Assembly (NCBI RefSeq): GCF_020515625.1
Contig: NZ_JAIWPJ010000001.1
Span: forward strand, 1,612,001-1,676,000
DNA from: Natrinema amylolyticum
GTDB taxonomy: Archaea > Halobacteriota > Halobacteria > Halobacteriales > Natrialbaceae
Direction: 5' to 3'
Length of the DNA: 64,000 bases
Each line of letters starts with the position of its first letter. Position 1 is the first letter of the stretch. The translations under genes were made by a program, and so were the position numbers. Below, piece after piece: positions 1 through 64,000 of this stretch. A model generated the notes under the pieces. The model ran no database searches and was not told the origin of the DNA. It saw only the letters and a program-made list of their open reading frames with translations.

Positions 1-331
1 GATGATCACGTACTGAGTCATATCCGGAACGTTTGTAATGCGGGTTAAAGTGGGTTGCTATCTCGTCTATTTTGCCGGACGTGGACGTATGGCACTACGA
101 TCGTAAACTGACGGCCGAATATATTCACCAGAATATATCCAATTCAGCTATTTCGGCACCAATTCTCGAGAGAGCAAGGTTTGCTGCCATCTCTGACGAG
201 CGCTCGCCCCGTCATCTGCGGTCGCCCTACTCGAACGGAGCGGTGACGGAAACCGAGATGGAGCGGTCGGTCGCCGGGGCCTAACAGTGTTGTCCGAACG
301 GCTCTTTAGGGCCCCTTCCTAAGACGAGACC
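1..331. other. Gene-free leader region with a short AT-rich palindrome
   Basis: I see no convincing gene here. A 70-codon open frame at 72-284 starts with TTG and lacks the acidic haloarchaeal composition. The stretch near 110-145 is AT-rich and holds a perfect 10-bp palindrome GAATATATTC (117-126), followed five bases later by a related GAATATATCC. The sequence CTCTTTAGG near 302-310 sits about 27 bases before the next start codon and may be its TATA-like box. Confidence 0.5.
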
Positions 332-883
332 ATGAAACTCCGTCAGAACGCGAAACACTTCGCCTATCGGAAGTCCCTCGAGACACCGGGGATTCGATCG
401 GTCGCCAAGTCGGGGCTCGTCAGGCTGCACACCAAGATCTTCACCGGCAAGGCCGACCCGGCCCACGCCGAGGAGCGGAAGGACCACCTCGACGCCCTCT
501 TCGACGCGACGATGGACGCCTACCTGCGCGCGCTCCAGGAGGGCTACTCCGAGGCCGAAGCCCGAGAGATCACGCACATTCAGGCCAACTTCGACTTCTA
601 CAACCACGGCTGGACCGAGATGATGGAGTTCCCCGCTGACGAACTCGAGGCCCATTATGATCGCTACGGTGAGTTCTTCGGACGCTGGGACGTGACGATC
701 GACGAGCCGCTGGGTCAGTTCGAACCGCCGGAGGGGCTCCCCGAGGCTCCGTCGACGCCCGAGCGGCTCGAGGACCCCGAACACCCCCACGCCGAAGGCG
801 GATTCGCGGACGACGTCTACGTCGAAACCGACGACGGCGAACTGGTCGTCGGCGGTCGCGACTCGGCGAACGCCGATTCGTGA
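332..883 (+). CDS. DUF6149 family haloarchaeal protein
   Basis: A 183-residue soluble acidic protein whose sequence I recognise as the DUF6149 family of haloarchaea; its function is unknown. It begins with a basic stretch (KLRQNAKHFAYRKSLETPG), continues with an all-helical-looking region rich in Glu and His that contains HIQANFDFYNHGWTEMMEFP around residues 91-110, and ends in a Pro/Asp/Glu-rich tail. No signal peptide or membrane segment is visible. The ATG start fits a leaderless transcript from a TATA-like box about 27 bases upstream. It is a single gene, about 200 bases before the MFS gene on the same strand. Naming is from memory of the family and moderately sure. Confidence 0.75.
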   Translation: MKLRQNAKHFAYRKSLETPGIRSVAKSGLVRLHTKIFTGKADPAHAEERKDHLDALFDATMDAYLRALQEGYSEAEAREITHIQANFDFYNHGWTEMMEFPADELEAHYDRYGEFFGRWDVTIDEPLGQFEPPEGLPEAPSTPERLEDPEHPHAEGGFADDVYVETDDGELVVGGRDSANADS

Positions 884-1086
884 GGTCGTCGGCGATCGAC
901 GGAGTCTGAGGACGGCTGAGGAACGAACCGGCCGACGTTTCGAAGGCCGTCAGCGTCGCGGACGAGCGCGACCGTCGGACGGACGCCAGCCTGACGAGGG
1001 TCGGTTCGACTCTTCGCGTCTTGAGGACGGGTACCGCCGGTTCCCAAGCGGCTAAGTGCGCGGAGGGTCCGCGTTCGGGTAACGCA

Positions 1087-2364
1087 ATGGGGCTGAACGC
1101 GAACGATCGCTCGATCGCGGGGTTTACCATGGCGGGCCACGCGCTCGTCCACTGGTTCGAAACCTCGATCCCGATCTTTCTGGTCGTCTGGCTGACCGAG
1201 TTCGACGTGGGCGTCTCGCTGTTCGGGATCGTGGTCGCGCTCGGCTACGCCCCCTTCGGACTGGGGGCGCTCCCGGGCGGCATTCTCGCTGATCGGTACG
1301 GCACCAAGCGGCTCGTGGTGGGCTGTCTCGTCGGCATGTCGCTGTCCTTTCTCGTCCTCTCGCTCGCGACCTCCATCTATACCATCGCCCTCGGCCTGAT
1401 CCTGTGGGGCGTCGCCGCCAGCGTCTACCACCCCGCCGGTCTCGCGCTCATCAGCACCGGCGTCGAGGAACGCGGCACCGTCTTCGCCTGGCACGGCATC
1501 GCCGGCAACGCCGGCATCGCGCTCGGTCCCTTCGTCGCCGCGACGCTCCTGATCTTCCTCGAGTGGTCGCTCGTCGCGGCGCTGCTCGCCGTTCCGGGCG
1601 TCCTCGCCGTGCTCTACGGGCTCAGTGCGGAGTTCGATCCGACCGCGGCGGTCGCGGCGGACGCCGACGCCGGTCCCGACGAGGCGCTATCGGCGTCGGG
1701 ACTGCTCGGGGACTCGCGGACGCTGTTCGCGAGCGCGTTCGCCGTCGTTTTCATCCTCGTCACCTTCGAGGGGCTCTACTACCGGGGCACGCTGACCTAC
1801 CTCCCCGAGATCCTCCACGGACTGCCGGCGACGGACGGCCTGGCACTGCCGGCCAGCCTCGAGGGGATCGAGCCGGCCGACTACATTTACGTCGGCCTGT
1901 TGGTCGTCGGGATGGCGGGTCAGTACGCCGGCGGAAAGCTGACCGGGCGGGTCTCGCCGGCCCGCGGACTCGGGGCGATCTTCGCCGTTCTGGCCGTCCT
2001 CGCGCTCGCGTTCGTTCCGGTGACGGCGACGGGAGCGGGACTGGCACCGCTCGTCGCGCTCTGTGCCGCCCTCGGCTTTTTCCTCTTCGCTATCCAGCCG
2101 TTCTACCAGAACGCCGTCGCGATCTACACGCCGCCGGACGTCCGCGGTCTCTCCTACGGCTATACCTATCTCGCGGAGTTCGGGATCGGGTCGGTGAGCA
2201 TCGCGCTCGGCGGGTTCGTCCTCGGCGAACTCTCTCGGACGGCGTTTTTCGCGATGATCGCCGGGTTCGCGGCCGTCGGGGGCCTGCTCGCGGGCGCGTT
2301 GCTGGTCGGCGGCGATCGGTTCACCGGGACCGACGACGCGCTCGAGGCGAACGCGGACGACTGA
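1087..2364 (+). CDS. MFS transporter, fosmidomycin-resistance-like
   Basis: A 425-residue integral membrane protein of the major facilitator superfamily with about 12 predicted membrane helices. The loop 2-3 signature is visible as GGILADRYGTKRL around residues 64-76, and the N-terminal half resembles the Fsr/YfnC subgroup of drug exporters (AASVYHPAGLALIS). The central loop, around residues 183-200, is acidic. The ATG at 1087 was preferred over an upstream TTG at 1021 because the first 22 codons of the longer form are low-quality and the first helix follows properly from here. The substrate cannot be inferred: multidrug or fosmidomycin-type export is the closest analogy, but sugar or organic acid transport is also possible. 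It is convergent with the binding-protein gene downstream. Confidence 0.8.
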   Translation: MGLNANDRSIAGFTMAGHALVHWFETSIPIFLVVWLTEFDVGVSLFGIVVALGYAPFGLGALPGGILADRYGTKRLVVGCLVGMSLSFLVLSLATSIYTIALGLILWGVAASVYHPAGLALISTGVEERGTVFAWHGIAGNAGIALGPFVAATLLIFLEWSLVAALLAVPGVLAVLYGLSAEFDPTAAVAADADAGPDEALSASGLLGDSRTLFASAFAVVFILVTFEGLYYRGTLTYLPEILHGLPATDGLALPASLEGIEPADYIYVGLLVVGMAGQYAGGKLTGRVSPARGLGAIFAVLAVLALAFVPVTATGAGLAPLVALCAALGFFLFAIQPFYQNAVAIYTPPDVRGLSYGYTYLAEFGIGSVSIALGGFVLGELSRTAFFAMIAGFAAVGGLLAGALLVGGDRFTGTDDALEANADD

Positions 2365-2639
2365 GGCGTCGATCCGCGGACGATCGAGCGCTCGCAGCGG
2401 CGACCCGCTCCTCTCCGGCGACGATGCCACCCCGCTGGGACCATCGCTCGCCTACTGGAGTTCCCGTACGGGGTCGGATGTAGCGTGCCGGTCGCGATCG
2501 GCGGCTCGTGACCACCGTATCCTGACCGCTGTCCGACGAGAGATGTTCGACAGAAGAGTCCCTCAACTGAACCGAGTCGTCTGCGGGTTGCGTCGGGCGA
2601 ATTCGATCGGCATCAGTCTGCGAGACGCGCGGCGTTCTC

Positions 2640-4010
2640 CTACTCGTCGCCGTAATTGCCGAGGGAACACTCCGCTGCCGGACCGCTGTCGCAGTCGTAG
2701 CTCACCTGATCGCTGGAGACGAGCTCTTCGATTTCGTAGAAGACGCCCTCTCGTTGCTCCGACTCCGGCAGTCCCTCGACGACGGGGACCGGGCGCTGGG
2801 CCTGGTGGTCGCAGGCGCGCATCGTCTCCTGTCCCATTCCGATATCGTACTCGTGGTCCTCGAGTTCGCGGATGACGTGTGGCGGATAGAACGTCCCCGC
2901 GCGTTCGGCGGCAGCGGCGTACTGGAGCGTTTGCGCGTACGCGAGATGTGCCGTACCGGACGGAAGACGCCCGTTGTACTCGGTCTGGAACGCCTCCGTG
3001 AACGAGTTCGACAGGTCGCTTTCGATCTGTGCGTCCCACGCGACCGTTCCGTAAACTCCGTCGATCGCGCTGCCGGCGGCCTGGGCCATCGGTCGGTTGT
3101 AGAGGGGAACGACGAGTTCGGCCTCCTCGTCTATCCCCATCTCGACCGCCTGTGTGAGAGAGTTCGCGCCGTCGAGTCCGTAATGGTTCAGGAAGATGAC
3201 GTCCGCTCCGGAATCGAGCGCGTCCTCGAGATACGAGGAGTAATCCTTCGTTCCGAGCGGCGTCGGAACGCTATCGATCTGTGACCAGCCCTCGTCCTCG
3301 AAGGCCGACTTCATCGAGGCCTGCTGGGTCTGTCCCCAGGAGTAGTCCGCATACAGTTGATAGAAGGAAAGGTCGCTGCCGTAGTCGTCCGTAACGATCG
3401 GTGCGAGCGCCTGTCCCGACATGTAGGCGTTGAACACTTCGCGGAAGCCGTAGCGGACGCAGTCCTTGCCGGTCGTATCGTTGGAGTGGGTGAGTGCGCA
3501 CATATAGAGCACCTTCTCCTCCTGTGCGACCTGCTGCTGTGAGATCGCGGTCGCGCTCGAGGAACCACCGCTGAACATGATGACCTCTTCCTGATTGATC
3601 AGACGGCGAGCGGACTTCGCGGCAGCGGACTCGTTCGTCTCCGTATTGCCGATTGCGTAGCCGACCTCCTTGCCGAGCAGTCCGTCGCCCGAGAGGTCGT
3701 CGAAGCCGTCGACCCAGCCGCCGCCCTCGTTGAGGTGTTTCACCGCGAGTTTGTAGGCGCGCAGTTCGTCTTCCCCCTCCGAAGAGTATGCTCCCGACCG
3801 CGGCACGTTGAATCCGAACTTAACGATATCGCCAGTAACAGGGTACGTACCGAGAGCGGGATATTCGCTTTCGATCTCGCTCGCGGTCTCGGAGTTAAAT
3901 CGATCGAGACAGCCGGCCAATCCGACACCGCCGATACCAACACCCGCCTTGAGCAGCGTTCGTCGACTCGGCACGGTGTTTTGCGAACTCGGGACGTTTC
4001 TCTGAGGCAC
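2640..4010 (-). CDS. ABC-type substrate-binding lipoprotein (Leu/Ile/Val or urea/amide type), Tat-exported
   Basis: A 456-residue lipoprotein of the type 1 periplasmic-binding fold used for branched-chain amino acids, urea and short amides. The N-terminus carries a twin-arginine signal (SRRTLLKAG, residues 15-23) and a lipobox ending LAGC at residues 31-34, so the mature protein would be anchored at the outer membrane face by a lipid on Cys34. The family core follows from about residue 60. No permease or ATPase gene is adjacent. Its only close partner is the divergent chemotaxis transducer 204 bases away, which suggests a chemosensory binding protein like BasB or CosB of Halobacterium (inference). 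The start is GTG, about 27 bases from a strong TATA box at 4030-4040, consistent with leaderless transcription. Confidence 0.85.
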   Translation of the reverse strand: MPQRNVPSSQNTVPSRRTLLKAGVGIGGVGLAGCLDRFNSETASEIESEYPALGTYPVTGDIVKFGFNVPRSGAYSSEGEDELRAYKLAVKHLNEGGGWVDGFDDLSGDGLLGKEVGYAIGNTETNESAAAKSARRLINQEEVIMFSGGSSSATAISQQQVAQEEKVLYMCALTHSNDTTGKDCVRYGFREVFNAYMSGQALAPIVTDDYGSDLSFYQLYADYSWGQTQQASMKSAFEDEGWSQIDSVPTPLGTKDYSSYLEDALDSGADVIFLNHYGLDGANSLTQAVEMGIDEEAELVVPLYNRPMAQAAGSAIDGVYGTVAWDAQIESDLSNSFTEAFQTEYNGRLPSGTAHLAYAQTLQYAAAAERAGTFYPPHVIRELEDHEYDIGMGQETMRACDHQAQRPVPVVEGLPESEQREGVFYEIEELVSSDQVSYDCDSGPAAECSLGNYGDE

Positions 4011-4029
4011 AGTCGTCGTTGTTTGACAA

Positions 4030-4040
4030 ATTATATAACA
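4030..4040 (-). promoter_or_regulatory. TATA box of the binding-protein gene
   Basis: On the minus strand the sequence reads TGTTATATAAT, centred about 25-27 bases before the GTG start codon at 4010. This is the normal haloarchaeal spacing for a transcript that begins at or near the start codon. The surrounding 200 bases are markedly more AT-rich than the genes on either side. Confidence 0.7.
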
Positions 4041-4184
4041 GTTTTGGCCATTTCAATAAGTAACTGTGTATCTAATTATTACTGAATGACAAATATCTAA
4101 ATTTCAAACAATACGGAAGATTGGAAGCAGAGGGCGAGAAGTAATCAATGTATCGGATTTAGCGAGTGTCTTCGTGGCCGGACG

Positions 4185-4193
4185 TTTTATATA
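4185..4193 (+). promoter_or_regulatory. TATA box of the transducer gene
   Basis: TTTTATATA lies about 26 bases before the ATG at 4215, so the transcript is expected to be leaderless or nearly so. With the opposite TATA box at 4030-4040 it makes a 204-bp divergent promoter region that could allow co-regulation of the two genes. Confidence 0.7.
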
Positions 4194-4214
4194 GAAACAA
4201 TCTATTTACAGACT

Positions 4215-7193
4215 ATGTTTCGGCCGATACGGAAATTAGTCCCGAATTTTATTCGAAAGAGGTATGCGCTAAAATTCGCCATAGCGCTCCTCGCGATCGG
4301 ATTGATCGTCGGTGGAATCGGTACGTTCGCAACCGGAGAGATCACGGCACAGACCGAAAACAGCGTCAATTCGGAGTATGAATCGCTCGCTTCGTCCGAA
4401 GCGAAAACGATCTCGCGGTGGCAGGAGCGCAACGAAATGGCCACGCGCAGTACATCGACGTCCGAGGTGTTACGCAGCGATGATAGTTCGGAAGTGACAT
4501 TATTCCTACAAAACAAACAATCCGAACTGTTCGGCGACGTCCACGCAACCCACGTGATCGATCACGACACCGAGAACAAACGGGTCGTCGGCAGTACGAC
4601 GATGAAAAGCGACGTGAGCTTCCAGGACGAGGAACGAAACTGGCTCGACGACGTCGAGACCAATCAGGTGAGTGAGGTGCACGTCTCGGACGTCTACGAC
4701 GTCGGCGGGACACCAGTCGTCGGGTTCGTGAGCCCGATCGGCGGCGGGGAGAATCGAATGCTCGTTCTCGAGGTCCGCGTCTCGGACATTGCGAGCGACT
4801 TCCAAGGCGGTGACCGCATCGACAGCGGATTCACGATGGTCGTCAACACCGAGGGCACGGTCGCCTTCGACGAGCGCAACGAACGAGTGCTCACCGAATA
4901 CGGCGACGACGCGGCCATGGAACCGGTCCGACTGGGCGAAGAGCTCCGCGGATCGATGGACTCGTTCGAACAGGAGGCGGGCGTCGTCCAGATGTCCGCC
5001 ACGCCGTCGGTCATCGACGAACCGTACACGGTCGGCTACGCGCCGATCGAAGGCACGAACTGGGTCGTCGTGACCCACGCGCCGACGTCCGACGTCTACG
5101 GCTTCGTCCAGACCGTCCGCGACTTCGGGTATATCGCCACGTTCGCCGGGGTCGCCGCAATCGTCCTCATCGGTGCAGTGCTCGGTCGAAACACCGCGAG
5201 GGCGATCGATCGACTCACGGGCAAGACGAAACAGATGGAGGAGGGGAACCTCGAGGTCGATCTCAGTTCCTCCCGTATCGACAGCATCGGACAGTTGTAC
5301 GACGGCTTCGCCTCGATGCGCGATTCGCTGAAGACTCAGATTCACGAGGCGGAATCCGCTCGCATGGAGGCCGAACAGGCCCGGAAGGAGACCGAACGCA
5401 TCAATCATAATCTGGAGCAGAAGGCCGCCGAATACTGTGCGGTCATGGGTGACGCCGCCGACGGCGACCTCACCGCCCGCGCGGACGTCGAAAGCGAGAA
5501 CGAGACGATGCGACAGATCGGCGAGGACTTCAACGAGATGCTCAGCGAGATCGAGCAGACCATCGCCGAGCTCAACCGGTTCGCGACCGACGTCGCGACC
5601 GCCTCCGAGCAGGTGACCGCCTCGAGCGAGGAGGTCCGATCCGCCTCCCAACAGGTCACCGAGTCGATTCAGGAGATTTCGGACGGTGCGGACCGACAGA
5701 ACGAGTCGCTCCAGTCGGTCAACCAGGAGATGAGCGGCCTCTCGACGACGACCGAGGAGATCGCCGCCTCCTCGAACGAGGTGGCCGATATCGCCGAACG
5801 GACCGTCGACACGGGACACGAAGGGCAGGAAGCCGCCCAAGCGGCGATCACTGCGATGGACGATATCGAAGGCGAGGCCGGCGACGCCGTCGCCGAGATC
5901 CGCCGGCTCGAGGAAGAGGTCCAGCAGATCGACGAGCTGATCAACACGATTTCCGAGATCGCCCGCCAGACCAACATGCTGGCACTGAACGCCAACATCG
6001 AGGCCTCCCGATCCGCGGGCGGCAGCGACGACGAAGGGTTCTCCGTCGTCGCGAAGGAGGTCAAGGCGCTCTCCGAGGACGTCGCCGAGGCGGCCGACGA
6101 GGCCGAAGACCGGCTCGAGGCGATCCGCGAGCGGACCGAAAAGTCGGCCGCCGAGGTCGAAGGCACGAGTTCCGACATCGAACACGCCAGCGAGCAGGTC
6201 GAGGACGCGGTCAACGCACTCGAAGAGATCGCCGAACTCGCACAGGAGACCAACGTGGGCGTTCAGGAGATCTCCGCGGCGACCGAAGAGCAGGCGGCCT
6301 CCACGCAGGAGGTCGTCGCGATGGTCGACGACGCGGCGACGATCTCCGAGGAGACGACCTCGGAAGCCGAGAACGTCGCCGCCGCGGCCGAAGAGCAGAC
6401 GACCGCACTGACCGAGGTCACGAAGTCCGCCTCGAGCCTCTCCGAACAGGCGTCACAGCTCTCCGAAGCGCTCGATCGGTTCGACACCGACATCGACCGC
6501 GCGGACGTCGACTTCGAATCGACGTTCGACGTGGACGCGGAACTGGACGCGCCCGCAGCGAACGCCGACGTCGACGTCGACGCGGCCGGCGACGAATCGA
6601 CCGCGCAGGGCCAGGGGATCACCTTCGATGCCGATGTCGGAGACGAGGAGGGCGACTCCGACGAGGCCCTCACGTTCGACGACGCGGACGAGGACGCCGT
6701 CGAACTCGAGGACGGCGCGGATACGGACGACGCCACTACCGAGCGGTCGACGGATACCGCGCTCGAGGGCGAGCCGTCCGAGGCCGAGACACCGTCCGAC
6801 GGCTCGATCGACCGTGCCGACGACGGACCGGCAACCGGCAGCGATGCCGACGGTGACGACGCGACCGAGGAAATCGGTGCGGAAGAGATCCTCGGAATCG
6901 ACGAGAGCGGAGCCGACGACGCCGACGGGGTCGACGTGACCGAGTCGGCCGAACCGACCGATCCGCTCGCTGACATCGACACCGACGCGGGCGACACGGA
7001 CGAAGCGGTCGCCACGCCGCTCGAGCCGGTCGACGACGGCGACGGTGCAGAGAGCGCCGAGACCGAGTCGGACGCCGACGACGACCTCGCGACCGACGAG
7101 TCGACCGATGACGATCTCGACGTCGGCGACGACGACGGGGACGAATCCGACAGCGACGACGTGTTCACGTTCGGCGCGACGGACGACGAGTAA
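4215..7193 (+). CDS. Methyl-accepting chemotaxis transducer (Htr) with long acidic C-terminal tail
   Basis: A 992-residue membrane transducer. A first membrane helix lies near residues 18-40 and a second near 301-323, enclosing an extracellular sensor domain of about 260 residues (Cache-like by layout). HAMP follows at about 325-380. The cytoplasmic signalling hairpin is clear, with its tip near residues 580-600 (IARQTNMLALNANIEAS), flanked by long coiled coils containing Glu-rich methylation regions. After about residue 770 there is a tail of over 200 residues that is almost entirely Asp, Glu, Ala, Ser and Thr. It should report to CheA/CheW, which are not in this window. Divergent pairing with a binding lipoprotein points to indirect sensing of that protein's ligand (inference from BasB/BasT and CosB/CosT). 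Confidence 0.9.
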   Translation: MFRPIRKLVPNFIRKRYALKFAIALLAIGLIVGGIGTFATGEITAQTENSVNSEYESLASSEAKTISRWQERNEMATRSTSTSEVLRSDDSSEVTLFLQNKQSELFGDVHATHVIDHDTENKRVVGSTTMKSDVSFQDEERNWLDDVETNQVSEVHVSDVYDVGGTPVVGFVSPIGGGENRMLVLEVRVSDIASDFQGGDRIDSGFTMVVNTEGTVAFDERNERVLTEYGDDAAMEPVRLGEELRGSMDSFEQEAGVVQMSATPSVIDEPYTVGYAPIEGTNWVVVTHAPTSDVYGFVQTVRDFGYIATFAGVAAIVLIGAVLGRNTARAIDRLTGKTKQMEEGNLEVDLSSSRIDSIGQLYDGFASMRDSLKTQIHEAESARMEAEQARKETERINHNLEQKAAEYCAVMGDAADGDLTARADVESENETMRQIGEDFNEMLSEIEQTIAELNRFATDVATASEQVTASSEEVRSASQQVTESIQEISDGADRQNESLQSVNQEMSGLSTTTEEIAASSNEVADIAERTVDTGHEGQEAAQAAITAMDDIEGEAGDAVAEIRRLEEEVQQIDELINTISEIARQTNMLALNANIEASRSAGGSDDEGFSVVAKEVKALSEDVAEAADEAEDRLEAIRERTEKSAAEVEGTSSDIEHASEQVEDAVNALEEIAELAQETNVGVQEISAATEEQAASTQEVVAMVDDAATISEETTSEAENVAAAAEEQTTALTEVTKSASSLSEQASQLSEALDRFDTDIDRADVDFESTFDVDAELDAPAANADVDVDAAGDESTAQGQGITFDADVGDEEGDSDEALTFDDADEDAVELEDGADTDDATTERSTDTALEGEPSEAETPSDGSIDRADDGPATGSDADGDDATEEIGAEEILGIDESGADDADGVDVTESAEPTDPLADIDTDAGDTDEAVATPLEPVDDGDGAESAETESDADDDLATDESTDDDLDVGDDDGDESDSDDVFTFGATDDE

Positions 7194-7339
7194 TCCCGCG
7201 ACCGCGTTCGACCGGCGAATATCGCTGCGCTCGCCTCGAGTCGAAGCGCGGCGCGGTCGGCCGACGTGTCCGCGGCGCGGCCGGCATATCAGCGGTGTCG
7301 TTCGCTACCTTTTTGACTGCCGTCTGGAAAGGAATCGGC

Positions 7340-8227
7340 ATGCTCACCGTGCGGGCACCCGCGACGAGTGCGAACCTCGGGAGTGGCTTCGATGTCTTCG
7401 GCGTCGCTCTCGGGACGCCCGCCGACGTCGTCCGAGTCGAACGCGCGCCCGAGACGAGGATTACGGTCACCGGTGCCGGCAGCGAGTACATCCCGGAAGA
7501 CCCGAAGAAGAACACCGTCGGCGCGGTCGCGGAGGCGCTCGACGCTCCGGCGCGCATCCGGATCGACAAGGGCGTTCGGCCGTCCTCGGGGCTGGGATCG
7601 TCGGCCGCGAGCGCGGCCGCCGCCGCCGTCGCGCTGAACGAACTCTACGATCGGGGGCGCTCTCGCGAGGAACTCGTCCCCGTGGCCGCCGAGGGCGAGG
7701 CGCTCGTCTCCGGGGAAGCACACGCGGACAACGTTGCGCCCTCCCTGCTCGGCGGCTTCACCGTCGTCACCGACGACGACGTCACGCAGGTGGACGCGTC
7801 CGTCCCCGTCGTCGCCTGCCTGCCGGAAATTTCCGTGTCCACGCGCGACGCGCGCGGCGTCGTTCCCGACTCGGCCACCATGGACGACGTCGTCGACACC
7901 GTCGGCAACGCCGCGACGCTGACCGTCGGCATGACGCGAGACGATCCCGATCTCGTCGGTCGAGGGATGAACGACGCGATCGTCACACCCGAACGGACCA
8001 AGCTGATCCACGGCTACGAACGGGTTCGCGAGGCCGCCCTCGAGGCGGGCGCGACCGGCGTCACCGTCAGCGGTGCCGGCCCGGGAATCCTCGCGGTCTG
8101 TCACCGCCGCGACCAGCGGGCGATCGCCTCGGCGATGGTCGACGCCTTCGACGCGGCCGGCGTCGAGAGTCGGGCCTACCAGACCGCCGTCGGGCAGGGT
8201 GCGACGCTGTACCGAGACGACTCGTAG
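7340..8227 (+). CDS. thrB: Homoserine kinase
   Basis: A 295-residue GHMP-family kinase that phosphorylates homoserine in threonine biosynthesis (EC 2.7.1.39). Diagnostic segments are the N-terminal APATSANLGSGFDVFGVALG (residues 6-25), the ATP-loop GHMP motif RPSSGLGSSAASAAAAAV near residues 80-97, and the C-terminal TVSGAGPGILAV. The ATG at 7340 was chosen over one 15 codons upstream because the family begins a few residues before the PATSANLG motif. The length is normal. It is seven bases from the next gene on the same strand, so the two are probably cotranscribed. Other threonine genes are not in the window. Confidence 0.92.
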   Translation: MLTVRAPATSANLGSGFDVFGVALGTPADVVRVERAPETRITVTGAGSEYIPEDPKKNTVGAVAEALDAPARIRIDKGVRPSSGLGSSAASAAAAAVALNELYDRGRSREELVPVAAEGEALVSGEAHADNVAPSLLGGFTVVTDDDVTQVDASVPVVACLPEISVSTRDARGVVPDSATMDDVVDTVGNAATLTVGMTRDDPDLVGRGMNDAIVTPERTKLIHGYERVREAALEAGATGVTVSGAGPGILAVCHRRDQRAIASAMVDAFDAAGVESRAYQTAVGQGATLYRDDS

Positions 8228-8233
8228 CCGCGG

Positions 8234-8596
8234 ATGGGAACGAGAACCGACGGCGCCCTCGCACTGATCGCGCTCGCCGCGTTCCTGGGTCTCGTCGTCC
8301 TCGCCGATGTGTCGCTCTCACTGCGTTTCCTGCTCGTCGGCGGTATCGCGACGATCACCTTCGAACTGCTCGCCGCTCGAGACCCGTCGCTCGTTCGGTA
8401 CTACTGGGAACGACGGCCCGTCCAACTCGCGTCGCTCGCGCTGGCGATCGGCGGAGCCGCCGTCGGCGCTCGAACCGCGCCGGTCCCGGTACTGTCGCTG
8501 TGCTGTGGTGCGACGATAACCTATCTGGTCTTTCTCGCGCTCCTCCGAACGGGTATTATTCCGCCGCTCGAGACGTGGTGGGAGTCGGACGCGTAA
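8234..8596 (+). CDS. Small membrane protein of unknown function
   Basis: A 120-residue hydrophobic protein with four likely membrane helices, roughly residues 7-24, 28-46, 62-80 and 85-104, and a short charged C-terminus. I do not recognise the family. It begins six bases after the homoserine kinase stop and is probably in the same transcript. The product's function cannot be inferred from the pairing. Codon use and composition match the neighbours, which supports it being a real gene. Confidence 0.7.
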   Translation: MGTRTDGALALIALAAFLGLVVLADVSLSLRFLLVGGIATITFELLAARDPSLVRYYWERRPVQLASLALAIGGAAVGARTAPVPVLSLCCGATITYLVFLALLRTGIIPPLETWWESDA

Positions 8597-8606
8597 CGGT
8601 GGCGGC

Positions 8607-9383
8607 TCACTTCGAGCGCGCGGCCGTCTTCCAGCGGCGCCCGTAGATCCGCGGGAGAGCGTCGACTTTCGCGTGTCGAACGGTGGCCGGGACGGTCGAC
8701 ACTCTCGTGGAAACGCTGTCCGGGAGCGGACCGTACGGCACCGACGAGACGGCAGTCGGATTTTTCGAGACCGGTTTCCGACCGGCGTAGCCGGGACCGC
8801 GCCCGGTCGACTCGTACAGTTTCTCGAACGTGGAATGGGCCTCGACGACGCCCTTTCGTGCAGTTCGAGCGGCCTCCTTCGCTTCTTGCTGAAGCGCCGC
8901 GTTCGTCGCCTCCGGCGTCACGTCGTCGACGAACCGGCGGATCTCGGCTGCCGCCTCGGAGTCGCCGGACGTTTCGAACGCGTCGGGGCTGACGACGTCC
9001 TCGAGTTCCGTCCGGAGCTGTCGCAGCTCTCGCAGGAAATCGGCGATATCGACGGTGTTCCAGAGTTCTCGCAGCTCGATGACGTCCCCGATCGTACTGA
9101 GATCCACTGCCAGGTCCGGATCCCGATCGCGCATCGCGTTCGGGAGTTCGTCTAGCCGGACGAGACCCGGTAGCTCCGACACGTCGACGGCGGCCGGCAA
9201 CCGCTCGAGATCCGTCGTCTCGAGGAGGTCCTCGACTTCCGCGACGACGTCCAGGAGTTCCGTTATCACCGCCCGCCTCTCGTCCGATCCGTCGGCTGCG
9301 GCTTCGCGGAGCAACCGCTCGGTTCCATCCGTGATTCGGGCGACGAACTGCTCGGCACTGGTCGGAGACGTGTCCCGGCTCAT
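8607..9383 (-). CDS. Conserved haloarchaeal protein of unknown function
   Basis: A 258-residue soluble protein, not recognised. The first two thirds are acidic and look mostly helical, with heptad-like Leu/Ile spacing (VAEVEDLLETTDLERLPAAV and ELRELWNTVDIADFLRELRQ). The last 60 residues are basic and Pro/Ser/Gly-rich, ending in RIYGRRWKTAARSK, which is unusual for this acidic proteome and might bind nucleic acid or membrane lipid (speculative). It is convergent with the upstream membrane gene and stands alone on its strand, about 90 bases before the start side of pdxS. No signal peptide or transmembrane segment is visible. Confidence 0.7.
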   Translation of the reverse strand: MSRDTSPTSAEQFVARITDGTERLLREAAADGSDERRAVITELLDVVAEVEDLLETTDLERLPAAVDVSELPGLVRLDELPNAMRDRDPDLAVDLSTIGDVIELRELWNTVDIADFLRELRQLRTELEDVVSPDAFETSGDSEAAAEIRRFVDDVTPEATNAALQQEAKEAARTARKGVVEAHSTFEKLYESTGRGPGYAGRKPVSKNPTAVSSVPYGPLPDSVSTRVSTVPATVRHAKVDALPRIYGRRWKTAARSK

Positions 9384-9476
9384 GGAGCCAGTACGTCGTA
9401 TACGGAGAAAATGAGCGTGCTTGCCTGTCAGTCGCAGTTCCGGAGCGTCAGCGAACGGAAACGGGTCCTGCGTCAG

Positions 9477-10385
9477 TCAGACGCCCCGGCCCTGCATCTT
9501 CTCTTCCTCGGGGAGGTCGGCGTTCGCGTCGCCTTTCATGCTCTTACCGAGGTTCTTCGAGATCTCCGCGAGCGTCTCGGGGTCGTCCCAGTTGTTCGTC
9601 GCCTCGACGATCGCTTCGGCCATCTCGGGCGGGTTCTCCGCGCCGAAGATGCCGCTGCCGACGAAGATGCCGTCGCACTCGTGGTGCATCATGAGCGCGG
9701 CGTCGGCGGGCGTCGCGATGCCGCCCGCGGCGAAGTTGACGACGGGAAGTCGTCCCATCTCGGCGGTCTCGTGGACCAGTTCCGCGGGCGCTTCGATCTC
9801 GCGGGCGAACGCTTCCCGTTCCTCGTGGCTCATCCCCTCGAGTTTCCGGATCGCGCCCTTGATCGTGCGCTGGTGGTGGACGGCCTGATTCACGTCGCCG
9901 GTGCCGGCCTCGCCCTTCGTTCGGATCATCGCCGCACCCTCGTCGATCCGGCGCAGCGCCTCGCCGAGGTCGCGCGCGCCACAGACGAACGGCGCGGTGA
10001 AGTCGCGCTTGTCGATGTGGTAGGCGTCGTCCGCGGGCGTGAGCACCTCTGACTCGTCAATCATGTCCACGCCGACGGCCTCGAGGATCTGGGCCTCCTT
10101 CGTGTGGCCGATGCGGGATTTGCCCATGACGGGGATCGAGACCGACTCGACGATCTCCGCGACGTCGGCGGGGTCGGCCATCCGGGCCACGCCGCCGCGC
10201 TTGCGGATATCCGCGGGGACGGCTTCGAGCGCCATCACGGCGACCGCGCCGGCCTCTTCGGCGATACGGGCCTGTTCGGGATCGACGACGTCCATGATGA
10301 CGCCGCCCTTCTGCATCCGTGCGAAGCCGCGCTTGACGAGATCGGTCCCGCGCCGCAGTTCCTCGAGATCGGTGTTGTCGGTCAT
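9477..10385 (-). CDS. pdxS: Pyridoxal 5'-phosphate synthase lyase subunit PdxS
   Basis: A 302-residue TIM-barrel enzyme that makes pyridoxal 5'-phosphate from ribose 5-phosphate, glyceraldehyde 3-phosphate and ammonia (EC 4.3.3.6). Conserved segments include GGVIMDVV with the catalytic Asp near residue 32, VMGKSRIGH with the Schiff-base Lys near 89, and [17 protein letters not shown] with the second catalytic Lys near 157. The length is normal. Its glutaminase partner PdxT, which supplies ammonia, is not adjacent and must lie elsewhere. It appears to be monocistronic. Confidence 0.96.
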
Positions 10386-10506
10386 ACGCCGCGGTTAGGA
10401 GCCCCCGCACTTACGCGTGTTCTTTGGGGCCGATTCGGCCGGGGGAACCGAAATCGTTCGGTGGGTCCCTCTACCGAATCGCGATCGGCCGCTCGATCGG
10501 GCCGCC

Positions 10507-11268
10507 TCAGCCGTCCGGCCGCTCGCCCTCGAACAGGCGCGCTCGAACGTCCGAGCCGTACAGCCGTGCGAGCGGCCGTCGCCACAGTCCGAGTTCGCGG
10601 GCCAGTTCCGACGTGACCTCGAGGCAGGTGCCGATCGAGGGCCCGAGTCCGATCGCCACGTCGCCTCGAATCCAGGCCGGCGTCCGCAGGAGATTCCTGT
10701 CTTTCCGCGTGTAGCTGGCCATCGTCCAGTCACGCGCTCGCGGCCCGAGACGGGGTCGCGCGACCTCGAGCCGGACGGACTCGTCCCCGTAGCGACCGCC
10801 GTCGACGACAGTGCGGATCCCGTCCGGGCCGTCGGACACCGTGATATCGGCCCGTTCCTTGGGATAGCCCCAGATCTCGCGCCCGAGCGCGACCGAGGGC
10901 TCGGTCGTCACCGGGAGCCAGTGAACGTAGCCGCCGAGTTCGCTGCCCGCGAGCCCTGCGAGCGGGAGGGTCGTTCGACTCCCGCGGCCGCGGATCGCCG
11001 GGATGATGACCGCGAACTCGTCGTACGGCTCGAGTCCCGTCTCATCCTGCTGTCCACCACCGACCCGGTGGTACTGGATCCCGGCGAGCGTCGCGCAGCC
11101 GATACCGGGTGCGATCGCGAGCGCGGAGAGCTCGTCCGGCAGGGCTGCCTCGAGCCGGCCGCGACGGGCGGGAACGGTGACGCCACCCATCGCGAACGAC
11201 AGCTCGAGCGGGAGTTCGATCTCGTGGCCGGTCGAAAGCCGTCGTCGCGTCCGTTCGACCGTCGTCAT
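10507..11268 (-). CDS. Acetoacetate decarboxylase-like protein
   Basis: A 253-residue protein with the acetoacetate decarboxylase fold, judged from segments such as GGYVHWLPVTTEPSVALGRE followed by IWGYPKERADI around residues 110-145 (the family's typical W-G-x-P-K signature). Members with this fold include decarboxylases and, in bacteria, several enzymes of unknown substrate. The ATG at 11268 (MTTVERTRRRL) was chosen. A longer reading would run 32 codons further into the promoter of the divergent DUF1405 gene and has a low-complexity Ser/Thr-rich start. Substrate unknown; decarboxylase activity is an inference from the fold only. Confidence 0.75.
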   Translation of the reverse strand: MTTVERTRRRLSTGHEIELPLELSFAMGGVTVPARRGRLEAALPDELSALAIAPGIGCATLAGIQYHRVGGGQQDETGLEPYDEFAVIIPAIRGRGSRTTLPLAGLAGSELGGYVHWLPVTTEPSVALGREIWGYPKERADITVSDGPDGIRTVVDGGRYGDESVRLEVARPRLGPRARDWTMASYTRKDRNLLRTPAWIRGDVAIGLGPSIGTCLEVTSELARELGLWRRPLARLYGSDVRARLFEGERPDG

Positions 11269-11363
11269 GTCAGACGGTACGACGGGTCCTGTGATAGTAG
11301 TACGCGTCGGGCTCGCCGTCGAGACCGCTACTGTTTTGCGGGTTCCGGCCGTCGCGCCGGACA

Positions 11364-12068
11364 ATGACCGCGTCGACTCGGCTGTCCGATCGCGAGCGGC
11401 CCGACGACACGTCGCTCCCGGCGTATCTCGCGCCCGTCCCGACGACGCTCGAGGACCTCGGCCTGCGGTTCGCGTGGCTCGTCGTGGCGATCAACCTCGC
11501 GGGAACGGCCTTCGGCTTCTGGTACTACTCCGGCCAGTTCGCGGAGACCACGGCCGCGCTCTGGCCCTGGGTGCCGGACAGTCCGCTCGCGACGCTGTTC
11601 GTCGCGCTGGCGATCGGCGCGTGGAAGCTGGGCCGCGAACAGCCGTGGCTCACGGCACTGGCCTTCTTCGGGAACATCGTACTCGGTCTCTGGACGCCGT
11701 ACACGCTGCTCGCGTTCGCGGACTCCTACGCGTACCTCCACCCGGTGATGTACCAGTTCCTCTTCTGGAGCCACCTCGCGATGGTCGTCCAGGCCTTCGT
11801 CCTCCACCGGATCTCCGACTTTCCGGTGTGGGCCGTCGCCGTCGCCGCCGTCTGGTACTGGAGCAACCTCATCGTCGACTACTTCGTCCCCGTCGTCGGC
11901 GACCCACACCACACGATCATCCCCGTCGAACGAGGGACGGCCATGTTCCTCGAGGCCGACGCGCTCGGCGTGATCGCCGCCGGCGAAGTGACGTTCGTCC
12001 TCCTCGCGCTGTTTCTCGCGCTCGCGACGCGAGTCAAAAAGTGTGAATCGGCCCGGAGCCGGCCGTAG
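11364..12068 (+). CDS. DUF1405 family membrane protein
   Basis: A 234-residue integral membrane protein of the DUF1405 family, with about six predicted helices and many aromatic residues (WYYSGQF, WPWVPDSP, YQFLFWSHLAM, VWYWSNLIVDYF). Conserved His residues occur in the membrane region (HPVMYQF, HRISDFP, DPHHTIIP), the last looking like a potential metal or heme ligand cluster near residues 190-194. The function of the family is not known. It is divergent from the acetoacetate-decarboxylase-like gene and convergent with the following winged-helix gene. Confidence 0.85.
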   Translation: MTASTRLSDRERPDDTSLPAYLAPVPTTLEDLGLRFAWLVVAINLAGTAFGFWYYSGQFAETTAALWPWVPDSPLATLFVALAIGAWKLGREQPWLTALAFFGNIVLGLWTPYTLLAFADSYAYLHPVMYQFLFWSHLAMVVQAFVLHRISDFPVWAVAVAAVWYWSNLIVDYFVPVVGDPHHTIIPVERGTAMFLEADALGVIAAGEVTFVLLALFLALATRVKKCESARSRP

Positions 12069-12097
12069 CTGCCGGCCCGAGCAGCGCCGACTCCGTC

Positions 12098-12448
12098 CTA
12101 CAGGTCGTCGACGTACGCGAGCTCGAGGTACGGGTCCAGCGAGCGGGCTGCGGTCCGGCGTTCGATCGTCCCGGCGTCCGCGTCGTAGCGCAGGACCTTC
12201 GAGTCGATCAGCTTCCGCAGGTGGTTGTGGTGGAACGTGACGGCGATCCGTTCGATTCCGTCGCGGTCGGCATCCTCTCGATCGGCGATCCGATCGACGA
12301 GGTCCTCGAGACTGATCGCCCCCACTCTCCGGGAGAGGTAGTACAACGCGTACCGGCGATGTTCGTCGTACAGGAGCTCGAAGATCGTGTTCGAGGGAAG
12401 AGACCCGTCGGTCTCCACGGATTTCGCGTCCGAGATATCTGTCATCAT
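12098..12448 (-). CDS. DUF7344-type winged-helix regulator
   Basis: A 116-residue protein of a haloarchaeal winged-helix family (DUF7344 by my recognition). The opening NTIFELLYDEHRRYALYYLS is the usual start of these domains, followed by ISLEDLVDRIAD and the HHNHLRKLIDSKVLRYDAD recognition-helix/wing segment around residues 73-92. It is expected to bind DNA as a transcription regulator; the target is unknown. It is convergent with the DUF1405 gene and stands alone. Two more proteins of this type occur in the window (26933-27328 and 36672-37145). Confidence 0.8.
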   Translation of the reverse strand: MMTDISDAKSVETDGSLPSNTIFELLYDEHRRYALYYLSRRVGAISLEDLVDRIADREDADRDGIERIAVTFHHNHLRKLIDSKVLRYDADAGTIERRTAARSLDPYLELAYVDDL

Positions 12449-12661
12449 GGTGCGCTGTACTCGGCTTACACGGCGGCAACCGACGCATCGGCTCTCATCG
12501 ACTTCGGCAGAGTACGGGTCACGATTGGACGAGGGCGTTATAACCGTTCAGTTACTCCCCGCCGATTTCTTCAACGACCCGCGACAGTCAGCGATATCGG
12601 ACCGAAGGAGGGACTGAACGGACACAACAGACCGAGTCGTCTCCGAGAGACGGTGAGAGGA

Positions 12662-15328
12662 TTACTCGAGGATGAGGACCGCCGACTCGGTCTCGATCAT
12701 CTCGCCGTCACCCGAGTAGGTCCGCTCGAGTTCGACCTCGAAGAGGTCGTCTTCGAGTTCCTCGCCGGCGACTCGGAGGACTCCGGCGTCGTCGTCAATT
12801 TCGTACTCGCCACTCTCGATGCCGGCGTCGATCTCGCCGACCTTCGACCCGAACTTCGGACCGAGTGTCGAGTAGTCGAGGTCGATCTCGGCGACCTCGG
12901 TCGTGATCTCCGGCTGTTCCTCGAGCACCGTGAGATCCCGAACGTGCATCACGTTCCGGATCGCGTCCTCGAAGCCCTCGATGGAACCGTAGACGGCCAC
13001 CGACTCGAGGTCGGCGTTCAGCGGCAACTGGTTCTCGCTCTTGTAGCGTCGCAGCGCGGAGATGACCTCCATGGCCGTCTCGCCGGCCTCGAGGTCGGCC
13101 TCGTAGCCCTGCGGAGCGGGCCAGTCGCGGACGTGGATGCTGGTTTCGTCGAGGTCGCCCTCACCGTCCGCGTAGACGGCCTGCCAGATCTCCTCCGTCG
13201 CGTGGGGCAGGAACGGGGCCCACAGCTCGAGGAAGGTTCGATGGGCGGTCCGCAGCGCGTACTGGGTCGACGGATTGTCTTCGCGCGTCTTGGCGATCTC
13301 GAGGTAGTCGTCGCAGAAGGTGTTCCAGAAGAACGTTCGGAGGCGGTCGCGGGCCTTCGCGAACTCGTAGTCCTCGAGGTGGGCGGTGAGATCGTCGACG
13401 GCGTCGTCGAGTTCCGCGAGGAGCCAGCGATCGATCGCCTCGAGTTCGGCCGGCTCGTCGGGGTGGGCGGGCGCGAGCGTGTCGACGAGCTTCGAGGCGT
13501 TCCAGAGCTTTCGCAGGAGCTTCTCGCCGGCGGTCAGGTCCTTCTCCTGGTACGGGAAGTCGTCGCCGACAGCGGCGCTGGCGGCCCAGAACCGGACGGC
13601 GTCGACGGGATACTCGGACAGCACCTCGTCGGGCTCGACGACGTTGCCCCGCGACTTGGACATCTTCTCGCGGTTCTCGTCTAAGACGTGGCCGTTGATC
13701 ATCGTCGCGTCGAAGGGCACCTCGCCGGTGTGCTCGTAGCACTTGACGATGGTGTGGAACAGCCAGAACGAGATGATGTCGTGGCCCTGCGGGCGGAGAT
13801 CGAAGGGGTAGAGCTCGGGGTTGTCCATCGTGAACGCCTCGCTCTCGGCGTCCCAGTCCCAGCCGGCGTTGATCAGCGGCGTCAGCGAGGAGGTCGCCCA
13901 CGTGTCGAAGACGTCCTCCTCGGCCTCGAACTCGTCGTGGCCGCATTCGGGACAGCTGTCGACTGGGGGCTCGTCCGAGAGCGGGTCCACCGGAAGGTCC
14001 TCCCGCTCGGCCATGACCGGATGGTCGCAGTCCGCACAGTACCAGACCGGGAACGGAATCCCCGAGTCGCGCTGGCGCGAGATCAGCCAGTCCCACTCGA
14101 GGCCCTCGATCCAATGCTCGTAGCGGGTGAACATCTTCTCGGGGTACCAGTCCATCTCCCGGCCGGCCTCGAGGTACTCCTCCTTGTGGTCCAGAATCTC
14201 GACGTACCACTGCTTGGAGACGCGGTACTCGACGGCGGTGTCACAGCGTTCGTGGACCTGCACGGCGTGGGTAATCTCCCAGCGGTCGCGGAGGGAGCCC
14301 TCGTCTTCTAAGTCCTCGACGATGGCCTCGCGGGCCTCCTCGGTGGACATGCCCTCGTAGTCGCCAGCGAGGTCGGTCATCGTCGCGGACTCGTCGATGG
14401 CGACGCGGAGCGGCAGGTCGTGGGCCTGGTACCACTCGATGTCGTTCTGGTCGCCGAAGGTACAGCACATCACGACGCCGCTGCCCTTCTCCATGTCGAC
14501 GCGCTCGTCCTCGATGATCGGCACCTCGTGGCCGAAGATCGGAATCCGAGCGGTCTCACCGACGAGGTCCTGATTCTCCTCGTCGTCCGGATGGACGAAG
14601 ACGGAGACGCAGGCCGGGATGAGTTCCGGCCGCGTCGTCGAGATGACGAATTCCTCGCGCGGGGCGTCTTCTCCCACGAGTTCGAACGCGATGTCGTTGA
14701 AGTGCGAGCCTCGTTCGTCGTCCTCCATCTCGACCTGCGAGATGGCCGTCTCGCAGTCGGGACACCAGATCGCGGGCGCTTTCTTCCGGTACTCGCGGCC
14801 CTTCTCGTAGAGGTCGAGGAAGGAGAGCTGCGAAATGCGCTGGACGCGGGGTTCGATCGTCTTGTAGGTGTTGTTCCAGTCGATCGAGGTCCCGAGGTTC
14901 TGCATCTTGCGGGTAAAGTCGGCCTCGTACTCCTCGCAGACCTCGCGGCAGAGTTGTTGGAACTCGCGGCGTTCGTAGTCTTGATGGCGGATGTCCAGTT
15001 CCGATTCGGTCAGCCGCTCGCTCGCGATTCCGTTGTCGTCGTAGCCGAACGGAAAGAGCACGTCGCCGTCGTGCATCCGCTGGAATCGCGCGGCGAAGTC
15101 CTGCAAGGTGGAGCCGTAGAGGTGGCCCATGTGCAGGCTGCCCGAGACCGTCGGCGGCGGCGTGTCGATCGAGTAGACGGTGTTCGGGTCCCGCTTCTCG
15201 TCGCCCTCGTAGGCGTAGACATCCGCGTCGATCCAGCGCCGCTGCCAGCGCGACTCGACCGATTCGGGGTCGTAGCCGCCCTCAAGGCTGGGCTCGTCGT
15301 CCGCGTGTTCCGGCGAATCCATGCTCAT
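12662..15328 (-). CDS. valS: Valyl-tRNA synthetase
   Basis: An 888-residue class I aminoacyl-tRNA synthetase that charges tRNA-Val (EC 6.1.1.9). The HIGH-type motif appears as HMGH at residues 66-69 (SGSLHMGHLYGS), the editing domain follows, and the KMSKS motif is read as KMSKSRGNVVEP near residue 553. Two CxxC zinc-type pairs are present (WCPDCETA, and CADCD...CPECGHDEF), as in archaeal ValS. The C-terminal region holds the anticodon-binding helical domain. Two in-frame ATGs two codons apart (15328 and 15322) could serve as start. The gene is preceded by a 300-bp gap. Confidence 0.97.
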   Translation of the reverse strand: MSMDSPEHADDEPSLEGGYDPESVESRWQRRWIDADVYAYEGDEKRDPNTVYSIDTPPPTVSGSLHMGHLYGSTLQDFAARFQRMHDGDVLFPFGYDDNGIASERLTESELDIRHQDYERREFQQLCREVCEEYEADFTRKMQNLGTSIDWNNTYKTIEPRVQRISQLSFLDLYEKGREYRKKAPAIWCPDCETAISQVEMEDDERGSHFNDIAFELVGEDAPREEFVISTTRPELIPACVSVFVHPDDEENQDLVGETARIPIFGHEVPIIEDERVDMEKGSGVVMCCTFGDQNDIEWYQAHDLPLRVAIDESATMTDLAGDYEGMSTEEAREAIVEDLEDEGSLRDRWEITHAVQVHERCDTAVEYRVSKQWYVEILDHKEEYLEAGREMDWYPEKMFTRYEHWIEGLEWDWLISRQRDSGIPFPVWYCADCDHPVMAEREDLPVDPLSDEPPVDSCPECGHDEFEAEEDVFDTWATSSLTPLINAGWDWDAESEAFTMDNPELYPFDLRPQGHDIISFWLFHTIVKCYEHTGEVPFDATMINGHVLDENREKMSKSRGNVVEPDEVLSEYPVDAVRFWAASAAVGDDFPYQEKDLTAGEKLLRKLWNASKLVDTLAPAHPDEPAELEAIDRWLLAELDDAVDDLTAHLEDYEFAKARDRLRTFFWNTFCDDYLEIAKTREDNPSTQYALRTAHRTFLELWAPFLPHATEEIWQAVYADGEGDLDETSIHVRDWPAPQGYEADLEAGETAMEVISALRRYKSENQLPLNADLESVAVYGSIEGFEDAIRNVMHVRDLTVLEEQPEITTEVAEIDLDYSTLGPKFGSKVGEIDAGIESGEYEIDDDAGVLRVAGEELEDDLFEVELERTYSGDGEMIETESAVLILE

Positions 15329-15628
15329 GCTCTCACCGCCCGTCGCGGGCGTCGTCGATACGTCGTCCGAAAGTGCAGTTGGCTATCGTCCATAGAGCGG
15401 TCGTTGCTCGGTGAATGCTGGTCGGCGACAATACATCCGTCGAAACGGGGTGGGGAAGGTGGGGCTACAGCGCCCCTACGAAAACAGCGTCACGCGGGCC
15501 ATCGAACGGCACGGCCGTCACCGCGACGGACTGGCTCATACGTGCGAAGTCGGGCGGCGACCGTGTTAGATGTTTCGCGTCTCAGCGGGCGCGATCGGAT
15601 GGCCGACGGGCCGCTCGAGCGGACGGAA
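15329..15628. other. Gene-free gap upstream of valS
   Basis: No gene is visible; open frames here lack plausible codon use. The only structure I noticed is a GC hairpin at 15461-15476, GGGGC-TACAGC-GCCCC, lying about 135 bases before valS on the transcript strand. It has no T-tract after it, so it is not an obvious terminator. The valS promoter should lie near 15355 but has no strong TATA box. Confidence 0.4.
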
Positions 15629-17152
15629 TCACAGCAGTTCGACCAGCGGCACGACGCCGAACCAGACGATATAGGCCAGCGACGCGGCCATCAGCCCGTC
15701 GATCCGGCCCGGCATCGCGGACGCCTCGAGACGGTCGCGGACCAGCCAGGCGATCGCCACCGCGTGGGGGACGCTGAGGGCGACGAGCGGGCCGTAGGCA
15801 CGGGGGATCACCGCGAGCGCGTACAGGAGAACGCCGGTCGCGGCGGCGAGCAGCGCGGTTGCGGTCGCCACCGTCCCGGCCCCGTCGATACCGAGCCGAA
15901 CGGCCAGGGTCACCTTGCCGGCGGCGCGGTCAGCCTCGTAGTCCGGGACGCCCGCGAGCGTGATCGACGGCAGGATCGACAGGAGGAAGGGAATCCCCAG
16001 CAGCCACGGGACCGGGTCGAGCCACGAGCCGCCGAGAAAGACGAATCCGCAGAGCAGGACGCCGACGCTGTGGGTCACGGCGACGTCGAGTTCGCCGAGC
16101 GTGCGATAGGAGAGCTGTAGGGGCGGTACCGTGTACCCGAGCGCCAGCACTGCGAGGACCCCCATCGCGGCGGTCATCGCGAGCAGCGAGCCGGCACCGA
16201 ACACGAGAACGGCGAGGGCCGCGACTGCAGCGAGTGCGAGGGCATTTCGAACGCCGCCGCGGAGGTCTGAACGCTCGAGTTCGCCCTCGACGAGCACTCG
16301 AGAACCCCCCGTAAACGGGCCCGCGAACGTGTTCCGTCGATCCGTCTCGTAATCGAAGTGCTCGTTGCTCAACACCGTCGCCGCCTCGAGGCAGAACAGG
16401 AAGCAAAACCCGAGCCAGTAGACCGCCGAGGAGAACGCGTCGCTCGGGCCGGTCGCCGCCAGCGCGCCGACAGTGTAGGCGATCCACGCCATCGGATAGA
16501 ACTGGAGCCGAAGCGCTTTGAGCCACGTCGTGAGCCGTCGCTTCGTTCGCGTCGCCGGCGGCTCTGGCCCGTCGGCGAGACTGCGGCCCAGCCGCGTCGC
16601 TTTCTCGAGCCACGCCTCTCGCTTCTCGGGACTCGAGTCCTCGACCGGACCCAGATTCGTGACGCGCGTGGTCCGGATGCCGGCGTATCCCAGCGTCGCG
16701 CGCTTGATCGCGTTGGTGCCGGGCCGTCTGAGGAGACACCGATAGATCAGCGGGGGGACGTCCATGGTCACGATCAGTTCGGCGGTCGTATCGCTCAGCA
16801 GCTCCCGATGGCCCGCGCCCTCGCCCTCCTCGTAAAACGAGAACGCGAATCCGGGGGTGAAGGTGCGGTCGAAAAAGCCCTTGAGCAGCGCGGGCATCGT
16901 CCCCCACCAGTTCGGATAGACGAACGCGAGGTGGTCGGCCCACTCGATGCGCTGCTGGGCGTCGGCGAGATCGTCCTCGAGCGGTTGCTCTTCGGGGCTC
17001 TCGGTCCGGACGTGGGGATCGAACTCGAGGTCGGCGAGGTCGAGTCGGCGGACGTCGACGCCCGCCTCGCAGGCCCCCTCCTGATACGCGTCGGCCAACC
17101 CACCGCAGAAGCTGTCGGTTCTGGGATGGCCCAGAACGACCAGCACGTTCAT
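15629..17152 (-). CDS. Fusion of a flavodoxin-like NAD(P)H:quinone reductase and a UbiA prenyltransferase
   Basis: A 507-residue protein with two domains in one uninterrupted frame. Residues 1 to about 190 match NAD(P)H-dependent quinone reductases of the MdaB/NQO flavodoxin-like group (VLVVLGHPRTDSFCGGLADA at the start, then YPNWWGTMPALLKGFFDRTF). Residues about 205-507 are a UbiA-type membrane prenyltransferase with some eight helices. Its first Asp motif is NEHFDYETD near residue 263, and the second is DYEADRAAGKVTLAVRLG near 399. The enzyme could attach a prenyl chain to an aromatic or glycerol acceptor and handle its redox state (inference). The ATG at 17152 was chosen because it starts directly at the Rossmann strand. 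Exact acceptor unknown. Confidence 0.85.
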   Translation of the reverse strand: MNVLVVLGHPRTDSFCGGLADAYQEGACEAGVDVRRLDLADLEFDPHVRTESPEEQPLEDDLADAQQRIEWADHLAFVYPNWWGTMPALLKGFFDRTFTPGFAFSFYEEGEGAGHRELLSDTTAELIVTMDVPPLIYRCLLRRPGTNAIKRATLGYAGIRTTRVTNLGPVEDSSPEKREAWLEKATRLGRSLADGPEPPATRTKRRLTTWLKALRLQFYPMAWIAYTVGALAATGPSDAFSSAVYWLGFCFLFCLEAATVLSNEHFDYETDRRNTFAGPFTGGSRVLVEGELERSDLRGGVRNALALAAVAALAVLVFGAGSLLAMTAAMGVLAVLALGYTVPPLQLSYRTLGELDVAVTHSVGVLLCGFVFLGGSWLDPVPWLLGIPFLLSILPSITLAGVPDYEADRAAGKVTLAVRLGIDGAGTVATATALLAAATGVLLYALAVIPRAYGPLVALSVPHAVAIAWLVRDRLEASAMPGRIDGLMAASLAYIVWFGVVPLVELL

Positions 17153-17276
17153 TCCGAATTGGGGTTCCAGACGAACCGTTGTAAGCGTACGTCCGGCACT
17201 GCTCGTCGGAGCCGACACGGCGGGCGCGCCGCCGCGTTCGAGAGGGGGAGTCCATCGTCGCCGTCGCGGCGATCGA

Positions 17277-18182
17277 CTAGTCGTCTGTCTCGTCGTCCGA
17301 GTGGGCTCGCACCCATAACTCGCCGATCCGCGAGAGTCGCGTCCGGTAGGACTTGCCGTGCTCTTCGCGCTCGATGTACCCCTTCCCGCCGGGACCTAGC
17401 CGGTCGACGTTGTAGATGACTTTCGACCGGAAGCTGTCGGTGTACTCCTCGTTCAACTCGCGGGCCAGCGACTCGGCGAGTTCCGAGACGGAGTCGAACT
17501 CGCCGTCCTCGCCGAGTTTGTAGAGAATGAGTTCCTCGAAGGGCTTGACGTTCGAGAAGGAGGCGACCGGCAACTCGACGATGTGCTTGCCGTCGATCTC
17601 CTTCGCGCCGATGGTCGTCCCGCGCTCGTCGAACTCGTCTAGCAGGTCTCGGGCGCTCTCGAGGCGACTCACGATCCGGTCGTTCTCGATCCCGTCGTCG
17701 GCCCGCTGGAGGTCCTCGAGCAGGGCGATCTGTTCGCGCAGTTCCTCGGCGAGTTCGGTCTCCAGGTACTTCTCGGGGGCAGTGTAGTAGGTGTGAATCC
17801 CCTCGCGGTCCTCCTGGCGTTCGACCATCAGCGAGTGAGCGGCGTTGGCGAAGGCGAAGCTCACGGTCCGGGGCATCGCGGCGACGTTGACCCAGACCTC
17901 GTTGCCGGCGTCGAGCTCCGCCGTGATGAGCTCGTAGGCCTGCTCGAAGGCGTCGTCGTAGTCGTAGACGTCCTCCAAGACGAACCGCTCGGTCTCGGCC
18001 CCCAGCAGGTTCTTGAAGTCCGTCTCGAGTTTCTTCGAGAGGTGCCGAGAGTACTCGACGTTGGCCTCGCTGCCGACCGCGCCCTCGAGCAGGATGACGC
18101 TGTCGACATCGATCTGATCGCGCACCAGGGGCGCGATCAGCCGGTCGTAGTCGAACCCGACCGGGACGATGTGGGTTTGCAT
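17277..18182 (-). CDS. CARF-like sensor with winged helix (DUF6293 / HFX_2341 family regulator)
   Basis: A 301-residue protein that I recognise as the HFX_2341 family. The N-terminal part (about residues 1-125) is a Rossmann-like ligand domain starting QTHIVPVGFDYDRLI, with the later loop VWVNVAAMPRTVSFAFANAA where CARF domains hold their nucleotide-binding loop. A coiled helical linker follows, then a winged helix at about 205-290 (PFEELILYKLGEDGEFDSVS, ending RTRLSRIGELWVRAH). It is probably a ligand-controlled DNA-binding regulator. No CRISPR or cas gene is nearby. A strong TATA-like box (TTTTTTATAAATA on the minus strand, 18201-18213) supports the start. Confidence 0.78.
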   Translation of the reverse strand: MQTHIVPVGFDYDRLIAPLVRDQIDVDSVILLEGAVGSEANVEYSRHLSKKLETDFKNLLGAETERFVLEDVYDYDDAFEQAYELITAELDAGNEVWVNVAAMPRTVSFAFANAAHSLMVERQEDREGIHTYYTAPEKYLETELAEELREQIALLEDLQRADDGIENDRIVSRLESARDLLDEFDERGTTIGAKEIDGKHIVELPVASFSNVKPFEELILYKLGEDGEFDSVSELAESLARELNEEYTDSFRSKVIYNVDRLGPGGKGYIEREEHGKSYRTRLSRIGELWVRAHSDDETDD

Positions 18183-18200
18183 ATCCGATACGTGGGCGGG

Positions 18201-18213
18201 TATTTATAAAAAA
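18201..18213 (-). promoter_or_regulatory. TATA box of the CARF-like regulator gene
   Basis: The minus strand reads TTTTTTATAAATA, centred about 25 bases before the ATG at 18182, the spacing of a leaderless haloarchaeal promoter. Confidence 0.65.
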
Positions 18214-18354
18214 CACCAGTTTCGGGACTGTTGGCGATCCGCAACCGGAACGTCTCGAACCCAGTCGCGGACGAACACCGCAGCGGAAGTCGAGCGAACG
18301 AGCGACGAATCGTCGGAGTCTGCGTTCGACCGGCAGTTCGAATCGTCGGTCGCG

Positions 18355-18582
18355 CTATTCGATCAGTGGCATGACGATACCGAAGACGAACGGGGAGGCG
18401 AACCCGATCGCGAAGCCGATCATCGTCAGCGCGAAAAACAGCGTGTTCTCCCACTGCGGGAGCGATCCGAACACCGCGTGCCCGACCAGTTCGCTGCCAG
18501 CCCCGACGACGAAGAGGGCGAGCCCGAGGAAGAACCCCGTTTTCGCCATCTCCGGGTAATCGCGGCCGCTATAGTGAGCCAT
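18355..18582 (-). CDS. Small haloarchaeal membrane protein (DUF7860-like)
   Basis: A 75-residue protein with two predicted membrane helices, around residues 14-36 (TGFFLGLALFVVGAGSELVG) and 48-72 (FFALTMIGFAIGFASPFVFG). The start MAHYSGRDYPEMAKTG matches a haloarchaeal family I associate with DUF7860; function unknown. The ATG at 18582 was chosen over one eight codons upstream since the MAHY start is typical. It is a single small gene on the minus strand between the CARF-like regulator and a hypothetical gene. Confidence 0.65.
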   Translation of the reverse strand: MAHYSGRDYPEMAKTGFFLGLALFVVGAGSELVGHAVFGSLPQWENTLFFALTMIGFAIGFASPFVFGIVMPLIE

Positions 18583-18629
18583 ACCGGGAGGTCGATGTGC
18601 GGTCAATTAATCATTTCGACAGAAGCCGA

Positions 18630-19274
18630 TCAGTCGTCGTCCGAACCCTCGAGTTCGAGCCCCCGGAACAGATCGACGATCCCCTCGCGGTCCCGAGCGG
18701 GATCGATATCGAGCGCGGCCGCGAGCAGGTCCTCGCCGTCGGGGGCCTCGAGCGGGAGGATCCCGCCGGCCATCACGTACGCGTCGGCGGCGGGCCAGAC
18801 AGCGACGTGGGCTTCGGCGTCGATCGTCTCGGGTTCGCCGTCGGCCTCGTCACCGCCGTCGGCCGCCGCGTCCGAGTCGACCGGATACGCGGCCTCAAGG
18901 ACGGTGAGGTGACCGACCGCCCCGTCCGGCCGATCGATGTATTCAGTCGTTCGCTCCGCGCCGACGTCGATCCCGTCGTCCTCGAGCGTGTCGGCGAACT
19001 GATCGCGGACTTTCGGGGCGGCCATCTCGAGGGCGTCGCCGGGATCGAGCCCGACGACCGAGAGGGAGGGGCTGATGTCGAGATCGACGGTGAACAGCGA
19101 CCGCGCCGGGATGTCGCCATCCGTGCGGAGCCGCTCGAGCGCGTCGGCGGTCGGTCGGTGTTCGAAGACGGTCGTCTCGGCGGTGACCGTCGCCAGCGAG
19201 AGGCTTCGCTCGTCGGTTCGGCTGCCGAGACGACGCCAGTCGTCGGCGATTGCGGGCGGTAGGTCGATAGCCAT
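18630..19274 (-). CDS. Conserved acidic haloarchaeal protein of unknown function
   Basis: A 214-residue acidic soluble protein, not recognised. It looks like alternating strands and helices (DIPARSLFTVDLDISPSLSV, then ALEMAAPKVRDQFADTLEDD), with an Asp/Ala/Gly-rich low-complexity insert near residues 133-150 and a hydrophobic segment AHVAVWPAADAYVMAGGILP near 155-175 that is too polar to be a clear membrane helix. It lies 48 bases before the small membrane protein on the same strand and about 50 bases after the symporter gene's stop. It could be part of a loose minus-strand transcript unit. Confidence 0.65.
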   Translation of the reverse strand: MAIDLPPAIADDWRRLGSRTDERSLSLATVTAETTVFEHRPTADALERLRTDGDIPARSLFTVDLDISPSLSVVGLDPGDALEMAAPKVRDQFADTLEDDGIDVGAERTTEYIDRPDGAVGHLTVLEAAYPVDSDAAADGGDEADGEPETIDAEAHVAVWPAADAYVMAGGILPLEAPDGEDLLAAALDIDPARDREGIVDLFRGLELEGSDDD

Positions 19275-19324
19275 TGACAGCGCGTATGCGGCCGGGGCCG
19301 TTCAGCGTGGCGGTTCGAACGCCG

Positions 19325-20812
19325 TCAGTCGGCACCGAGTCGATCGAAGTAGATCGCGCGCCGCTCGGCGGCCGCCGGCGAGGTCACCAGCGAAATGACG
19401 ACAGTGACGACGAGTCCGAGCCCCATCCCAACGATGCCGGCCGACCAGCCGGCGTAGGAGTTGGGGACGATCGCGAGGAAGAGGCTCGAGATGTAGAAGG
19501 CCTGGCTCGTCACCACTCCCGCAGTGATGCCGGCTCGCGTAATCTTGCGCCAGTAGAGCGCGAGCAGGACGGGTAACGCGAGTTGGGCGAAGCCGCTGAA
19601 GGCCGCGTCGCCGAGTTCGAACAGCCCCGCCGGCCGGAACAGGCTGACGAGGAACGCCGCGCTCGCAAAGACCACGACGCCGCCGCGGGCGATCAGATCC
19701 TCCTGGCGCTCGGAGAGGCGGACGCCGAAGAACGCGGCGATCGGTCTGACGAGGTCCCGCGTGAAGTACGACGAGCCCGACAGCAGCATCGAGTCCGAGG
19801 ACGACATCATCGCGGCCATCGCGCCGGCGATGACGAGCGCGGCGAACCAGGTCGGCGTGTACTCGGCGAGGACGGCCGGCAGAATGTTGCCGCTGTCGGG
19901 CATCGGGACGCCGAGACCGGCGGCCCACGCGCCGAGCATGAACGAGGGGACGAACAGCAGGACACAGAGGACCGGCCAGAGGGCGAAGGAACGTTTGAGC
20001 ACGGTTTTCGAGCTCGCGGCGAAGAAGCGCTGGTTGACCTGCGGGAACATCGCGACGCCGAAGCCGATCGTGATCGCCGTCGAGAGGATCCACGGGACCG
20101 TGTAGATGCCGCCCCCGAGCGAGAGGAAGCCGCCGGTCTCCGGGTTCGACGCGAGCGCCGCCGTCGCAGCGTCGGGCCCGCCGACGGCTGCGAGCACCCA
20201 GAGCAGCGCGACCCAGGTCGTGACGAGCATGAACGCGCCCTGCAGCGTGTCGGTCCAGGCGATCCCGCGCATTCCGGCGACGACGACGTAGAGGATCATG
20301 AACGCGGTGATTAGTCCGGCTCCGGCGGCGTAGGGAACAGCGCCTTCGGTCAGCGCCTCGAGCGCGGTGCCGGCTCCGACCTGCTGGAGCATGACGTAGG
20401 GAAAGAGCCAGAGCAGGCTGACGCCGGCGACGAGCCCGCGGAGCCACCGGGATCCGAAGCGGTCGCCCAGCATCTCGCCGAGGGTCACGTAGCCGTACCG
20501 CTGGCCGAGCAGCCACTGCTTGTAGCCGATGACGTACCAGAGGACGGCGAAGATGATGCCGTCCATCAGGCCCATGACGAGGATCCACTCGGGGCCCTGC
20601 GCGTACGCGATGTTCGGCCCGGCGAAGAAGGTGAACGCCGACAGCAGCGTCGCGAAGGTCGTAAAGAGGAGGACGACCGTCCCGAGCGTTCGGCTCGCGA
20701 GATAGAAGTCCTCGGCCGTGCGGTCGGTCAGCCGGTAGGCGATCAGCCCGACCGCGAGGGCGACCAGGAGGTAGCCGACGATAATCGACAGCTGGAGCGT
20801 GACCGCTCTCAC
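19325..20812 (-). CDS. Sodium:solute symporter family transporter
   Basis: A 495-residue integral membrane protein of the SSS family with about 13 helices. Family features include the N-terminal YLASRTLGTVVLLFTTFATL, the GYVTLGEMLGDRFGSR loop, AGMRGIAWTDTLQGAFML, and the sodium-site region AMAAMMSSSDSMLLSGSSYF near residues 335-355. It starts with GTG and overlaps the preceding DUF3311 gene by four bases (GTGA), so the two are translationally coupled. Such DUF3311 plus SSS pairs are often monocarboxylate or pantothenate-type transporters (known of the families); the actual substrate is unknown. Confidence 0.92.
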   Translation of the reverse strand: MRAVTLQLSIIVGYLLVALAVGLIAYRLTDRTAEDFYLASRTLGTVVLLFTTFATLLSAFTFFAGPNIAYAQGPEWILVMGLMDGIIFAVLWYVIGYKQWLLGQRYGYVTLGEMLGDRFGSRWLRGLVAGVSLLWLFPYVMLQQVGAGTALEALTEGAVPYAAGAGLITAFMILYVVVAGMRGIAWTDTLQGAFMLVTTWVALLWVLAAVGGPDAATAALASNPETGGFLSLGGGIYTVPWILSTAITIGFGVAMFPQVNQRFFAASSKTVLKRSFALWPVLCVLLFVPSFMLGAWAAGLGVPMPDSGNILPAVLAEYTPTWFAALVIAGAMAAMMSSSDSMLLSGSSYFTRDLVRPIAAFFGVRLSERQEDLIARGGVVVFASAAFLVSLFRPAGLFELGDAAFSGFAQLALPVLLALYWRKITRAGITAGVVTSQAFYISSLFLAIVPNSYAGWSAGIVGMGLGLVVTVVISLVTSPAAAERRAIYFDRLGAD

Positions 20813-21096
20813 GGCGAGTCACCCCCGGTTCCGCCGTCTCGAGTGCGGTCGGCTCGGACCGGTCCTCGGCCGCGCGAGCCGCCGTCGCGCTCGTCGGGTT
20901 CGATACCGATCCCCCAGGCGCGCTGCGTGAACAGCCAGAAGACGACCGATGCGGTCCCCATCCAACCGATGTGCCACCACAGCCAGACCGGAAGTCCGGC
21001 GACGACAGTCGCCGACCCCCACAGGAACCACGGAATCGCGAGTCCGGCGAGGACGAGTCCGACGACGATCCAGAGCCCCAATTCGTTCCGGCGCAT
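20809..21096 (-). CDS. DUF3311 family small subunit of the symporter
   Basis: A 95-residue protein with two predicted membrane helices (about residues 8-28 and 32-56) and a polar, Arg/Gly-rich C-terminal tail. The sequence WIVVGLVLAGLAIPWFLW followed by PVWLWWHIGWMGTASVVFWL fits DUF3311, small proteins encoded directly before SSS symporters. Its stop overlaps the symporter's GTG start by four bases. It is read from an ATG at 21096; longer in-frame readings upstream run into the divergent promoter and lack family resemblance. It probably acts as an accessory subunit (inference). Confidence 0.85.
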   Translation of the reverse strand: MRRNELGLWIVVGLVLAGLAIPWFLWGSATVVAGLPVWLWWHIGWMGTASVVFWLFTQRAWGIGIEPDERDGGSRGRGPVRADRTRDGGTGGDSP

Positions 21097-21273
21097 GCAT
21101 GACACTTCGTCCCGACGTGGGTAATTCTTACTATTCGAATGCCGATATCGAAGAGAATTATTCATCGATCTAACTCGCCGGTCTCGTCTGGCGGTTTTCG
21201 ATAGCTGAAATCGCTCTTTCACCGAGGAAAAAGAGTATATGTGTTTGACATCGAATAGGAATCGAACCACGAT

Positions 21274-22137
21274 ATGGCCCGTCTCTTCCCCTTTCGCTCC
21301 GACACGGCCGCCGAAGAGGGCCAGCCCCGCGTTGTCGACCTCGAGGGCGAGGACGCCGACGCGGTGTTCGGCGCGCTCTCCTCGACGACGGCCCGTGAGA
21401 TCTACTCGCGTCTCGACGACGAACCCGGCACGCCGAGCGACGTCGCCGACGCGGTCGACTCCTCGATCCAGAACGTCCGATATCACTTGGAGAATCTCGA
21501 GGACGCCGGCCTCGTCGAGATCGTCGACACCTGGTACTCCTCGCGCGGCAACGAGATGAGCGTCTACGCAACTACCGACGGGCCGCTGATCGTGACGAGC
21601 GACGAGTCGCGAGCGAGCCAGTTGAAGGAGGCGCTCTCGCGGTTGATCGGCGGGATCGGCGTATTGGCCGGCGGTAGTTTGCTCGTCCAATACGCGATGA
21701 CGCGGTGGCTCGCGCCGACCGGAACGGGAGCGACGGCGAACGGCGGCGCAGAGTCGGCGGGATCGGACGGTGGACGCGACGGCGAGTCGTCTCAGGAGAC
21801 CGACGACGGGGCAGCGGACGGCTCGAGTTCGGAGCCGACCGAACAGCACGAGAGCGACGAGTTCAGTGCTGCGGACACCGAAACGACGGACCGCGGCTCG
21901 GCCGACGGCGCCAGCGGCGGCGATGCGGGGACGACGGAGTCGGCCGATGACCCGGGAGCGACGGATCCGACGCTGGACGCCGACAACGAGACGCTCCAGA
22001 ACGCCACCGACGGCGGCGCGGAGGCGATCGAGACGGTGTTCGGAACCGTCCCGCCGGGACTGCTCTTCTTCCTCGGCGGGTTGGTCGTTCTCCTCGCGAT
22101 CACGGTCTACTGGTACTGGTATCGGCCGGCGTATTGA
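21274..22137 (+). CDS. Winged-helix regulator with C-terminal membrane anchor
   Basis: A 287-residue protein with an ArsR-like winged helix at about residues 24-95 (AVFGALSSTTAREIYSRL, then SSIQNVRYHLENLEDAGLVE). A short hydrophobic stretch follows near 130-145, then a Gly/Ser/Asp/Glu-rich linker of about 110 residues, and a strong membrane helix near 252-275 (LLFFLGGLVVLLAITVYWYW). This layout suggests a membrane-tethered transcription regulator. A TATA-like sequence AGTATATG lies about 35 bases before the ATG. It is divergent from the DUF3311/symporter pair, so it may control those genes (inference from position). Confidence 0.8.
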   Translation: MARLFPFRSDTAAEEGQPRVVDLEGEDADAVFGALSSTTAREIYSRLDDEPGTPSDVADAVDSSIQNVRYHLENLEDAGLVEIVDTWYSSRGNEMSVYATTDGPLIVTSDESRASQLKEALSRLIGGIGVLAGGSLLVQYAMTRWLAPTGTGATANGGAESAGSDGGRDGESSQETDDGAADGSSSEPTEQHESDEFSAADTETTDRGSADGASGGDAGTTESADDPGATDPTLDADNETLQNATDGGAEAIETVFGTVPPGLLFFLGGLVVLLAITVYWYWYRPAY

Positions 22138-22297
22138 GTGACGGGCGGCGCGGGGGACGCGCGGTTCGGATTGCGGTACGGGGGACGACACGCTTCGGAC
22201 TGCGACGTGGGCGCAGATATCCTTCAGACCATTGTCGCTCCCGTCGACTGCTCGCGCTATAGTTACCGCGTATGCTCAAGGAATTGTCTTATGCTAC

Positions 22298-22306
22298 CAT
22301 ATATCA
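22298..22306 (+). promoter_or_regulatory. TATA box of the SnoaL-like gene
   Basis: CATATATCA lies about 28-30 bases before the GTG start at 22331, in an AT-rich pocket, and is the likely core promoter. Confidence 0.55.
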
Positions 22307-22330
22307 TAGTCGGTTTCGGGGTGGGAGACA

Positions 22331-22750
22331 GTGGCCAAAACAACGGTAGACCCCGAACAGCTCGTCAACCAGTACGTCGAGATTTGGAACGAACAGGAGT
22401 TCTCGAGGCTATCGGACGTCGTCGCCGAATCGTTCACCTTCACGTCACCGACGACGGGGACGATAGAGGGGCGCGAGAACGTCGAGGCGTACGCTCGCGA
22501 CGTCGTAGAAGGCTTTCCTGACTTCGAGATAACCGTCCACGAGATGCTCGCCGACGAGACGCTCGTCATGTCCGAAGGGACGCTCTCGGGGACTCACGAG
22601 GGAGCATTCGACGGCATCGAACCGACCCACGAGACGCTCGAGATTCGTGACATGGCGAGGTTCGTCGTCGAAGACGGCAAGCTTCAGGAAGAGCGGGCGT
22701 TCTTCGACCGACACGAGTTCCTCGAGCAGCTCGGACTCCTCGAGGAGTGA
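22331..22750 (+). CDS. SnoaL-like / ester cyclase family protein
   Basis: A 139-residue single-domain protein of the NTF2-like superfamily. The start LVNQYVEIWNEQEFSRLSDV followed by SPTTGTIEGRENVEAYARDV and FPDFEITVHEMLADETLVM is typical of SnoaL-like polyketide cyclases and related ester cyclases. Many haloarchaeal relatives have no known substrate, and stress-related roles are common in the superfamily. The start is GTG (MAKTTVDPEQ), supported by TATA spacing. It stands alone, about 200 bases before dnaG. Confidence 0.82.
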   Translation: MAKTTVDPEQLVNQYVEIWNEQEFSRLSDVVAESFTFTSPTTGTIEGRENVEAYARDVVEGFPDFEITVHEMLADETLVMSEGTLSGTHEGAFDGIEPTHETLEIRDMARFVVEDGKLQEERAFFDRHEFLEQLGLLEE

Positions 22751-22906
22751 CCGGCGCTCTCCTCTTTTCGACGCCGTCGCGTTTTCGGTCCCGGTGCGGC
22801 CAGTTCGCAGTCGTCGCGACCGCCCGTCGCGTCTCGCGGTCCGCGGAACCGCGGCGACCGGTGGATTCGGAGGTCAACAGCTATTTGCCGCTCACGAACG
22901 AAATCC

Positions 22907-22916
22907 TATATAAATC
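22907..22916 (+). promoter_or_regulatory. TATA box of dnaG
   Basis: TATATAAATC-like sequence (CTATATAAAT) lies 52-61 bases before the dnaG ATG. This is longer than leaderless spacing and implies a 5' leader of roughly 30 bases, which contains a short GC inverted repeat (CCCCTCGCGGGG). Confidence 0.6.
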
Positions 22917-22967
22917 GGTCTCCGACGCGATTCCCGCGTCATCGCCCCTCGCGGGGACAGATCTCCA

Positions 22968-24467
22968 ATGGAAGACACTTCGAAATACCTCATCCACGCG
23001 GACGTCACGGCTGACGGGGTCGTCGAGCGCAGCGACGTCGTCGGCGCGATCTTCGGGCAGACGGAAGGTCTGCTCGGCGACGACCTCGACCTCCGCGACC
23101 TCCGGCAGTCCGGCAAAGTCGGCCGCATCGACGTCGAAATCGCGAGCACCGGGGGTCAGTCCCACGGTCAGGTGACGATCGCCACCAGCCTCGATAAAGT
23201 CGAAACCGCCACCCTCGCCGCCTCCCTCGAGACGATCACCCGGGTCGGTCCCTGTCGGGCCGACCTCGAGGTGCGCGAAATCGAGGACGTCCGGGCGGCG
23301 AAGCGCAAGGAAGTCGTCGATCGTGCGAAGGAACTCCTCCGGACGGGCTTCGACGACACGATCATGTCCTCCGAAGAGATCCTCGCGGAGGTCCGCCAGC
23401 ACGTCCGCGTCGAGGACATCACCGAGTACGAGGGGCTGCCCGCCGGTCCCCGCGTGACGGACAGCGACGCCATCATCGTCGTCGAGGGCCGCTCCGACGT
23501 GCTCACCATGCTCAAGTACGGCATCAAGAACGCGATCGCGGTTGAGGGGACGAACATTCCCGATTCCGTGGCCGAACTCACCCGCCACCGGACCGTCACC
23601 GCCTTCCTCGACGGCGACCGCGGCGGCGATCTGATCCTCGAGGAACTCGCGCAGGTCGGCGACATCGATTACGTCGCCTTCGCTCCCGCCGACAACTCCG
23701 TCGAGGATCTCGACCACCACGAACTGTTCGCCGCGCTTCGGAACAAGGTCCCCTACGAGACCGTCTCGGAACTGAACGAACCCCGGGAAGCCGTCGCCGC
23801 GACGGATGGCAGTTCGTCGCCCGCACCGCGGCCCTCCGAACCCGCGGCCGCGTCGCCGAAGACCATCGACGAAGGGCCGACCGGGCCCGACGGCGATTCG
23901 AACGACCAGACCGAGCCGTCCGCCGGCGCGAACGAGTCGGCCGCGGTGGCCGACTCGAGTGACACCGGTTCGACGACCGAGGCGACGGCGGAACCGGCGG
24001 CGAGAGCGAAGACCGAACGGGCGGACGCGGAGCCGACGTCGAACGGGTCCCAGTCCCCGGCACAGCGAACCGAGAGGGTCGAGAGCGGATCGGCCACCGA
24101 AGAACCCGGCAACGAGAGCGGATCCAATGCCGCGACCGATGCGGCGGACGGTCCTCAAACCGTCTACGGCCACGCGACCGCCGTCATCCGGTCGGAAACC
24201 GACCGCGTTCGGTTCCTCGATGCCGACGGTGAGACGATCGACGAAGTCGACGCGTCTGATACGTACAGCGCCCTCGAGGACGTCGAGACGGTGCCGACGA
24301 CGGTCGTACTCGACGACATTCTCGGCCAGCAGCTACTGGATCTGGCGGCCGATCGCGGCGTCGAGCGGATCATCGCACGCTCGCTCGGACAGTTCACCAA
24401 GCGCCCGACCGGGATTCGGATCCACGCGGTCGACGAGATCGCCGAACGGCCGCCGGAGAGAAACTGA
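22968..24467 (+). CDS. dnaG: Archaeal DnaG (Toprim) primase / exosome-associated protein
   Basis: A 499-residue archaeal DnaG. The N-terminal domain begins KYLIHADVTADGVVERSDVV. The Toprim domain lies at about residues 166-250, with the catalytic Glu in AIIVVEGRSDVLTM and the Asp pair in TAFLDGDRGGD near 213. A disordered Pro/Ala/Thr/Glu linker spans about 285-395, and a conserved C-terminal domain follows (GHATAVIRSETDRVRFLDAD onward). In archaea this protein is found with the RNA exosome, where it promotes poly(A)-rich RNA degradation, and it has primase activity in vitro (known of the family). Single gene, normal length for haloarchaea with the long linker. Confidence 0.95.
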   Translation: MEDTSKYLIHADVTADGVVERSDVVGAIFGQTEGLLGDDLDLRDLRQSGKVGRIDVEIASTGGQSHGQVTIATSLDKVETATLAASLETITRVGPCRADLEVREIEDVRAAKRKEVVDRAKELLRTGFDDTIMSSEEILAEVRQHVRVEDITEYEGLPAGPRVTDSDAIIVVEGRSDVLTMLKYGIKNAIAVEGTNIPDSVAELTRHRTVTAFLDGDRGGDLILEELAQVGDIDYVAFAPADNSVEDLDHHELFAALRNKVPYETVSELNEPREAVAATDGSSSPAPRPSEPAAASPKTIDEGPTGPDGDSNDQTEPSAGANESAAVADSSDTGSTTEATAEPAARAKTERADAEPTSNGSQSPAQRTERVESGSATEEPGNESGSNAATDAADGPQTVYGHATAVIRSETDRVRFLDADGETIDEVDASDTYSALEDVETVPTTVVLDDILGQQLLDLAADRGVERIIARSLGQFTKRPTGIRIHAVDEIAERPPERN

Positions 24468-24537
24468 TTGCCACCCCGGTTCTCCGACCGGTTCCGATCC
24501 GTGTCGTTCATATATCGACGGCGCAGACCCACCCGCA

Positions 24538-24741
24538 ATGACACCGCCACCGATGGCCGCGCTCGCACTGCTCGGCGGTACCATCTTCATGATGCTCTGG
24601 GCGACGACGAGAGTCAGAACGCCCGGATCGCGGATCGATGACGGATACGAATCGATCGATCCCGACACGCACTGCGAACGGTCCGATTGGTCGACCGACG
24701 ACGGCCGCTCAGCCCGCTCTTTCTCCGACGCGGACGACTGA
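24538..24741 (+). CDS. Small single-helix membrane protein
   Basis: A 67-residue protein with one predicted N-terminal membrane helix (MAALALLGGTIFMMLWATT, residues 6-24) and an acidic polar tail rich in Asp and Ser. The ATG at 24538 lies 70 bases after dnaG. A TATA-like CATATATC at 24509-24516 gives the right spacing for a leaderless transcript. Family not recognised. Composition and promoter spacing make it likely to be real. Confidence 0.6.
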   Translation: MTPPPMAALALLGGTIFMMLWATTRVRTPGSRIDDGYESIDPDTHCERSDWSTDDGRSARSFSDADD

Positions 24742-24840
24742 CCGCCGTCCGCGACCGATCGATCCGAATCGATACATCGCGTCCGGTCGGCCCGTTTCGA
24801 GTCGAACGCGTCGACGGCGATCCGCGTGACGGTCGTGTCG

Positions 24841-26166
24841 TCAGCCGAGCACGGCGAACGACAGCACAAGTAACGCACCCACGAGCGCACCTGACAGCGT
24901 CGCCAGGAAGTTCACGCCCTGATTGCCGAGGAGCGTGCCCTCGAGCGTCGCACCGAGCAGGCTGTCGACGGTCATCCCGACGACGCCGGCGGCGACGATG
25001 ACGGCCGCGCCGACGAGTTCGACCTCGGGGAAGAGCCCGTAGGCGATGCCGGCGACGACGGCCGCACCGACGATTCCGGCGAGTTCCCCTTGCCAGGTGA
25101 CGCCGCCGTCGGTCCCGGGATCGACCGGCTCGAGGGTCGTGATCAGTCGCGGGCGCTCGAAGACGCTGCCGATCTCGCTCGAGAGGGTGTCGCTCATCGC
25201 GGTCGCGATAGAGCCGGCGAAGGCGAAGAGGAACAGGTCGGGTTCGTGGGGCAGGAGAGCCGCATCGCTGGCGGCATAGCCGAGGACGGCGGCGAGCGCG
25301 ACAGCGGCGTTACCGAGGACGTTGCCGCTGCCGCGTGCGCCGTTGTTATCCTCGGCGACGCCGAGGGCCTCCTTTCGGTCGTAGCGGAACTTCGTCGAGA
25401 GCCCGCCGATAGCGAAAAAGGAGATGAGGACGGCGAACCAGCTGTAGCCGCCGAGAACGATGGTCAACAACCCCAACAATACCCCGGTCAGCATTCCCGC
25501 AATCGAGGCCGTCTCGAGGGCGTAGGAAGCGTATCCGAACGCGACCGTGACGGCGAGCGCGATGACGATCTCACCGGTGGCGATGCCCGGCTCGAGTTCC
25601 GCGAGCAGCCAGAGGAGGAGGCCGACCGCGAGGACGACGATCGGATCGTCCGAGCGCAGCAAGACGTCGCGGAGGAGGGCAGCGAGAAGGGCACCGCTGG
25701 CGGCCAGAAAGACGAGTACCGGGACTGCGGACGCAGCGGTGTTGCCAGTGAGGGTATGAGTCACCGTCTGGCCGGCGACGGCGGCCGCGATCGCGACCAG
25801 ACAGAAGCCGCCGACGCGGACGACCGCGTTCTCCGTGCGCAGTCGGACGAGTTGCTCGCCGAGATTGCCGTAGCCGACGAGCAGTATCGTCCCGACGAAG
25901 ACGGCGACCGGCATCGATGTCGCGGTCGCGATGAGCCCGAGCGCGACCCCCGCGAGGACGAATGTAATGAGTCCGTAGAGGCGCGAATCCTCGTAATCAC
26001 CCGGATAGGCGAGCAGATCGAAGAGCGGACCGTCGGGAACGACGTACGCCCCCAGCAGGACGACGCCAGCGACGGCTGCCCCCACTCGCGGACCGAAAAG
26101 CGGAACGGCGAGCGAGAGCGTACAGAGGGCCGCGAACACGCCGGCTCGCCGAACGGGTGCTGTCAC
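24841..26166 (-). CDS. DUF92 family membrane protein (VTE6-like)
   Basis: A 441-residue integral membrane protein with about 13 helices. The C-terminal half is the DUF92/TMEM19 domain, recognised from STKFRYDRKEALGVAEDNNG, GSGNVLGNAAVALA, and the conserved acidic segment TAMSDTLSSEIGSVFERP followed by GTDGGVTWQGELAG. The plant member VTE6 is a phytyl-phosphate kinase (known), so a prenyl-phosphate kinase role is possible here. The N-terminal half is an extra hydrophobic domain. The start is GTG. It is divergent from a cis-prenyltransferase-like gene, with a perfect 20-bp palindrome between them, which fits an isoprenoid role (inference). Confidence 0.8.
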   Translation of the reverse strand: MTAPVRRAGVFAALCTLSLAVPLFGPRVGAAVAGVVLLGAYVVPDGPLFDLLAYPGDYEDSRLYGLITFVLAGVALGLIATATSMPVAVFVGTILLVGYGNLGEQLVRLRTENAVVRVGGFCLVAIAAAVAGQTVTHTLTGNTAASAVPVLVFLAASGALLAALLRDVLLRSDDPIVVLAVGLLLWLLAELEPGIATGEIVIALAVTVAFGYASYALETASIAGMLTGVLLGLLTIVLGGYSWFAVLISFFAIGGLSTKFRYDRKEALGVAEDNNGARGSGNVLGNAAVALAAVLGYAASDAALLPHEPDLFLFAFAGSIATAMSDTLSSEIGSVFERPRLITTLEPVDPGTDGGVTWQGELAGIVGAAVVAGIAYGLFPEVELVGAAVIVAAGVVGMTVDSLLGATLEGTLLGNQGVNFLATLSGALVGALLVLSFAVLG

Positions 26167-26207
26167 GATATCGATCCCTTTCTGTGGCGTTCACTTGAAG
26201 GTTCGTG

Positions 26208-26227
26208 AACCCGTCTCGAGACGGGTT
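26208..26227. repeat. Perfect 20-bp palindrome in a divergent intergenic region
   Basis: The sequence AACCCGTCTCGAGACGGGTT is its own reverse complement. A further GTG/CAC pairing just outside extends it with a single bulge. It sits between the DUF92 gene (GTG at 26166) and the cis-prenyltransferase-like gene (ATG at 26304), so it is better placed as an operator for one or both than as a terminator. Confidence 0.6.
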
Positions 26228-26303
26228 TCACTGCCCTCAGACGCTCGGAAAGTGCATTCAGATTCTCAGAACGATCGTCGGACGAGCGCGACCCGTAACC
26301 GGT

Positions 26304-26936
26304 ATGCCACCGGCCGTGAAAGTCGCTGGCGTGGGACTGTACGAACGGTATCTGGCGCTTCGCATCCGTCGCCACGAGGCCGAGCCGCCCGATCACGTCG
26401 CGCTCGTGATCACCGAACGCGACCTGTTAGAGCGGGGCGCGTACGAAACGCTCACGGACTTCTTCGAGTGGGCCGTCGAGTACGCCTCACAGATAACGGT
26501 CTACGTGAGCGTCCTCGATGCGGCGGCGGTGCCCGCCTTACAGCGCGAACTCGAGACGATCGACGCGCCGCGGCCGGTCGCCGTTCGCGGTCCGGAAGAC
26601 AGAGCGCGGGCCGACGCGCCGATCCGGATCGGGATCGGTCTCGGCGGGAAACACGAGTTCACCAGCGCGGTCCGGACCCTCGCGGAGCGCGTCGAAGCGG
26701 GCGATCTCGAGCCCGACGAAATCGACGACGAGCACGTCGAGGACCACCTCGTCTTCCCGTCGGAGCCGGACCTGGTGATCAAGACCGGGGCGGAGCGGCT
26801 CTCGGACTTCATGATCTGGCAGTCGGTCTACTCCGAACTGTACTTCACGGACGTGAACTGGCGGGACTTCCGCAAGCGGGACTTCCTGCGGGCGGTCCGC
26901 GAGTACTGCAATCGGTCGCGACGCTTCGGTCGTTAG
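26304..26936 (+). CDS. cis-prenyltransferase (UppS) family protein lacking the catalytic DGN motif
   Basis: A 210-residue protein whose start (GLYERYLALRIRRHEAEPPD, then HVALVI) and end (PDLVIKTGAERLSDFMIWQS, then VYSELYFTDVNWRDF) align with undecaprenyl diphosphate synthases. Where active enzymes have the DGNxRWA motif directly after HVAxI, this protein reads TERDLLERGAYETL, so the key Asp is absent. The C-terminal WQxxYxELYF region is kept. The pattern resembles the non-catalytic Nus1/NgBR subunit of two-subunit cis-prenyltransferases. The ATG at 26304 was chosen because upstream codons do not match the family. A canonical UppS lies 1.9 kb away. Its stop overlaps the convergent regulator's stop by four bases. 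Confidence 0.82.
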   Translation: MPPAVKVAGVGLYERYLALRIRRHEAEPPDHVALVITERDLLERGAYETLTDFFEWAVEYASQITVYVSVLDAAAVPALQRELETIDAPRPVAVRGPEDRARADAPIRIGIGLGGKHEFTSAVRTLAERVEAGDLEPDEIDDEHVEDHLVFPSEPDLVIKTGAERLSDFMIWQSVYSELYFTDVNWRDFRKRDFLRAVREYCNRSRRFGR

Positions 26937-27328
26937 TCGGCCGAGTCACGCGGCGGCGAGGGACTCGAGCCCATCGATTCGGGTCGATCGACGAGCGCCG
27001 CGACCGGGTCGTCGACGGCGACGACCGGCCGGTCCAACTGGACCGTCCCGACGTCGCGATCGTACTCGAGGACGTCGTGAGCCTCGAGTTTCGGGAGGAC
27101 GCCGTGGCTCAGCGCGGCCCGAATGGTGCGCTCGTCGGCGTCGTCTCGACTGGCCACGGCGTCGGTCAGTCCCTCGAGCGAGAGCGGTGATTCACACGTC
27201 GAGAGGACGTGGAGCGTGAGACGCGTTCGGGGGTTCGCGAGGAGCGCGTACGCCTCGTCGAGGGGCACGTCCGTGAGGCGAACGAACCGCTCGACGTCGA
27301 CGGCAGGGGCGCTGTTCGATGCCGACAT
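26933..27328 (-). CDS. DUF7344-type winged-helix regulator
   Basis: A 131-residue protein of the same haloarchaeal winged-helix family as those at 12098 and 36672. Key segments are DEAYALLANPRTRLTLHVLS, the helix LSLEGLTDAVASRDDADE, and AALSHGVLPKLEAHDVLEYD around residues 70-90. Expected to bind DNA; target unknown. An AT-rich TATA-like stretch (minus strand ATTTATTTG, 27352-27360) sits about 27 bases before the ATG, matching a leaderless transcript. It ends in a four-base overlap with the convergent cis-prenyltransferase-like gene. Confidence 0.8.
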   Translation of the reverse strand: MSASNSAPAVDVERFVRLTDVPLDEAYALLANPRTRLTLHVLSTCESPLSLEGLTDAVASRDDADERTIRAALSHGVLPKLEAHDVLEYDRDVGTVQLDRPVVAVDDPVAALVDRPESMGSSPSPPRDSAD

Positions 27329-27374
27329 CGTGTATACCGTTGCTATAATGACAAATAAATGTCTTTGGGTGGGG

Positions 27375-28790
27375 TTACGTCCGGCGGCCGATCCGTTGTG
27401 CGACGAGGAAGAGCGCCATCACGGTCGCGACCGCAGTGAATCCGGGGATATCGTCCTCAGTCGGCGGTTCGTCGGCGGATTCGTCGTCGCTCGCGACCGT
27501 ATTCTCGGGTTCCGTCGATCCGTCGGTCGCGCTGGTTCCGGCCGCGGACTCGTTCTCGGTCTCCGACCCCGAGTCGACGATGTCCGTAGTCGGCGTCTCG
27601 AAATCGGCAGCGTACCGCGTCACCGATCCGTTTTCGTGGATGACTGCGGCCGGTGATCCGTTCGGATAGTGCGTCTCGAGCGCTGCTGGTTCGCGCTCGA
27701 GATGGATGTGAACCGATTCGTTCGCGGACGGGGAAACGTTATACAACGGGAGCAACGAAGTGCGTTTCTCACTCGGATCGACGTGTTCGACATCGAGGAC
27801 GGATCCACCGGTCGGATCCGTTACTCTGATTTCGCCACCGTGAGAGAGTTCGACCGCCACCCTGATCGCCTTCGAGACGTTTCGGCGAGATCCGTTCGCC
27901 GTCGCGTTGACGTCCTGTACCTCGAGTCTAGCGTGGGACTCCAGCACGGATCCCCTCATCGTCCGGAGGGACCGGCCGTCGCGACGCAGCTCGAGCGTGT
28001 ACGCCGTTCCGTGGTCGACGTCGCTGAGATCGAACGAGAAACGGCCTTTTTCGCGATCCCCGTCGACCGGTTCGACGGCCGCAGTCCGTGTCACGCCGTC
28101 CTCGAGTTCGAGACGCGCCTCGAGATCGTCGACTGTGCCGATGTTCGCCACAACGTCGTGCCGGATCCGTTCGGTCGGAAGTGGCTCACCGTCGGACAGA
28201 TACGACACCTCGATTTCGTTCTGGTAAAACCGAACGGCGGGTTCGTCCGAGTCGAGTGTCACCGCTTCAGTGTCCAACCGAAGGGAATAGGAATACAAGT
28301 CACCTCGGAAAACCCGTTTCCCTCGCTGATTGACGGAGCGGCTATCGACGAGTACGTAGGTCGCGTTTCCGCTCCGCCGAAGGGTCGTATTCTCTGGCCC
28401 GAGAGGGACATCAAACGTCGCCAGTCCCGGTGGCTTCGGCTTCGCCGAGAGAACAACGTCCCGGCCAGTGGTACCCGCCTCGCTCGAGTCGAAGAGGGCC
28501 TCCGTCGGAGAGCTGTTTTCCGCCTCGAGTTCGGCGGCTAATCGGTCGGACTCGATTTCGACCACCAGCGTTTCGTTTACCACGAGCCCCGAGGTGTTCT
28601 CGATCGTTCCGTTTTCGATCCCCGCTCGTATGTCGGATACGCTCTCGAGGTCGGCGCTGTCGTGTGCACGGTACATCGTCACGTTGCCGTCGGGGGTGTC
28701 AGCGGTGGCAGTCGCACTCGCGGGGGACACGGTGGCGACTCCACAGAGTAGCACGACGGCGAACAGGGTCCAGCGGAGGTGGCGGTGCAT
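27375..28790 (-). CDS. Secreted PGF-CTERM surface protein with many N-glycosylation sequons
   Basis: A 471-residue exported protein. It has a Sec signal peptide (RWTLFAVVLLCGVATVSPAS followed by ATA), a large extracellular region that looks beta-rich, and an Asp/Glu/Ser/Thr-rich stalk near 405-445. The C-terminal tripartite anchor is IPGFTAVATVMALFLVAQRI plus GRR. This is the PGF-CTERM signal processed by archaeosortase A, after which the protein is lipid-anchored (known of the family). I count about 15 N-x-S/T sequons, consistent with a heavily N-glycosylated cell-surface protein. Ligand or function unknown. A TATA-like TTCTAATCT lies about 27 bases upstream of the ATG. Confidence 0.85.
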   Translation of the reverse strand: MHRHLRWTLFAVVLLCGVATVSPASATATADTPDGNVTMYRAHDSADLESVSDIRAGIENGTIENTSGLVVNETLVVEIESDRLAAELEAENSSPTEALFDSSEAGTTGRDVVLSAKPKPPGLATFDVPLGPENTTLRRSGNATYVLVDSRSVNQRGKRVFRGDLYSYSLRLDTEAVTLDSDEPAVRFYQNEIEVSYLSDGEPLPTERIRHDVVANIGTVDDLEARLELEDGVTRTAAVEPVDGDREKGRFSFDLSDVDHGTAYTLELRRDGRSLRTMRGSVLESHARLEVQDVNATANGSRRNVSKAIRVAVELSHGGEIRVTDPTGGSVLDVEHVDPSEKRTSLLPLYNVSPSANESVHIHLEREPAALETHYPNGSPAAVIHENGSVTRYAADFETPTTDIVDSGSETENESAAGTSATDGSTEPENTVASDDESADEPPTEDDIPGFTAVATVMALFLVAQRIGRRT

Positions 28791-28842
28791 ATACCAGTCA
28801 CCGCACCTGACAGATTAGAATGCTGTGGTGTTCAGCCCGGAA

Positions 28843-29775
28843 TCAGTCGGCGGCTCGACCGTCCGAGTCGCTCGCCTCGAGCGTCTCCGTGTCGGGCCGT
28901 TCGCTCGACGGCAGCGAGTCGCGGAACCGATCGACGATCGAGCGGGCCTCGGCGAGTTCGGGTTCGCTGACGGCTCCGAGCAGTGCCAGTGCGCGGCGCG
29001 CGCGAGTCCGTCGCCAGGATTCCGCCCGGTGTTCGTACGTTCGAATCCCGCGCAGGAAGTCGGCCTTCGAGAACTCCGGCCAGTAGGGGGTACAGAAGAA
29101 GACCGCGGCCTCGTTGCCGTTCGCGTGCCAGGGCAGGAAGTTCGACGTGCGCTCTTCGCCGCCGGGCCGGATGATGAGGTCGACGTCTCGCACCGGCTGG
29201 TCGTACAGCCGACGCTCGATGTCCTCGACGCCGATCTCGTCGGGCTCGAGGTCGCCGGCCGCGACGCCCTCGGCGACGCCGCGGGTCGCGTTGAGCAGCC
29301 GCGAGCGGCCGCCGTACGCGAGCGCGATGTTGAGCACGAACCTGTCGTAGCCGCGCGTGCGCCGTTCGGCGTAGTCGACGGCGTCCCGGACCCGATCGGG
29401 GAGCATCTCGGTCTCGCCGATCGCGCGGATACAGACCTCGTTCTCGTGGACGCGGTCCGCCTCCGCGAACTCCCGGAGTTTCTCACAGAGGAGGTCGAAC
29501 AGCGCCTCGTTCTCTTCGGCCGGTCGCTCGAAGTTCTCCGTCGAGAACGTGTACAGCGTCAGTTCCTCGACGCCGATCTCCTGACACCACTCGAGAACGC
29601 GTTCGGTCGTTTCGGCACCCGCACGGTGGCCCTCGGGGGCGTCGTCGCCCTGACTGCGGGCGTACCGTCGGTTCCCGTCCTGAATCACCGCGACGTGGGT
29701 CGGCGCGCCGGAAACTTCGCTGGAGAGCAGCCGCTCGTATGCCGCGTCGACGCGCTGACGGAGCCACCGCTTCAT
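28843..29775 (-). CDS. uppS: cis-prenyltransferase (polyprenyl diphosphate synthase)
   Basis: A 310-residue enzyme that adds isopentenyl units in cis to an allylic diphosphate, making the polyprenol (dolichol-type) carrier used for protein glycosylation. The catalytic segment HVAVIQDGNRRYARSQG lies at residues 27-43, followed by LTLYTFSTENFERP. The C-terminal substrate site reads LIIRPGGEERTSNFLPW, then a family-typical variant HANGNEAAVFF with the metal-binding Glu kept. The last 50 residues are an acidic tail. It lies just upstream of the surface-protein gene on the same strand. The name and class are secure; chain length of the product is unknown. Confidence 0.93.
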   Translation of the reverse strand: MKRWLRQRVDAAYERLLSSEVSGAPTHVAVIQDGNRRYARSQGDDAPEGHRAGAETTERVLEWCQEIGVEELTLYTFSTENFERPAEENEALFDLLCEKLREFAEADRVHENEVCIRAIGETEMLPDRVRDAVDYAERRTRGYDRFVLNIALAYGGRSRLLNATRGVAEGVAAGDLEPDEIGVEDIERRLYDQPVRDVDLIIRPGGEERTSNFLPWHANGNEAAVFFCTPYWPEFSKADFLRGIRTYEHRAESWRRTRARRALALLGAVSEPELAEARSIVDRFRDSLPSSERPDTETLEASDSDGRAAD

Positions 29776-29952
29776 TACTCGAATAAAAGTCAGCGACGAC
29801 TATGTGTCTTGTGTGTGAAGTCCTGCCATCGAGAGAAAGCGATACACTCACGGTCCGCGGCACCGATACCGTATAAATTCCCGTCGAACGACGGGTCGTT
29901 CGCGCCATCGGAATCGTGACGGCTATCAGTCCGGCCCCGCTCGAACCTGACA

Positions 29953-30369
29953 ATGGCAAACACGAACTCCGACGCGCTCGACGAGGACCTCTACCAGCGG
30001 ACCAAGGCGCTGCTCGAGCCCGGCGAGGTCGAACTCAACGGAGCGATCGTCCACACCGATTACGACGGACAAGAGGACGTCAAGATGATGCAGGCGACAA
30101 TCGACGTCGGCGACATCATCGCCGAACACTCGGGGTACGACCCGCAGGACTGTTTCGTCCACTCGGGCAACGACGACCCCGACTTCTCTTCGAACCAGCA
30201 TCAGGGACTGACCTTAGAGGACGAGGCGTTCGTCTGGGAGTGCCAGCAACTGCTGCGCGAGGGCAGCTTCGATATCGTCATCTACTACGAGGCGAGCGCG
30301 GACCACGAGGCGATCCTCGAGGACATCGAGGGCCTCGGCTTCGACGTAACGGGCGTCGAAGGGGAGTGA
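29953..30369 (+). CDS. DUF5778 family haloarchaeal protein
   Basis: A 138-residue acidic soluble protein that I recognise as DUF5778. It looks like an alternating alpha/beta fold (EVELNGAIVHTDYDGQEDVK, KMMQATIDVGDIIAEHSG, FDIVIYYEASADHEAIL, ending IEGLGFDVTGVEGE). It has conserved Cys residues in DPQDCFVHSG and FVWECQQLL, spaced about 34 residues apart. Function unknown. It precedes the heme operon by about 200 bases on the same strand but has a separate downstream promoter between them. Confidence 0.8.
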   Translation: MANTNSDALDEDLYQRTKALLEPGEVELNGAIVHTDYDGQEDVKMMQATIDVGDIIAEHSGYDPQDCFVHSGNDDPDFSSNQHQGLTLEDEAFVWECQQLLREGSFDIVIYYEASADHEAILEDIEGLGFDVTGVEGE

Positions 30370-30536
30370 CTGCAGCGGATCCCCGATTCCGGGGTCTCCG
30401 ACGGACACGCTTCTCGAGGGTGCTATCGAAGTCCGCGTCGTTCGCCGCGCCACGGCACGCGTCGCCGCGCGGAGACGCGTCGATCTGACGGTTCGGAAAG
30501 TACACTCCTTCTGACCTCGAGTCGCCGTTCCAATCC

Positions 30537-30546
30537 GCTTATACAC
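30537..30546 (+). promoter_or_regulatory. TATA box of the heme operon
   Basis: GCTTATACAC is centred about 27 bases before the ATG at 30568 and is the likely core promoter for the three-gene heme operon, giving a leaderless transcript. Confidence 0.65.
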
Positions 30547-30567
30547 CGTCAGCCGTGAGTAACGCGT

Positions 30568-31650
30568 ATGACAACGGACGTCGACCTCACGGATGGCGAG
30601 CGGGCGGTCGTCAACGCCTTTCAGGGCGGGTTCCCCGTCGTGGAACGGCCGTTCGAGGACGCCGCGGCCGCCATGCGCGACCACGGGGTCGACATCGATG
30701 CGGCGGGACTGCTCGCGACGATTCGCGACCTCGATGAGCGGGGCGTCCTCTCGCGGTTCGGGGCCCTCGTCAACGCCCAGGAGATCGGCGGCGCGGCGAC
30801 GCTGGTGGCCATGCACGCCCCCGAAGACCGGTTCGACGAGATCGTCGAGGCGGTCAACGACCACCGCGAGGTGGCCCACAACTACGAGCGCGAGCACCCC
30901 CACCTGAACGTCTGGTTCGTCGTGAGCGTCGCCGACGAGGACCGCGTCGAGGAGGTGCTCGCCGAGATCGAGGACGAAACCGGCCAAGAGACGTACAATC
31001 TGCCGAAGCGAGAGGAGTTCCGCGTCGAAGCCAAGTTCTACGTCGACGGTCCGCTCGACGGCGACGGGGACGTCGCGGCCGCCGGGATCGACTGCTCGGC
31101 TCTCGGTCCCGACATCGCACCCACCGACGAATCCGTGCTCTCGCCGGCCGAACGGGACCTCGTCCTCGAGATTCAGGACGGGTTCCCGCTGACCGAGACG
31201 CCGTACGGGGACATCGCCGACGCGATCGGGCAGGAAACGGAATGGGTGCTCGAGACAGTCAAACGGTTCGAACGGGAGAGAAAGATTCGGCGGATCGGCG
31301 TCGTGCCGAACCACTACGCGCTGGGCTACACGGAAAACGGGATGACGGTCTGGAACGTGCCGGACGAGGTCGTCTCCGAGGTCGGCCCCGAAGTCGCCTC
31401 GCTGCCGTTCGTCACCCACTGTTACCGACGCCCGCGCCACGAGGGCGTCTGGCCGTACAACTTCTTCGCGATGACGCACGGCCGCAGCGAGGCCGAGAGT
31501 CAGCAGCGCATCGAACGGGTGCGCGAGGTCATGAGCGAGCGCTGGGACGTGTCTGACGAGGACTGGGACTCCCTGTTTTCGACGCAAATATTGAAGAAGA
31601 CCGGTATACGGATGGCAGAGCGCGCCGATGCAAACACCAGAGAGCAGTAA
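30568..31650 (+). CDS. ahbAB: Siroheme decarboxylase, fused AhbA-AhbB
   Basis: A 360-residue protein made of two homologous Lrp/AsnC-like halves. The first (about residues 1-165) carries VAHNYEREHPHLNVWFVVSV, typical of AhbA. The second (about 190-345) carries FVTHCYRRPRHEGVWPYNFF then AMTHG, typical of AhbB. In other prokaryotes these are separate subunits that remove two carboxyls from siroheme to give 12,18-didecarboxysiroheme, an intermediate of the alternative heme pathway (known). Both halves begin with a winged-helix-like region that does not act as a regulator in this family. It is the first gene of an operon with the precorrin-2 dehydrogenase and HemA. Confidence 0.9.
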   Translation: MTTDVDLTDGERAVVNAFQGGFPVVERPFEDAAAAMRDHGVDIDAAGLLATIRDLDERGVLSRFGALVNAQEIGGAATLVAMHAPEDRFDEIVEAVNDHREVAHNYEREHPHLNVWFVVSVADEDRVEEVLAEIEDETGQETYNLPKREEFRVEAKFYVDGPLDGDGDVAAAGIDCSALGPDIAPTDESVLSPAERDLVLEIQDGFPLTETPYGDIADAIGQETEWVLETVKRFERERKIRRIGVVPNHYALGYTENGMTVWNVPDEVVSEVGPEVASLPFVTHCYRRPRHEGVWPYNFFAMTHGRSEAESQQRIERVREVMSERWDVSDEDWDSLFSTQILKKTGIRMAERADANTREQ

Positions 31651-31679
31651 TACCCCACGTCTGATCCATCTCACCTTCA

Positions 31680-32336
31680 ATGATTCCGCTTTTGCACGAT
31701 TTCACGAACGAGACGGTGCTCGTCGTCGGCGGCGGTCCAGTCGGTGCCCGAAAGGCCCGGCGGTTCGCCCGCGAGGCGCGGGTCCTCGTCGTCAGCCCGG
31801 CCTTCGCCGATCGGGACTTCGGCGACGCCGAACTGATCCGGGCCGCGCCCGCTCCCGACGAGATTCCGGACTGGCTCGAGCGATCCGCGCCCGCGCTGGT
31901 CGTCGCGGCGACGGACGACGAGGCGATCAACGAGGCCGTCGCCGACGCGGCCCGCGAGCGAGGGATCCTCGTCAATCGGGCCGACCGATCGGGAGAGCGC
32001 GAGGCCGGCAGCGTCGTCGTTCCCGCGACCGTGCGCGAGGAGCCGGTGTCAGTCGCAGTCGCGACCGGCGGGACCGCGCCCGCGCTGAGCAAGTACCTCC
32101 GAGGGGAACTCGAGGAGACGCTCGACGGGGCCGGTGAGATGGCGCGGGTCTGTGCGGGGTTGCGCGAGGAGCTCAAGACGCGCGACGTGTCACCGGACCG
32201 ACGTCGTGAGATCGTCACGGACGTCGTCAATTCTCCGGACCTTTGGACAGCTTTACGTACGGGTACTTCCAACTGTCGGCAAGTGATCGAGGACGTGCTC
32301 GGCGAGGAACTGTCAACTGGGGGTGAACGGCCGTGA
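31680..32336 (+). CDS. Precorrin-2 dehydrogenase / sirohydrochlorin ferrochelatase family
   Basis: A 218-residue Met8p/CysG-N-type protein that oxidises precorrin-2 to sirohydrochlorin with NAD (and in many members inserts iron), feeding siroheme and then heme. The dinucleotide-binding loop is VLVVGGGPVGARKARRFARE at residues 13-32, followed by ALVVAATDDEAINEAVADAA and the conserved GILVNRADRSGEREAGSVVV. The middle motif VAVATGGTAPALSKYLRGEL is also typical. It starts 29 bases after the decarboxylase gene, and its TGA stop overlaps the hemA start, so the operon is tightly coupled. Whether it also has chelatase activity cannot be told from sequence. Confidence 0.9.
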   Translation: MIPLLHDFTNETVLVVGGGPVGARKARRFAREARVLVVSPAFADRDFGDAELIRAAPAPDEIPDWLERSAPALVVAATDDEAINEAVADAARERGILVNRADRSGEREAGSVVVPATVREEPVSVAVATGGTAPALSKYLRGELEETLDGAGEMARVCAGLREELKTRDVSPDRRREIVTDVVNSPDLWTALRTGTSNCRQVIEDVLGEELSTGGERP

Positions 32337-33688
32337 TGTCGACCGGCGTCGTGACCGCCGCGCGGGTGACCCACGAGAGCGGAAGCGTCGACCAGCTGGC
32401 CGCTGCCAGCCCCGAGAGCCAAGAGAGCGCCGTAGCGGAGCTCTTGACCGTTCCCGGTATTGAGGAAGCGTACGTCCTCTCGACGTGTAATCGGGTCGAA
32501 GCCTACGTCGTCGGCACCGACCACGCCGTCGGCCGGGCCGCGCTCGAGGAGTTCTTCGCCGGGATCGACGACGAGGCCGTCGTCACGACCGACCACGATG
32601 AGAGTCTGCGACACCTGCTACGGGTCGCCGCCGGCCTCGAGTCAGTCATTCTCGGCGAGGATCAGATCATCGGACAGGTCCGGACCGCATACGAGGACGC
32701 TCGCGACGCCGGCGGGATCGACTCGATGCTCGAGGCCGCCGTCACGAAGGCCATCCACGTCGGCGAGCGTGCACGCACCGAGACGGCGATCAACGAGGGG
32801 GTCGTCTCGCTCGGGTCGGCCGCGACGCGGCGGGCCGCCGACGAACTCCCGCTCGAGGGCGCGACCGCGCTGGTTGTCGGGGCCGGCGAGATGGGACGAC
32901 TCGCCGCTCGCAGCCTCGCAGACAGCGGCGTCGACGAACTCGTCGTCGTCAACCGGACCGTCGCCCACGCCGACCACCTCGTCGCCGATCTGGAAGCCGA
33001 GACCGACGCGAGGGCCGCGCCACTGGAAGCGCTCGATACCGTCGCGGCCCGTGCCGACGTCGTGGTCACGGCGACCGGCAGCGAGGAACCGGTGCTCGGC
33101 CCGCGCCAGCTCGAGACCGACACCGACGGCGACGCGGCCGAGACCGAAACCGGGACCGAGCAGGTGATCGTCGATCTCGGTCAGCCACGGGACGTCGCCC
33201 CGGCGGCCGACGGACTGCCGACAGTGCAGGTGTTCGATCTGGACGACCTTGAGTCGGTCACCGAGGAGACCCGCGAGCAGCGGGCCGACGCGGCTCGGGA
33301 AGTCGAGGCGATGATCGACCGCGAGTACGACCTGCTCACGGAGCAGTACAAGCGGGCCCGCGCCGACGAGGCGATCGCGGCGATGTACGAGTCCGCCGAG
33401 CGGATCAAGGACCGAGAGGTCGAGACCGCGCTCTCACACCTCGAGGGCGAGGTCACCGAAGGACAACGCGAGGTCGTCGAGGCGATGGCCGACTCGCTGG
33501 TCAACCAGTTGCTCGCGCCGCCGACCAAGAGCCTCCGCGAGGCGGCAGCAGAAGACGACTGGAGCACGATCCATACCGCACTGCAGCTGTTCAATCCGGA
33601 GTTCGATGCGGACGACGGACCGCTCGCACCGCCGTCAGTCGCCACCGCGAACGCCGATTCGGGAATCGGCGCGACGGACGACGACTGA
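32336..33688 (+). CDS. hemA: Glutamyl-tRNA reductase
   Basis: A 450-residue enzyme that reduces glutamyl-tRNA to glutamate 1-semialdehyde, the first committed step of tetrapyrrole synthesis (EC 1.2.1.70). The catalytic Cys is in AYVLSTCNRVEAYVVG near residue 51. The NADPH domain has ALVVGAGEMGRLAARSLADS, and the C-terminal dimerisation helix region follows (EAMIDREYDLLTEQYKR, then EGQREVVEAMADSLVNQLLA). Either a GTG at 32333 or the ATG at 32336 could start it; both overlap the previous stop. Length normal. A T-rich stretch at about 33709-33723 may serve as terminator. Confidence 0.96.
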   Translation: MSTGVVTAARVTHESGSVDQLAAASPESQESAVAELLTVPGIEEAYVLSTCNRVEAYVVGTDHAVGRAALEEFFAGIDDEAVVTTDHDESLRHLLRVAAGLESVILGEDQIIGQVRTAYEDARDAGGIDSMLEAAVTKAIHVGERARTETAINEGVVSLGSAATRRAADELPLEGATALVVGAGEMGRLAARSLADSGVDELVVVNRTVAHADHLVADLEAETDARAAPLEALDTVAARADVVVTATGSEEPVLGPRQLETDTDGDAAETETGTEQVIVDLGQPRDVAPAADGLPTVQVFDLDDLESVTEETREQRADAAREVEAMIDREYDLLTEQYKRARADEAIAAMYESAERIKDREVETALSHLEGEVTEGQREVVEAMADSLVNQLLAPPTKSLREAAAEDDWSTIHTALQLFNPEFDADDGPLAPPSVATANADSGIGATDDD

Positions 33689-33837
33689 GCGAGTGCCAGG
33701 CGAATTCGATTTTCGTTTCGGTTCGGACCCACTCGAGCGCCGACGGCTCAGTACCGAGCACTGGCGGTTTATTACGTCACAGAATTGCTCCGATAGCACC
33801 CGAAACCCCCATCCCACTCACCTCACTCGGTACCGCG

Positions 33838-34170
33838 TTACCGGTTCGGCGCGCCGTACTCCACGTGGACCGTCGGGACGCTCGGAGAGTCGGGCGCTTC
33901 GTCGCCGTTCCAGTCGACGAGACGGACGTTCGCCATCTGCCCCGAGAACCGGAACCGCTGGACGCCGACGTCGATCGCGCCCTCGGCGACGCCGCCCGCG
34001 ACGACCGTTCCCTCGGCGACCGGATCGTCCGCGAGCATCTCGAGGTCGCCGTCGACGGCGATCTCGTAGTTCGACGGGACGCCGCGCCCGACGATCGTGA
34101 CGAGGTTCGGGAGTTGACTGGCGTTCGCGGCCGCATCGGTTCGATTTCGTGCTGACTTATCGCGTGTCAT
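33838..34170 (-). CDS. Small haloarchaeal protein of unknown function
   Basis: A 110-residue protein, probably all-beta (PNLVTIVGRGVPSNYEIAVD, VAEGTVVAGGVAEGAIDVGV, QRFRFSGQMANVRLVDWNGD). The composition and the regular Val/Gly pattern suggest a small beta-sandwich or barrel. No signal peptide or membrane segment. Not recognised. The ATG at 34170 was chosen because the longer reading upstream contains Cys and Trp residues uncharacteristic of the protein and lies over the promoter. Orientation is convergent with hemA and divergent from the glutaredoxin-like gene. Confidence 0.65.
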   Translation of the reverse strand: MTRDKSARNRTDAAANASQLPNLVTIVGRGVPSNYEIAVDGDLEMLADDPVAEGTVVAGGVAEGAIDVGVQRFRFSGQMANVRLVDWNGDEAPDSPSVPTVHVEYGAPNR

Positions 34171-34299
34171 GCTTCGATAAGCCCAGCATCCCGGCATAAG
34201 CTTTCTTGTCGAAAAAATGGTAAGATGAGATGAATACGGCGGGCTGACAGTCTCTCGACGCAACCAGTGGGCGTCTGGCTAACGTTTACGTCGTGCGGG

Positions 34300-34578
34300 A
34301 TGGTCGACAATTATGTGCTCGAACTCTATCAGGCGGAGGGCTGTCCGCACAGCACGGCGGTTCGCGAGAAACTGACGGAACTCGGCGTCTCGTACGTGAT
34401 TCACAATCCGCGGCGGCCGGGTCACGAGGGCGGCGACGTGCTCAACGAGTGGGCCCAGCGGGCGATGACGGATCTCGGTGGCGAGGATTCGATTCCGTTT
34501 CTCGTCGACACTGACCGACGAGAACAGCAATACGAGAGCGACGACATCGTCGACTACCTCGAGGAACACTACGGATAG
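34300..34578 (+). CDS. Glutaredoxin/GST N-domain-like protein
   Basis: A 92-residue thioredoxin-fold protein. The redox motif is CPHS (ELYQAEGCPHSTAVREKL, residues 6-23), a single-Cys version of CPxC; SIPFLVDTD supplies the cis-Pro near residue 68, and DIVDYLEEHYG ends the domain. These features match glutathione S-transferase N-terminal domains and monothiol glutaredoxins. Haloarchaea use gamma-glutamylcysteine in place of glutathione (known), so it may act with that thiol (inference). The ATG at 34300 is favoured over one 11 codons upstream because the fold starts directly with strand YVLELYQ. Confidence 0.85.
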   Translation: MVDNYVLELYQAEGCPHSTAVREKLTELGVSYVIHNPRRPGHEGGDVLNEWAQRAMTDLGGEDSIPFLVDTDRREQQYESDDIVDYLEEHYG

Positions 34579-34630
34579 CGAGGGCCGCTTCCGCGAGTCG
34601 GTGGCGACCGAGTGAAGCCGCCGCGGCCGC

Positions 34631-34828
34631 TCACTCGTTCGAGGGAACCAGATCGCGAACGAGAACCGTCCCGGAGACGTCGGGGACGGTCGGTCGGACG
34701 ATCGATTCGCTCGAGTCGATCGTGTGTCCCGTTTCGACGTGGTGTTCGATCGCCGCCCGCGAGCGGCTCCGTTGGGACGGTTCATCGGCGGCGGTTTCGC
34801 TCCAGTCGCAGTCGAGACAGTACTTCAT
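34631..34828 (-). CDS. Small Cys-containing haloarchaeal protein (zinc-ribbon-like start)
   Basis: A 65-residue protein that begins KYCLDCDWSETAADEPSQRS and continues with AIEHHVETGHTI, a Cys2-His-His-like arrangement (CxxC, then HH and H) that resembles a small zinc finger. The C-terminal half is strand-like (SIVRPTVPDVSGTVLVRDL). Its ATG overlaps the stop of the upstream HalOD1 gene by four bases, so the two are translationally coupled. Such tiny zinc-finger proteins are common in haloarchaea and often regulatory (inference). Confidence 0.72.
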   Translation of the reverse strand: MKYCLDCDWSETAADEPSQRSRSRAAIEHHVETGHTIDSSESIVRPTVPDVSGTVLVRDLVPSNE

Positions 34829-35139
34829 CGTGACTTCGTCTCCTGCTGTGATCCTGAATCCTTTTCGGTCTCGGGATCGCCCTCGAGCGCGACTCGGCCG
34901 TCGCTCTCGACGCGGATCTCGTGTCCGCGATACGTGAACGAGACGGTACCGTTCGGTCGCTGACTGGCTCCCGTCGGTTCGAAGAGGTCGTCCAGTGCGG
35001 TCGGATCGAGGACGTCGTGGAGCGGCGGCGACACCTCGAGCGGATCGATTCCCTCTCGTGCTGCGACCGCTTCGATGACACGGATCGAAACCGGAGCCTG
35101 GGCATCGGGGGAGGGTCGGTTCGATGACTGGGTATCCAT
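34825..35139 (-). CDS. HalOD1 output domain protein
   Basis: A 104-residue protein matching the HalOD1 domain, a small haloarchaeal output module found alone or attached to response regulators. Recognised from VSIRVIEAVAAREGIDPLEV, PPLHDVLDPTALDDLFEP, and the strand pair GTVSFTYRGHEIRVESDGRV. A Gln/Glu/Ser-rich tail follows. Its function is unknown, though it is associated with signalling. It is the first gene of a two-gene unit with the small zinc-finger-like protein. Confidence 0.85.
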   Translation of the reverse strand: MDTQSSNRPSPDAQAPVSIRVIEAVAAREGIDPLEVSPPLHDVLDPTALDDLFEPTGASQRPNGTVSFTYRGHEIRVESDGRVALEGDPETEKDSGSQQETKSR

Positions 35140-35282
35140 TATCCGAGTAAGGCCGTCGCGATGTATAAGTATCGTGGTAAGTATCGTTGTGCACTGCCAG
35201 CAGCAAATATTCGTTCTGTCCGCTATCCACGAAACAAAGCTGCAATCCGTTGCAAGCGATGAATAAAAGATAGAGGGAGATC

Positions 35283-35765
35283 TCACTCCGATCCGGAGTC
35301 GTCCACGACTTCGGAGCCGAAGTGATCGAACGGGCGGCTGTACTCCGTGCGAAGCATCTCGGAGTGTTCGATCTCGAGGCCGAGGGCGTCGAGTTCTTCG
35401 GCGACGGTCTCGATGTCCTGGGATTCCATCCCGACGACCTCGACGTGCAGGTTCCGGGCCCCCGTCAGCAGTTCGCGAGTGCGGACCACGTTCGAGACCT
35501 CGACGACCTGCTCACAGAGGGACTTGCGGTCGGCGATCGGCGCCGTACAGATGAACAGGATGTGGTGTGGCGCGCCCGCCGCTTCGTAGTCGATCACCGG
35601 ATCGAACTTCTCGAGGATTCCCTCCTCTTCCAGTCGTTGAATGCGGTTACTGACTGTGCTCGAGGAAACGTCGAGTCGCTCGGCGATCTCGTCGTGGGTG
35701 AACCCCGCCTGGGTCTCCGCCTGCAGGAGATACAAAATCGCGTGATCCGTGCTGTCAATGTCCAT
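35283..35765 (-). CDS. Lrp/AsnC family transcription regulator
   Basis: A 160-residue regulator with an N-terminal helix-turn-helix (FTHDEIAERLDVSSSTVSNR, residues 22-41) followed by IQRLEEEGILEKFDPVIDYE and an AsnC-type ligand-binding domain (about 65-145, with HHILFICTAPIADRKSLCEQ). The C-terminus ends in an acidic tail. A 15-bp inverted repeat (AAGGGA-GCT-TCCCTT, 35790-35804) covers the expected TATA position of its own promoter, so autorepression is likely (inference). It lies 60 bases after a HAD hydrolase gene on the same strand; ligand unknown. Confidence 0.88.
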   Translation of the reverse strand: MDIDSTDHAILYLLQAETQAGFTHDEIAERLDVSSSTVSNRIQRLEEEGILEKFDPVIDYEAAGAPHHILFICTAPIADRKSLCEQVVEVSNVVRTRELLTGARNLHVEVVGMESQDIETVAEELDALGLEIEHSEMLRTEYSRPFDHFGSEVVDDSGSE

Positions 35766-35789
35766 ACTGTCCCTTTTCCCTCCATCAGA

Positions 35790-35804
35790 AAGGGAGCTTC
35801 CCTT
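35790..35804 (-). promoter_or_regulatory. Inverted repeat over the lrp promoter
   Basis: AAGGGA and TCCCTT are exact inverted copies separated by GCT, centred about 32 bases before the regulator's ATG, where the TATA box and upstream BRE would lie. Further TCCCTT-like copies occur nearer the gene (about 35769-35780). The layout fits an Lrp-type autoregulatory operator. Confidence 0.5.
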
Positions 35805-35825
35805 GAATTGTCGGTCCGCGACGGG

Positions 35826-36461
35826 TCAGGACAGTTCGTCGAACGAGCGGACGCGATAGTCGCCGAGCACGCACTGGCCCCGGCGCTCGTGACCGACCCG
35901 TTCGACGTGAATCGCGTCGAGCCCGGCGTTCCAGGCCGCACCGATGTCGCAGGCACCGTCGCCCGCGAGAACGCCCCTATGGCCGTTGTGGCCGACCCCG
36001 AGGTCGGCCATGACGGACTGGACCGGCCCAGGGTCGGGCTTCCACCCCGTCTCCTCGGTACAGCACAGCCGCGCATCGAACCAGTCGCGGATCCCCACCT
36101 CGTCGAGGACGGGCTCGGCGAGGAACTCCTGACAGTGGGTTACCAGCCCGACCGGGACGTCGAGGTCGGCGACGAACGCGGCGTCCTCGTGGAGATAGGT
36201 CTGCTCGGCCCGGACCAGGGGGTCTTCCTCCTCGTGGAAGGCCGTCCAGAACGACGTCGGATCGACCCCCCACTCCTCGAGCTGGCGGTCCCGGGAGCCG
36301 GTGAGGCCGTTCCAGAGGATGTCGGCCTCCCGATCGGTGAACTCGCGGCCGAGCCGGTCGCCGACCCGGTCGAACACCTCACGAGTGTAGGACCACTCGA
36401 CGTCGACGAGCGTCCCGTCGAGGTCGAGCAGCCAGAAATCGTACTCGCGCTCGAGAGTCAT
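35826..36461 (-). CDS. HAD superfamily hydrolase
   Basis: A 211-residue phosphatase-like protein. Motif I is FWLLDLDGTLVDVEW (residues 8-22, nucleophile Asp in DLDGT). A helical cap region follows, then motif II Thr in VGLVTHCQEFL, motif III Lys in TGWKPDPGPVQ, and motif IV GDGACDIGAAWNAGLDAI. The domain pattern is that of phosphoglycolate phosphatase-like enzymes. The real substrate is unknown. The ATG at 36461 is chosen because the HAD domain begins at once; the longer reading would enter the next promoter. It may be cotranscribed with the Lrp regulator downstream. Confidence 0.9.
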   Translation of the reverse strand: MTLEREYDFWLLDLDGTLVDVEWSYTREVFDRVGDRLGREFTDREADILWNGLTGSRDRQLEEWGVDPTSFWTAFHEEEDPLVRAEQTYLHEDAAFVADLDVPVGLVTHCQEFLAEPVLDEVGIRDWFDARLCCTEETGWKPDPGPVQSVMADLGVGHNGHRGVLAGDGACDIGAAWNAGLDAIHVERVGHERRGQCVLGDYRVRSFDELS

Positions 36462-36615
36462 GCGGAGCCGAACGTAAGGGGCTCTCGAGTAAATGTCTAT
36501 CGCCGATCGCCGGGCGGCAAGCGCGCCCGGTCTCAAATTCCGGATCGGCCATCGCTCCCGGAAGGAGCAAACGACCGCCGCAAAATTTAGAGGTAATCTA
36601 GTAAGATCTCACGGA

Positions 36616-36631
36616 GATATTCCGGAATATC
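36616..36631 (+). promoter_or_regulatory. Perfect 16-bp palindrome upstream of the DUF7344 gene
   Basis: GATATTCCGGAATATC is its own reverse complement. It ends about 10 bases before the TATA-like ACATATTTTA (36641-36650) and 41 bases before the ATG at 36672. The position suits an operator, probably recognised by a dimeric winged-helix protein. Confidence 0.6.
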
Positions 36632-36640
36632 ATCCCAAAT

Positions 36641-36650
36641 ACATATTTTA
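36641..36650 (+). promoter_or_regulatory. TATA box of the DUF7344 gene
   Basis: ACATATTTTA is centred 26 bases before the ATG at 36672, standard leaderless spacing; the surrounding 100 bases are AT-rich. Confidence 0.65.
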
Positions 36651-36671
36651 GTGGTGCTCCCTCCTACTGTC

Positions 36672-37145
36672 ATGGTCGAGACGGATCCCGACTCCAACGG
36701 CGGTCACCACAGCAACGGACCCGAACGCGAACCGATCGTCGCTTCGAGCGTCGCCGACGGCGGGGTGCCCGATCTCGACGAACTGTTGCGGGTACTGAGT
36801 AATCGGCGTCGGCGATGTGTGCTCTACTGTCTGCTCGCGGACGACCTCCGAGACGTCGACGCGCTCGCGAAACACGTCGCCGCCCGATTGGAACGGACGG
36901 GCCCGGAGAGCGTCGAGGACGCCCGCTACGAGGAGATCAAAGTCACGCTCGTCCATGCCGATATCCCGATGCTGGCGGAGACCGGCGTTGTCTCGTACGA
37001 TCGGCGAACGGGCGACCTCCGTCTCGACTATCCGCCGACACCGATCGAAACGCTCCTCGAATCGTGTGCCGCGGTCGACGAGTACGCTGACGCGGACGAA
37101 GTGAGAGGCGACGGCTCGGACAGGGCGTCATCGCGCGATCGGTAG
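36672..37145 (+). CDS. DUF7344-type winged-helix regulator
   Basis: A 157-residue protein with the haloarchaeal winged-helix domain: LDELLRVLSNRRRRCVLYCL at about residues 36-55, a connecting helix with LRDVDALAKHVAARLERTGP, and VTLVHADIPMLAETGVVSYD as recognition helix and wing. The N-terminal 30 residues are a polar Asn/His/Gly-rich tail. The ATG at 36672 is supported by TATA spacing, seven codons inside a longer GTG-initiated reading. It is convergent with the NMT1-like gene cluster and could regulate it (inference from position only). Confidence 0.82.
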   Translation: MVETDPDSNGGHHSNGPEREPIVASSVADGGVPDLDELLRVLSNRRRRCVLYCLLADDLRDVDALAKHVAARLERTGPESVEDARYEEIKVTLVHADIPMLAETGVVSYDRRTGDLRLDYPPTPIETLLESCAAVDEYADADEVRGDGSDRASSRDR

Positions 37146-37167
37146 GGTCAGTTCGCCTTCGGGTCCG

Positions 37168-38151
37168 TCACTCCGCCGTCGGTCGGACCCGATCGGCGTA
37201 GTCGTCGACGATCGGCTCTCCGTCGGGGCGGAACGTCTCGGTCCACACCGCGTCCGGATCGATCGCTCCCTCGAGCAGCGCCGTCTCGGAGAGCGTCTCG
37301 CCGAGGCGCTGCCAGCGGGCCGGATCCTGTGCGCCCCACCCGTGATCCCGGACGTACGGCGTGAACTGCAGCCGGTGGGCGGCGGTTTCGAACTTGAGGC
37401 GCTCGATCTCACGGTTGCGCTCGAGCGTGGCGTTGCGCTCGACGAGCGCGTCGACGGCCCGCTCCGGGTCGCGGGTCGCGGCAGCCCAGCCGCGGGCGGT
37501 CGCACGGAGGAACGACCGAATCGTCTCGGGCCGTTCGTCCGCGAACTCGGGCCCGGTGACGAGCGTCATTCCGTAGATGTCGAGATAGTCGCCGATCGGG
37601 AGCTCGTCGGGCGTTCGATCGTGTTCTCGGCCGATCTCGATCCCGTTGGTGACCACGCCGACCGCCGCGTCGACCGTCCCGTCGATCACCTTGTGCTGGA
37701 CGCGGTGGTGCGTGTGCGGATCGACCTCGAGGAGGTCGACCTCGTCGCGGATGCCCGCGTTCTCGAGCAGCTGGGCGGTCAGGATTCGCGTCTTCGTCGC
37801 GGAGGGCGCGACGGTTCGACCCGCGAGCTGCTCGGGTTCGGAGAGGGGGTCGCCGAAGACGTCCCGCAGCGTGTAGACGGCCGCCGGCGTCTTCTGGGTC
37901 ACCGCCGCGACCGCGAGCGGCTCGAACCCCTCGCTCTGGACCGCCAGCACGGCGCTCGCACCGGCGAGTGCGATATCGGCGTCGCCGCGGGCGGCGCGTT
38001 CGGCCGCGTACGGCGAGCCGTGGCCCTCGACGAACTCGATCTCGAGGCCCTCCGCCGCGTAGAACCCCTCCTCGCGGGCGAGGAAGTACGGCGACTGGAA
38101 GCCGTTCGGCTCCCAGTTGAGCTGGAAGGAGAGCGATTCGGTCGCGGTCAT
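37168..38151 (-). CDS. NMT1/SsuA-like binding-fold protein, third gene of the triplet
   Basis: A 327-residue protein with the type 2 periplasmic-binding fold (NMT1/THI5-like, as in SsuA and ThiY). It starts LSFQLNWEPNGFQSPYFLAR, then EEGFYAAEGLEIEFVEGHGS, and includes RGDADIALAGASAVLAVQSE and GTVDAAVGVVTNGIEIG. No signal peptide or lipobox is present, so it should be cytoplasmic unless a start is misjudged. The yeast Thi5 active-site His and its Cys-rich iron motif are absent. Its ATG overlaps the stop of the upstream triplet member by four bases. No permease or ATPase gene is near. Role unknown. Confidence 0.8.
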   Translation of the reverse strand: MTATESLSFQLNWEPNGFQSPYFLAREEGFYAAEGLEIEFVEGHGSPYAAERAARGDADIALAGASAVLAVQSEGFEPLAVAAVTQKTPAAVYTLRDVFGDPLSEPEQLAGRTVAPSATKTRILTAQLLENAGIRDEVDLLEVDPHTHHRVQHKVIDGTVDAAVGVVTNGIEIGREHDRTPDELPIGDYLDIYGMTLVTGPEFADERPETIRSFLRATARGWAAATRDPERAVDALVERNATLERNREIERLKFETAAHRLQFTPYVRDHGWGAQDPARWQRLGETLSETALLEGAIDPDAVWTETFRPDGEPIVDDYADRVRPTAE

Positions 38152-39158
38152 GCTTCCACCTCGAGGTCCGTCCGAAACAGCCCATCGGGGAGTTCGTCGA
38201 TGCCGAGGGCGTCCGCACCGGCGACGGATCTGAGGTGGTCGAACAGCCGTTCCATCCCCTCGACGGTGGTCTCGTCCCAGTCGGGGACGACCATCTCGCG
38301 CCACTGATCCCGCACGGCGCGGACGACCGCGGGATCGTCCTCGTACATGAGCCGCTCGCCGATCTCCGTCCAGAGTTCGTCGTCGCGTCGGAGCCGCGCG
38401 ACTGCGTCCCGAAAGGCACCCCGGAACCCGCGGACTGCATCAGGGTGGTCGTGCAGGTACGCCTCACTCGTCAGGAACGTCGAGATGGGGATCGGCCGAT
38501 CGTCGTCGGTGTCGGCGAGACGGTCCACTAGCCGTGACATCGGCAACACCTCACGGTACGGCCCGGTCTCGACGATCTCCGGGATTATCTGCCAGAACTG
38601 GAGGATCGCGTCGACCTCGCCGTCCTCGAGCAGCCGGGTGAGTTCGACCTTCGACCCGGCCTCGACCGGCGCAGCCGTCTCGTCCGGATCGAAACCGTGG
38701 AACTCCCGGCAGGCCGCCCGGACGAGGATCCAGTTCTTGTCGAGCCGTCTGACGACGCCGATCCGGTGACCCGAGAGGTCCTCGAGCCCCTCGATCGCCG
38801 AATCGGTCGGCGTGACCAGTCCACCGACGGTCTGGCCGTACGGGTGGAAGGCGACGATCGGCGCGCCCGCAGCGCGCTCTCGGGCCGTCGAGATGTAGTC
38901 GATGTCGATCAGATCGGCGTCGCCCTCCTGTAGTTTCGCCTCGACCGTCTCGCGGCCCTCGTCCAGTTCGTCGGAGACGAGTCGCAGGTCGAGGTGGAAG
39001 TCGTGGTCGTGGTCGTAGCCGAAGCGCTTGATCGTATAGAGCATGTACCGCGGGCTACCGTTGTGCTCAAACCGCGCTCGTAAAACGGGACGGTCGCCGG
39101 AATCGCCCTGAAACTCGTCGATCGCGGCCTGCTGGGAACTGATGTCGATGTCGGTCAT
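38148..39158 (-). CDS. NMT1/SsuA-like binding-fold protein, second gene of the triplet
   Basis: A 336-residue binding-fold protein. It begins with a leader of polar residues (TDIDISSQQAAIDEFQGDSG) and then RPVLRARFEHNGSPRYMLYT. The fold is seen in LQEGDADLIDIDYISTARER and DLSGHRIGVVRRLDKNWILV, and LLEDGEVDAILQFWQIIPEI. No export signal is visible. The ligand site would lie between the two lobes, with candidate residues RYM near residue 37 and W near 153 (inference). It starts 38 bases after the first gene of the triplet and overlaps the third by four bases. Confidence 0.8.
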   Translation of the reverse strand: MTDIDISSQQAAIDEFQGDSGDRPVLRARFEHNGSPRYMLYTIKRFGYDHDHDFHLDLRLVSDELDEGRETVEAKLQEGDADLIDIDYISTARERAAGAPIVAFHPYGQTVGGLVTPTDSAIEGLEDLSGHRIGVVRRLDKNWILVRAACREFHGFDPDETAAPVEAGSKVELTRLLEDGEVDAILQFWQIIPEIVETGPYREVLPMSRLVDRLADTDDDRPIPISTFLTSEAYLHDHPDAVRGFRGAFRDAVARLRRDDELWTEIGERLMYEDDPAVVRAVRDQWREMVVPDWDETTVEGMERLFDHLRSVAGADALGIDELPDGLFRTDLEVEA

Positions 39159-39196
39159 AGTTTGGTCGTGGTATTTCTGGTGGTCGGTGGAAGCGG

Positions 39197-40090
39197 TTAC
39201 AGCGGCGCGACGATGTCGTCGATCGCCGCGCTCTCGTCGATCAATCCGCGATCCTGCATCCAGGCGAGGTGCTCGTCGAGTTCCTCCCGGTCGACGGGCT
39301 CCGGAACGTCGTACTGCGGCACGGTGATCTCCTCGCGGACGGCGTCCACGTCGACGTCGTCGAACAGGTCGGGCGCGACCGCGGCGTCAGCCTCGAGCAT
39401 CTCCAGATACGTCCCGCGGAAGGCGTCGGGATCCGCGTTGATGTCCTCGACGGCGCGACCGTAGGCCTGCAGGAACGCCTCGAGCAGGTCGCGATCGATC
39501 GCGTCGTCGCCGACGATTCCCATGTGGTTGTCGTACTCCAGCAGCCGCCGGAAGCCGAGGTGATCGGCGAGCGTGCTGTGAGGATCGATGAGCGTCACGG
39601 CGTCGACCCGACCCTCGTGGAGCGCCCGCAGCCGGTCGGTGGGCATCCCGCAGCCGACGAGGTCGACCTCGTCGGCGGCGACGTGTTCCTCGAGTGCCTT
39701 GCGCGCGGTATACTCCTGTCCCGTTCGCCGGTTGACGCCGACCGGAACGTCCGCGAGGTCGGCCGGCGTCTCGATTTCCGATTCGGGACGCGTGAACACC
39801 GTGTACGGGAGGTTCGCGAAGGTGCCGTTCGCGACGATTCGGCCGTCGCCCATGGTCCACGTCCGGCGGATGCTCTCCCACTTGCAGATGGGATAGAGGT
39901 CCACGTCGTACTCGCCGGTCAGCGTCTCCGCCGCGGGGATATACTTGACCTCGACGTCGCGCCTGTCTCGCTCCACCAGGTCGACCGCGAGCCCTTCCTC
40001 GCGGAAGTAGCCCCGCTCGCTCGCCACCTTCTGTGGCAGCATGAACGAGAACGGGAGGTGGAACAGCCGGATCGGTCGGTCTGCTAGCAT
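39197..40090 (-). CDS. NMT1/SsuA-like binding-fold protein, first gene of the triplet
   Basis: A 297-residue binding-fold protein, first of three on the minus strand. The N-terminus reads LADRPIRLFHLPFSFMLPQK then VASERGYFREEGLAVDLVER, without any signal peptide. Further segments are DVPVGVNRRTGQEYTARKAL, LRALHEGRVDAVTLIDPHST, and LLEYDNHMGIVGDDAIDRDL. The predicted ligand pocket includes His and Phe near the start. A divergent promoter with overlapping palindromes (40113-40127) separates it from a cupin gene. The ATG at 40090 fits a TATA-like GTTTTAAAAC about 27 bases upstream. Confidence 0.8.
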   Translation of the reverse strand: MLADRPIRLFHLPFSFMLPQKVASERGYFREEGLAVDLVERDRRDVEVKYIPAAETLTGEYDVDLYPICKWESIRRTWTMGDGRIVANGTFANLPYTVFTRPESEIETPADLADVPVGVNRRTGQEYTARKALEEHVAADEVDLVGCGMPTDRLRALHEGRVDAVTLIDPHSTLADHLGFRRLLEYDNHMGIVGDDAIDRDLLEAFLQAYGRAVEDINADPDAFRGTYLEMLEADAAVAPDLFDDVDVDAVREEITVPQYDVPEPVDREELDEHLAWMQDRGLIDESAAIDDIVAPL

Positions 40091-40112
40091 GGGACACTCC
40101 ACACCGAAGAGG

Positions 40113-40127
40113 GTTTTAAAACGTTTT
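40113..40127. promoter_or_regulatory. Overlapping palindromes in the divergent triplet/cupin promoter
   Basis: GTTTTAAAAC (40113-40122) and AAAACGTTTT (40118-40127) are both perfect 10-bp palindromes sharing five bases. The first is also at TATA distance from the minus-strand ATG at 40090. A TATA-like CGTTTATC (about 40135-40142) on the plus strand serves the cupin gene at 40174. The whole 83-bp divergent region is AT-rich and looks like a shared control site. Confidence 0.6.
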
Positions 40128-40173
40128 CATGATACGTTTATCAGTGCGGCCGTGGGGAGTGTTGCCTGTTCCC

Positions 40174-40536
40174 ATGGAACGACTATCGACGACCCGCGCG
40201 GCGTTCGAGGAAGTCGCAGACGGGGTGCACCTCGCGGACCTGCAAACGGGGGAGCGGGCCGGTATGGTCTACTGGCGGATCGAATCGGGGGCGACACTCC
40301 CGTCCCACACACACGCGAACGAACAGATCGGGTTCGTCCTCGAGGGGGAACTCACCGCGATCGTCGAGGGCGAGGAGTACGCGCTCGCGGCCGGTGACGC
40401 GTACATGTTCCGGAGCGACGAGCGTCACGGCGCGGAAAACCGGAGCGGCGAGGACGCGGTCGGGATCGGAGTGCTCGCACCGCCCCGCGAGGAGCCCGAC
40501 TGGCGACGGACGCCCTCCGCGGTCGAACGTGGCTGA
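40174..40536 (+). CDS. Cupin domain protein
   Basis: A 120-residue single-domain cupin. The first motif is complete: GATLPSHTHANEQIGFVLEG (residues 38-57) with the His-x-His, Glu metal ligands. The second motif is LAAGDAYMFRSDERHGAENR, ending in the fourth ligand His. Such proteins bind a divalent metal and act as small-molecule sensors or enzymes (dioxygenases, isomerases); which one cannot be told. It is divergent from the NMT1-like triplet across a palindromic promoter, and convergent with the aldehyde oxidoreductase gene. The ATG at 40174 starts directly at the domain. Confidence 0.87.
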   Translation: MERLSTTRAAFEEVADGVHLADLQTGERAGMVYWRIESGATLPSHTHANEQIGFVLEGELTAIVEGEEYALAAGDAYMFRSDERHGAENRSGEDAVGIGVLAPPREEPDWRRTPSAVERG

Positions 40537-40574
40537 GCCGGGACCGGCGTTCGGTCACGATTCCGGACCGCGAC

Positions 40575-42260
40575 TCACGGCTCAAGTTCGGCGAGCCGAT
40601 CCGGCGGCACGGTGCCGTCCGGGTTCCAGCCCCGACGGCGGTAATACGTATCGAGCGCCGACTCGAGGCCCTCGAGATCGTACGGTAGATCGTCGTCGTC
40701 ACCGCGGTCGAAGCCGCGCCGAGCGTTGAAGTCGCGCTCGAGGGTTACGATCCGCTCGCCGAGTCGCTGGAGGGCCTCGTCCGTCGTCGCGAGCAGCGCG
40801 GGGAGTTGCCCGCTCTCGACCGTCGTCCGGGAAAACTTACAGAGGATCGCGCTGTCGAGGACCGCCTTCTTATTCTCGGTCCGAACGAGGCGGTCAACCT
40901 TGCCCTCGAGTCCGGCCGGCTCGAGGGCTCTCTCCTGCTCGACCATCGGATACTCGTAGACGTACATGCTGCCGTAGAGGTGGTCCGCGCCGCGATTAGA
41001 GGTGGCGTACGCCAGTCCCTGCCCGTTGAGTCGCCGCCCGTCGTGGGCCGGGAACGCCACGCCCTTCATCGACCAGTCGGGGACGCCGAGGTCGTCGTGA
41101 CACCGGGCGACCCCCTCGGCGAGCAGGTCGCCGACGCCCTCTCGAGAGGCGATCTTCTCGACGAGGTCGTGGACGAGATCGGCGTCGCCGAAGGCGTCCT
41201 CGCTCGCGAGGTAGGCCGCGACGGCCGCCCCGCACTCGATCGTATCGAGGCCGAGCGCGTCACACCGCTCGTTCGCACCCATCACGTCGACGATATCGTC
41301 GACGCCGACGTTCGATCCGAACGCCATCACCGTCTCGAACTCCGGCCCTTCGGTCTCGAGGCCGGACTCGTCGTCCTTGGTGGGCAGTTTGCAGGCGAAC
41401 GCACAGCTCGAGCAGGTACCCCGCTCGTACTTCTTCTCGGCGACGCGCTCGCCGCTGATACCGTCGATCCCCTCGAACGAGCGCTCGCTGAAGTACCTGG
41501 TCGGCAGCGCTTCGATCTCGTTGGCGAACCCGGTCAACCCCGCGGTCCCCTGCCGTTTCATCACGTGGTCGCTCTCGGCGGCCGCGGCGTGAATCTCCCC
41601 GGCGACGTCCGGCACGTCGATCGAGGGAGCGGCGTCGCCCTCGAACGTGAGGTACTTGATATTCTTCGATCCCATCACCGCGCCCAGTCCGCCGCGGCCG
41701 AAGACCCGACCGCCCGAGGTCACGATCGCGGCGAACCGCACTTCGTTCTCACCGGCCGGACCGACGCAGGCGACGTGCGAGGCCGCCTCGTCGTCGTCGA
41801 AGCCGCGCCGATCCGCGACGCGCGCCGTCACCTCGGGGACGGTCGCGCCGGCCAGTTCCGGTACCTCCTCGAACGAGACGCCCTCGTCGGTCACGTGAAC
41901 CGCGAGTAGCCGGTCGCTCTCGCCGGTCACCTTGAGCGCGCCGTAGCCGGTGTTCGCGAACGGCCGGGAGAGGAATCCGCCAGCGTTCGACGAGACGAGC
42001 CCGTCTGACAGCGGCGAGACGGCCGTACAGTTCAGCCGGCCGGTGAAGCTCGTCCGCGTCGTCTGCAGCGGACCGGCGCTGAAGAAGAGCGCGTTCTCCG
42101 GGCCCAGCGGATCGACGTCGAACGGCAGCCGATCGTGTGCGAGTTTCGTTCCGACGCCTCGGCCGCCGACGTACCTCGAGAGGACGCCGTCGATCCGGTC
42201 CGTCTCGGCGGACCGCGCACCGACGTCGATCGAGAGCAGCGGCCCTCGTCCGGTCAGCAT
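40575..42260 (-). CDS. Aldehyde:ferredoxin oxidoreductase family (tungsten/molybdopterin)
   Basis: A 561-residue member of the AOR family, which oxidises aldehydes to acids with ferredoxin as acceptor using a bis-pyranopterin tungsten cofactor. The [4Fe-4S] cysteines are GTCSSCAFAC at 283, 286, 290, with the fourth at C474 (DSAILCKFSRTT). Cofactor-binding segments include RYVGGRGVGTKLAHDRLP, SPLSDGLVSSNAGGFLSRPF, and GGRVFGRGGLGAVMGSKNIK. It is shorter than the 600-residue Pyrococcus enzymes but complete. It stands alone on the minus strand, with a TATA-like GATTTATGA about 27 bases upstream. The natural aldehyde is unknown. Confidence 0.92.
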   Translation of the reverse strand: MLTGRGPLLSIDVGARSAETDRIDGVLSRYVGGRGVGTKLAHDRLPFDVDPLGPENALFFSAGPLQTTRTSFTGRLNCTAVSPLSDGLVSSNAGGFLSRPFANTGYGALKVTGESDRLLAVHVTDEGVSFEEVPELAGATVPEVTARVADRRGFDDDEAASHVACVGPAGENEVRFAAIVTSGGRVFGRGGLGAVMGSKNIKYLTFEGDAAPSIDVPDVAGEIHAAAAESDHVMKRQGTAGLTGFANEIEALPTRYFSERSFEGIDGISGERVAEKKYERGTCSSCAFACKLPTKDDESGLETEGPEFETVMAFGSNVGVDDIVDVMGANERCDALGLDTIECGAAVAAYLASEDAFGDADLVHDLVEKIASREGVGDLLAEGVARCHDDLGVPDWSMKGVAFPAHDGRRLNGQGLAYATSNRGADHLYGSMYVYEYPMVEQERALEPAGLEGKVDRLVRTENKKAVLDSAILCKFSRTTVESGQLPALLATTDEALQRLGERIVTLERDFNARRGFDRGDDDDLPYDLEGLESALDTYYRRRGWNPDGTVPPDRLAELEP

Positions 42261-42400
42261 TCAGTCGTCCCACCACGGCGACCGTCATAAATCCGGGACC
42301 CGCCGCCGGATCGCGTGTCGTCGTCGGTCCGCGCCCTCGGACTCGGCTCGACGGCGCTGCCACGGACAGGCTCTTGAAGCCGTCCGTGGTACCACTGCGC

Positions 42401-42829
42401 ATGGATTCCGTCGATCACATCAACGTCGACGTCGACGCGCTCGAGCCCTGCTACGAGTTCTATCGCGACGTCCTCGATCTCGAACTCGTCAGACCGCCGG
42501 CGGATTTTCAGGGCGAACACGCGATGTTCCGGGCCGGCGAAACGGTCGTGACGCTGGCCGAAACGGGCCGCGCCGAGAACTGGGACGAGCGGGGGCTCGA
42601 TCATCCCCTCGACAAGGCCCACCTCGCGTTCGAGACCGATCGCGAGACCTACGCGGCGCTGATGGACGACCTCGATGACCAGTTCCCGAACCAGGGTCCG
42701 TACGACTGGGACGAGTTCGAGGGGTTCTACTTCCTCGACCCCGACGGGAATCTCCTCGAGGTCGTCACCTACGAGTCCCCGCCGGGCGAGCGAACGCGAC
42801 CGTTGCTCACGCACGACGACGTCGAGTGA
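42401..42829 (+). CDS. VOC family (glyoxalase-like) protein
   Basis: A 142-residue protein with the vicinal oxygen chelate fold. It begins VDHINVDVDALEPCYEFYRD followed by VLDLELVRPPADFQGEHAMF. Metal-type ligands are His in VDHINVD, another in KAHLAFETD, and Glu in DPDGNLLEVVTYESP. The GFYFLDPDGNLLEVV motif is the family's strand 8. Members are glyoxalases, dioxygenases or resistance proteins; the function here is not determined. The ATG at 42401 starts directly at the domain. It is divergent from the AOR gene. Confidence 0.85.
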   Translation: MDSVDHINVDVDALEPCYEFYRDVLDLELVRPPADFQGEHAMFRAGETVVTLAETGRAENWDERGLDHPLDKAHLAFETDRETYAALMDDLDDQFPNQGPYDWDEFEGFYFLDPDGNLLEVVTYESPPGERTRPLLTHDDVE

Positions 42830-42930
42830 GCGCCGAGCAGCGGCGTCCGATCGATCTGAGACGTGCACACGGGCTCGTCGAGCGCTCGCGGTTCGACCGC
42901 AGTGAGCCGCTCGTCGACGGGGGACGTCCG

Positions 42931-43016
42931 CTATAGTAACAACTGAAACGATTTACACGCCGATCGCACGACAGCTGTGCGATCGGGTGTGCATTGACTT
43001 TCAGTGGCTACTAGAG
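42931..43016. repeat. 86-bp imperfect palindromic element (REP/MITE-like)
   Basis: The outer 18 bases CTATAGTAACAACTGAAA (42931-42948) match the reverse complement of 42999-43016 at 15 of 18 positions. The centre holds a perfect 10-bp stem CCGATCGCAC / GTGCGATCGG (42960-42969, 42977-42986) around a 7-base loop GACAGCT. The arms between are also partly complementary, so the whole would fold into one long hairpin. The right end runs into the last codons and stop of the LWR-salt gene. No clear target duplication is seen. I believe similar sequences are dispersed in other haloarchaea (memory, unverified). Confidence 0.65.
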
Positions 43017-43414
43017 TCGCCCTCGTCCGTGTCGATCACCCGAACGCTCGAGCCGAGATACTTCGAGAGGGCGTCCGAGACGTCGTCGGCCTTGAACGCC
43101 TCCAGATCGGCCGCGATCGCCGACTGCAGCGCGTCGAAGTACTCCTCGTCGGTCTGCAGTTCGCGGAAGTCGACGCTCTCGACGGTCCGCTCGGGGACGC
43201 CGAGCCACTCCGCAGCGAGTCGGCGGCCGTACTCCCGATCGGCGACCTCGCCGCGCCACAGCGTGTTTCGGAAAAACAGCCACCCCTCCGTGCCAGGCTC
43301 CGGTGCCGCTCGAGAGAGCGTGACCGTCGTCTCCGCGGAGTTGGGCTCGAGGGAGACGAACTCCCGTGCGGGCTCTATGCGAAACCGGACGCGGAAGACG
43401 TAACTGGCATCCAT
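43001..43414 (-). CDS. LWR-salt protein
   Basis: A 137-residue soluble haloarchaeal protein of the family named for its LWR motif, seen here as WLFFRNTLWRGEVADREYGR around residues 45-64. It starts YVFRVRFRIEPAREFVSLEP, a strand-rich segment, and ends with helices and a Ser/Asp tail. Function unknown. The last four codons (Ser-Ser-Ser-His) and the stop lie within the palindromic element at 42931-43016, so the natural C-terminus may have been altered by its insertion (inference). Confidence 0.85.
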   Translation of the reverse strand: MDASYVFRVRFRIEPAREFVSLEPNSAETTVTLSRAAPEPGTEGWLFFRNTLWRGEVADREYGRRLAAEWLGVPERTVESVDFRELQTDEEYFDALQSAIAADLEAFKADDVSDALSKYLGSSVRVIDTDEGDSSSH

Positions 43415-43500
43415 CGTGAAGTCGGGTGTCGTCTCGGGGTCGGATTCAGGTTCGGATCCGAGGTCGGGCGTGGGGGCCAGATTCGGTCTCGAGTCCGAGA

Positions 43501-43782
43501 TCAGGCGTCGCGCTCGGACTCGATCAGTTCAGCCATCTCGATGTCGTCTTCGGTGATGCCGCCCTCCTCGTGGGAGGTCAGCCGGATCTCGACGCCGGAG
43601 TAGCGGATGATGATCTCGGGGTGGTGGAACTGCGCTTCGGCGATCTCGCCGACCATCTGGGCGAAGTTGACGCCCCGAAGGTAGTCGTCGAACTCGTAGA
43701 CGCGAACGATCTCGTCGTCCTCCCGCTCCCACTCGGCGGGGAGTCCCTCCTCGATCTCCTCGTCGGAAAGTAAGTCAGCCAT
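43501..43782 (-). CDS. 4a-hydroxytetrahydrobiopterin dehydratase (pterin carbinolamine dehydratase)
   Basis: A 93-residue small enzyme (EC 4.2.1.96) that dehydrates 4a-hydroxytetrahydropterin. The signature is complete: AQFHHPEIIIRYSGVEIRLT then SHEEGGIT, with the catalytic His-His-Pro and the later His. Haloarchaeal members may also act in molybdopterin or tRNA-queuosine-type chemistry (uncertain). The ATG at 43782 is preferred over one seven codons upstream. It is the upstream neighbour of the LWR-salt gene on the same strand, with an 86-bp gap. Confidence 0.92.
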   Translation of the reverse strand: MADLLSDEEIEEGLPAEWEREDDEIVRVYEFDDYLRGVNFAQMVGEIAEAQFHHPEIIIRYSGVEIRLTSHEEGGITEDDIEMAELIESERDA

Positions 43783-43874
43783 ATGGGGCCGAACGCAAGC
43801 CAATCAAATAACGATTGTGCAGCGTTCCCATCCCGTCGCGGGCGATCACCGGCCGATCGGTCCGCGATCGGCGC

Positions 43875-44534
43875 TCACTCCAGCCGCGACTCCTCCCCCG
43901 CGGGCTGGAGTTCGGCGTCGACCAGCGTCTCGTAGGCCCGCCGGAACCGTTCGGAGAGCGCCTGATGGGAAATGCCCAGCTCCTCGGCCAGTTCCTCCAT
44001 CGACACCCCGCGGGGGATCTCGAAGTAGCCGTACTCGAGCGCGGCCTCGAGCGCTTCCCGCTGTTCGGGCGTCAGTCGCGTCTCGTGGCCCTCGACGTCG
44101 GTCACGTCGGTCACGCGTCGCAGATCGGCGTTGACGCCGCGGTCGACCAGCCGATCGTAGGCGTCACAGAGCGTGTCGCGATCGCGGTAGCGCACGGTCA
44201 CCTGCCACCAGCCGTCGCTCGCCCGCGCCTCGAGCAGGGAGCCGCCGTCCGCGAGCAGGTCGTCCCAGAGGTGGGTCGTCCCGGCGCCCGCGGCGAAGGT
44301 CACGTCGTACAGCAGTCGCGACCCCGTTTCGACGAGGAGTTCGGCCTCCTCGACCGAGGGATCGGCCTCGAAGGCCGCAGCGACCGTCTCGGAATCCACG
44401 CCGGACACCCATAGCGACGGCCGCGTCTTCGAGACCGAGGACTCGAGTTCGAACGTGGCCTCGGGCGCGCGCTCGAAGGTGGTCGCCAGGGCCGTCTCCG
44501 CCGCCGGAAGCCGGAGGTCGGCTATCGTCGACAT
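43875..44534 (-). CDS. Bat-type HTH_10 transcription regulator
   Basis: A 219-residue regulator of the bacterio-opsin activator type. The N-terminal 155 residues form the Bat-associated sensory domain (ATFELESSVSKTRPSLWVSG, then LLEARASDGWWQVTVRYRDR). The C-terminal HTH_10 begins LTPEQREALEAALEYGYFEI and continues PRGVSMEELAEELGISHQAL at about residues 160-200. The DNA target is unknown. It lies 92 bases before the start of the pterin dehydratase gene in the same orientation, possibly a loose unit. Confidence 0.9.
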   Translation of the reverse strand: MSTIADLRLPAAETALATTFERAPEATFELESSVSKTRPSLWVSGVDSETVAAAFEADPSVEEAELLVETGSRLLYDVTFAAGAGTTHLWDDLLADGGSLLEARASDGWWQVTVRYRDRDTLCDAYDRLVDRGVNADLRRVTDVTDVEGHETRLTPEQREALEAALEYGYFEIPRGVSMEELAEELGISHQALSERFRRAYETLVDAELQPAGEESRLE

Positions 44535-44763
44535 TGGGCTTCGTACATCGAGGCGGCGTAAAAACCGCAGTTACGACGAGAGTGACTGTCGGACTCGGTG
44601 ATACCGCTCGGGGCGCACGGATCGGATTCAGTCGGCACTCCGAGGGACCCGTCGTCACCAGCGCTGCTCCGTCGGGGCCGTCGAACCGAACCGTGACCGC
44701 TGCTCCCGAACGCCGGAACTGGCCGGCCACACCGTCAAGGTCGGCGACCGCCGAGCACGGCGT

Positions 44764-45180
44764 ATGAACTCGCGTATCGACGCCGAGACCGACTTCGAGG
44801 AACTGACCGCCCGCATCCGCACGCAGTCACAGCAAGCGCCGGGATCGGACACCGAGCGCGTGACGATCCGCTCGCTCGAGGCGGTGCGCTCCGATTCGCT
44901 CGAAAGCTTACTCGAGGCCGCGGAGAGCGAACACCTCGAGCCGGGGGAGCTCGTCTTCGTCCTCTCGCGGGCCAACGCCGAACGCCTCTGCGAGCGGGAG
45001 TTCGACATCGACGACGTCGACGAACTCGAGTCAGTGCTCGGCCGGCGGATTCGGGTCGAAGACGAGATGCCCGACGACACGGTCCTCCTCTTACACCCCG
45101 ACGCCGTTGAGGGTGAGGAACTGATCGAGCCCGAGGCGATCGCCTGCGGAATCGTCGGCACCGACGGGACCGACGACTGA
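44764..45180 (+). CDS. Conserved haloarchaeal protein of unknown function
   Basis: A 138-residue very acidic soluble protein, not recognised. It has helices with repeating Glu/Leu (ESLLEAAESEHLEPGELVFV) then LSRANAERLCEREFDIDDVD and a strand-rich end (RRIRVEDEMPDDTVLLLHPD). No signal peptide or transmembrane segment. The ATG at 44764 is supported by codon use. It is divergent from the Bat regulator gene. Confidence 0.65.
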   Translation: MNSRIDAETDFEELTARIRTQSQQAPGSDTERVTIRSLEAVRSDSLESLLEAAESEHLEPGELVFVLSRANAERLCEREFDIDDVDELESVLGRRIRVEDEMPDDTVLLLHPDAVEGEELIEPEAIACGIVGTDGTDD

Positions 45181-45336
45181 CGGGGACCCGTCCACTGCCG
45201 CCCGGAGGACTATCCTCGGCTCGCGTGTGTCCCCGGTATGCGCTATCGAAGAGCGACGCCGACGGACAGGAGACAGGTCGATCCGCGAGTGCAGCATCAG
45301 GGAAGGTTTATAGTGTTAGTGGGGCAACTATTTCGC

Positions 45337-45609
45337 ATGGCTTACGCTCGAAAAGGGGACCGGTACGTCTCCCAGTCGACGTGGTTCGCACTGAGTCAAT
45401 CGACGCTCCAGTTAGTGACGACCGTCACGCTCCTCTCACTTACCGCATCGCTGCTGGCGGTTTCGATGGGAGCGCCCGATGACGTCGCAGTGATCGCGCT
45501 CGCGGCCGTTGGCGCGATCGGCCTCGGACTCGCCCTCGTTCGACTCTTCGGCTTCCTCGAGGCGAACGGGATCCCGCTGCTCGAATCGGAGTCCGCCTCG
45601 ACGGCATAA
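45337..45609 (+). CDS. Small two-helix membrane protein
   Basis: A 90-residue protein with two predicted membrane helices at about residues 22-45 (VTTVTLLSLTASLLAVSMG) and 50-70 (VAVIALAAVGAIGLGLALVR). The N-terminus MAYARKGDRYVSQSTWFALS is basic and polar. The ATG at 45337 was chosen because TTTATAGTG at 45307-45315 stands about 27 bases upstream; the longer frame from 45238 would have to cross that promoter. Function unknown. Confidence 0.7.
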   Translation: MAYARKGDRYVSQSTWFALSQSTLQLVTTVTLLSLTASLLAVSMGAPDDVAVIALAAVGAIGLGLALVRLFGFLEANGIPLLESESASTA

Positions 45610-45733
45610 CCCCTGTTCTACAGACTTCGTCCGCCGTTCGATCCCCGAAGAGGACGGCCGGCGGACCGAAGTGACTCGCGTCTCGAATCTCTTGCAGTGA
45701 AAGAACGGCGACACGATCCGTCTCGAGACCCCG

Positions 45734-45940
45734 TCAGCGCTGGAGCCCGAACGAGACGTGGATCGTCGTCGTGTACGATTCGATCTGTCCGCCCTCGACG
45801 TCGGCCGTCTGTGACTCGATTTCGATGCCGGTGATCCCCTCGAGCGTCTCGTCTGCGTCGTCGAGCGCGGTCTGTGCGGCGTCTTCCCACGATTCGGTCG
45901 ACGTGCCGACCAGCTTGATGACTTTGGCAGTTTCACTCAT
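45734..45940 (-). CDS. Dodecin family protein
   Basis: A 68-residue small protein of the dodecin family, which in other haloarchaea forms a dodecamer storing riboflavin or FMN. The fold is seen in KVIKLVGTSTESWEDAAQTA and YTTTIHVSFGL. At the position of the flavin-stacking Trp of Halobacterium dodecin (TVDNVVWAEV) this protein has Gly (TLEGITGIEI), so its flavin binding may differ. The only Trp is near residue 18. A TATA-like CTATATTC is about 30 bases upstream of the ATG. It is next to the MATE exporter gene. Confidence 0.85.
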   Translation of the reverse strand: MSETAKVIKLVGTSTESWEDAAQTALDDADETLEGITGIEIESQTADVEGGQIESYTTTIHVSFGLQR

Positions 45941-46022
45941 GATCCGCGGAAACGGACACCGGCAGCGAATATAGTCCTTGGCCGGGGGTATGCCGGCCCA
46001 GGTCGACCCGACTCGAGCGCAG

Positions 46023-47453
46023 TTACCCGGGATCCGAGGACGGCCGATACCGGCGACTCACCGCTTTCCACCGGCCGATCCGAAACAGCCAGTAGTTGAT
46101 CCCGCCCGGCACCGCCGTCTCGAGGAAGAGCGCCAGATAGAGCCCGCCGACGCCGAGCGGCGTGACCAGCCCGAGCGCGGCCGCCGGAAGGGCGAAGGCG
46201 TAGCGGCCGATCAGGGAGGCGACGAACGGCCAGCGGGTGTCGCCGGCCCCCAGCAGCGCCCCCGCGGCGGCCCCGTCGATGCCGTACCCGATCGAACTGA
46301 CCGCGCCGACGGCGACGAAGACGGCGGCCTGCGCCGCCGCCGCGGGATCGGTGACGAACAGCCCCGCGATCGGTCGCGCGAGGAGTACGACCAGAACGGT
46401 CAGCGCGGTGTAGAGCACCGCCGAGAGTCGAATGATTCCCGCGCCGTAGGCTCCCGCCTCCGTCTCCTCGCCGGCACCGAGGTGCTGTCCGACGAGCGAA
46501 CTCGCGGCCAGCGATAGCCCCCAGTTGACGCTGTTTATCAGGGCCCGAACCCGTCGGCCGACCTCGAGCGCCGTGACGACGACGGGGCCGAACGAGGCGG
46601 CGATCCAGAGCAGCGGGAAGACGATCGCGCCCTGTGCGAGCCGCCGGCCGATCTCCGGCAGCGAGATCTCGACCAGCTGGCGGATCAGCGTCGGCTCGAA
46701 CCAGGGGCCGCCTCGAGCGATGGGGACGGGACTGGGCTCCATCCCGAGTCGGCCGTACGATCGGCCGAGCATCCCCCACGCGAGGACCACCGTCACGAAC
46801 CCGCTCGCGAGGGTCGTCCCGATCGCGGCACCGGCAGCGCCCAGTCCGAACCAGAAGATGAGCAGGCCGCTGAGGACGATATTGAGGACCGCGCCGCCGG
46901 CGCGGGCGACCATCTCGGTGAACGTGTCGCCGACGCCCGTATACGTTCGACTGGCGATGAGATTGAGTAGCTCGAAGACCACCGCAGGTGCGACGTAGAC
47001 GAGATAGATGCTCCCGTGACGAAGCGCGTCCGGCCCCGCACCGAGCAGCCCGATCAGCGGGTCGGGGGCAACGAGAAAGACGCCCGCGATCGGAAGCGAG
47101 AACCCGATCGCGAGCAGGACGCTCTGGTTGACGGCCAGCGACGCGCGAGCGGTCGCCTCGCCGCCATAATTCTGTGAGACGAGCGTGACGGTACCGCCCG
47201 CGAGGCCGAGTCCCAGCAGCGTGACGATCTGCCAGTAGCCGAGCGCGAACGCGAGCCCCGCGGTCCCCGCCGTCCCGACCGCGATCCCGACCATCGCGAG
47301 GTCGGCCGTCTGCTTGGACATGATCGCGAAGCCGGTGACGATTCGGGGCCACGCCAGTTCCATGGTCGGGCGGAACCGTTCGGCGTCGATGATCCCGCAG
47401 CGCTCAAGCGTGCGCGCGGCGGCCCGCACGACGGCCGCTCCCCGTTCGGTCAT
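46023..47453 (-). CDS. MATE family efflux transporter
   Basis: A 476-residue membrane protein with 12 predicted helices. It is recognised as MATE from the paired organisation and segments such as VTLVSQNYGGEATARASLAV at about residues 85-105 and SLVGQHLGAGEETEAGAYGA in the second half. Family members export drugs or organic cations in exchange for sodium or protons. The ATG at 47453 gives a short charged N-terminus before helix 1. It lies 82 bases before the dodecin gene in the same direction; no functional link is known. Confidence 0.9.
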   Translation of the reverse strand: MTERGAAVVRAAARTLERCGIIDAERFRPTMELAWPRIVTGFAIMSKQTADLAMVGIAVGTAGTAGLAFALGYWQIVTLLGLGLAGGTVTLVSQNYGGEATARASLAVNQSVLLAIGFSLPIAGVFLVAPDPLIGLLGAGPDALRHGSIYLVYVAPAVVFELLNLIASRTYTGVGDTFTEMVARAGGAVLNIVLSGLLIFWFGLGAAGAAIGTTLASGFVTVVLAWGMLGRSYGRLGMEPSPVPIARGGPWFEPTLIRQLVEISLPEIGRRLAQGAIVFPLLWIAASFGPVVVTALEVGRRVRALINSVNWGLSLAASSLVGQHLGAGEETEAGAYGAGIIRLSAVLYTALTVLVVLLARPIAGLFVTDPAAAAQAAVFVAVGAVSSIGYGIDGAAAGALLGAGDTRWPFVASLIGRYAFALPAAALGLVTPLGVGGLYLALFLETAVPGGINYWLFRIGRWKAVSRRYRPSSDPG

Positions 47454-47566
47454 CCGGTCCGTTCTTCCGGTACCGACGCCTTCCGTCTGTCGTTCGGCGG
47501 ACCGCCGACGGCCGCGTAAATGTAGAAAACTATACTTATTTATCCCCGTCGCGAATCGGACGAACC

Positions 47567-48130
47567 ATGCGATTGCCAGCCCTCCGCGTCCGCCGGATCG
47601 CCCTCGGGGTACCCTCGTTCCTCGCGGCCGGTCCGTCGACGGCGCTCGCTCAACGCGGCACCGACGAAGTCAGAACCGGCGTCGAGACGGTAAGCCAATA
47701 CCCCTGGTACGTCGACGCGGTCATCCCCGCCCTGATCACGCTCGTCATCGGCGGGCTCCTGATCGTCGTCAGCCCGGACGGGACGCGACGGCGCACCGAT
47801 CGCGCGCTCGAGTCGCCCGGTCCGGCGCTCGTCTACGGCGTCCTGAGTCTGGTCGTCGTCATCGGCGCGTCGTTCCTGTTGGCGATGACGGGAATCGGGC
47901 TCGTCATCGCGCTTCCGTTGCTCGCCGGCTACGTCATCGTTCTGCTCGTCGCCAGTGAATTCGGCTATCTCGCGGTTGGTCGGCTCGCGGCCGGCGGCTG
48001 GCTCCCCGCGCTGGCCGTCGCGACCGTCGTCTCCGCAGTGACCGGAGTCGTCCCCGTCATCGGATCGATAGCCGGGTTCGTGATCGGCATGATCGGCGTC
48101 GGAACGGTCGTCGGGGAGTTCGTGTCGTGA
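47567..48130 (+). CDS. Membrane protein of unknown function
   Basis: A 187-residue protein with a possible signal peptide at its start (IALGVPSFLAAGPSTALAQR, cut after AQ) and about four membrane helices at residues 52-68, 88-108, 110-130 and 145-180. A DUF8173-like assignment is possible but uncertain. A TATA-like TATTTATC lies about 27 bases before the ATG, supporting this start. It is divergent from the MATE gene and ends five bases before the geranylgeranyl reductase stop on the other strand. Confidence 0.7.
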   Translation: MRLPALRVRRIALGVPSFLAAGPSTALAQRGTDEVRTGVETVSQYPWYVDAVIPALITLVIGGLLIVVSPDGTRRRTDRALESPGPALVYGVLSLVVVIGASFLLAMTGIGLVIALPLLAGYVIVLLVASEFGYLAVGRLAAGGWLPALAVATVVSAVTGVVPVIGSIAGFVIGMIGVGTVVGEFVS

Positions 48131-48135
48131 CCGAG

Positions 48136-49221
48136 TCAGGCCCGTGAGAGCACGGCTTTGAGGTGCTCGAGCGAGACGAGCGACGTCGGCCGATCCATGT
48201 GGACGCCGATCTCGCCCGACAGCGCCCCCAGCCCGAGCCGCTGGACCGGCTCGGGCAGCGAGTACGCCCGCCGGATCCAGCGACCGAGCGCCTGTTCGCG
48301 CTCGAGGTCGTCACGCCAGGCGCGCTCGTAGGCCGCGAGCGTAGTCGGTCGATCGGGGTTGATCTCGCGAGCGGCGTGATCGGCGCTGGTCATGCTGTAG
48401 AGGATGCCGCCGCCGGTGAAGGGCTTGGTCTGGGCCGCCGCGTCGCCGATGAGAAAGGCTCGACGGCTCGTCACGCGGTCCGGCGGTCCGACCGGGATCG
48501 CCCCGGAACAGCGGTGAGAGACGTCGATCTCGTAGCCGTCGATCAGTTCCTCGAAGTGCTTGGTCACCTGAACGCCCGGGGGAGCCGCGAGGCCGTACTC
48601 GACGCCGGCCTCGCCGCGGGGAATCCGCCACGCGAAGAAGGTCGGCGGCGTGAGGTGGACGTCGACGAAGTCTTGGTGGTCGTCCTCCTCGGAGAAGGCG
48701 AGCACCCCGTGGAGCAGTTCCTCGGGCTGAGGGAGGTCGAGTTCGTCTCGCACTCTCGAGCGCGGGCCATCGCAGCCGGCGAGCATCTTCGCCTTGAACT
48801 CGACGGTTCCGTCGGGCCCGCTGGCGACGACATCGACGCGGTCGTGATGTTCGGTGACCGACGTGACCGTGTGTTCCTCGCGGACGTCCGCGCCCGCCTC
48901 ACGGGCGAGGTCGGCGAGGTGGCGGTCCAGTCCCACGCGGTCGATGACGTTCGACGCGACGTCGTCCTTGTAGAACGGGTAGGCGTCGCTCCCGGGGCCG
49001 CCGACGTGGAACCGCGCGCCGTAGATCTCGTTCTGGAACAACTCCTCGCGAGCGCCCTCGCCCGTGAAATTCCAGATGTCCGTACTCACGTGGCCTGAAC
49101 AGGCCAGCGGCTCGCCGACCTGCCCTTTCTCGAGGGCGAGTACGTCGTAGCCCTCCTCGGCCGCCTGGCGGGCGAAGCGCGCGCCCGGTGGGCCGACACC
49201 GACGACGACGAAATCGTACAT
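48136..49221 (-). CDS. Geranylgeranyl reductase family (digeranylgeranylglycerophospholipid reductase-like)
   Basis: A 361-residue FAD-dependent oxidoreductase of the GGR group, which saturates the isoprenoid chains of archaeal lipids. The FAD site is YDFVVVGVGPPGARFARQAA at residues 2-21, with the second FAD motif RRAFLIGDAAAQTKPFTGGG near residue 265. PxxYxWxFP-like motifs appear as FFAWRIPRGEAGVEYGLA. The ATG at 49221 is supported by a TATA-like CCTATTTACC about 27 bases upstream. Whether it acts on membrane lipids or on a quinone or dolichol chain is undetermined. Divergent from the cyclase gene. Confidence 0.88.
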   Translation of the reverse strand: MYDFVVVGVGPPGARFARQAAEEGYDVLALEKGQVGEPLACSGHVSTDIWNFTGEGAREELFQNEIYGARFHVGGPGSDAYPFYKDDVASNVIDRVGLDRHLADLAREAGADVREEHTVTSVTEHHDRVDVVASGPDGTVEFKAKMLAGCDGPRSRVRDELDLPQPEELLHGVLAFSEEDDHQDFVDVHLTPPTFFAWRIPRGEAGVEYGLAAPPGVQVTKHFEELIDGYEIDVSHRCSGAIPVGPPDRVTSRRAFLIGDAAAQTKPFTGGGILYSMTSADHAAREINPDRPTTLAAYERAWRDDLEREQALGRWIRRAYSLPEPVQRLGLGALSGEIGVHMDRPTSLVSLEHLKAVLSRA

Positions 49222-49277
49222 GCTCGGGACGTTCACGGCGGACGGTAAATAGGTTCTCGAGATACTCGCGGAGTCAG

Positions 49278-49286
49278 TACTAAATG
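49278..49286 (+). promoter_or_regulatory. TATA box of the cyclase gene
   Basis: TACTAAATG is 27 bases before the ATG at 49309. The position argues against the GTG at 49300 and for the ATG as start. It lies in an 87-bp divergent region with the reductase promoter. Confidence 0.55.
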
Positions 49287-49308
49287 GATTCCGCTGGTCG
49301 TGGCCCGT

Positions 49309-50175
49309 ATGAGTGGTTTGATAACATCTGACGAAACTACCTTGATCGACCTCAGCATCGGCCTCGAGGACGGCGTGGCGAGCGAGCCGACGCCGCCGAG
49401 TATCGACGCGTTCGACCACGAGGCGGGCGCGAAGCGCCTCGCCGAGACCCTGCAGGAACAGGGGTACGACGTCGAGCCAGACGACTTCCCCGACGGAATG
49501 GGACTCGCCTGGGAGGACGTCGAGGCCATTCCCCACGCCGGAACCCACCTCGACGCGCCGTGGCACTACGGCCCGGAGGTCGACGGGGAACCGGCGAAGA
49601 CGATCGAAGAGATTCCCCTCGAGTGGTGTCGCGGGTCGGCGGTCGTCCTCGATTTCCGGACCATGGAGCCCGGCGAAGAGATCGGGGTCGCCGATCTCGA
49701 GGACGCCCTCGCGGAGCTGGATCACGACCTCTCGACGGGCGAGATCGTCCTGCTCCAGACCGGTGCCGACGAGCTGTGGGGCCAACCCGAATACCTCACG
49801 CAGTTTCCCGGGATGAGCGCAGAAGGAACAAAATTCCTCGTCGAGCAGGGGGTGAGGGTGATCGGGACGGACGCCTACGGCTTCGACAAACCGTTCGCCG
49901 CGATGGGCGAGCGCTACGTCGAGTCCGGCGACGAGGACGAGTTGTGGCCGGCCCACGTCGCCGGCCGGGCGGTCGAGTACTGCCAGATCGAGAAGATGGC
50001 CAATCTCGACGCGCTGCCGCGCAAGACCGACATCCCCCTCGTCGCGTTCCCGATCAAGATCGAGGACGGGAGCGCGGGCTGGGTGCGGCCGGTCGCGATG
50101 CTCGAGGGCGGGGCGGCCGACGGAGACGGAGCGACCGACGGAGCCGACGCCGAAACCGGGGGTGAGGCGGCGTGA
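49309..50175 (+). CDS. Cyclase family protein (kynurenine formamidase-like)
   Basis: A 288-residue metal-dependent hydrolase of the cyclase family (kynurenine formamidase and isatin hydrolase relatives). The metal motif HAGTHLDAPWHYG is at about residues 76-88, with a downstream region VIGTDAYGFDKPF that resembles the family's second site. A 25-residue acidic tail follows. It overlaps the next gene by four bases (GTGA), so the pair is coupled. The natural substrate is unknown; degradation of an aromatic or amino-acid derivative is the usual role (inference). Confidence 0.87.
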   Translation: MSGLITSDETTLIDLSIGLEDGVASEPTPPSIDAFDHEAGAKRLAETLQEQGYDVEPDDFPDGMGLAWEDVEAIPHAGTHLDAPWHYGPEVDGEPAKTIEEIPLEWCRGSAVVLDFRTMEPGEEIGVADLEDALAELDHDLSTGEIVLLQTGADELWGQPEYLTQFPGMSAEGTKFLVEQGVRVIGTDAYGFDKPFAAMGERYVESGDEDELWPAHVAGRAVEYCQIEKMANLDALPRKTDIPLVAFPIKIEDGSAGWVRPVAMLEGGAADGDGATDGADAETGGEAA

Positions 50176-51167
50176 AGCTCGCGACGTTCGAGGTCGACAC
50201 CCCCGTCGGCCCCGTCGAGCGAATCGGAGCCGTCGACGAGTCGACCGACTCCGACGACACCGCGGCCGGCGAAGCCGCGCTCGTGGACCTCACCGCCGCC
50301 TACGGCGCGGTCCTCGAGGCCGACGGCGAACCCGCGCCCGCGGATCTGGCCCGCGCACACGTCCCGCCGGAGATGATCGCCTTCTTAGAGCGCGGCGACC
50401 GGGCGATCGCGGACGCCAGAGAGGCCCTCGAGTACGCGGCCGAAACGAACGCCGAGCGCGGCCCCGGCGGCGCGACGCTCCGGTACGAGCCCGGCGAATA
50501 CCGACTGCTCGCGCCGCTGCCGCGACCGAACTCGCTGCGGGACTGCATGGCCATCGAGGAGCACGTGCAGAACAGTATGGACGGCGAAATCGCCGACGTC
50601 TGGTACGACCTGCCGGTCTACTACAAGGGCAACGCCGACAGCGTGGTCGCGCCTGGCGAGACGATCCGGTGGCCCGACTACTCCGATATCATGGACTACG
50701 AACTCGAGATCGCGGCCGTGATCGGGAAGCGCGGGCGGGACATCTCCGCAGACGAAGCCGAGGAGTACATCGCCGGCTATACGGTTTTCAACGACTTCAG
50801 CGCCCGCGACATCCAGGGCGAAGAGATGGAGGGCCGGCTCGGGCCGGCGAAGGGGAAGGACTTCGCGAACGGGCTGGGTCCCTATGTCGTCCCCCGCGAG
50901 GACATCGACGTCCTCTCGGCACCCATGACCGCCCGCGTCGACGGCGAGATCTGGTCCGAGGGCACGGTCGACGAGATGTACCATTCCTTCGCGGATATCA
51001 TCGCCCACGTCTCCCAGTCCGAGACGCTCCACCCCGGCGACGTCATCGGCAGCGGCACCGTCGGCGAGGGCTGCGGGTTGGAGTTAGGGCAGTGGCTCGA
51101 GGACGGCAATACCGTCGAACTCGAGGTCGAGGGGATCGGCACGCTCGAGCACACGGTCGTCGAATAA
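50172..51167 (+). CDS. Fumarylacetoacetate hydrolase family protein
   Basis: A 331-residue member of the FAH family. The catalytic domain (about residues 110-331) contains the metal ligands in MDYELEIAAVIGKRGRDI and the loop YTVFNDFSARDIQGEEM, followed by AKGKDFANGLGPYVV and SGTVGEGCGLELGQWLEDG. It starts with GTG overlapping the cyclase stop. The pair suggests a short catabolic unit in which the cyclase hydrolyses one ring or amide product and the FAH enzyme splits or isomerises the next. The substrate is unknown. Confidence 0.93.
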   Translation: MKLATFEVDTPVGPVERIGAVDESTDSDDTAAGEAALVDLTAAYGAVLEADGEPAPADLARAHVPPEMIAFLERGDRAIADAREALEYAAETNAERGPGGATLRYEPGEYRLLAPLPRPNSLRDCMAIEEHVQNSMDGEIADVWYDLPVYYKGNADSVVAPGETIRWPDYSDIMDYELEIAAVIGKRGRDISADEAEEYIAGYTVFNDFSARDIQGEEMEGRLGPAKGKDFANGLGPYVVPREDIDVLSAPMTARVDGEIWSEGTVDEMYHSFADIIAHVSQSETLHPGDVIGSGTVGEGCGLELGQWLEDGNTVELEVEGIGTLEHTVVE

Positions 51168-51215
51168 CTCGATCGGTCGCCGGGAGGACGATCGGCGAAC
51201 CGCGGCGTATCGCCG

Positions 51216-51803
51216 TTACGACTCGCCGTCCGAGTCCTCGAGTAGCGTCCAGAACCGCTCCGTGTCGCCCTCGAAGCGCTCGAGCAGGTCGCGCATCTCG
51301 GCCCGGTGGTCGTCGGTGACTTTGACGTGGACCATCCCCTCGTCGGGTTGGCCGTAGACGACGCTCGCGCCCTCGGGCGCGGCGACGATCGCCGGCAGCG
51401 CGACGAGGTCCTCCTCGCCGTCGACCAGAATCGTCGTGGGTTCGTCCGTCGAGAGCGCGCGTCGGAGTGCCCGAACGACCGGCGCGGAGAGTTCGGCGGG
51501 CGGGTTCCGCACTTCGATGCTCGCGCCGGACGTGACCGCGTCGCGGATCTCCTCGTCGACCGCGCTGCGCTTGGTCCGCCCGTCGACGAGCGCGACGTCC
51601 GGTCGGCGGCCCGCCTGCAGGAGGTGATAGGTGACGACGTCGCCGACGGCGATGATGGGGCCGTCGACGGTCTCGAGGAGCCGTTCGGCGTCGGTCTCGA
51701 TCGGTCCCATCGGCTCCTTGAGTTCGTGGCGGAGCTCGTCGGGCAAAACCAGTAGCTGATCGTCGGCGGCGAGCGTCGGCTCGTCGTCGTCGTCGCGGGT
51801 CAC
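51216..51803 (-). CDS. GTP-dependent dephospho-CoA kinase
   Basis: A 195-residue protein of the DUF359 family, shown in Thermococcus to be a GTP-dependent dephospho-CoA kinase (EC 2.7.1.237), the last step of archaeal CoA synthesis. The signature is IIAVGDVVTYHLLQAGRRPD then VALVDGRTKRSAVDEEI, and near 120 the IRNPP-like VRNPPAELSAPVVRALRRAL. It starts with GTG, five bases after the spt4 stop, so it is the last gene of the aIF2-gamma operon. Length normal. Confidence 0.93.
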   Translation of the reverse strand: MTRDDDDEPTLAADDQLLVLPDELRHELKEPMGPIETDAERLLETVDGPIIAVGDVVTYHLLQAGRRPDVALVDGRTKRSAVDEEIRDAVTSGASIEVRNPPAELSAPVVRALRRALSTDEPTTILVDGEEDLVALPAIVAAPEGASVVYGQPDEGMVHVKVTDDHRAEMRDLLERFEGDTERFWTLLEDSDGES

Positions 51804-51808
51804 GCGAG

Positions 51809-52006
51809 TCAGCGAACCTTCAGGGCGTACGCGCCCGGTTCGGTGATCTGCATCTCCGTCGCGATCTGACTCTCTTCGGGGTGGGCGATGATAACGTAGC
51901 CCGCCCAGTCCTCGGTCAGTGACGAGGAGTTGCAGGCGTCACAGGTCTCGTTGTCCGGTTCGTTGACCCGGTGACACTCGCGACAGACGAGGCGGTCCGA
52001 TGCCAT
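51809..52006 (-). CDS. spt4: Transcription elongation factor Spt4 (RpoE'')
   Basis: A 65-residue zinc-ribbon protein. The two CxxC knuckles are CRECHRV and CDACNSS (residues 8-27), followed by the strand segment DWAGYVIIAHPEESQIATEM. It forms the Spt4/Spt5 processivity factor of archaeal RNA polymerase (known). It lies two bases after rpoE1 and before the dephospho-CoA kinase, the conserved archaeal order. Confidence 0.96.
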   Translation of the reverse strand: MASDRLVCRECHRVNEPDNETCDACNSSSLTEDWAGYVIIAHPEESQIATEMQITEPGAYALKVR

Positions 52007-52008
52007 GG

Positions 52009-52578
52009 TTATTCACCTGCGGTCGCTTCGCGTTTCTCTCGCTCTTCCTCGAGCCAGCCGTGTTTGCCGAGGCCGGGCTGTTTGGCGGTGAGCCCGATCT
52101 TCGAGTCGCGGGGGTTGCGCTCGTCGATGCTCTTGGTGACGATGCGGGCCCGGACGGCGTCCTCGACGCCGAGCGAGCGCGCGGACTCGTTCGAGGCCAG
52201 CCGCTGATTCTCGCCGTCGAAGGCGAGATACTCGTCGCTGATCTGCGAGACGTGCAACAGTCCGTCGACGGGGCCGATCCCGACGAAGGCACCGAATTCG
52301 ACGACTTCGACGACGGTGCCGTCGACGACCTCCTGCATCTCCGGATCGAAGGTGACGGCGTCGAACTCGGCCTCGTAGTAGACCCCCGGCCGGTTCGGCA
52401 ACACCGTTCCTTCGCCGATATCGTGGACGTCGGTGACGGAGACGACGCTCCCGACCTCTTCGTCCATCCGTCCCTCGAGTTTGTCCTGGAGCAGTCGCTT
52501 GACTCGATCCGGCGAAACGTCGCCGAGCTCTTCCGGCGGTACTTCTACTGTGTCCTTCAGTCTAACCCGTTTGTACAT
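52009..52578 (-). CDS. rpoE1: RNA polymerase subunit Rpo7 (RpoE')
   Basis: A 189-residue stalk subunit of archaeal RNA polymerase. The N-terminal RNP-like domain starts YKRVRLKDTVEVPPEELGDV. The S1 domain at about 80-160 reads VVEVVEFGAFVGIGPVDGLL then HVSQISDEYLAFDGENQRL. It abuts the PIN gene directly (its ATG follows the PIN stop with no gap). The subunit works with Rpo4, encoded elsewhere. Confidence 0.96.
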   Translation of the reverse strand: MYKRVRLKDTVEVPPEELGDVSPDRVKRLLQDKLEGRMDEEVGSVVSVTDVHDIGEGTVLPNRPGVYYEAEFDAVTFDPEMQEVVDGTVVEVVEFGAFVGIGPVDGLLHVSQISDEYLAFDGENQRLASNESARSLGVEDAVRARIVTKSIDERNPRDSKIGLTAKQPGLGKHGWLEEEREKREATAGE

Positions 52579-52971
52579 CTATGGTTGAGTGATCGCTAAC
52601 TTGTTTCTCCCGCGTAATGCAATTACCGGTCTGCTCGCCTCGAGCACTCGGTCGCGCAGCGGGCGGTCGTTCGTGACGACGTAGTCGACCGCGCCCTCGC
52701 GGGCGAGTTCGACCAGGGCGTCGTCGGCGTACGATGCCTCCGTATCGACGACGAGACAGCGTTCGGTCGCCAGATCGTGGCCGACGGTCGCGGCCGTTCC
52801 CTCCTGACCGCCCTTCTCCGAGAGCCGCCGGAGTTCCTCGAGGACGGCCTGCGGAATCGTTGGTTCGAACGAGTCCAGCAGTCTCTCGAGTTCCTCGAAC
52901 AGCCGCACGTCGAGTTCGACCGGCATCATGAGCGCGCTCGTGTCGAGGGCGACCCGCGTCCGCGTGCTCAT
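52579..52971 (-). CDS. PIN domain protein (Fcf1/Utp24-like)
   Basis: A 130-residue PIN domain with the catalytic Asp in VALDTSALMMPVELDVRLFE at residues 7-26, a conserved Glu in TIPQAVLEELRRLSEKGG, and the Asp pair in SYADDALVELA then VVTNDRPLRDRVLEASRPV. This subgroup (COG1412 type) resembles eukaryotic Fcf1, an rRNA-processing nuclease, and its place next to translation factor and polymerase genes agrees with an rRNA-related role (inference). No toxin-antitoxin partner is present. Confidence 0.9.
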   Translation of the reverse strand: MSTRTRVALDTSALMMPVELDVRLFEELERLLDSFEPTIPQAVLEELRRLSEKGGQEGTAATVGHDLATERCLVVDTEASYADDALVELAREGAVDYVVTNDRPLRDRVLEASRPVIALRGRNKLAITQP

Positions 52972-52975
52972 CGCC

Positions 52976-54208
52976 TCAGTCCGTAAGCGTTCCCAGGCCG
53001 ATCAGCCGCCAGCGCGCGCCGATGCGGCGGTTGATCGCGATTTTCGTTCCCGGATCGGCGGCGACGGGGCGCTTGAGTTTGACCTCGCACTCGCCCTCGC
53101 GAGCGCTGGTGACCGAGCCGACGGTCGTCGCCGTCCCGACGGTCATCATCAGCGGTTCGCCCGTGCTGATCTCGTCGACCGTTTCGCCGCTCTCCGCGCC
53201 GACGACCCGCTCGAGCAGGTCGACGTCCATGGTGAACTCGTTCCACGTCGGCGGGAGCGTCCCCGGCGGACCGGCCATCCGGCCGGCCAGCGCGTCGCCC
53301 TTGGTGAGCGAGGGGTCGAGTCCGGTACCGACGCCGAGCAGGCCGCCCGGCGTGACGGTGTCGGCGGTCTCGCCGCCGGCCTGTAGCGAGCGAATGGTCG
53401 TCTCGATCGGGACGTACTCGGACTGGCCGCCCTCCTCGACCTCGCGGCCGGGCCGGATCTCGATATCGTCGCCGACCTCGAGCTCGCCTTGCACGAGACT
53501 CCCGCCGAGGACGCCGCCGGCGAGGTCCTTCGCGGTCGTCCCGGGTTTGTTGATGTCGAAGCTGCGGGCGACGTGCATCCGGGGATCGGCGTCGGGATCC
53601 CGGTCCGGTGTGGGGATCTCCTCCTCGATCGCCTGGATGAGCAGGTCGAGATTGACCTCCTGCCCCGCGGAGACGGGGACGATGGGGGCGTCCTCGGCGA
53701 CCGTGCCCTCGACGAACTCCTTGATCTGGTCGTAGTTGTTCCGGGCGGTCTCGCTGTCGACGAGGTCCACCTTGTTCTGTGCGATGACGATGTTATCGAT
53801 ACCGATGATATCGAGCGCCATCAGGTGCTCTTCGGTCTGGGGCTGTGGCACGGGCTCGTTGGCGCTGACCACCAACACGGCACCGTCCATCAGCGACGCG
53901 CCCGATAGCATCGTCGCCATCAGGGTCTCGTGCCCCGGAGCGTCGACGAACGAAACGGTCCGGAGCGGCTCGCTCGGCGAGCCGTCCGCACACTCCTCCT
54001 CGACGGTGTAGCATTCGGGTTCGTCCAGTCCCTCGCAGTGCCGGAACGTGGCGTCGGCGTAGCCGAGCCTGATCGAAATCCCGCGTTTCATCTCTTCGCT
54101 GTGCTGGTCCGTCCACGAGCCGCTGAGAGCTTGCACCAGCGTCGTCTTGCCGTGGTCGACGTGACCGACGAGCCCGATGTTCACCTCCGGTTGTCGATTT
54201 CCTACCAT
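52976..54208 (-). CDS. Translation initiation factor aIF2 subunit gamma
   Basis: A 410-residue GTPase that, with alpha and beta subunits, carries initiator tRNA to the small ribosomal subunit. G1 is [19 protein letters not shown] at residues 13-31, G3 is [17 protein letters not shown], and G4 is [10 protein letters not shown] zinc knuckle-like cluster is visible with [13 protein letters not shown]. Domains II and III follow. Length normal. It is the first gene of the five-gene operon; the alpha and beta genes are elsewhere. Confidence 0.97.
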
Positions 54209-54444
54209 AAGACGATGAGTAATCTTGGGTAGTGATTCCGCTGTGCGACTGATAAAGGTTGCGAGCTATCCCTTGTCTCGGACGGCATCGATGTACGACG
54301 AATTGACATTCGAACCGGCCGATTCCGCGTCACTCCGTCGACGGCTCGGCCTCGGAATCACAGTCGGTCTCGACCGGTTCGCGACCCCGTCGGTCCGCTC
54401 GAGACCACCGAATCCGACGACTTATTTCCGTTCCCGCCCTCCCC

Positions 54445-55449
54445 GTGACCGTGTCGGAGTTCGCGTTCGAACTCGAGTTGTGCGCCCGTCTCGAAGAGCG
54501 ACGCGACGGAATCGTCGCGCGCCAGCTCGGCGGCAGCGTCGCCGAGCCCGGCGGACGGATCCTCGACGTGCTCTGCGTCGAACCCGGCCCCGAATTCGCG
54601 GATCGCGTCGCGATCGCGAGCGAGTCGATTCCGGACGCCGCCATCGAGTCTGCCGTCGGAACCGGGCAGGCCCGCTACTGGAAGGACGCCTTCGACTGTC
54701 ACCCCGAGCGCGCCCGCAGCGCCACGGAGCGGGCCAAAGAGATCGGCTTCTTCGAGCGCGATCGGAGCGCCAGCGCGACCGCGAGCCGCGAGTACGTCCG
54801 ACAGGTCGCGCGCTATCCCGACTGGTACGACCGCATCGTCGGAATCGAGAACAAGCCCGACCTCGGTCGGCCGGGGGATCTCGAGGCCCAACTGCGGACG
54901 GACGTGAGCCTCGCGCTGGTCGACGAAGTCGTGCTCGCGACCGAGAGTTACGTCACCGGCGCGCACTTACACCGGATCCCCGACGAAGTCGGCGTCTGGC
55001 GGGTTCACCGCGACGGGTCGGACGCGGGCCGCTCGCTCGAGATCGAGGTAATCCGCGAGCCGATGACGCTCCCCGTCGACGAGCCCGGAATCGAGCCCCT
55101 CGAGTCCCACCCCGGTCGGACCGAGATCGAAGTCGTCTCCCCCGCGGCGAAGGCGCGAACGCGTCGTCGGATCGCCGAACGGGCCTACGGCAAGGGCTGG
55201 CGAACGTACGACGTTCCCGACTGTGCGGCCTGTCGCCCGGACGACGGGAGCGGTGCGACGCTTCCCTACTGCGAGTGGAAGGGCCGCGCGGTCGACGCCG
55301 GGTCGGAGTGCGGGTCGTCGTGTCCGGGCTACGAGGACGCGCCAACGACTGCCGTCGATCTCGAGGCCGAACGCGACCGTCGAACGCCGTGGGAGGCCGA
55401 ACCGAGCGGAAAGCGACGACGGCAGTCGGGGCTCGATCGGTTCGGCTGA
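54445..55449 (+). CDS. Conserved haloarchaeal protein (DUF5787-like)
   Basis: A 334-residue soluble protein. The N-terminal part is nuclease-like in pattern (SEFAFELELCARLEERRDGI, then GGRILDVLCVEPGPEF and RYPDWYDRIVGIENKPDLGR with E-x-K in a strand). The C-terminal region holds CAACRPDDGSGATLPYCEWK then CGSSC, four to five Cys that could bind zinc or an Fe-S cluster. I associate it with DUF5787, with moderate certainty. The E-x-K after a preceding Asp suggests a PD-(D/E)xK-type fold (inference). It starts with GTG at 54445 or 54451; a TATA-like CTTATTTC fits the second. Confidence 0.75.
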   Translation: MTVSEFAFELELCARLEERRDGIVARQLGGSVAEPGGRILDVLCVEPGPEFADRVAIASESIPDAAIESAVGTGQARYWKDAFDCHPERARSATERAKEIGFFERDRSASATASREYVRQVARYPDWYDRIVGIENKPDLGRPGDLEAQLRTDVSLALVDEVVLATESYVTGAHLHRIPDEVGVWRVHRDGSDAGRSLEIEVIREPMTLPVDEPGIEPLESHPGRTEIEVVSPAAKARTRRRIAERAYGKGWRTYDVPDCAACRPDDGSGATLPYCEWKGRAVDAGSECGSSCPGYEDAPTTAVDLEAERDRRTPWEAEPSGKRRRQSGLDRFG

Positions 55450-55495
55450 CGATCGCCACCGGACTCGAGAGAGAGAAAGTGAGCGAGTCCGCCGC

Positions 55496-56320
55496 TCACA
55501 GCACGTACTGTTCGCCGTCGATCGCCAGCGGCTCCTCGAACGCCTCGTCCGCGGGGTAGAAGTGCGCGAGGTGGACCAGCCGCGTCCGATCGGCGTTTAG
55601 TTCCTCGGCCAGCGCGAGCGCCCCCTCTCGCGTCATGTGCTTCGTCCCGAAGGTCCACGGGACGCCGTCGGGCTCCTCGTGGCGGCCGCCGATCGGGTGA
55701 TAGTCGGCGAGGCTCGCCGGGACGATCGCGTCGGCCAGCAGGAGGTCTGCGTCGGCGAGTACGGCGCGGGACTCGTCGGGGATATCGTAGCTCGTATCGC
55801 CCGTGATCGACAGCTTCGCGCCCGTCTCGGGATCCTCGACGGCGAGTCCGTAACAGACCAGCGGCGGGTGCTCGACCGGCACCAGCGTCACGTCGAGCCC
55901 GCAGATCCGGACCGTCTCGAGCGGCGTCGTCGGCACCACGGTGACGGGATCGAGGTAGTGATAGTCGTCTCGAATCGTCTCGGCGACGCTCTCGCCCGTC
56001 TCAGGGTCAGTCTCGTCGGCCGCATATACCTCGAGGTCGTCCAGCACGCGGAAGACGTTGCCCAGCCCGTCGAGGTGGTCGAAGTGGATGTGCGTGATGA
56101 CGGCGGCGTCTGGCAGCGGGACCTCGTCGCGGAGGAACTGATAGCGGAAGTCGGGGCTGAAGTCGATCAACAGTGACTCGCCGGTCCGTTCGTTTTCGAT
56201 GTGGACTGAGAACCGCGTGCGCTCGACCCCGCGCTCGCGCGCTGCGGTACAGGTGTCACAGTCGCAGCCGACGGTCGGCGTCCCCGTCGTGTCGCCGGTT
56301 CCGAGCAGGGTCACCCGCAT
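55496..56320 (-). CDS. MBL-fold metallohydrolase (PhnP-like phosphodiesterase)
   Basis: A 274-residue metallo-beta-lactamase-fold enzyme. The zinc motif is THIHFDHLDGLGNV (residues about 79-92), with later ligands in ITGDTSYDIP and HLAHFYPADEAF. Near the N-terminus lies the Cys cluster GCDCDTCTAARERG, typical of PhnP-type cyclic phosphodiesterases. The substrate is unknown. The ATG at 56320 was preferred over a GTG two codons upstream. It is convergent with the DUF5787-like gene. Confidence 0.9.
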   Translation of the reverse strand: MRVTLLGTGDTTGTPTVGCDCDTCTAARERGVERTRFSVHIENERTGESLLIDFSPDFRYQFLRDEVPLPDAAVITHIHFDHLDGLGNVFRVLDDLEVYAADETDPETGESVAETIRDDYHYLDPVTVVPTTPLETVRICGLDVTLVPVEHPPLVCYGLAVEDPETGAKLSITGDTSYDIPDESRAVLADADLLLADAIVPASLADYHPIGGRHEEPDGVPWTFGTKHMTREGALALAEELNADRTRLVHLAHFYPADEAFEEPLAIDGEQYVL

Positions 56321-56395
56321 CGTCACGTCGCCCCTCCGAGAGCAGTCGCGGCGCGGAGAGCGAGCGATCGTCGAGACCGCTCGAGTCGCCGTCGC

Positions 56396-56725
56396 CTACA
56401 CATACGAGTGCCCTTCTTCGAGCGCCGTTCGGACGAACGGATGGTCCGATTGCGCGTCGAACCGCTCGGCCGGCAAGACGTGAACCGAGAAGACGACGCC
56501 GTGCTCGAGCCCGACGGTCTCGGCGAGGACGTCGAGCTGCCGTTCGATCTCCTCGTCCGCCTCCTCGAGGACCAGCAGTACCTCCACGGACGTGTGGACG
56601 CCGCGGTCGTCGCCCCGGACTGCATCGCCGAAGACGACGAGTTCGCGGATCGAGTCGCCGTGGTCGGCCTGTGCCCGGGCCGCGAACGCGTCCGCGGCGG
56701 GTTCCTGTGACGCGTCATCGCTCAT
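56396..56725 (-). CDS. Degenerate nucleotidyltransferase-like protein (MNT type)
   Basis: A 109-residue protein with the minimal nucleotidyltransferase layout: IRELVVFGDAVRGDDRGVHT then SVEVLLVLEEADEEIERQLD. Active members have GSxARG and later SDxD; here the glycine/arginine loop is kept but the catalytic Asp pair is replaced by V and V (SVEV). It is therefore probably not catalytic, and may bind a nucleotide or a partner. The start ATG at 56725 gives an N-terminal acidic helix. It is 75 bases before the MBL gene on the same strand. Confidence 0.75.
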   Translation of the reverse strand: MSDDASQEPAADAFAARAQADHGDSIRELVVFGDAVRGDDRGVHTSVEVLLVLEEADEEIERQLDVLAETVGLEHGVVFSVHVLPAERFDAQSDHPFVRTALEEGHSYV

Positions 56726-56781
56726 AGGGGGTGATTGACAGCCGTCGCATAAAGGGTATTCCCCGCGGGACGGAGCGGTCC

Positions 56782-57177
56782 CTACACCGTCTCGGGATCG
56801 CCCGCGCCGCCGTCGTCGTACTCGTGTTCGCGAAGCAGGTCCGGATCGACGTCGCGCAGGACCGCTTCGTGGGTCGCCTCGAGCACGACCGGCGGTGCGC
56901 AATCGGCCTCCTCGGCCTCGAGCCATCTGGCGAGACAGAGACACCACCGATCGCCGGGCTCGAGCCCCGGGAACTCGAACTCCGGCTTCGGCGTCGTGAG
57001 ATCGTTGCCTCGCGCGCGGCTGAAGCGGAGAAACTCCTCGGACATCACGGCACAGAGTTCGTGTCGGCCCCGATCGGACTCGACCCGGCGACAGCACCCG
57101 TCCCGCAGGAATCCCGTCATCGGGTCGGTACAGCAGGGCTCGAGTTCAGTGCCGTACACGTTCCGGTCGTCAGGCAT
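56782..57177 (-). CDS. DUF2237 family protein
   Basis: A 131-residue protein with conserved Cys: NVYGTELEPCCTDPMTGFLR then DGCCRR, and WCLCLARWLEAEEADCAPPV. DUF2237 proteins are common in bacteria and archaea and have no established function; the Cys pairs could bind metal. The segment EFPGLEPGDRWCLCLARWLE is the typical family core. It stands 56 bases before the nucleotidyltransferase-like gene on the same strand and may be cotranscribed. Confidence 0.88.
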   Translation of the reverse strand: MPDDRNVYGTELEPCCTDPMTGFLRDGCCRRVESDRGRHELCAVMSEEFLRFSRARGNDLTTPKPEFEFPGLEPGDRWCLCLARWLEAEEADCAPPVVLEATHEAVLRDVDPDLLREHEYDDGGAGDPETV

Positions 57178-57251
57178 GTGCCTCGCAACGGCCGGCGGGT
57201 GGAAAAGCGTGGCGTCAGTTCACCGGCGGGCGAGGAGATTACTACCGACAT

Positions 57252-58268
57252 TCACCGACCGCGTATCGCCCTGTATCCCGCGTACAGCGCCGTCGCGGCG
57301 AGGCCGCCGGCGACCGCCGTCGGGACTCGGCCCTGCCGAAACCGCGTGTAGAGGCTCGACTCGGCGACGTGGCCCTCGTAGCTGCCGCGCTCCTCGAGAT
57401 CCCGAGTCGGCTCGTCGAGGCCGTTTCGGTCGCTCGGTGGCCGGTCTTTCCGCTGTTGGTCGTAAAACACCGTCTCCATCAGCGTGTCCATCGCGCTCGA
57501 GAGGGTCCGACCGAGGACGACCATGTTCTCGCCGCCGGCACCGACGGTAATCTCGCGCTGGGGGTCTTCCGCAACGTCGAGAATCGTCCGCGCGACTGTC
57601 TCCGGCGCGTAGACGGGTGCCGGAAGCGACGCTTCCGCGTCCATGTGATTCTTCGCGTGCTCCGCGAACGGCGTGTCGGTCGCGCTCGGTTTGACGAGCG
57701 TCACGGAGACGGGCGCACCCTCCCGTTCCAGTTCCATCCGCAGGGTGTCGGTAAAGCCCTTGACGGCGTGTTTGGACGCCGAATAGCTGCCCTGCAGGAT
57801 GATGGCACGGTCGGAGACGATGCTCCCGATATTGACGATCGCGCCGCCCTCGTCCCGCTCTTTCAGGCGTTCGGCGGCCTCGAGCGAGCCGTACAGCAGT
57901 CCCCAGACGTTGATCTCGAACTGCTCGCGCATGTCTTCGACGGGGACGTCCGTCAGCGTCCCATAGATCGAGACGGCCGCGCCGTTGACCCACGTGTCGA
58001 AGCCGCCGTAGCTCTCCGCGGTCGTCTCGGCGATCTCGCGGACGTCGTCCCGATCGCTCACGTCGGCGACGACGTACTCGGCCTCGCCGCCGTCGGCCCT
58101 GATCTCCTCGGTCGCCTCCCGCAACGCGTCCTCGCTGCGGGCGGCGAGGACGACCCGCGCTCCGCGGTCGGCGGCCATCCGCGCAGTCGTCAGACCGATC
58201 CCCGACGACGCGCCGGTGATCACGATCACCTGTTCCTCGAGGGATTTCAGATTCGGAGTCGTACTCAT
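57252..58268 (-). CDS. Short-chain dehydrogenase/reductase with a C-terminal membrane tail
   Basis: A 338-residue SDR. The NAD(P) site is VIVITGASSGIGLTTARMAA at residues 14-33, the NNAG-like position reads NGAAVSIYG, and the catalytic Tyr-Lys is in GSYSASKHAVKGFTDTLRME near residue 159. After the 255-residue catalytic core there is a charged linker rich in Arg and Asp and a final hydrophobic helix TAVAGGLAATALYAGYRAIR, which suggests peripheral membrane attachment. The substrate is unknown. Confidence 0.9.
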   Translation of the reverse strand: MSTTPNLKSLEEQVIVITGASSGIGLTTARMAADRGARVVLAARSEDALREATEEIRADGGEAEYVVADVSDRDDVREIAETTAESYGGFDTWVNGAAVSIYGTLTDVPVEDMREQFEINVWGLLYGSLEAAERLKERDEGGAIVNIGSIVSDRAIILQGSYSASKHAVKGFTDTLRMELEREGAPVSVTLVKPSATDTPFAEHAKNHMDAEASLPAPVYAPETVARTILDVAEDPQREITVGAGGENMVVLGRTLSSAMDTLMETVFYDQQRKDRPPSDRNGLDEPTRDLEERGSYEGHVAESSLYTRFRQGRVPTAVAGGLAATALYAGYRAIRGR

Positions 58269-58682
58269 AAGCAGCCAGTCTACCGCCTCGAGACGGTGCT
58301 ACCTGACGCCTGTATTGGCATGGCGACCGGCCGGCCGACGAACGGGACGCTCAGACTCGGCAGAGAGGAGGCTCGAGTCGACCGCTCAGGACCGCGTTCG
58401 ACTGCGATAGCTCGGAATTGGCCGTTCAGTTTCGCGTGCAGAAGTACCTTTTTTCTCGTCGGGTTCGCTCGCGTGACTCGCTCACCGCTCCTCGAAAAAT
58501 CTATGCTAAAAAGGCCGCTCGCTCCCTTCGGTCACTCGCGGGTGCGCTCTTTCTGACTCGACCGCAACGGTAACTCCTTCGCCTGTACTTCACGTAAGTA
58601 ATCCATTGAAATCACCACTCGAGACCCTAATCCCTCTAAAACTGCCAACAAAACAATACGGAGACTGGTTTCGAATCGACCG
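58269..58682. other. 414-bp gap between the SDR and AAA genes with T-rich and asymmetric tracts
   Basis: No solid gene. The segment 58465-58545 is strongly strand-biased (repeated CTCGC and GCTC on the plus strand) and includes AAAAATCTATGCTAAAAAGG. Downstream of the AAA stop on the minus strand the bases read TTGTTTTGTTGGCAGTTTTA (58637-58656), a likely terminator. A 24-codon frame (58532-58606, minus) begins with an ATG but has no further support. The stretch looks like remnant sequence of the kind often seen between haloarchaeal genes. Confidence 0.45.
58637..58656 (-). terminator. T-rich terminator after the AAA gene
   Basis: On the minus strand the first T-rich run after the AAA stop is TTGTTTTGTTGGCAGTTTTA, 27-46 bases downstream. 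Archaeal terminators are typically such T-tracts without a strong hairpin. Confidence 0.5.
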
Positions 58683-60110
58683 TCAGTGGTCGTGATCGTG
58701 ATCGTGGTCGTGGTCGTGTGAGTGCCCGCCGTCGCTGGCCTTGCCGAGGTCCCCGCCGGCGACGAGCGCGTCGTGGTCGCCCTCCATCATGTCCATGTTC
58801 TTGAGCGTGTCGCGCTCCTCGAACTCCTCGACGGCGTTGAGCAGGTCCTCCTGGGTCAGCGTCGTGCGGTCCTCGGTCAGCGCCTCGAGGACGGCCTCCC
58901 GGAGCACCATCCGGAGGTCGCTGCCGGTCAGGCCCTGTGTGACCTCGGCGATGAGGTGGGGGTCGAACTCCTCGATGTCCATGGTCCGAGTGATGACGTC
59001 GAGGATGTCGGCCCGCATGCCGGAGTCGGGCTTGGGGAAGTTGATGATCTCGTCGAAGCGCCGCCACGCGGCGTCGTCGAGCTGATCGGGGTGGTTGGTC
59101 GCGCCGATGAGCAGGACGTCGTCCTCGATGAGCGAGACGTTGTCGATGCTCTTCAGCAGGGTGTTGACCGCCCGCTTGAGCGCGGCGTGTTCGTCGCTGC
59201 GCCGCGTTTTGGCGACGAAGTCGAACTCGTCGATGAAGAGGATACACGGCGAGAGTCGTTTGGCGACTTCGAACGTCTTGTCGACGTTCTTCGCCGTCTC
59301 GCCGAGATACTGGCTCGTGATCATCGAGAGCTTGACCTCGACGAAGGGGAGATCCATGTCCCGGGCCAGCGCCTGTGCGGTCGAGGTCTTGCCGGTCCCG
59401 GGCGGGCCGACGAACAGCAGCTTGCCGATCTCGCGCAGCCCGATGTCCGCGAGGTAGTCGCGGTGTTCGATCGCCTTCGCGATTTTGTCGATCTCGGCCT
59501 CTTGGCTCTCGGTGAGGACGAGATCGTCGAGCGTAATGTCGACCTCCTCGGGGGCGCGAACCTCCACGAGGTCGAGCATCTCCTCGTCGTCCTCCTCGTC
59601 GAAGTACTCGTTGAGGAGGCCGTCGATCCAGACTCGATCGGCCTGAATCGGCCGGTTCCGTTCGCGGGCCTCCTCGTGAGTCACATCGAACTCGTAGTCG
59701 TCGTGGTTCGCGAAGTGTTTCGCCAGCGTCGGGTTCTCGAGCAGTCGGTCCTCGTCGACGCGCTCGGCGAACCACTCCTCGGCCATCCCCTGTTGAGCGA
59801 GGGTGATCGTGCCGGAGAACTCGTCGCGCTCGGTGAACATCAGGTCGGAGACCGCCTCCCACGGGCGATCGACGCCGGTCGCCTCGCGAGCGGTGGTCGT
59901 CGTGACCGACAGCGGGCGACTGATTCCGGCGGGTTTCCGATCGCTCCCGCTACTGTCCCCGTCGCCGCTCCCGTCCTCGTCGTCGACGCCGCCAGTCCAG
60001 TAGACCCGGCGGAACGACGGCGGGAGATCGTTCTCGTCTAACGTCCGGTCATCCGAATACACGCTCGTCGTGAGCAAGAACTCCACGACATCGAGCGCCG
60101 CATCACTCAT
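58683..60110 (-). CDS. AAA family ATPase with His/Asp-rich tail
   Basis: A 475-residue protein. The N-terminal 190 residues form an accessory region with an acidic Gly/Asp/Ser linker (about 40-60). The AAA domain has Walker A FVGPPGTGKTSTAQALA near residue 235, Walker B CILFIDEFDFVAKTRRSDEH near 290, and the sensor segment VLLIGATNHPDQLDDAAWRR. The C-terminus is GGHSHDHDHDHDHDHDH-like (last 14 residues alternate His and Asp), a likely divalent-metal binding tail. The core is close to proteasome-type or Cdc48-type AAA domains; the actual client is unknown. The ATG at 60110 is supported by TATA spacing (60133-60140). Confidence 0.88.
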   Translation of the reverse strand: MSDAALDVVEFLLTTSVYSDDRTLDENDLPPSFRRVYWTGGVDDEDGSGDGDSSGSDRKPAGISRPLSVTTTTAREATGVDRPWEAVSDLMFTERDEFSGTITLAQQGMAEEWFAERVDEDRLLENPTLAKHFANHDDYEFDVTHEEARERNRPIQADRVWIDGLLNEYFDEEDDEEMLDLVEVRAPEEVDITLDDLVLTESQEAEIDKIAKAIEHRDYLADIGLREIGKLLFVGPPGTGKTSTAQALARDMDLPFVEVKLSMITSQYLGETAKNVDKTFEVAKRLSPCILFIDEFDFVAKTRRSDEHAALKRAVNTLLKSIDNVSLIEDDVLLIGATNHPDQLDDAAWRRFDEIINFPKPDSGMRADILDVITRTMDIEEFDPHLIAEVTQGLTGSDLRMVLREAVLEALTEDRTTLTQEDLLNAVEEFEERDTLKNMDMMEGDHDALVAGGDLGKASDGGHSHDHDHDHDHDH

Positions 60111-60255
60111 TCGGTGCACGTAGTCACTACACGTTCTTAACAGCGTCGTCCCGCGCAACGTATGCGAGTACGTTGCACCCGCAGACGGTCGCGGCCGCGG
60201 TTCACCCCCAGAAATCGGCACAACCGTTTTCGTGTATGGGCTCACAGTCACCCGT

Positions 60256-60627
60256 ATGAACGTGTTGCTGGGTCTCGGCGGCAGCGACGAGTCGGTGAAG
60301 ACGCTCCGGCAGACCATCGAGCGGACGCGCGAGGTCGGTGACGAGCTGACGGTCGTCGTCGTCGATAAACCCGAATCGAAACGCTCACAGGACGAGATGT
60401 ATCAGCAGGCGCTCGACCAACTCGAGGAAGCCGGCATCACCGACGTCGAGATCGAGAAACTCGACGGGGATCCCGGAAGCGCCCTCGTCAACTACGCCGA
60501 GCAGGGGGAGTACGACCAGCTGGTCATCGGCGGCGGGACCCTGAGCCCGATGGGGAAGATTCAGCTCGGCCCGATCACCGAGTTCGTCCTGTTGAACGCG
60601 CCGACGACGGTCAAACTGGTGCGATAA
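60256..60627 (+). CDS. Universal stress protein (UspA family)
   Basis: A 123-residue UspA-fold protein beginning NVLLGLGGSDESVKTLRQTI and ending with LVIGGGTLSPMGKIQLGPIT then EFVLLNAPTTVKLVR, a partly conserved version of the ATP-binding Gly loop. Such proteins are stress-related nucleotide binders. It is followed two bases later by an acetyltransferase gene, so the two are probably one operon. The ATG at 60256 was chosen as start since the fold begins at once. Confidence 0.85.
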   Translation: MNVLLGLGGSDESVKTLRQTIERTREVGDELTVVVVDKPESKRSQDEMYQQALDQLEEAGITDVEIEKLDGDPGSALVNYAEQGEYDQLVIGGGTLSPMGKIQLGPITEFVLLNAPTTVKLVR

Positions 60628-60629
60628 CG

Positions 60630-61229
60630 ATGGTCGGCACCCGTCAGTATCCCGACGAACCGTCCGGACCCTTCCCCTCGCCCCCGACGACAGTCGAGGA
60701 CCGAGAGGGTCGGTCGATCGAAGTCCGAGCACCCGAGACGTTCACCGACGAGACGCTCGACGACGTCGTCGAGATGTACACCGAGTTCGACCCGACTGAT
60801 CGAGCGCAGGGGATTCCGCCGACCGGCGAGGAGCGGATCCGCACTTGGCTCGAGACGATCGGGGACGACAGCGTCAACGTCGTCGCCCGCCACGACGGGG
60901 ACGTGGTCGCCCACGCGATGCTCGTTCCCGACACCGACGATCCGTCCGCGATCGAACACAAGTCCGACATCGAGTGGGAGCTAGCGATCTTCGTCCTGCA
61001 GGCGTACCAACGGGCCGGGATCGGAACGATCCTGCTGAAGAACCTCCTGGGCCACGCGAGCGAGGTCGGCATCGAGCGAGTGTGGCTGACCGTCGAGCGC
61101 TGGAACAACCCGGCGATCGCCCTCTACGAACGGGTCGGATTCGAGTCGACCGGCACCGAGAGCTTCGAACAGGAGATGGCGATTCGCCTCGAGAGCGAGA
61201 CGGACGCAGAGAGCAGCGACGAGGGCTGA
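60630..61229 (+). CDS. GNAT family N-acetyltransferase
   Basis: A 199-residue acetyltransferase. Motif A, the acetyl-CoA site, is AYQRAGIGTILLKNLLGHAS near residues 126-145, followed by EVGIERVWLTVERWNNPAIA and LYERVGFESTGTE. Family members transfer acetyl groups to amines on small molecules or proteins. The substrate is unknown. It follows the UspA gene by two bases and probably shares its transcript. Confidence 0.9.
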   Translation: MVGTRQYPDEPSGPFPSPPTTVEDREGRSIEVRAPETFTDETLDDVVEMYTEFDPTDRAQGIPPTGEERIRTWLETIGDDSVNVVARHDGDVVAHAMLVPDTDDPSAIEHKSDIEWELAIFVLQAYQRAGIGTILLKNLLGHASEVGIERVWLTVERWNNPAIALYERVGFESTGTESFEQEMAIRLESETDAESSDEG

Positions 61230-61362
61230 CCCCGTTCCGAAGTGCGATCTTCGACGGGGAAATGACACTCGAGACCCGCTTCCGGGGGTCGATCCCAGTC
61301 GCAGCGTAGCGAGACGGGGAGCGTCCAGTAAGCTTGTACGGGTGCGAGTATCAAACGGTGGC

Positions 61363-62406
61363 ATGAGTAACGCACAGTCGCTCCGGGACGTCCTGACACC
61401 GGCCGACGAACTCACGATCGTTTGCCACAACAATCCGGATCCGGACTGTCTCGCGAGCGCGCTCGCGCTCGGTCGGATCGCCGCGGCCGTCGGGATCGAC
61501 GATCGGCGCATCCTCTATAGCGGGGACATTTCCCATCAGCAGAACCGGGCGTTCATCAACCTCCTCGACATCGACCTCACCGAGTTCGATCCGGCACGCG
61601 TTCGAAACCGGTCCGAGGGCTCGTTGCTCGCGTTCGTCGACCACGCGATCCCCGGCGCGAACAATCAGGTCCCCGAGGGGACCCCGATCGACGTCGTCAT
61701 CGACCACCACCCAGCGGAGGCCATCGACGCTCGGTTCGTCGATCACCGGGAGGCGATCGGTGCCACGGCGACGATTCTCACCGAGTACGTCGCGGAGTTC
61801 GACATCGAACTCGATGCCACGCTGGCGACCGCACTCCTGTTCGCGATTCGTCGCGAAACGCTCGGATTTCTCCGGGGCGCGACGCGCGAGGAATACGCTG
61901 CGGCGGGGTCGCTCCACGACGCTGCGGATCTGAATCTCCTGCGACAGCTCTCGAGCCCCTCGGTGACCGGCGCGACCGTCGACGCCATCGCGCAGGCCAT
62001 CGGGAACCGAACCGTCCGGGGATCGGTCCTCATCACGCACGTCGGTCGGACGAACGAACGCGATGCCCTTCCGCAAGCGGCGGACTATCTCGCCACGTTA
62101 GAGGGCGTCGAGACGGCTATCGTGTACGGGATCGTCGACGAGAGTATCCATCTAAGCGCGCGGTCGACGGATACGCGGGTTCATATCGGAAACGTCCTCA
62201 GCGAGGCGTTCGCGGACGTGGGGAGCGCCGGCGGGCACCGGGAGATGGCGGGCGGCGAAATCCAACTCGGAATCTTTGCCGATTCTATCGGTGACGACAC
62301 GCAACTGGTCATGATCGTCGAACAGATTATCACCGCTCGACTCGTCGCGGGCCTCAACCTTCAGGACGACCGGAACGGTCAAGATAGTCCCTCAGAGGAC
62401 GGCTGA
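61363..62406 (+). CDS. DHH family phosphoesterase (NrnA-like)
   Basis: A 347-residue protein with the DHH domain: IVCHNNPDPDCLASALALGR at residues 22-41, LLAFVDHAIPGANNQVPEGT, and VIDHHPAEAI with the DHH motif, followed by a DHHA1 domain ending GSAGGHREMAGGEIQLGIFA. Such enzymes hydrolyse nano-RNA, pAp or cyclic dinucleotides. The ATG at 61363 starts a few residues before the fold. Which substrate it uses in haloarchaea is unknown; RecJ-like roles are also possible. Confidence 0.88.
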   Translation: MSNAQSLRDVLTPADELTIVCHNNPDPDCLASALALGRIAAAVGIDDRRILYSGDISHQQNRAFINLLDIDLTEFDPARVRNRSEGSLLAFVDHAIPGANNQVPEGTPIDVVIDHHPAEAIDARFVDHREAIGATATILTEYVAEFDIELDATLATALLFAIRRETLGFLRGATREEYAAAGSLHDAADLNLLRQLSSPSVTGATVDAIAQAIGNRTVRGSVLITHVGRTNERDALPQAADYLATLEGVETAIVYGIVDESIHLSARSTDTRVHIGNVLSEAFADVGSAGGHREMAGGEIQLGIFADSIGDDTQLVMIVEQIITARLVAGLNLQDDRNGQDSPSEDG

Positions 62407-62618
62407 CAGCTATCACTCCGCCGATCGGCAGTGGACGCTCACTCGTCCGCCAGCCGTGCGAACGGTGCGTGATCCGTTTCACTCGCGCTCGAGTGGGAGT
62501 CCGAAGCCGAACCGGTATTCGTCCCGCTCCCTGCCGTCGGGAGATATCGTCTCGGCCGGCGGTCACGGTGGGCGATTCGTCACCGACACCGTCTCGAGAT
62601 CCGCGAGACGGACCGCGA

Positions 62619-63077
62619 TCAAACCGACAGGACGGGCTGGCTCGCGTAGGAGAGGACGTACTCGGCGGCCTTCTCGAGGACTTCGGCCTCGGTTTCGGTG
62701 ACCGGTTCGCGGGGGAGGACGATGAAATCGGCGTCGATCTCGTCGGCGGTGTCGAGGACGACGTTGCCCGGATGGCGCGTCTTCCGCGTCTGCGAGAAGC
62801 CGTCGTCGACGGACGTGACGAGCGGCACGTCGGCGTCGGCGGCGATATCGCTGACGTCGTCGAAGAATCCCTGCGTGTTCTCCGCGACGTCGGTTTCGTC
62901 GACCGTCCCGGCGTCTAGTCCCCGAACGACGCCGCGTCCGAGGACGAACAGCGCGTGGACGGTGGCGTCGTAGCGGTCGGCGACGGCGACGGCGTACTCG
63001 ACGGCGGTGGCTGACTCGTCGCTCCCGTCGACCGGTGCGAGAACGGTGTCGACGGTAAACGGCTCGCTGGCGTCCAT
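62619..63077 (-). CDS. Universal stress protein (UspA family, non-ATP type)
   Basis: A 152-residue UspA-fold protein with TVLAPVDGSDESATAVEYAV then AVADRYDATVHALFVLG at the N-terminal strand. The C-terminal Gly loop of ATP-binding UspA (GxxG-x9-GS) is missing and replaced by LPREPVTETEAEVLEKAAE, so it is probably non-ATP-binding. It is the divergent neighbour of another UspA gene (63194). Confidence 0.88.
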   Translation of the reverse strand: MDASEPFTVDTVLAPVDGSDESATAVEYAVAVADRYDATVHALFVLGRGVVRGLDAGTVDETDVAENTQGFFDDVSDIAADADVPLVTSVDDGFSQTRKTRHPGNVVLDTADEIDADFIVLPREPVTETEAEVLEKAAEYVLSYASQPVLSV

Positions 63078-63161
63078 ACGCGGCAGTGGGTGGCCCGTCA
63101 CAAAAAAGCCACCCCACCGGTTCCGGGACGGGCCGACTGCCGCGGCCCCATCGAACGGAGA

Positions 63162-63170
63162 CGTTTAAGC
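63162..63170 (+). promoter_or_regulatory. TATA-like box of the ATP-type uspA gene
   Basis: CGTTTAAGC is centred about 28 bases before the ATG at 63194. The adjacent minus-strand GCTTTTTTG (about 63101-63109) similarly serves the other uspA gene at 63077. Confidence 0.5.
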
Positions 63171-63193
63171 AACCCCGAGCGTAATCTCCAGCC

Positions 63194-63652
63194 ATGTTCG
63201 ACACGGTCGTGGTCGCCACCGACGGCTCCGACAGCGTGAAACGGGCCGTCGACGTCGCGCTCGATCTCGCCGACCGCTTCGACGCCGAGGTCCACGCGCT
63301 CTCGGTGATCGACGCCAGCGAGGTCGACGCCTCGCCCGAACAGCTCCGGGACGAACTCCGCACTGCCCTCGAGACGACCGCCGACGCCGCGCTCACTACC
63401 GTCGAGGAGCGGGCGGACGGTGACGTAACGACCGCACTCCGCGAGGGGCGGCCCGCCGCCGAGATCTGCGAATACGCTCGCGACGTCGACGCCGACGTGG
63501 TCGCGACCGGAACCCGCGGCCGCCACGGCGAGAACCGCCTCCTGCTCGGCAGCGTCGCCGAGCGCATCGTCCGGACGTCGCCCGTCCCCGTGTTGACGGT
63601 CCGGCAGCTCGAACCGGCGGGCGATGACGACGGGGACGCCACCGCCGTCTGA
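63194..63652 (+). CDS. Universal stress protein (UspA family, ATP type)
   Basis: A 152-residue UspA protein. The N-terminus is FDTVVVATDGSDSVKRAVDV then ALDLADRFDAEVHALSVIDA. The C-terminal ATP signature is complete: TGTRGRHGENRLLLGSVAER, then IVRTSPVPVLTVRQLEP, so it belongs to the ATP-binding class. A TATA-like CGTTTAAGC (63162-63170) lies about 28 bases before the ATG. It is divergent from the non-ATP UspA gene. Confidence 0.93.
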   Translation: MFDTVVVATDGSDSVKRAVDVALDLADRFDAEVHALSVIDASEVDASPEQLRDELRTALETTADAALTTVEERADGDVTTALREGRPAAEICEYARDVDADVVATGTRGRHGENRLLLGSVAERIVRTSPVPVLTVRQLEPAGDDDGDATAV

Positions 63653-63846
63653 CCCAACAAGTCCCAATCGAGCGGCCACGTTCCGCCGGTCCCAGAGACA
63701 GCAGCGGACACGCGCTCGGGAAGCGTTTTTGTCGATAGCCGTTCCACGACAGGCAGTGCCATGGTCTCAATAGGTCCGGGAGTGCGAGCGAACGAGCGGC
63801 CGTCAGCGTCGATCGGCGGAGCCGAACGGACGAGACGGAGGAGCGC

Positions 63847-64000
63847 ATGACTGCTGCCGTCGTCGCCGGCCTCGCGACGCTCCCGAACGGGACCTACGAG
63901 GTGCCGGAACGCGACCTCGCCGGCCGAGTCCTGCTCGAGGCCGTCGAAGACGCCGGCGTCGCCCTCGCGGACGTCGACGGGCTCTACCTGCCGAAGCCGC
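63847..64000 (+). CDS. Partial gene: probable thiolase-family protein N-terminus
   Basis: The frame opens at ATG 63847 and runs off the window end, giving 51 codons: MTAAVVAGLATLPNGTYEVP onward, then LAGRVLLEAVEDAGVALADV and DGLYLPKP. The alternating helix EAVEDAGVALADVDGLY is typical of the first part of thiolase or acetyl-CoA acetyltransferase folds (ALADAGLDPADVDGV-type). The identification is provisional. A short 29-codon frame (63761-63850) overlaps its start and is probably not a gene. Confidence 0.5.
   Translation, partial: MTAAVVAGLATLPNGTYEVPERDLAGRVLLEAVEDAGVALADVDGLYLPKP

Follow-up and report, generated by a model that had tools for sequence, protein, structure and literature searches.

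A signal-less NMT1-fold triplet associated with PQQ-type alcohol dehydrogenases in haloarchaea: a candidate cytosolic cofactor module

Three tandem NMT1-fold genes of Natrinema amylolyticum, together with a cupin gene and a gene of the VOC superfamily, probably form a cytosolic module that serves alcohol dehydrogenases by supplying or handling PQQ or a closely similar cofactor. The module occurs almost only with PQQ-type dehydrogenases and can replace a putative importer, and therefore it probably supplies or handles PQQ inside the cell. We infer PQQ as the ligand of the module, its supply role and the roles of its individual proteins, a link to PQQ that was missing from the preliminary description of this DNA.

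The triplet and its neighbours

The window analysed here is the whole stretch of 64,000 nucleotides. The triplet lies on its minus strand, at the coordinates given earlier, and comprises P1 (39197–40090, 297 aa), P2 (38148–39158, 336 aa) and P3 (37168–38151, 327 aa); the fold attributed to them earlier was verified, as each protein matches the Pfam family NMT1 (PF09084). P1 and P2 are separated by 38 bp, P2 and P3 share the previously noted four-base overlap (ATGA), and P1 is preceded by a divergent promoter of 83 bp. Neither a signal peptide nor a lipobox is visible in the three translations inspected by eye, and the upstream room left by these short distances is too small to hide a signal peptide. 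The sequences thus support a cytosolic location of P1–P3, in contrast to ordinary exported binding proteins and in agreement with the preliminary description, which had them cytosolic and devoid of export signals. Profile–profile comparison detects only distant kinship among P1, P2 and P3, so they are not recent duplicates; each has 100–127 near-invariant residues, and no DNA-binding domain was found in any of them.

Triplet loci retrieved from several families of haloarchaea show the same gene order, except that one Halolamina locus lacks P3. The cupin gene (40174–40536, plus strand), divergent from P1 and proposed earlier as a possible partner of the triplet, is indeed its constant companion across loci. 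Met16 of the longer cupin frame is conserved in orthologs, which places the true start at 40174 and makes the divergent region exactly 83 bp; the candidate metal ligands of the cupin are H60, H62, E65 and H100 (longer-frame numbering). A near-constant fifth member, overlooked in the original gene list that had the triplet and the cupin right, encodes a VOC protein of the glyoxalase/dioxygenase superfamily (42401–42829, plus strand, 142 aa) with an invariant candidate metal triad H6, H74 and E120. The module repeatedly has an aldehyde-oxidising enzyme as neighbour, of AOR, ALDH or xanthine-dehydrogenase type. In the window this is an aldehyde ferredoxin oxidoreductase of the tungsten AOR family (40575–42260, minus strand), which was dismissed as an obligatory partner since it adjoins the module in many loci, though not in most.

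The divergent region (40091–40173) does contain the two perfect palindromes described initially. However, the palindrome GTTTTAAAAC is not conserved in relatives, where back-to-back archaeal TATA-like boxes flank an imperfect inverted repeat, for example TATAAAACGTTTCTAGGAAACGTTTATA. Judging from this comparison, the palindromes are probably better read as divergent TATA boxes, tentatively assigned here to about 40114–40121 and 40137–40141, and regulation through the perfect palindromes was discarded.

Links to PQQ dehydrogenases, an importer and PqqT

Among 125 genomes of the family, a PQQ-type alcohol dehydrogenase is present in all 43 with the triplet versus 10 of the 82 without it, and in the window's genus in 18/18 versus 0/11, counts that span related genomes and hence are not independent data points. 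The same pattern was observed in a sample of the class (n = 391), where the enzyme occurs in 52 of 54 triplet genomes versus 16 of 337 others; one triplet genome had no dehydrogenase at E ≤ 1e-60. In most loci, including that of the window's genome, the dehydrogenase gene is unlinked to the triplet. All ten family genomes with the dehydrogenase and without the triplet encode an NMT1-type ABC importer, and the presence of either the triplet or the importer coincides with that of the dehydrogenase in 125 of 125 genomes. The importer is absent from 24 of the 43 triplet genomes, and its permease is found in exactly the 29 importer genomes. The importer belongs to the same system as the triplet, and the triplet can be interchangeable with this putative cofactor importer.

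No ABC permease or ATPase gene was found among those adjoining the triplet in the window. The statement that no transporter is involved holds at that scale only, because the importer, with its own Tat lipoprotein, is encoded elsewhere in this genome and in several genera. The preliminary description named a conserved permease/ATPase pair next to the orthologous triplet as the observation that would refute its reading. The importer does not amount to such a pair: a separate binding protein serves it, and 24 of the 43 triplet genomes lack it. The importer operon also encodes a fusion of a helix-turn-helix domain with an NMT1 domain, and the fold therefore probably serves sensing in this system. 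P3 shares 35–41% identity with the binding protein of the importer and about 31% with a helix-turn-helix/NMT1 regulator.

The sole PDB relatives of P2 at E ≤ 0.1 are the PqqT entries (9b1u/9ooz; E = 2e-23, residues 39–328, about 290 residues), and PDB 9B1V contains PqqT with PQQ and Gd (PMC12828617). P2 shares K141 (in DKNW), W143, W189, P106, Y107 and D87 with bacterial PqqT-like proteins; K141 and W143 are at least 97% conserved in 56 archaeal sequences and are retained in 7 of 7 bacterial ones. Deduced from residue numbering, the engineered lysine K142 of PqqT is the lysine of DKNW/DKSW (chain residue 115, offset 27, which fits residues 29–326 of 9b1u). PQQ dehydrogenase genes adjoin bacterial relatives of P2 in six of six loci read; in Qingshengfaniella these are genes of the membrane-bound GDH and sorbosone-dehydrogenase types, not a methanol-type enzyme. 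By eye, the six bacterial relatives have an export signal, which is absent from P2. A search of a phage collection gave no match to P2. P2 is a PqqT homologue that lacks export, and it most likely binds the cofactor.

The haloarchaeal dehydrogenases have no signal peptide (by eye), and thus must receive their cofactor in the cytosol. They carry the motif D-x-WDYD, and PQQ and lanthanide-type ligand residues are kept; the reference enzyme also retains the aligned Glu, Asn and Trp. No convincing PDB match was found for the structure of the partner protein coupled to the dehydrogenase.

Proposed role and its alternatives

We propose that the module supplies or prepares PQQ or an analogue for dehydrogenases of the methanol/ethanol quinoprotein family, which would be assembled in the cytosol. 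P2, having lost export, most likely binds the cofactor; P3, as kin of the importer's binding protein and of the DNA-binding NMT1 sensor, likely binds the same ligand; and the remaining three, P1 together with the cupin and VOC proteins, likely act along that path as enzymes or partners. The ABC importer would serve instead in cells that lack the module, and the aldehydes made by the dehydrogenase would then be oxidised by the adjoining AOR or similar enzymes. A bolder version, which we consider doubtful, holds that the five genes (VOC, cupin, P1, P2 and P3) encode synthesis of PQQ or a PQQ-like quinone in the cytosol, independent of PqqA–E and with three binding-fold enzymes, for cytosolic lanthanide-type quinoproteins.

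In a possible, if not favoured, sub-case of the best explanation, P1–P3 are cytosolic carriers or insertion chaperones with no making or salvage chemistry, and PQQ is imported otherwise. Publications on PqqT present it as binding PQQ, not as an enzyme (PMC12828617, PMC12124388), and signal-less dehydrogenases need cofactor insertion in the cytosol; however, 24 genomes have the triplet and not the recognised importer, the ten importer-only genomes manage without the triplet, so that it is not needed for insertion, and the conserved candidate metal ligands of the cupin and the VOC protein suggest chemistry. It is rather unlikely that the triplet handles a substrate instead of the cofactor, binding or converting the alcohol or aldehyde of the dehydrogenase/AOR route like the catabolic enzymes of this fold. 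Adjoining aldehyde-oxidising enzymes and the VOC protein would suit that role, as would the resemblance of P3 to the importer's binding protein. Against it, the aldehyde enzyme varies in type whereas the module is constant, and P2 groups with PqqT, its bacterial relatives standing beside PQQ dehydrogenases of different families, one GDH/sorbosone-dehydrogenase-type cluster included.

Still less probable is a cytosolic sensor of cofactor or substrate controlling the dehydrogenase genes. The helix-turn-helix/NMT1 fusion and the compact promoter over which triplet and cupin diverge speak for it, but P1–P3 have no DNA-binding domain, their many near-invariant residues rather resemble those of catalytic or tightly binding sites, and one would not expect a sensor to take the place of an importer from genome to genome. 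That P1–P3 are ordinary binding proteins of an ABC permease encoded elsewhere would accord with their fold, the usual one of such subunits; we reject these orphan transporter subunits as very improbable, given that signal peptides and the space for them are missing and that 24 triplet genomes lack the system's own permease.

PQQ enzymes are generally considered periplasmic, and PQQ itself is considered a product of the PqqA–E peptide route or to be scavenged. A signal-less PqqT relative that goes with signal-less quinoproteins in one genome after another, and that interchanges with an importer, suggests intracellular PQQ (and possibly lanthanide) biochemistry in some archaea. Three "ABC substrate-binding proteins" thereby gain a testable role, and whether PQQ can be obtained by a second route can be tested directly in triplet-only species. 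A literature search, mostly outside subscription journals, found neither work on haloarchaeal PQQ, lanthanides or quinoproteins nor a description of the module.

Comparison with known systems

If the module makes PQQ, its product would be that of the bacterial PqqA–E route; in contrast to that route, PqqC is absent from all 125 family genomes (two Sinorhizobium replicons matched as positive control). No PqqE or PqqB above the cut-off was found in this genome and two relatives, only relatives below it, with the control above.

Cytosolic enzymes built on the type 2 binding-protein fold have precedents in MqnA/MqnD and DszB. The AlphaFold model of P1 (pLDDT 90) has SsuA, ThiY, Thi5 and PqqT as nearest folds and aligns with MqnD (2czl; Z 17.4, rmsd 3.8, 243 aligned) and DszB (2de2; Z 15.9, rmsd 4.3, 264 aligned), a likeness that, at 14–18% identity, appears to be one of shared fold. 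The invariants of P1 include CKWES, NRRTGQEYT, GMPTDRL and NH; its distant bacterial relatives (Mesorhizobium, Geminicoccaceae) and a Halococcus plasmid relative stand in unrelated contexts that give no functional clue.

The HMP synthase Thi5/THI13 and the pyrimidine-binding protein ThiY are nearest to P3 in sequence or structure, and by fold to P1. Like P1–P3, Thi5 has this fold, resides in the cytosol and carries no signal peptide; unlike Thi5, P3 and P1 associate with PQQ dehydrogenases. In the alignment, the positions of the PLP lysine 62, histidine 66 and CCCFC motif, which we take to be the catalytic residues of HMP synthase, hold small residues in P3 or are absent, and a Thi5-type thiamine role for P3 was therefore rejected. 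None of the three proteins reaches the curated cut-off of the SsuA family TIGR01728 (163.5 bits); P3 scores best, at 49.2 bits.

Both Asp residues of the lanthanide-type enzymes PedH and XoxF, the catalytic one and the second, are kept in the dehydrogenases (WDYD; WDFD in quinoprotein 6zcv), which differ in being signal-less and in being encoded together with a partner, a new helical protein. Finally, PqqT of Methylobacterium/Methylorubrum extorquens (PDB 9B1U, 9B1V, 9OOZ) is periplasmic, whereas P2 is archaeal and has no signal peptide. The two share the DK-x-W lysine, the pocket aromatics and the genomic tie to PQQ dehydrogenases; but bacterial PqqT stands beside ABC transporter genes, whereas the companions of P2 are two more proteins of the NMT1 family plus the cupin and VOC proteins, in place of permease and ATPase.

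The NMT1 triplet and its conserved neighbours

Three consecutive minus-strand genes in the window, P1 (40090-39197), P2 (39158-38148) and P3 (38151-37168), encode proteins that match Pfam NMT1. No signal peptide was found by eye in the three translations, and the gene spacing leaves no room for one; P2 and P3 overlap at ATGA. On these points coordinates and by-eye reading agree with the preliminary description, as they do for the cupin gene, which starts at 40174 and diverges from P1 across 83 bp. The next gene encodes an aldehyde ferredoxin oxidoreductase (AOR, 40575-42260), and beyond it lies a VOC protein gene (42401-42829) that had been missed. The perfect palindromes reported in the divergent promoter do not recur as such in relatives, whose promoters have a pair of divergent TATA-like boxes flanking an imperfect inverted repeat.

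Across the 67 triplet loci read, which come from several haloarchaeal families and include some species twice, the gene order is cupin/P1-P2-P3, except that P3 is absent from a single Halolamina locus (L103); the VOC gene adjoins the triplet almost always. Positions at least 97% identical among 54-55 distinct orthologs number about 100 of 297 in P1, 127 of 336 in P2, and 120 of 327 in P3; profile comparison shows no more than remote kinship among the three. Candidate metal ligands are retained in the cupin (H60, H62, and H100 in 54/54 sequences, E65 in 53) and in the VOC protein (H6, H74, and E120 in 54/54). Two P2 copies occur in one genus (genomes G304, G186, G254, G299, G333, G341, and G373), in tandem and adjoining P1 and P3 in G304.

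Co-occurrence with PQQ-type alcohol dehydrogenases

Some triplet loci also encode a PQQ-type alcohol dehydrogenase. In the window's genome it resides on another contig (locus L064), adjoining an NMT1-type ABC importer with its own Tat lipoprotein (P0009); further neighbours are an HTH-NMT1 fusion, an AOR, and a halocyanin-like protein. The whole genome has NMT1 matches in six places only, five of them in this system: P1, P2, P3, the importer lipoprotein, and the fusion. The latter (L064:13192-14472 and orthologs) is encoded in the importer operon and joins a MarR-like helix-turn-helix to an NMT1 domain; it probably regulates transcription in response to the imported ligand.

Among 125 Natrialbaceae genomes, the dehydrogenase is present in 43/43 with P2 versus 10/82 without it, and in Natrinema in 18/18 versus 0/11. 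All ten dehydrogenase genomes lacking P2 possess the importer, whose permease occurs in exactly the importer genomes, and the set having triplet or importer coincides with the dehydrogenase set in 125/125. Of 391 genomes sampled across the class, 54 carry the triplet and 52 of these the dehydrogenase as well; triplet or importer is found in 68/68 dehydrogenase genomes, with four genomes the reverse. The relatedness of the genomes would inflate any P value; given the scatter within genera, the association is strong. The importer is missing from 24 triplet genomes and the triplet from 10 importer genomes, so that triplet and importer look like alternative ways of supplying the cofactor.

Dehydrogenase location and source of the cofactor

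The haloarchaeal dehydrogenases show matches to ethanol and methanol dehydrogenases of the quinoprotein type, at best 1e-64. Aligned to 6zcv, P0006 retains the catalytic Asp, a second Asp of the lanthanide type (in WDYD; WDFD in 6zcv), and also the Glu, Asn, and Trp; residue roles are those assigned in this enzyme family. WDYD is present in every haloarchaeal copy read (L064:15647-17356, L049:12558-14276, and other loci), except one fragment cut by its locus end. These fall into two subfamilies, with and without a CC pair. By eye, no haloarchaeal copy read has a signal peptide, in contrast to the bacterial copy in L069. Just upstream, a coupled gene (L064:14723-15640; also L079, L087, L093, and L106, alignment A1) encodes a protein of about 300 aa with a confident all-helical model (pLDDT 86) and no Pfam or convincing PDB match; its N-terminal Tat signal, seen in some lineages, is degenerate in the others, and it is possibly a co-export partner. 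We infer that the dehydrogenase remains inside or exits folded, and cofactor insertion would be cytosolic either way. A CDC48-type AAA ATPase, which could be an assembly chaperone, repeatedly adjoins dehydrogenase or triplet (L072:6127-8346 and several other loci).

Residues and homology suggest PQQ as the cofactor in these archaea. PqqC was found in 0/125 family genomes (the positive control was detected in two Sinorhizobium replicons), and PqqE and PqqB scored below cut-off in three genomes tested, so the cofactor must be imported or made another way. A metallo-beta-lactamase-fold protein in the window (55727-56317, minus strand) weakly resembles PqqB (E 6e-9, far below cut-off) and is probably a generic relative. 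Importer cells would take PQQ up; in triplet cells the five proteins of the module (triplet, cupin, and VOC), with P2 and P3 as putative binding members, may make, remodel or retain it in the cytosol and hand it to the apo-dehydrogenase. The products would then be oxidised by AOR, ALDH or XDH-type enzymes, genes for which recur next to the module. None of the papers available to the search describes such a system in haloarchaea.

Relation to bacterial PqqT

P1 (model pLDDT 90) resembles SsuA, ThiY, Thi5, PqqT, and MqnD in overall fold only. All three proteins fall well short of the SsuA cut-off, and P3 lacks the Thi5 catalytic residues. The 35-41% identity of P3 to the importer's binding protein suggests the same ligand. 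A PDB search with P2 at E<=0.1 finds nothing but structures of PqqT (E 2e-23), the PQQ-binding protein of Methylobacterium/Methylorubrum extorquens (PMC12828617, PMC12124388). By numbering (chain residue 115; entry residues 29-326), the engineered lysine K142 of PqqT is that of the DKNW motif, common to P2 and all bacterial relatives compared, likewise W143, W189, P106, Y107, and D87. Plasmid-borne bacterial P2 relatives adjoin PQQ dehydrogenases in 6/6 loci read; in one cluster, genes of the membrane-bound GDH and sorbosone-dehydrogenase types take the place of a methanol-type enzyme, suggesting that the cofactor is what is shared, not the substrate. The bacterial loci contain ABC transporter permease and/or ATPase genes; judged by eye, their PqqT-like proteins carry signal peptides, whereas P2 has none.
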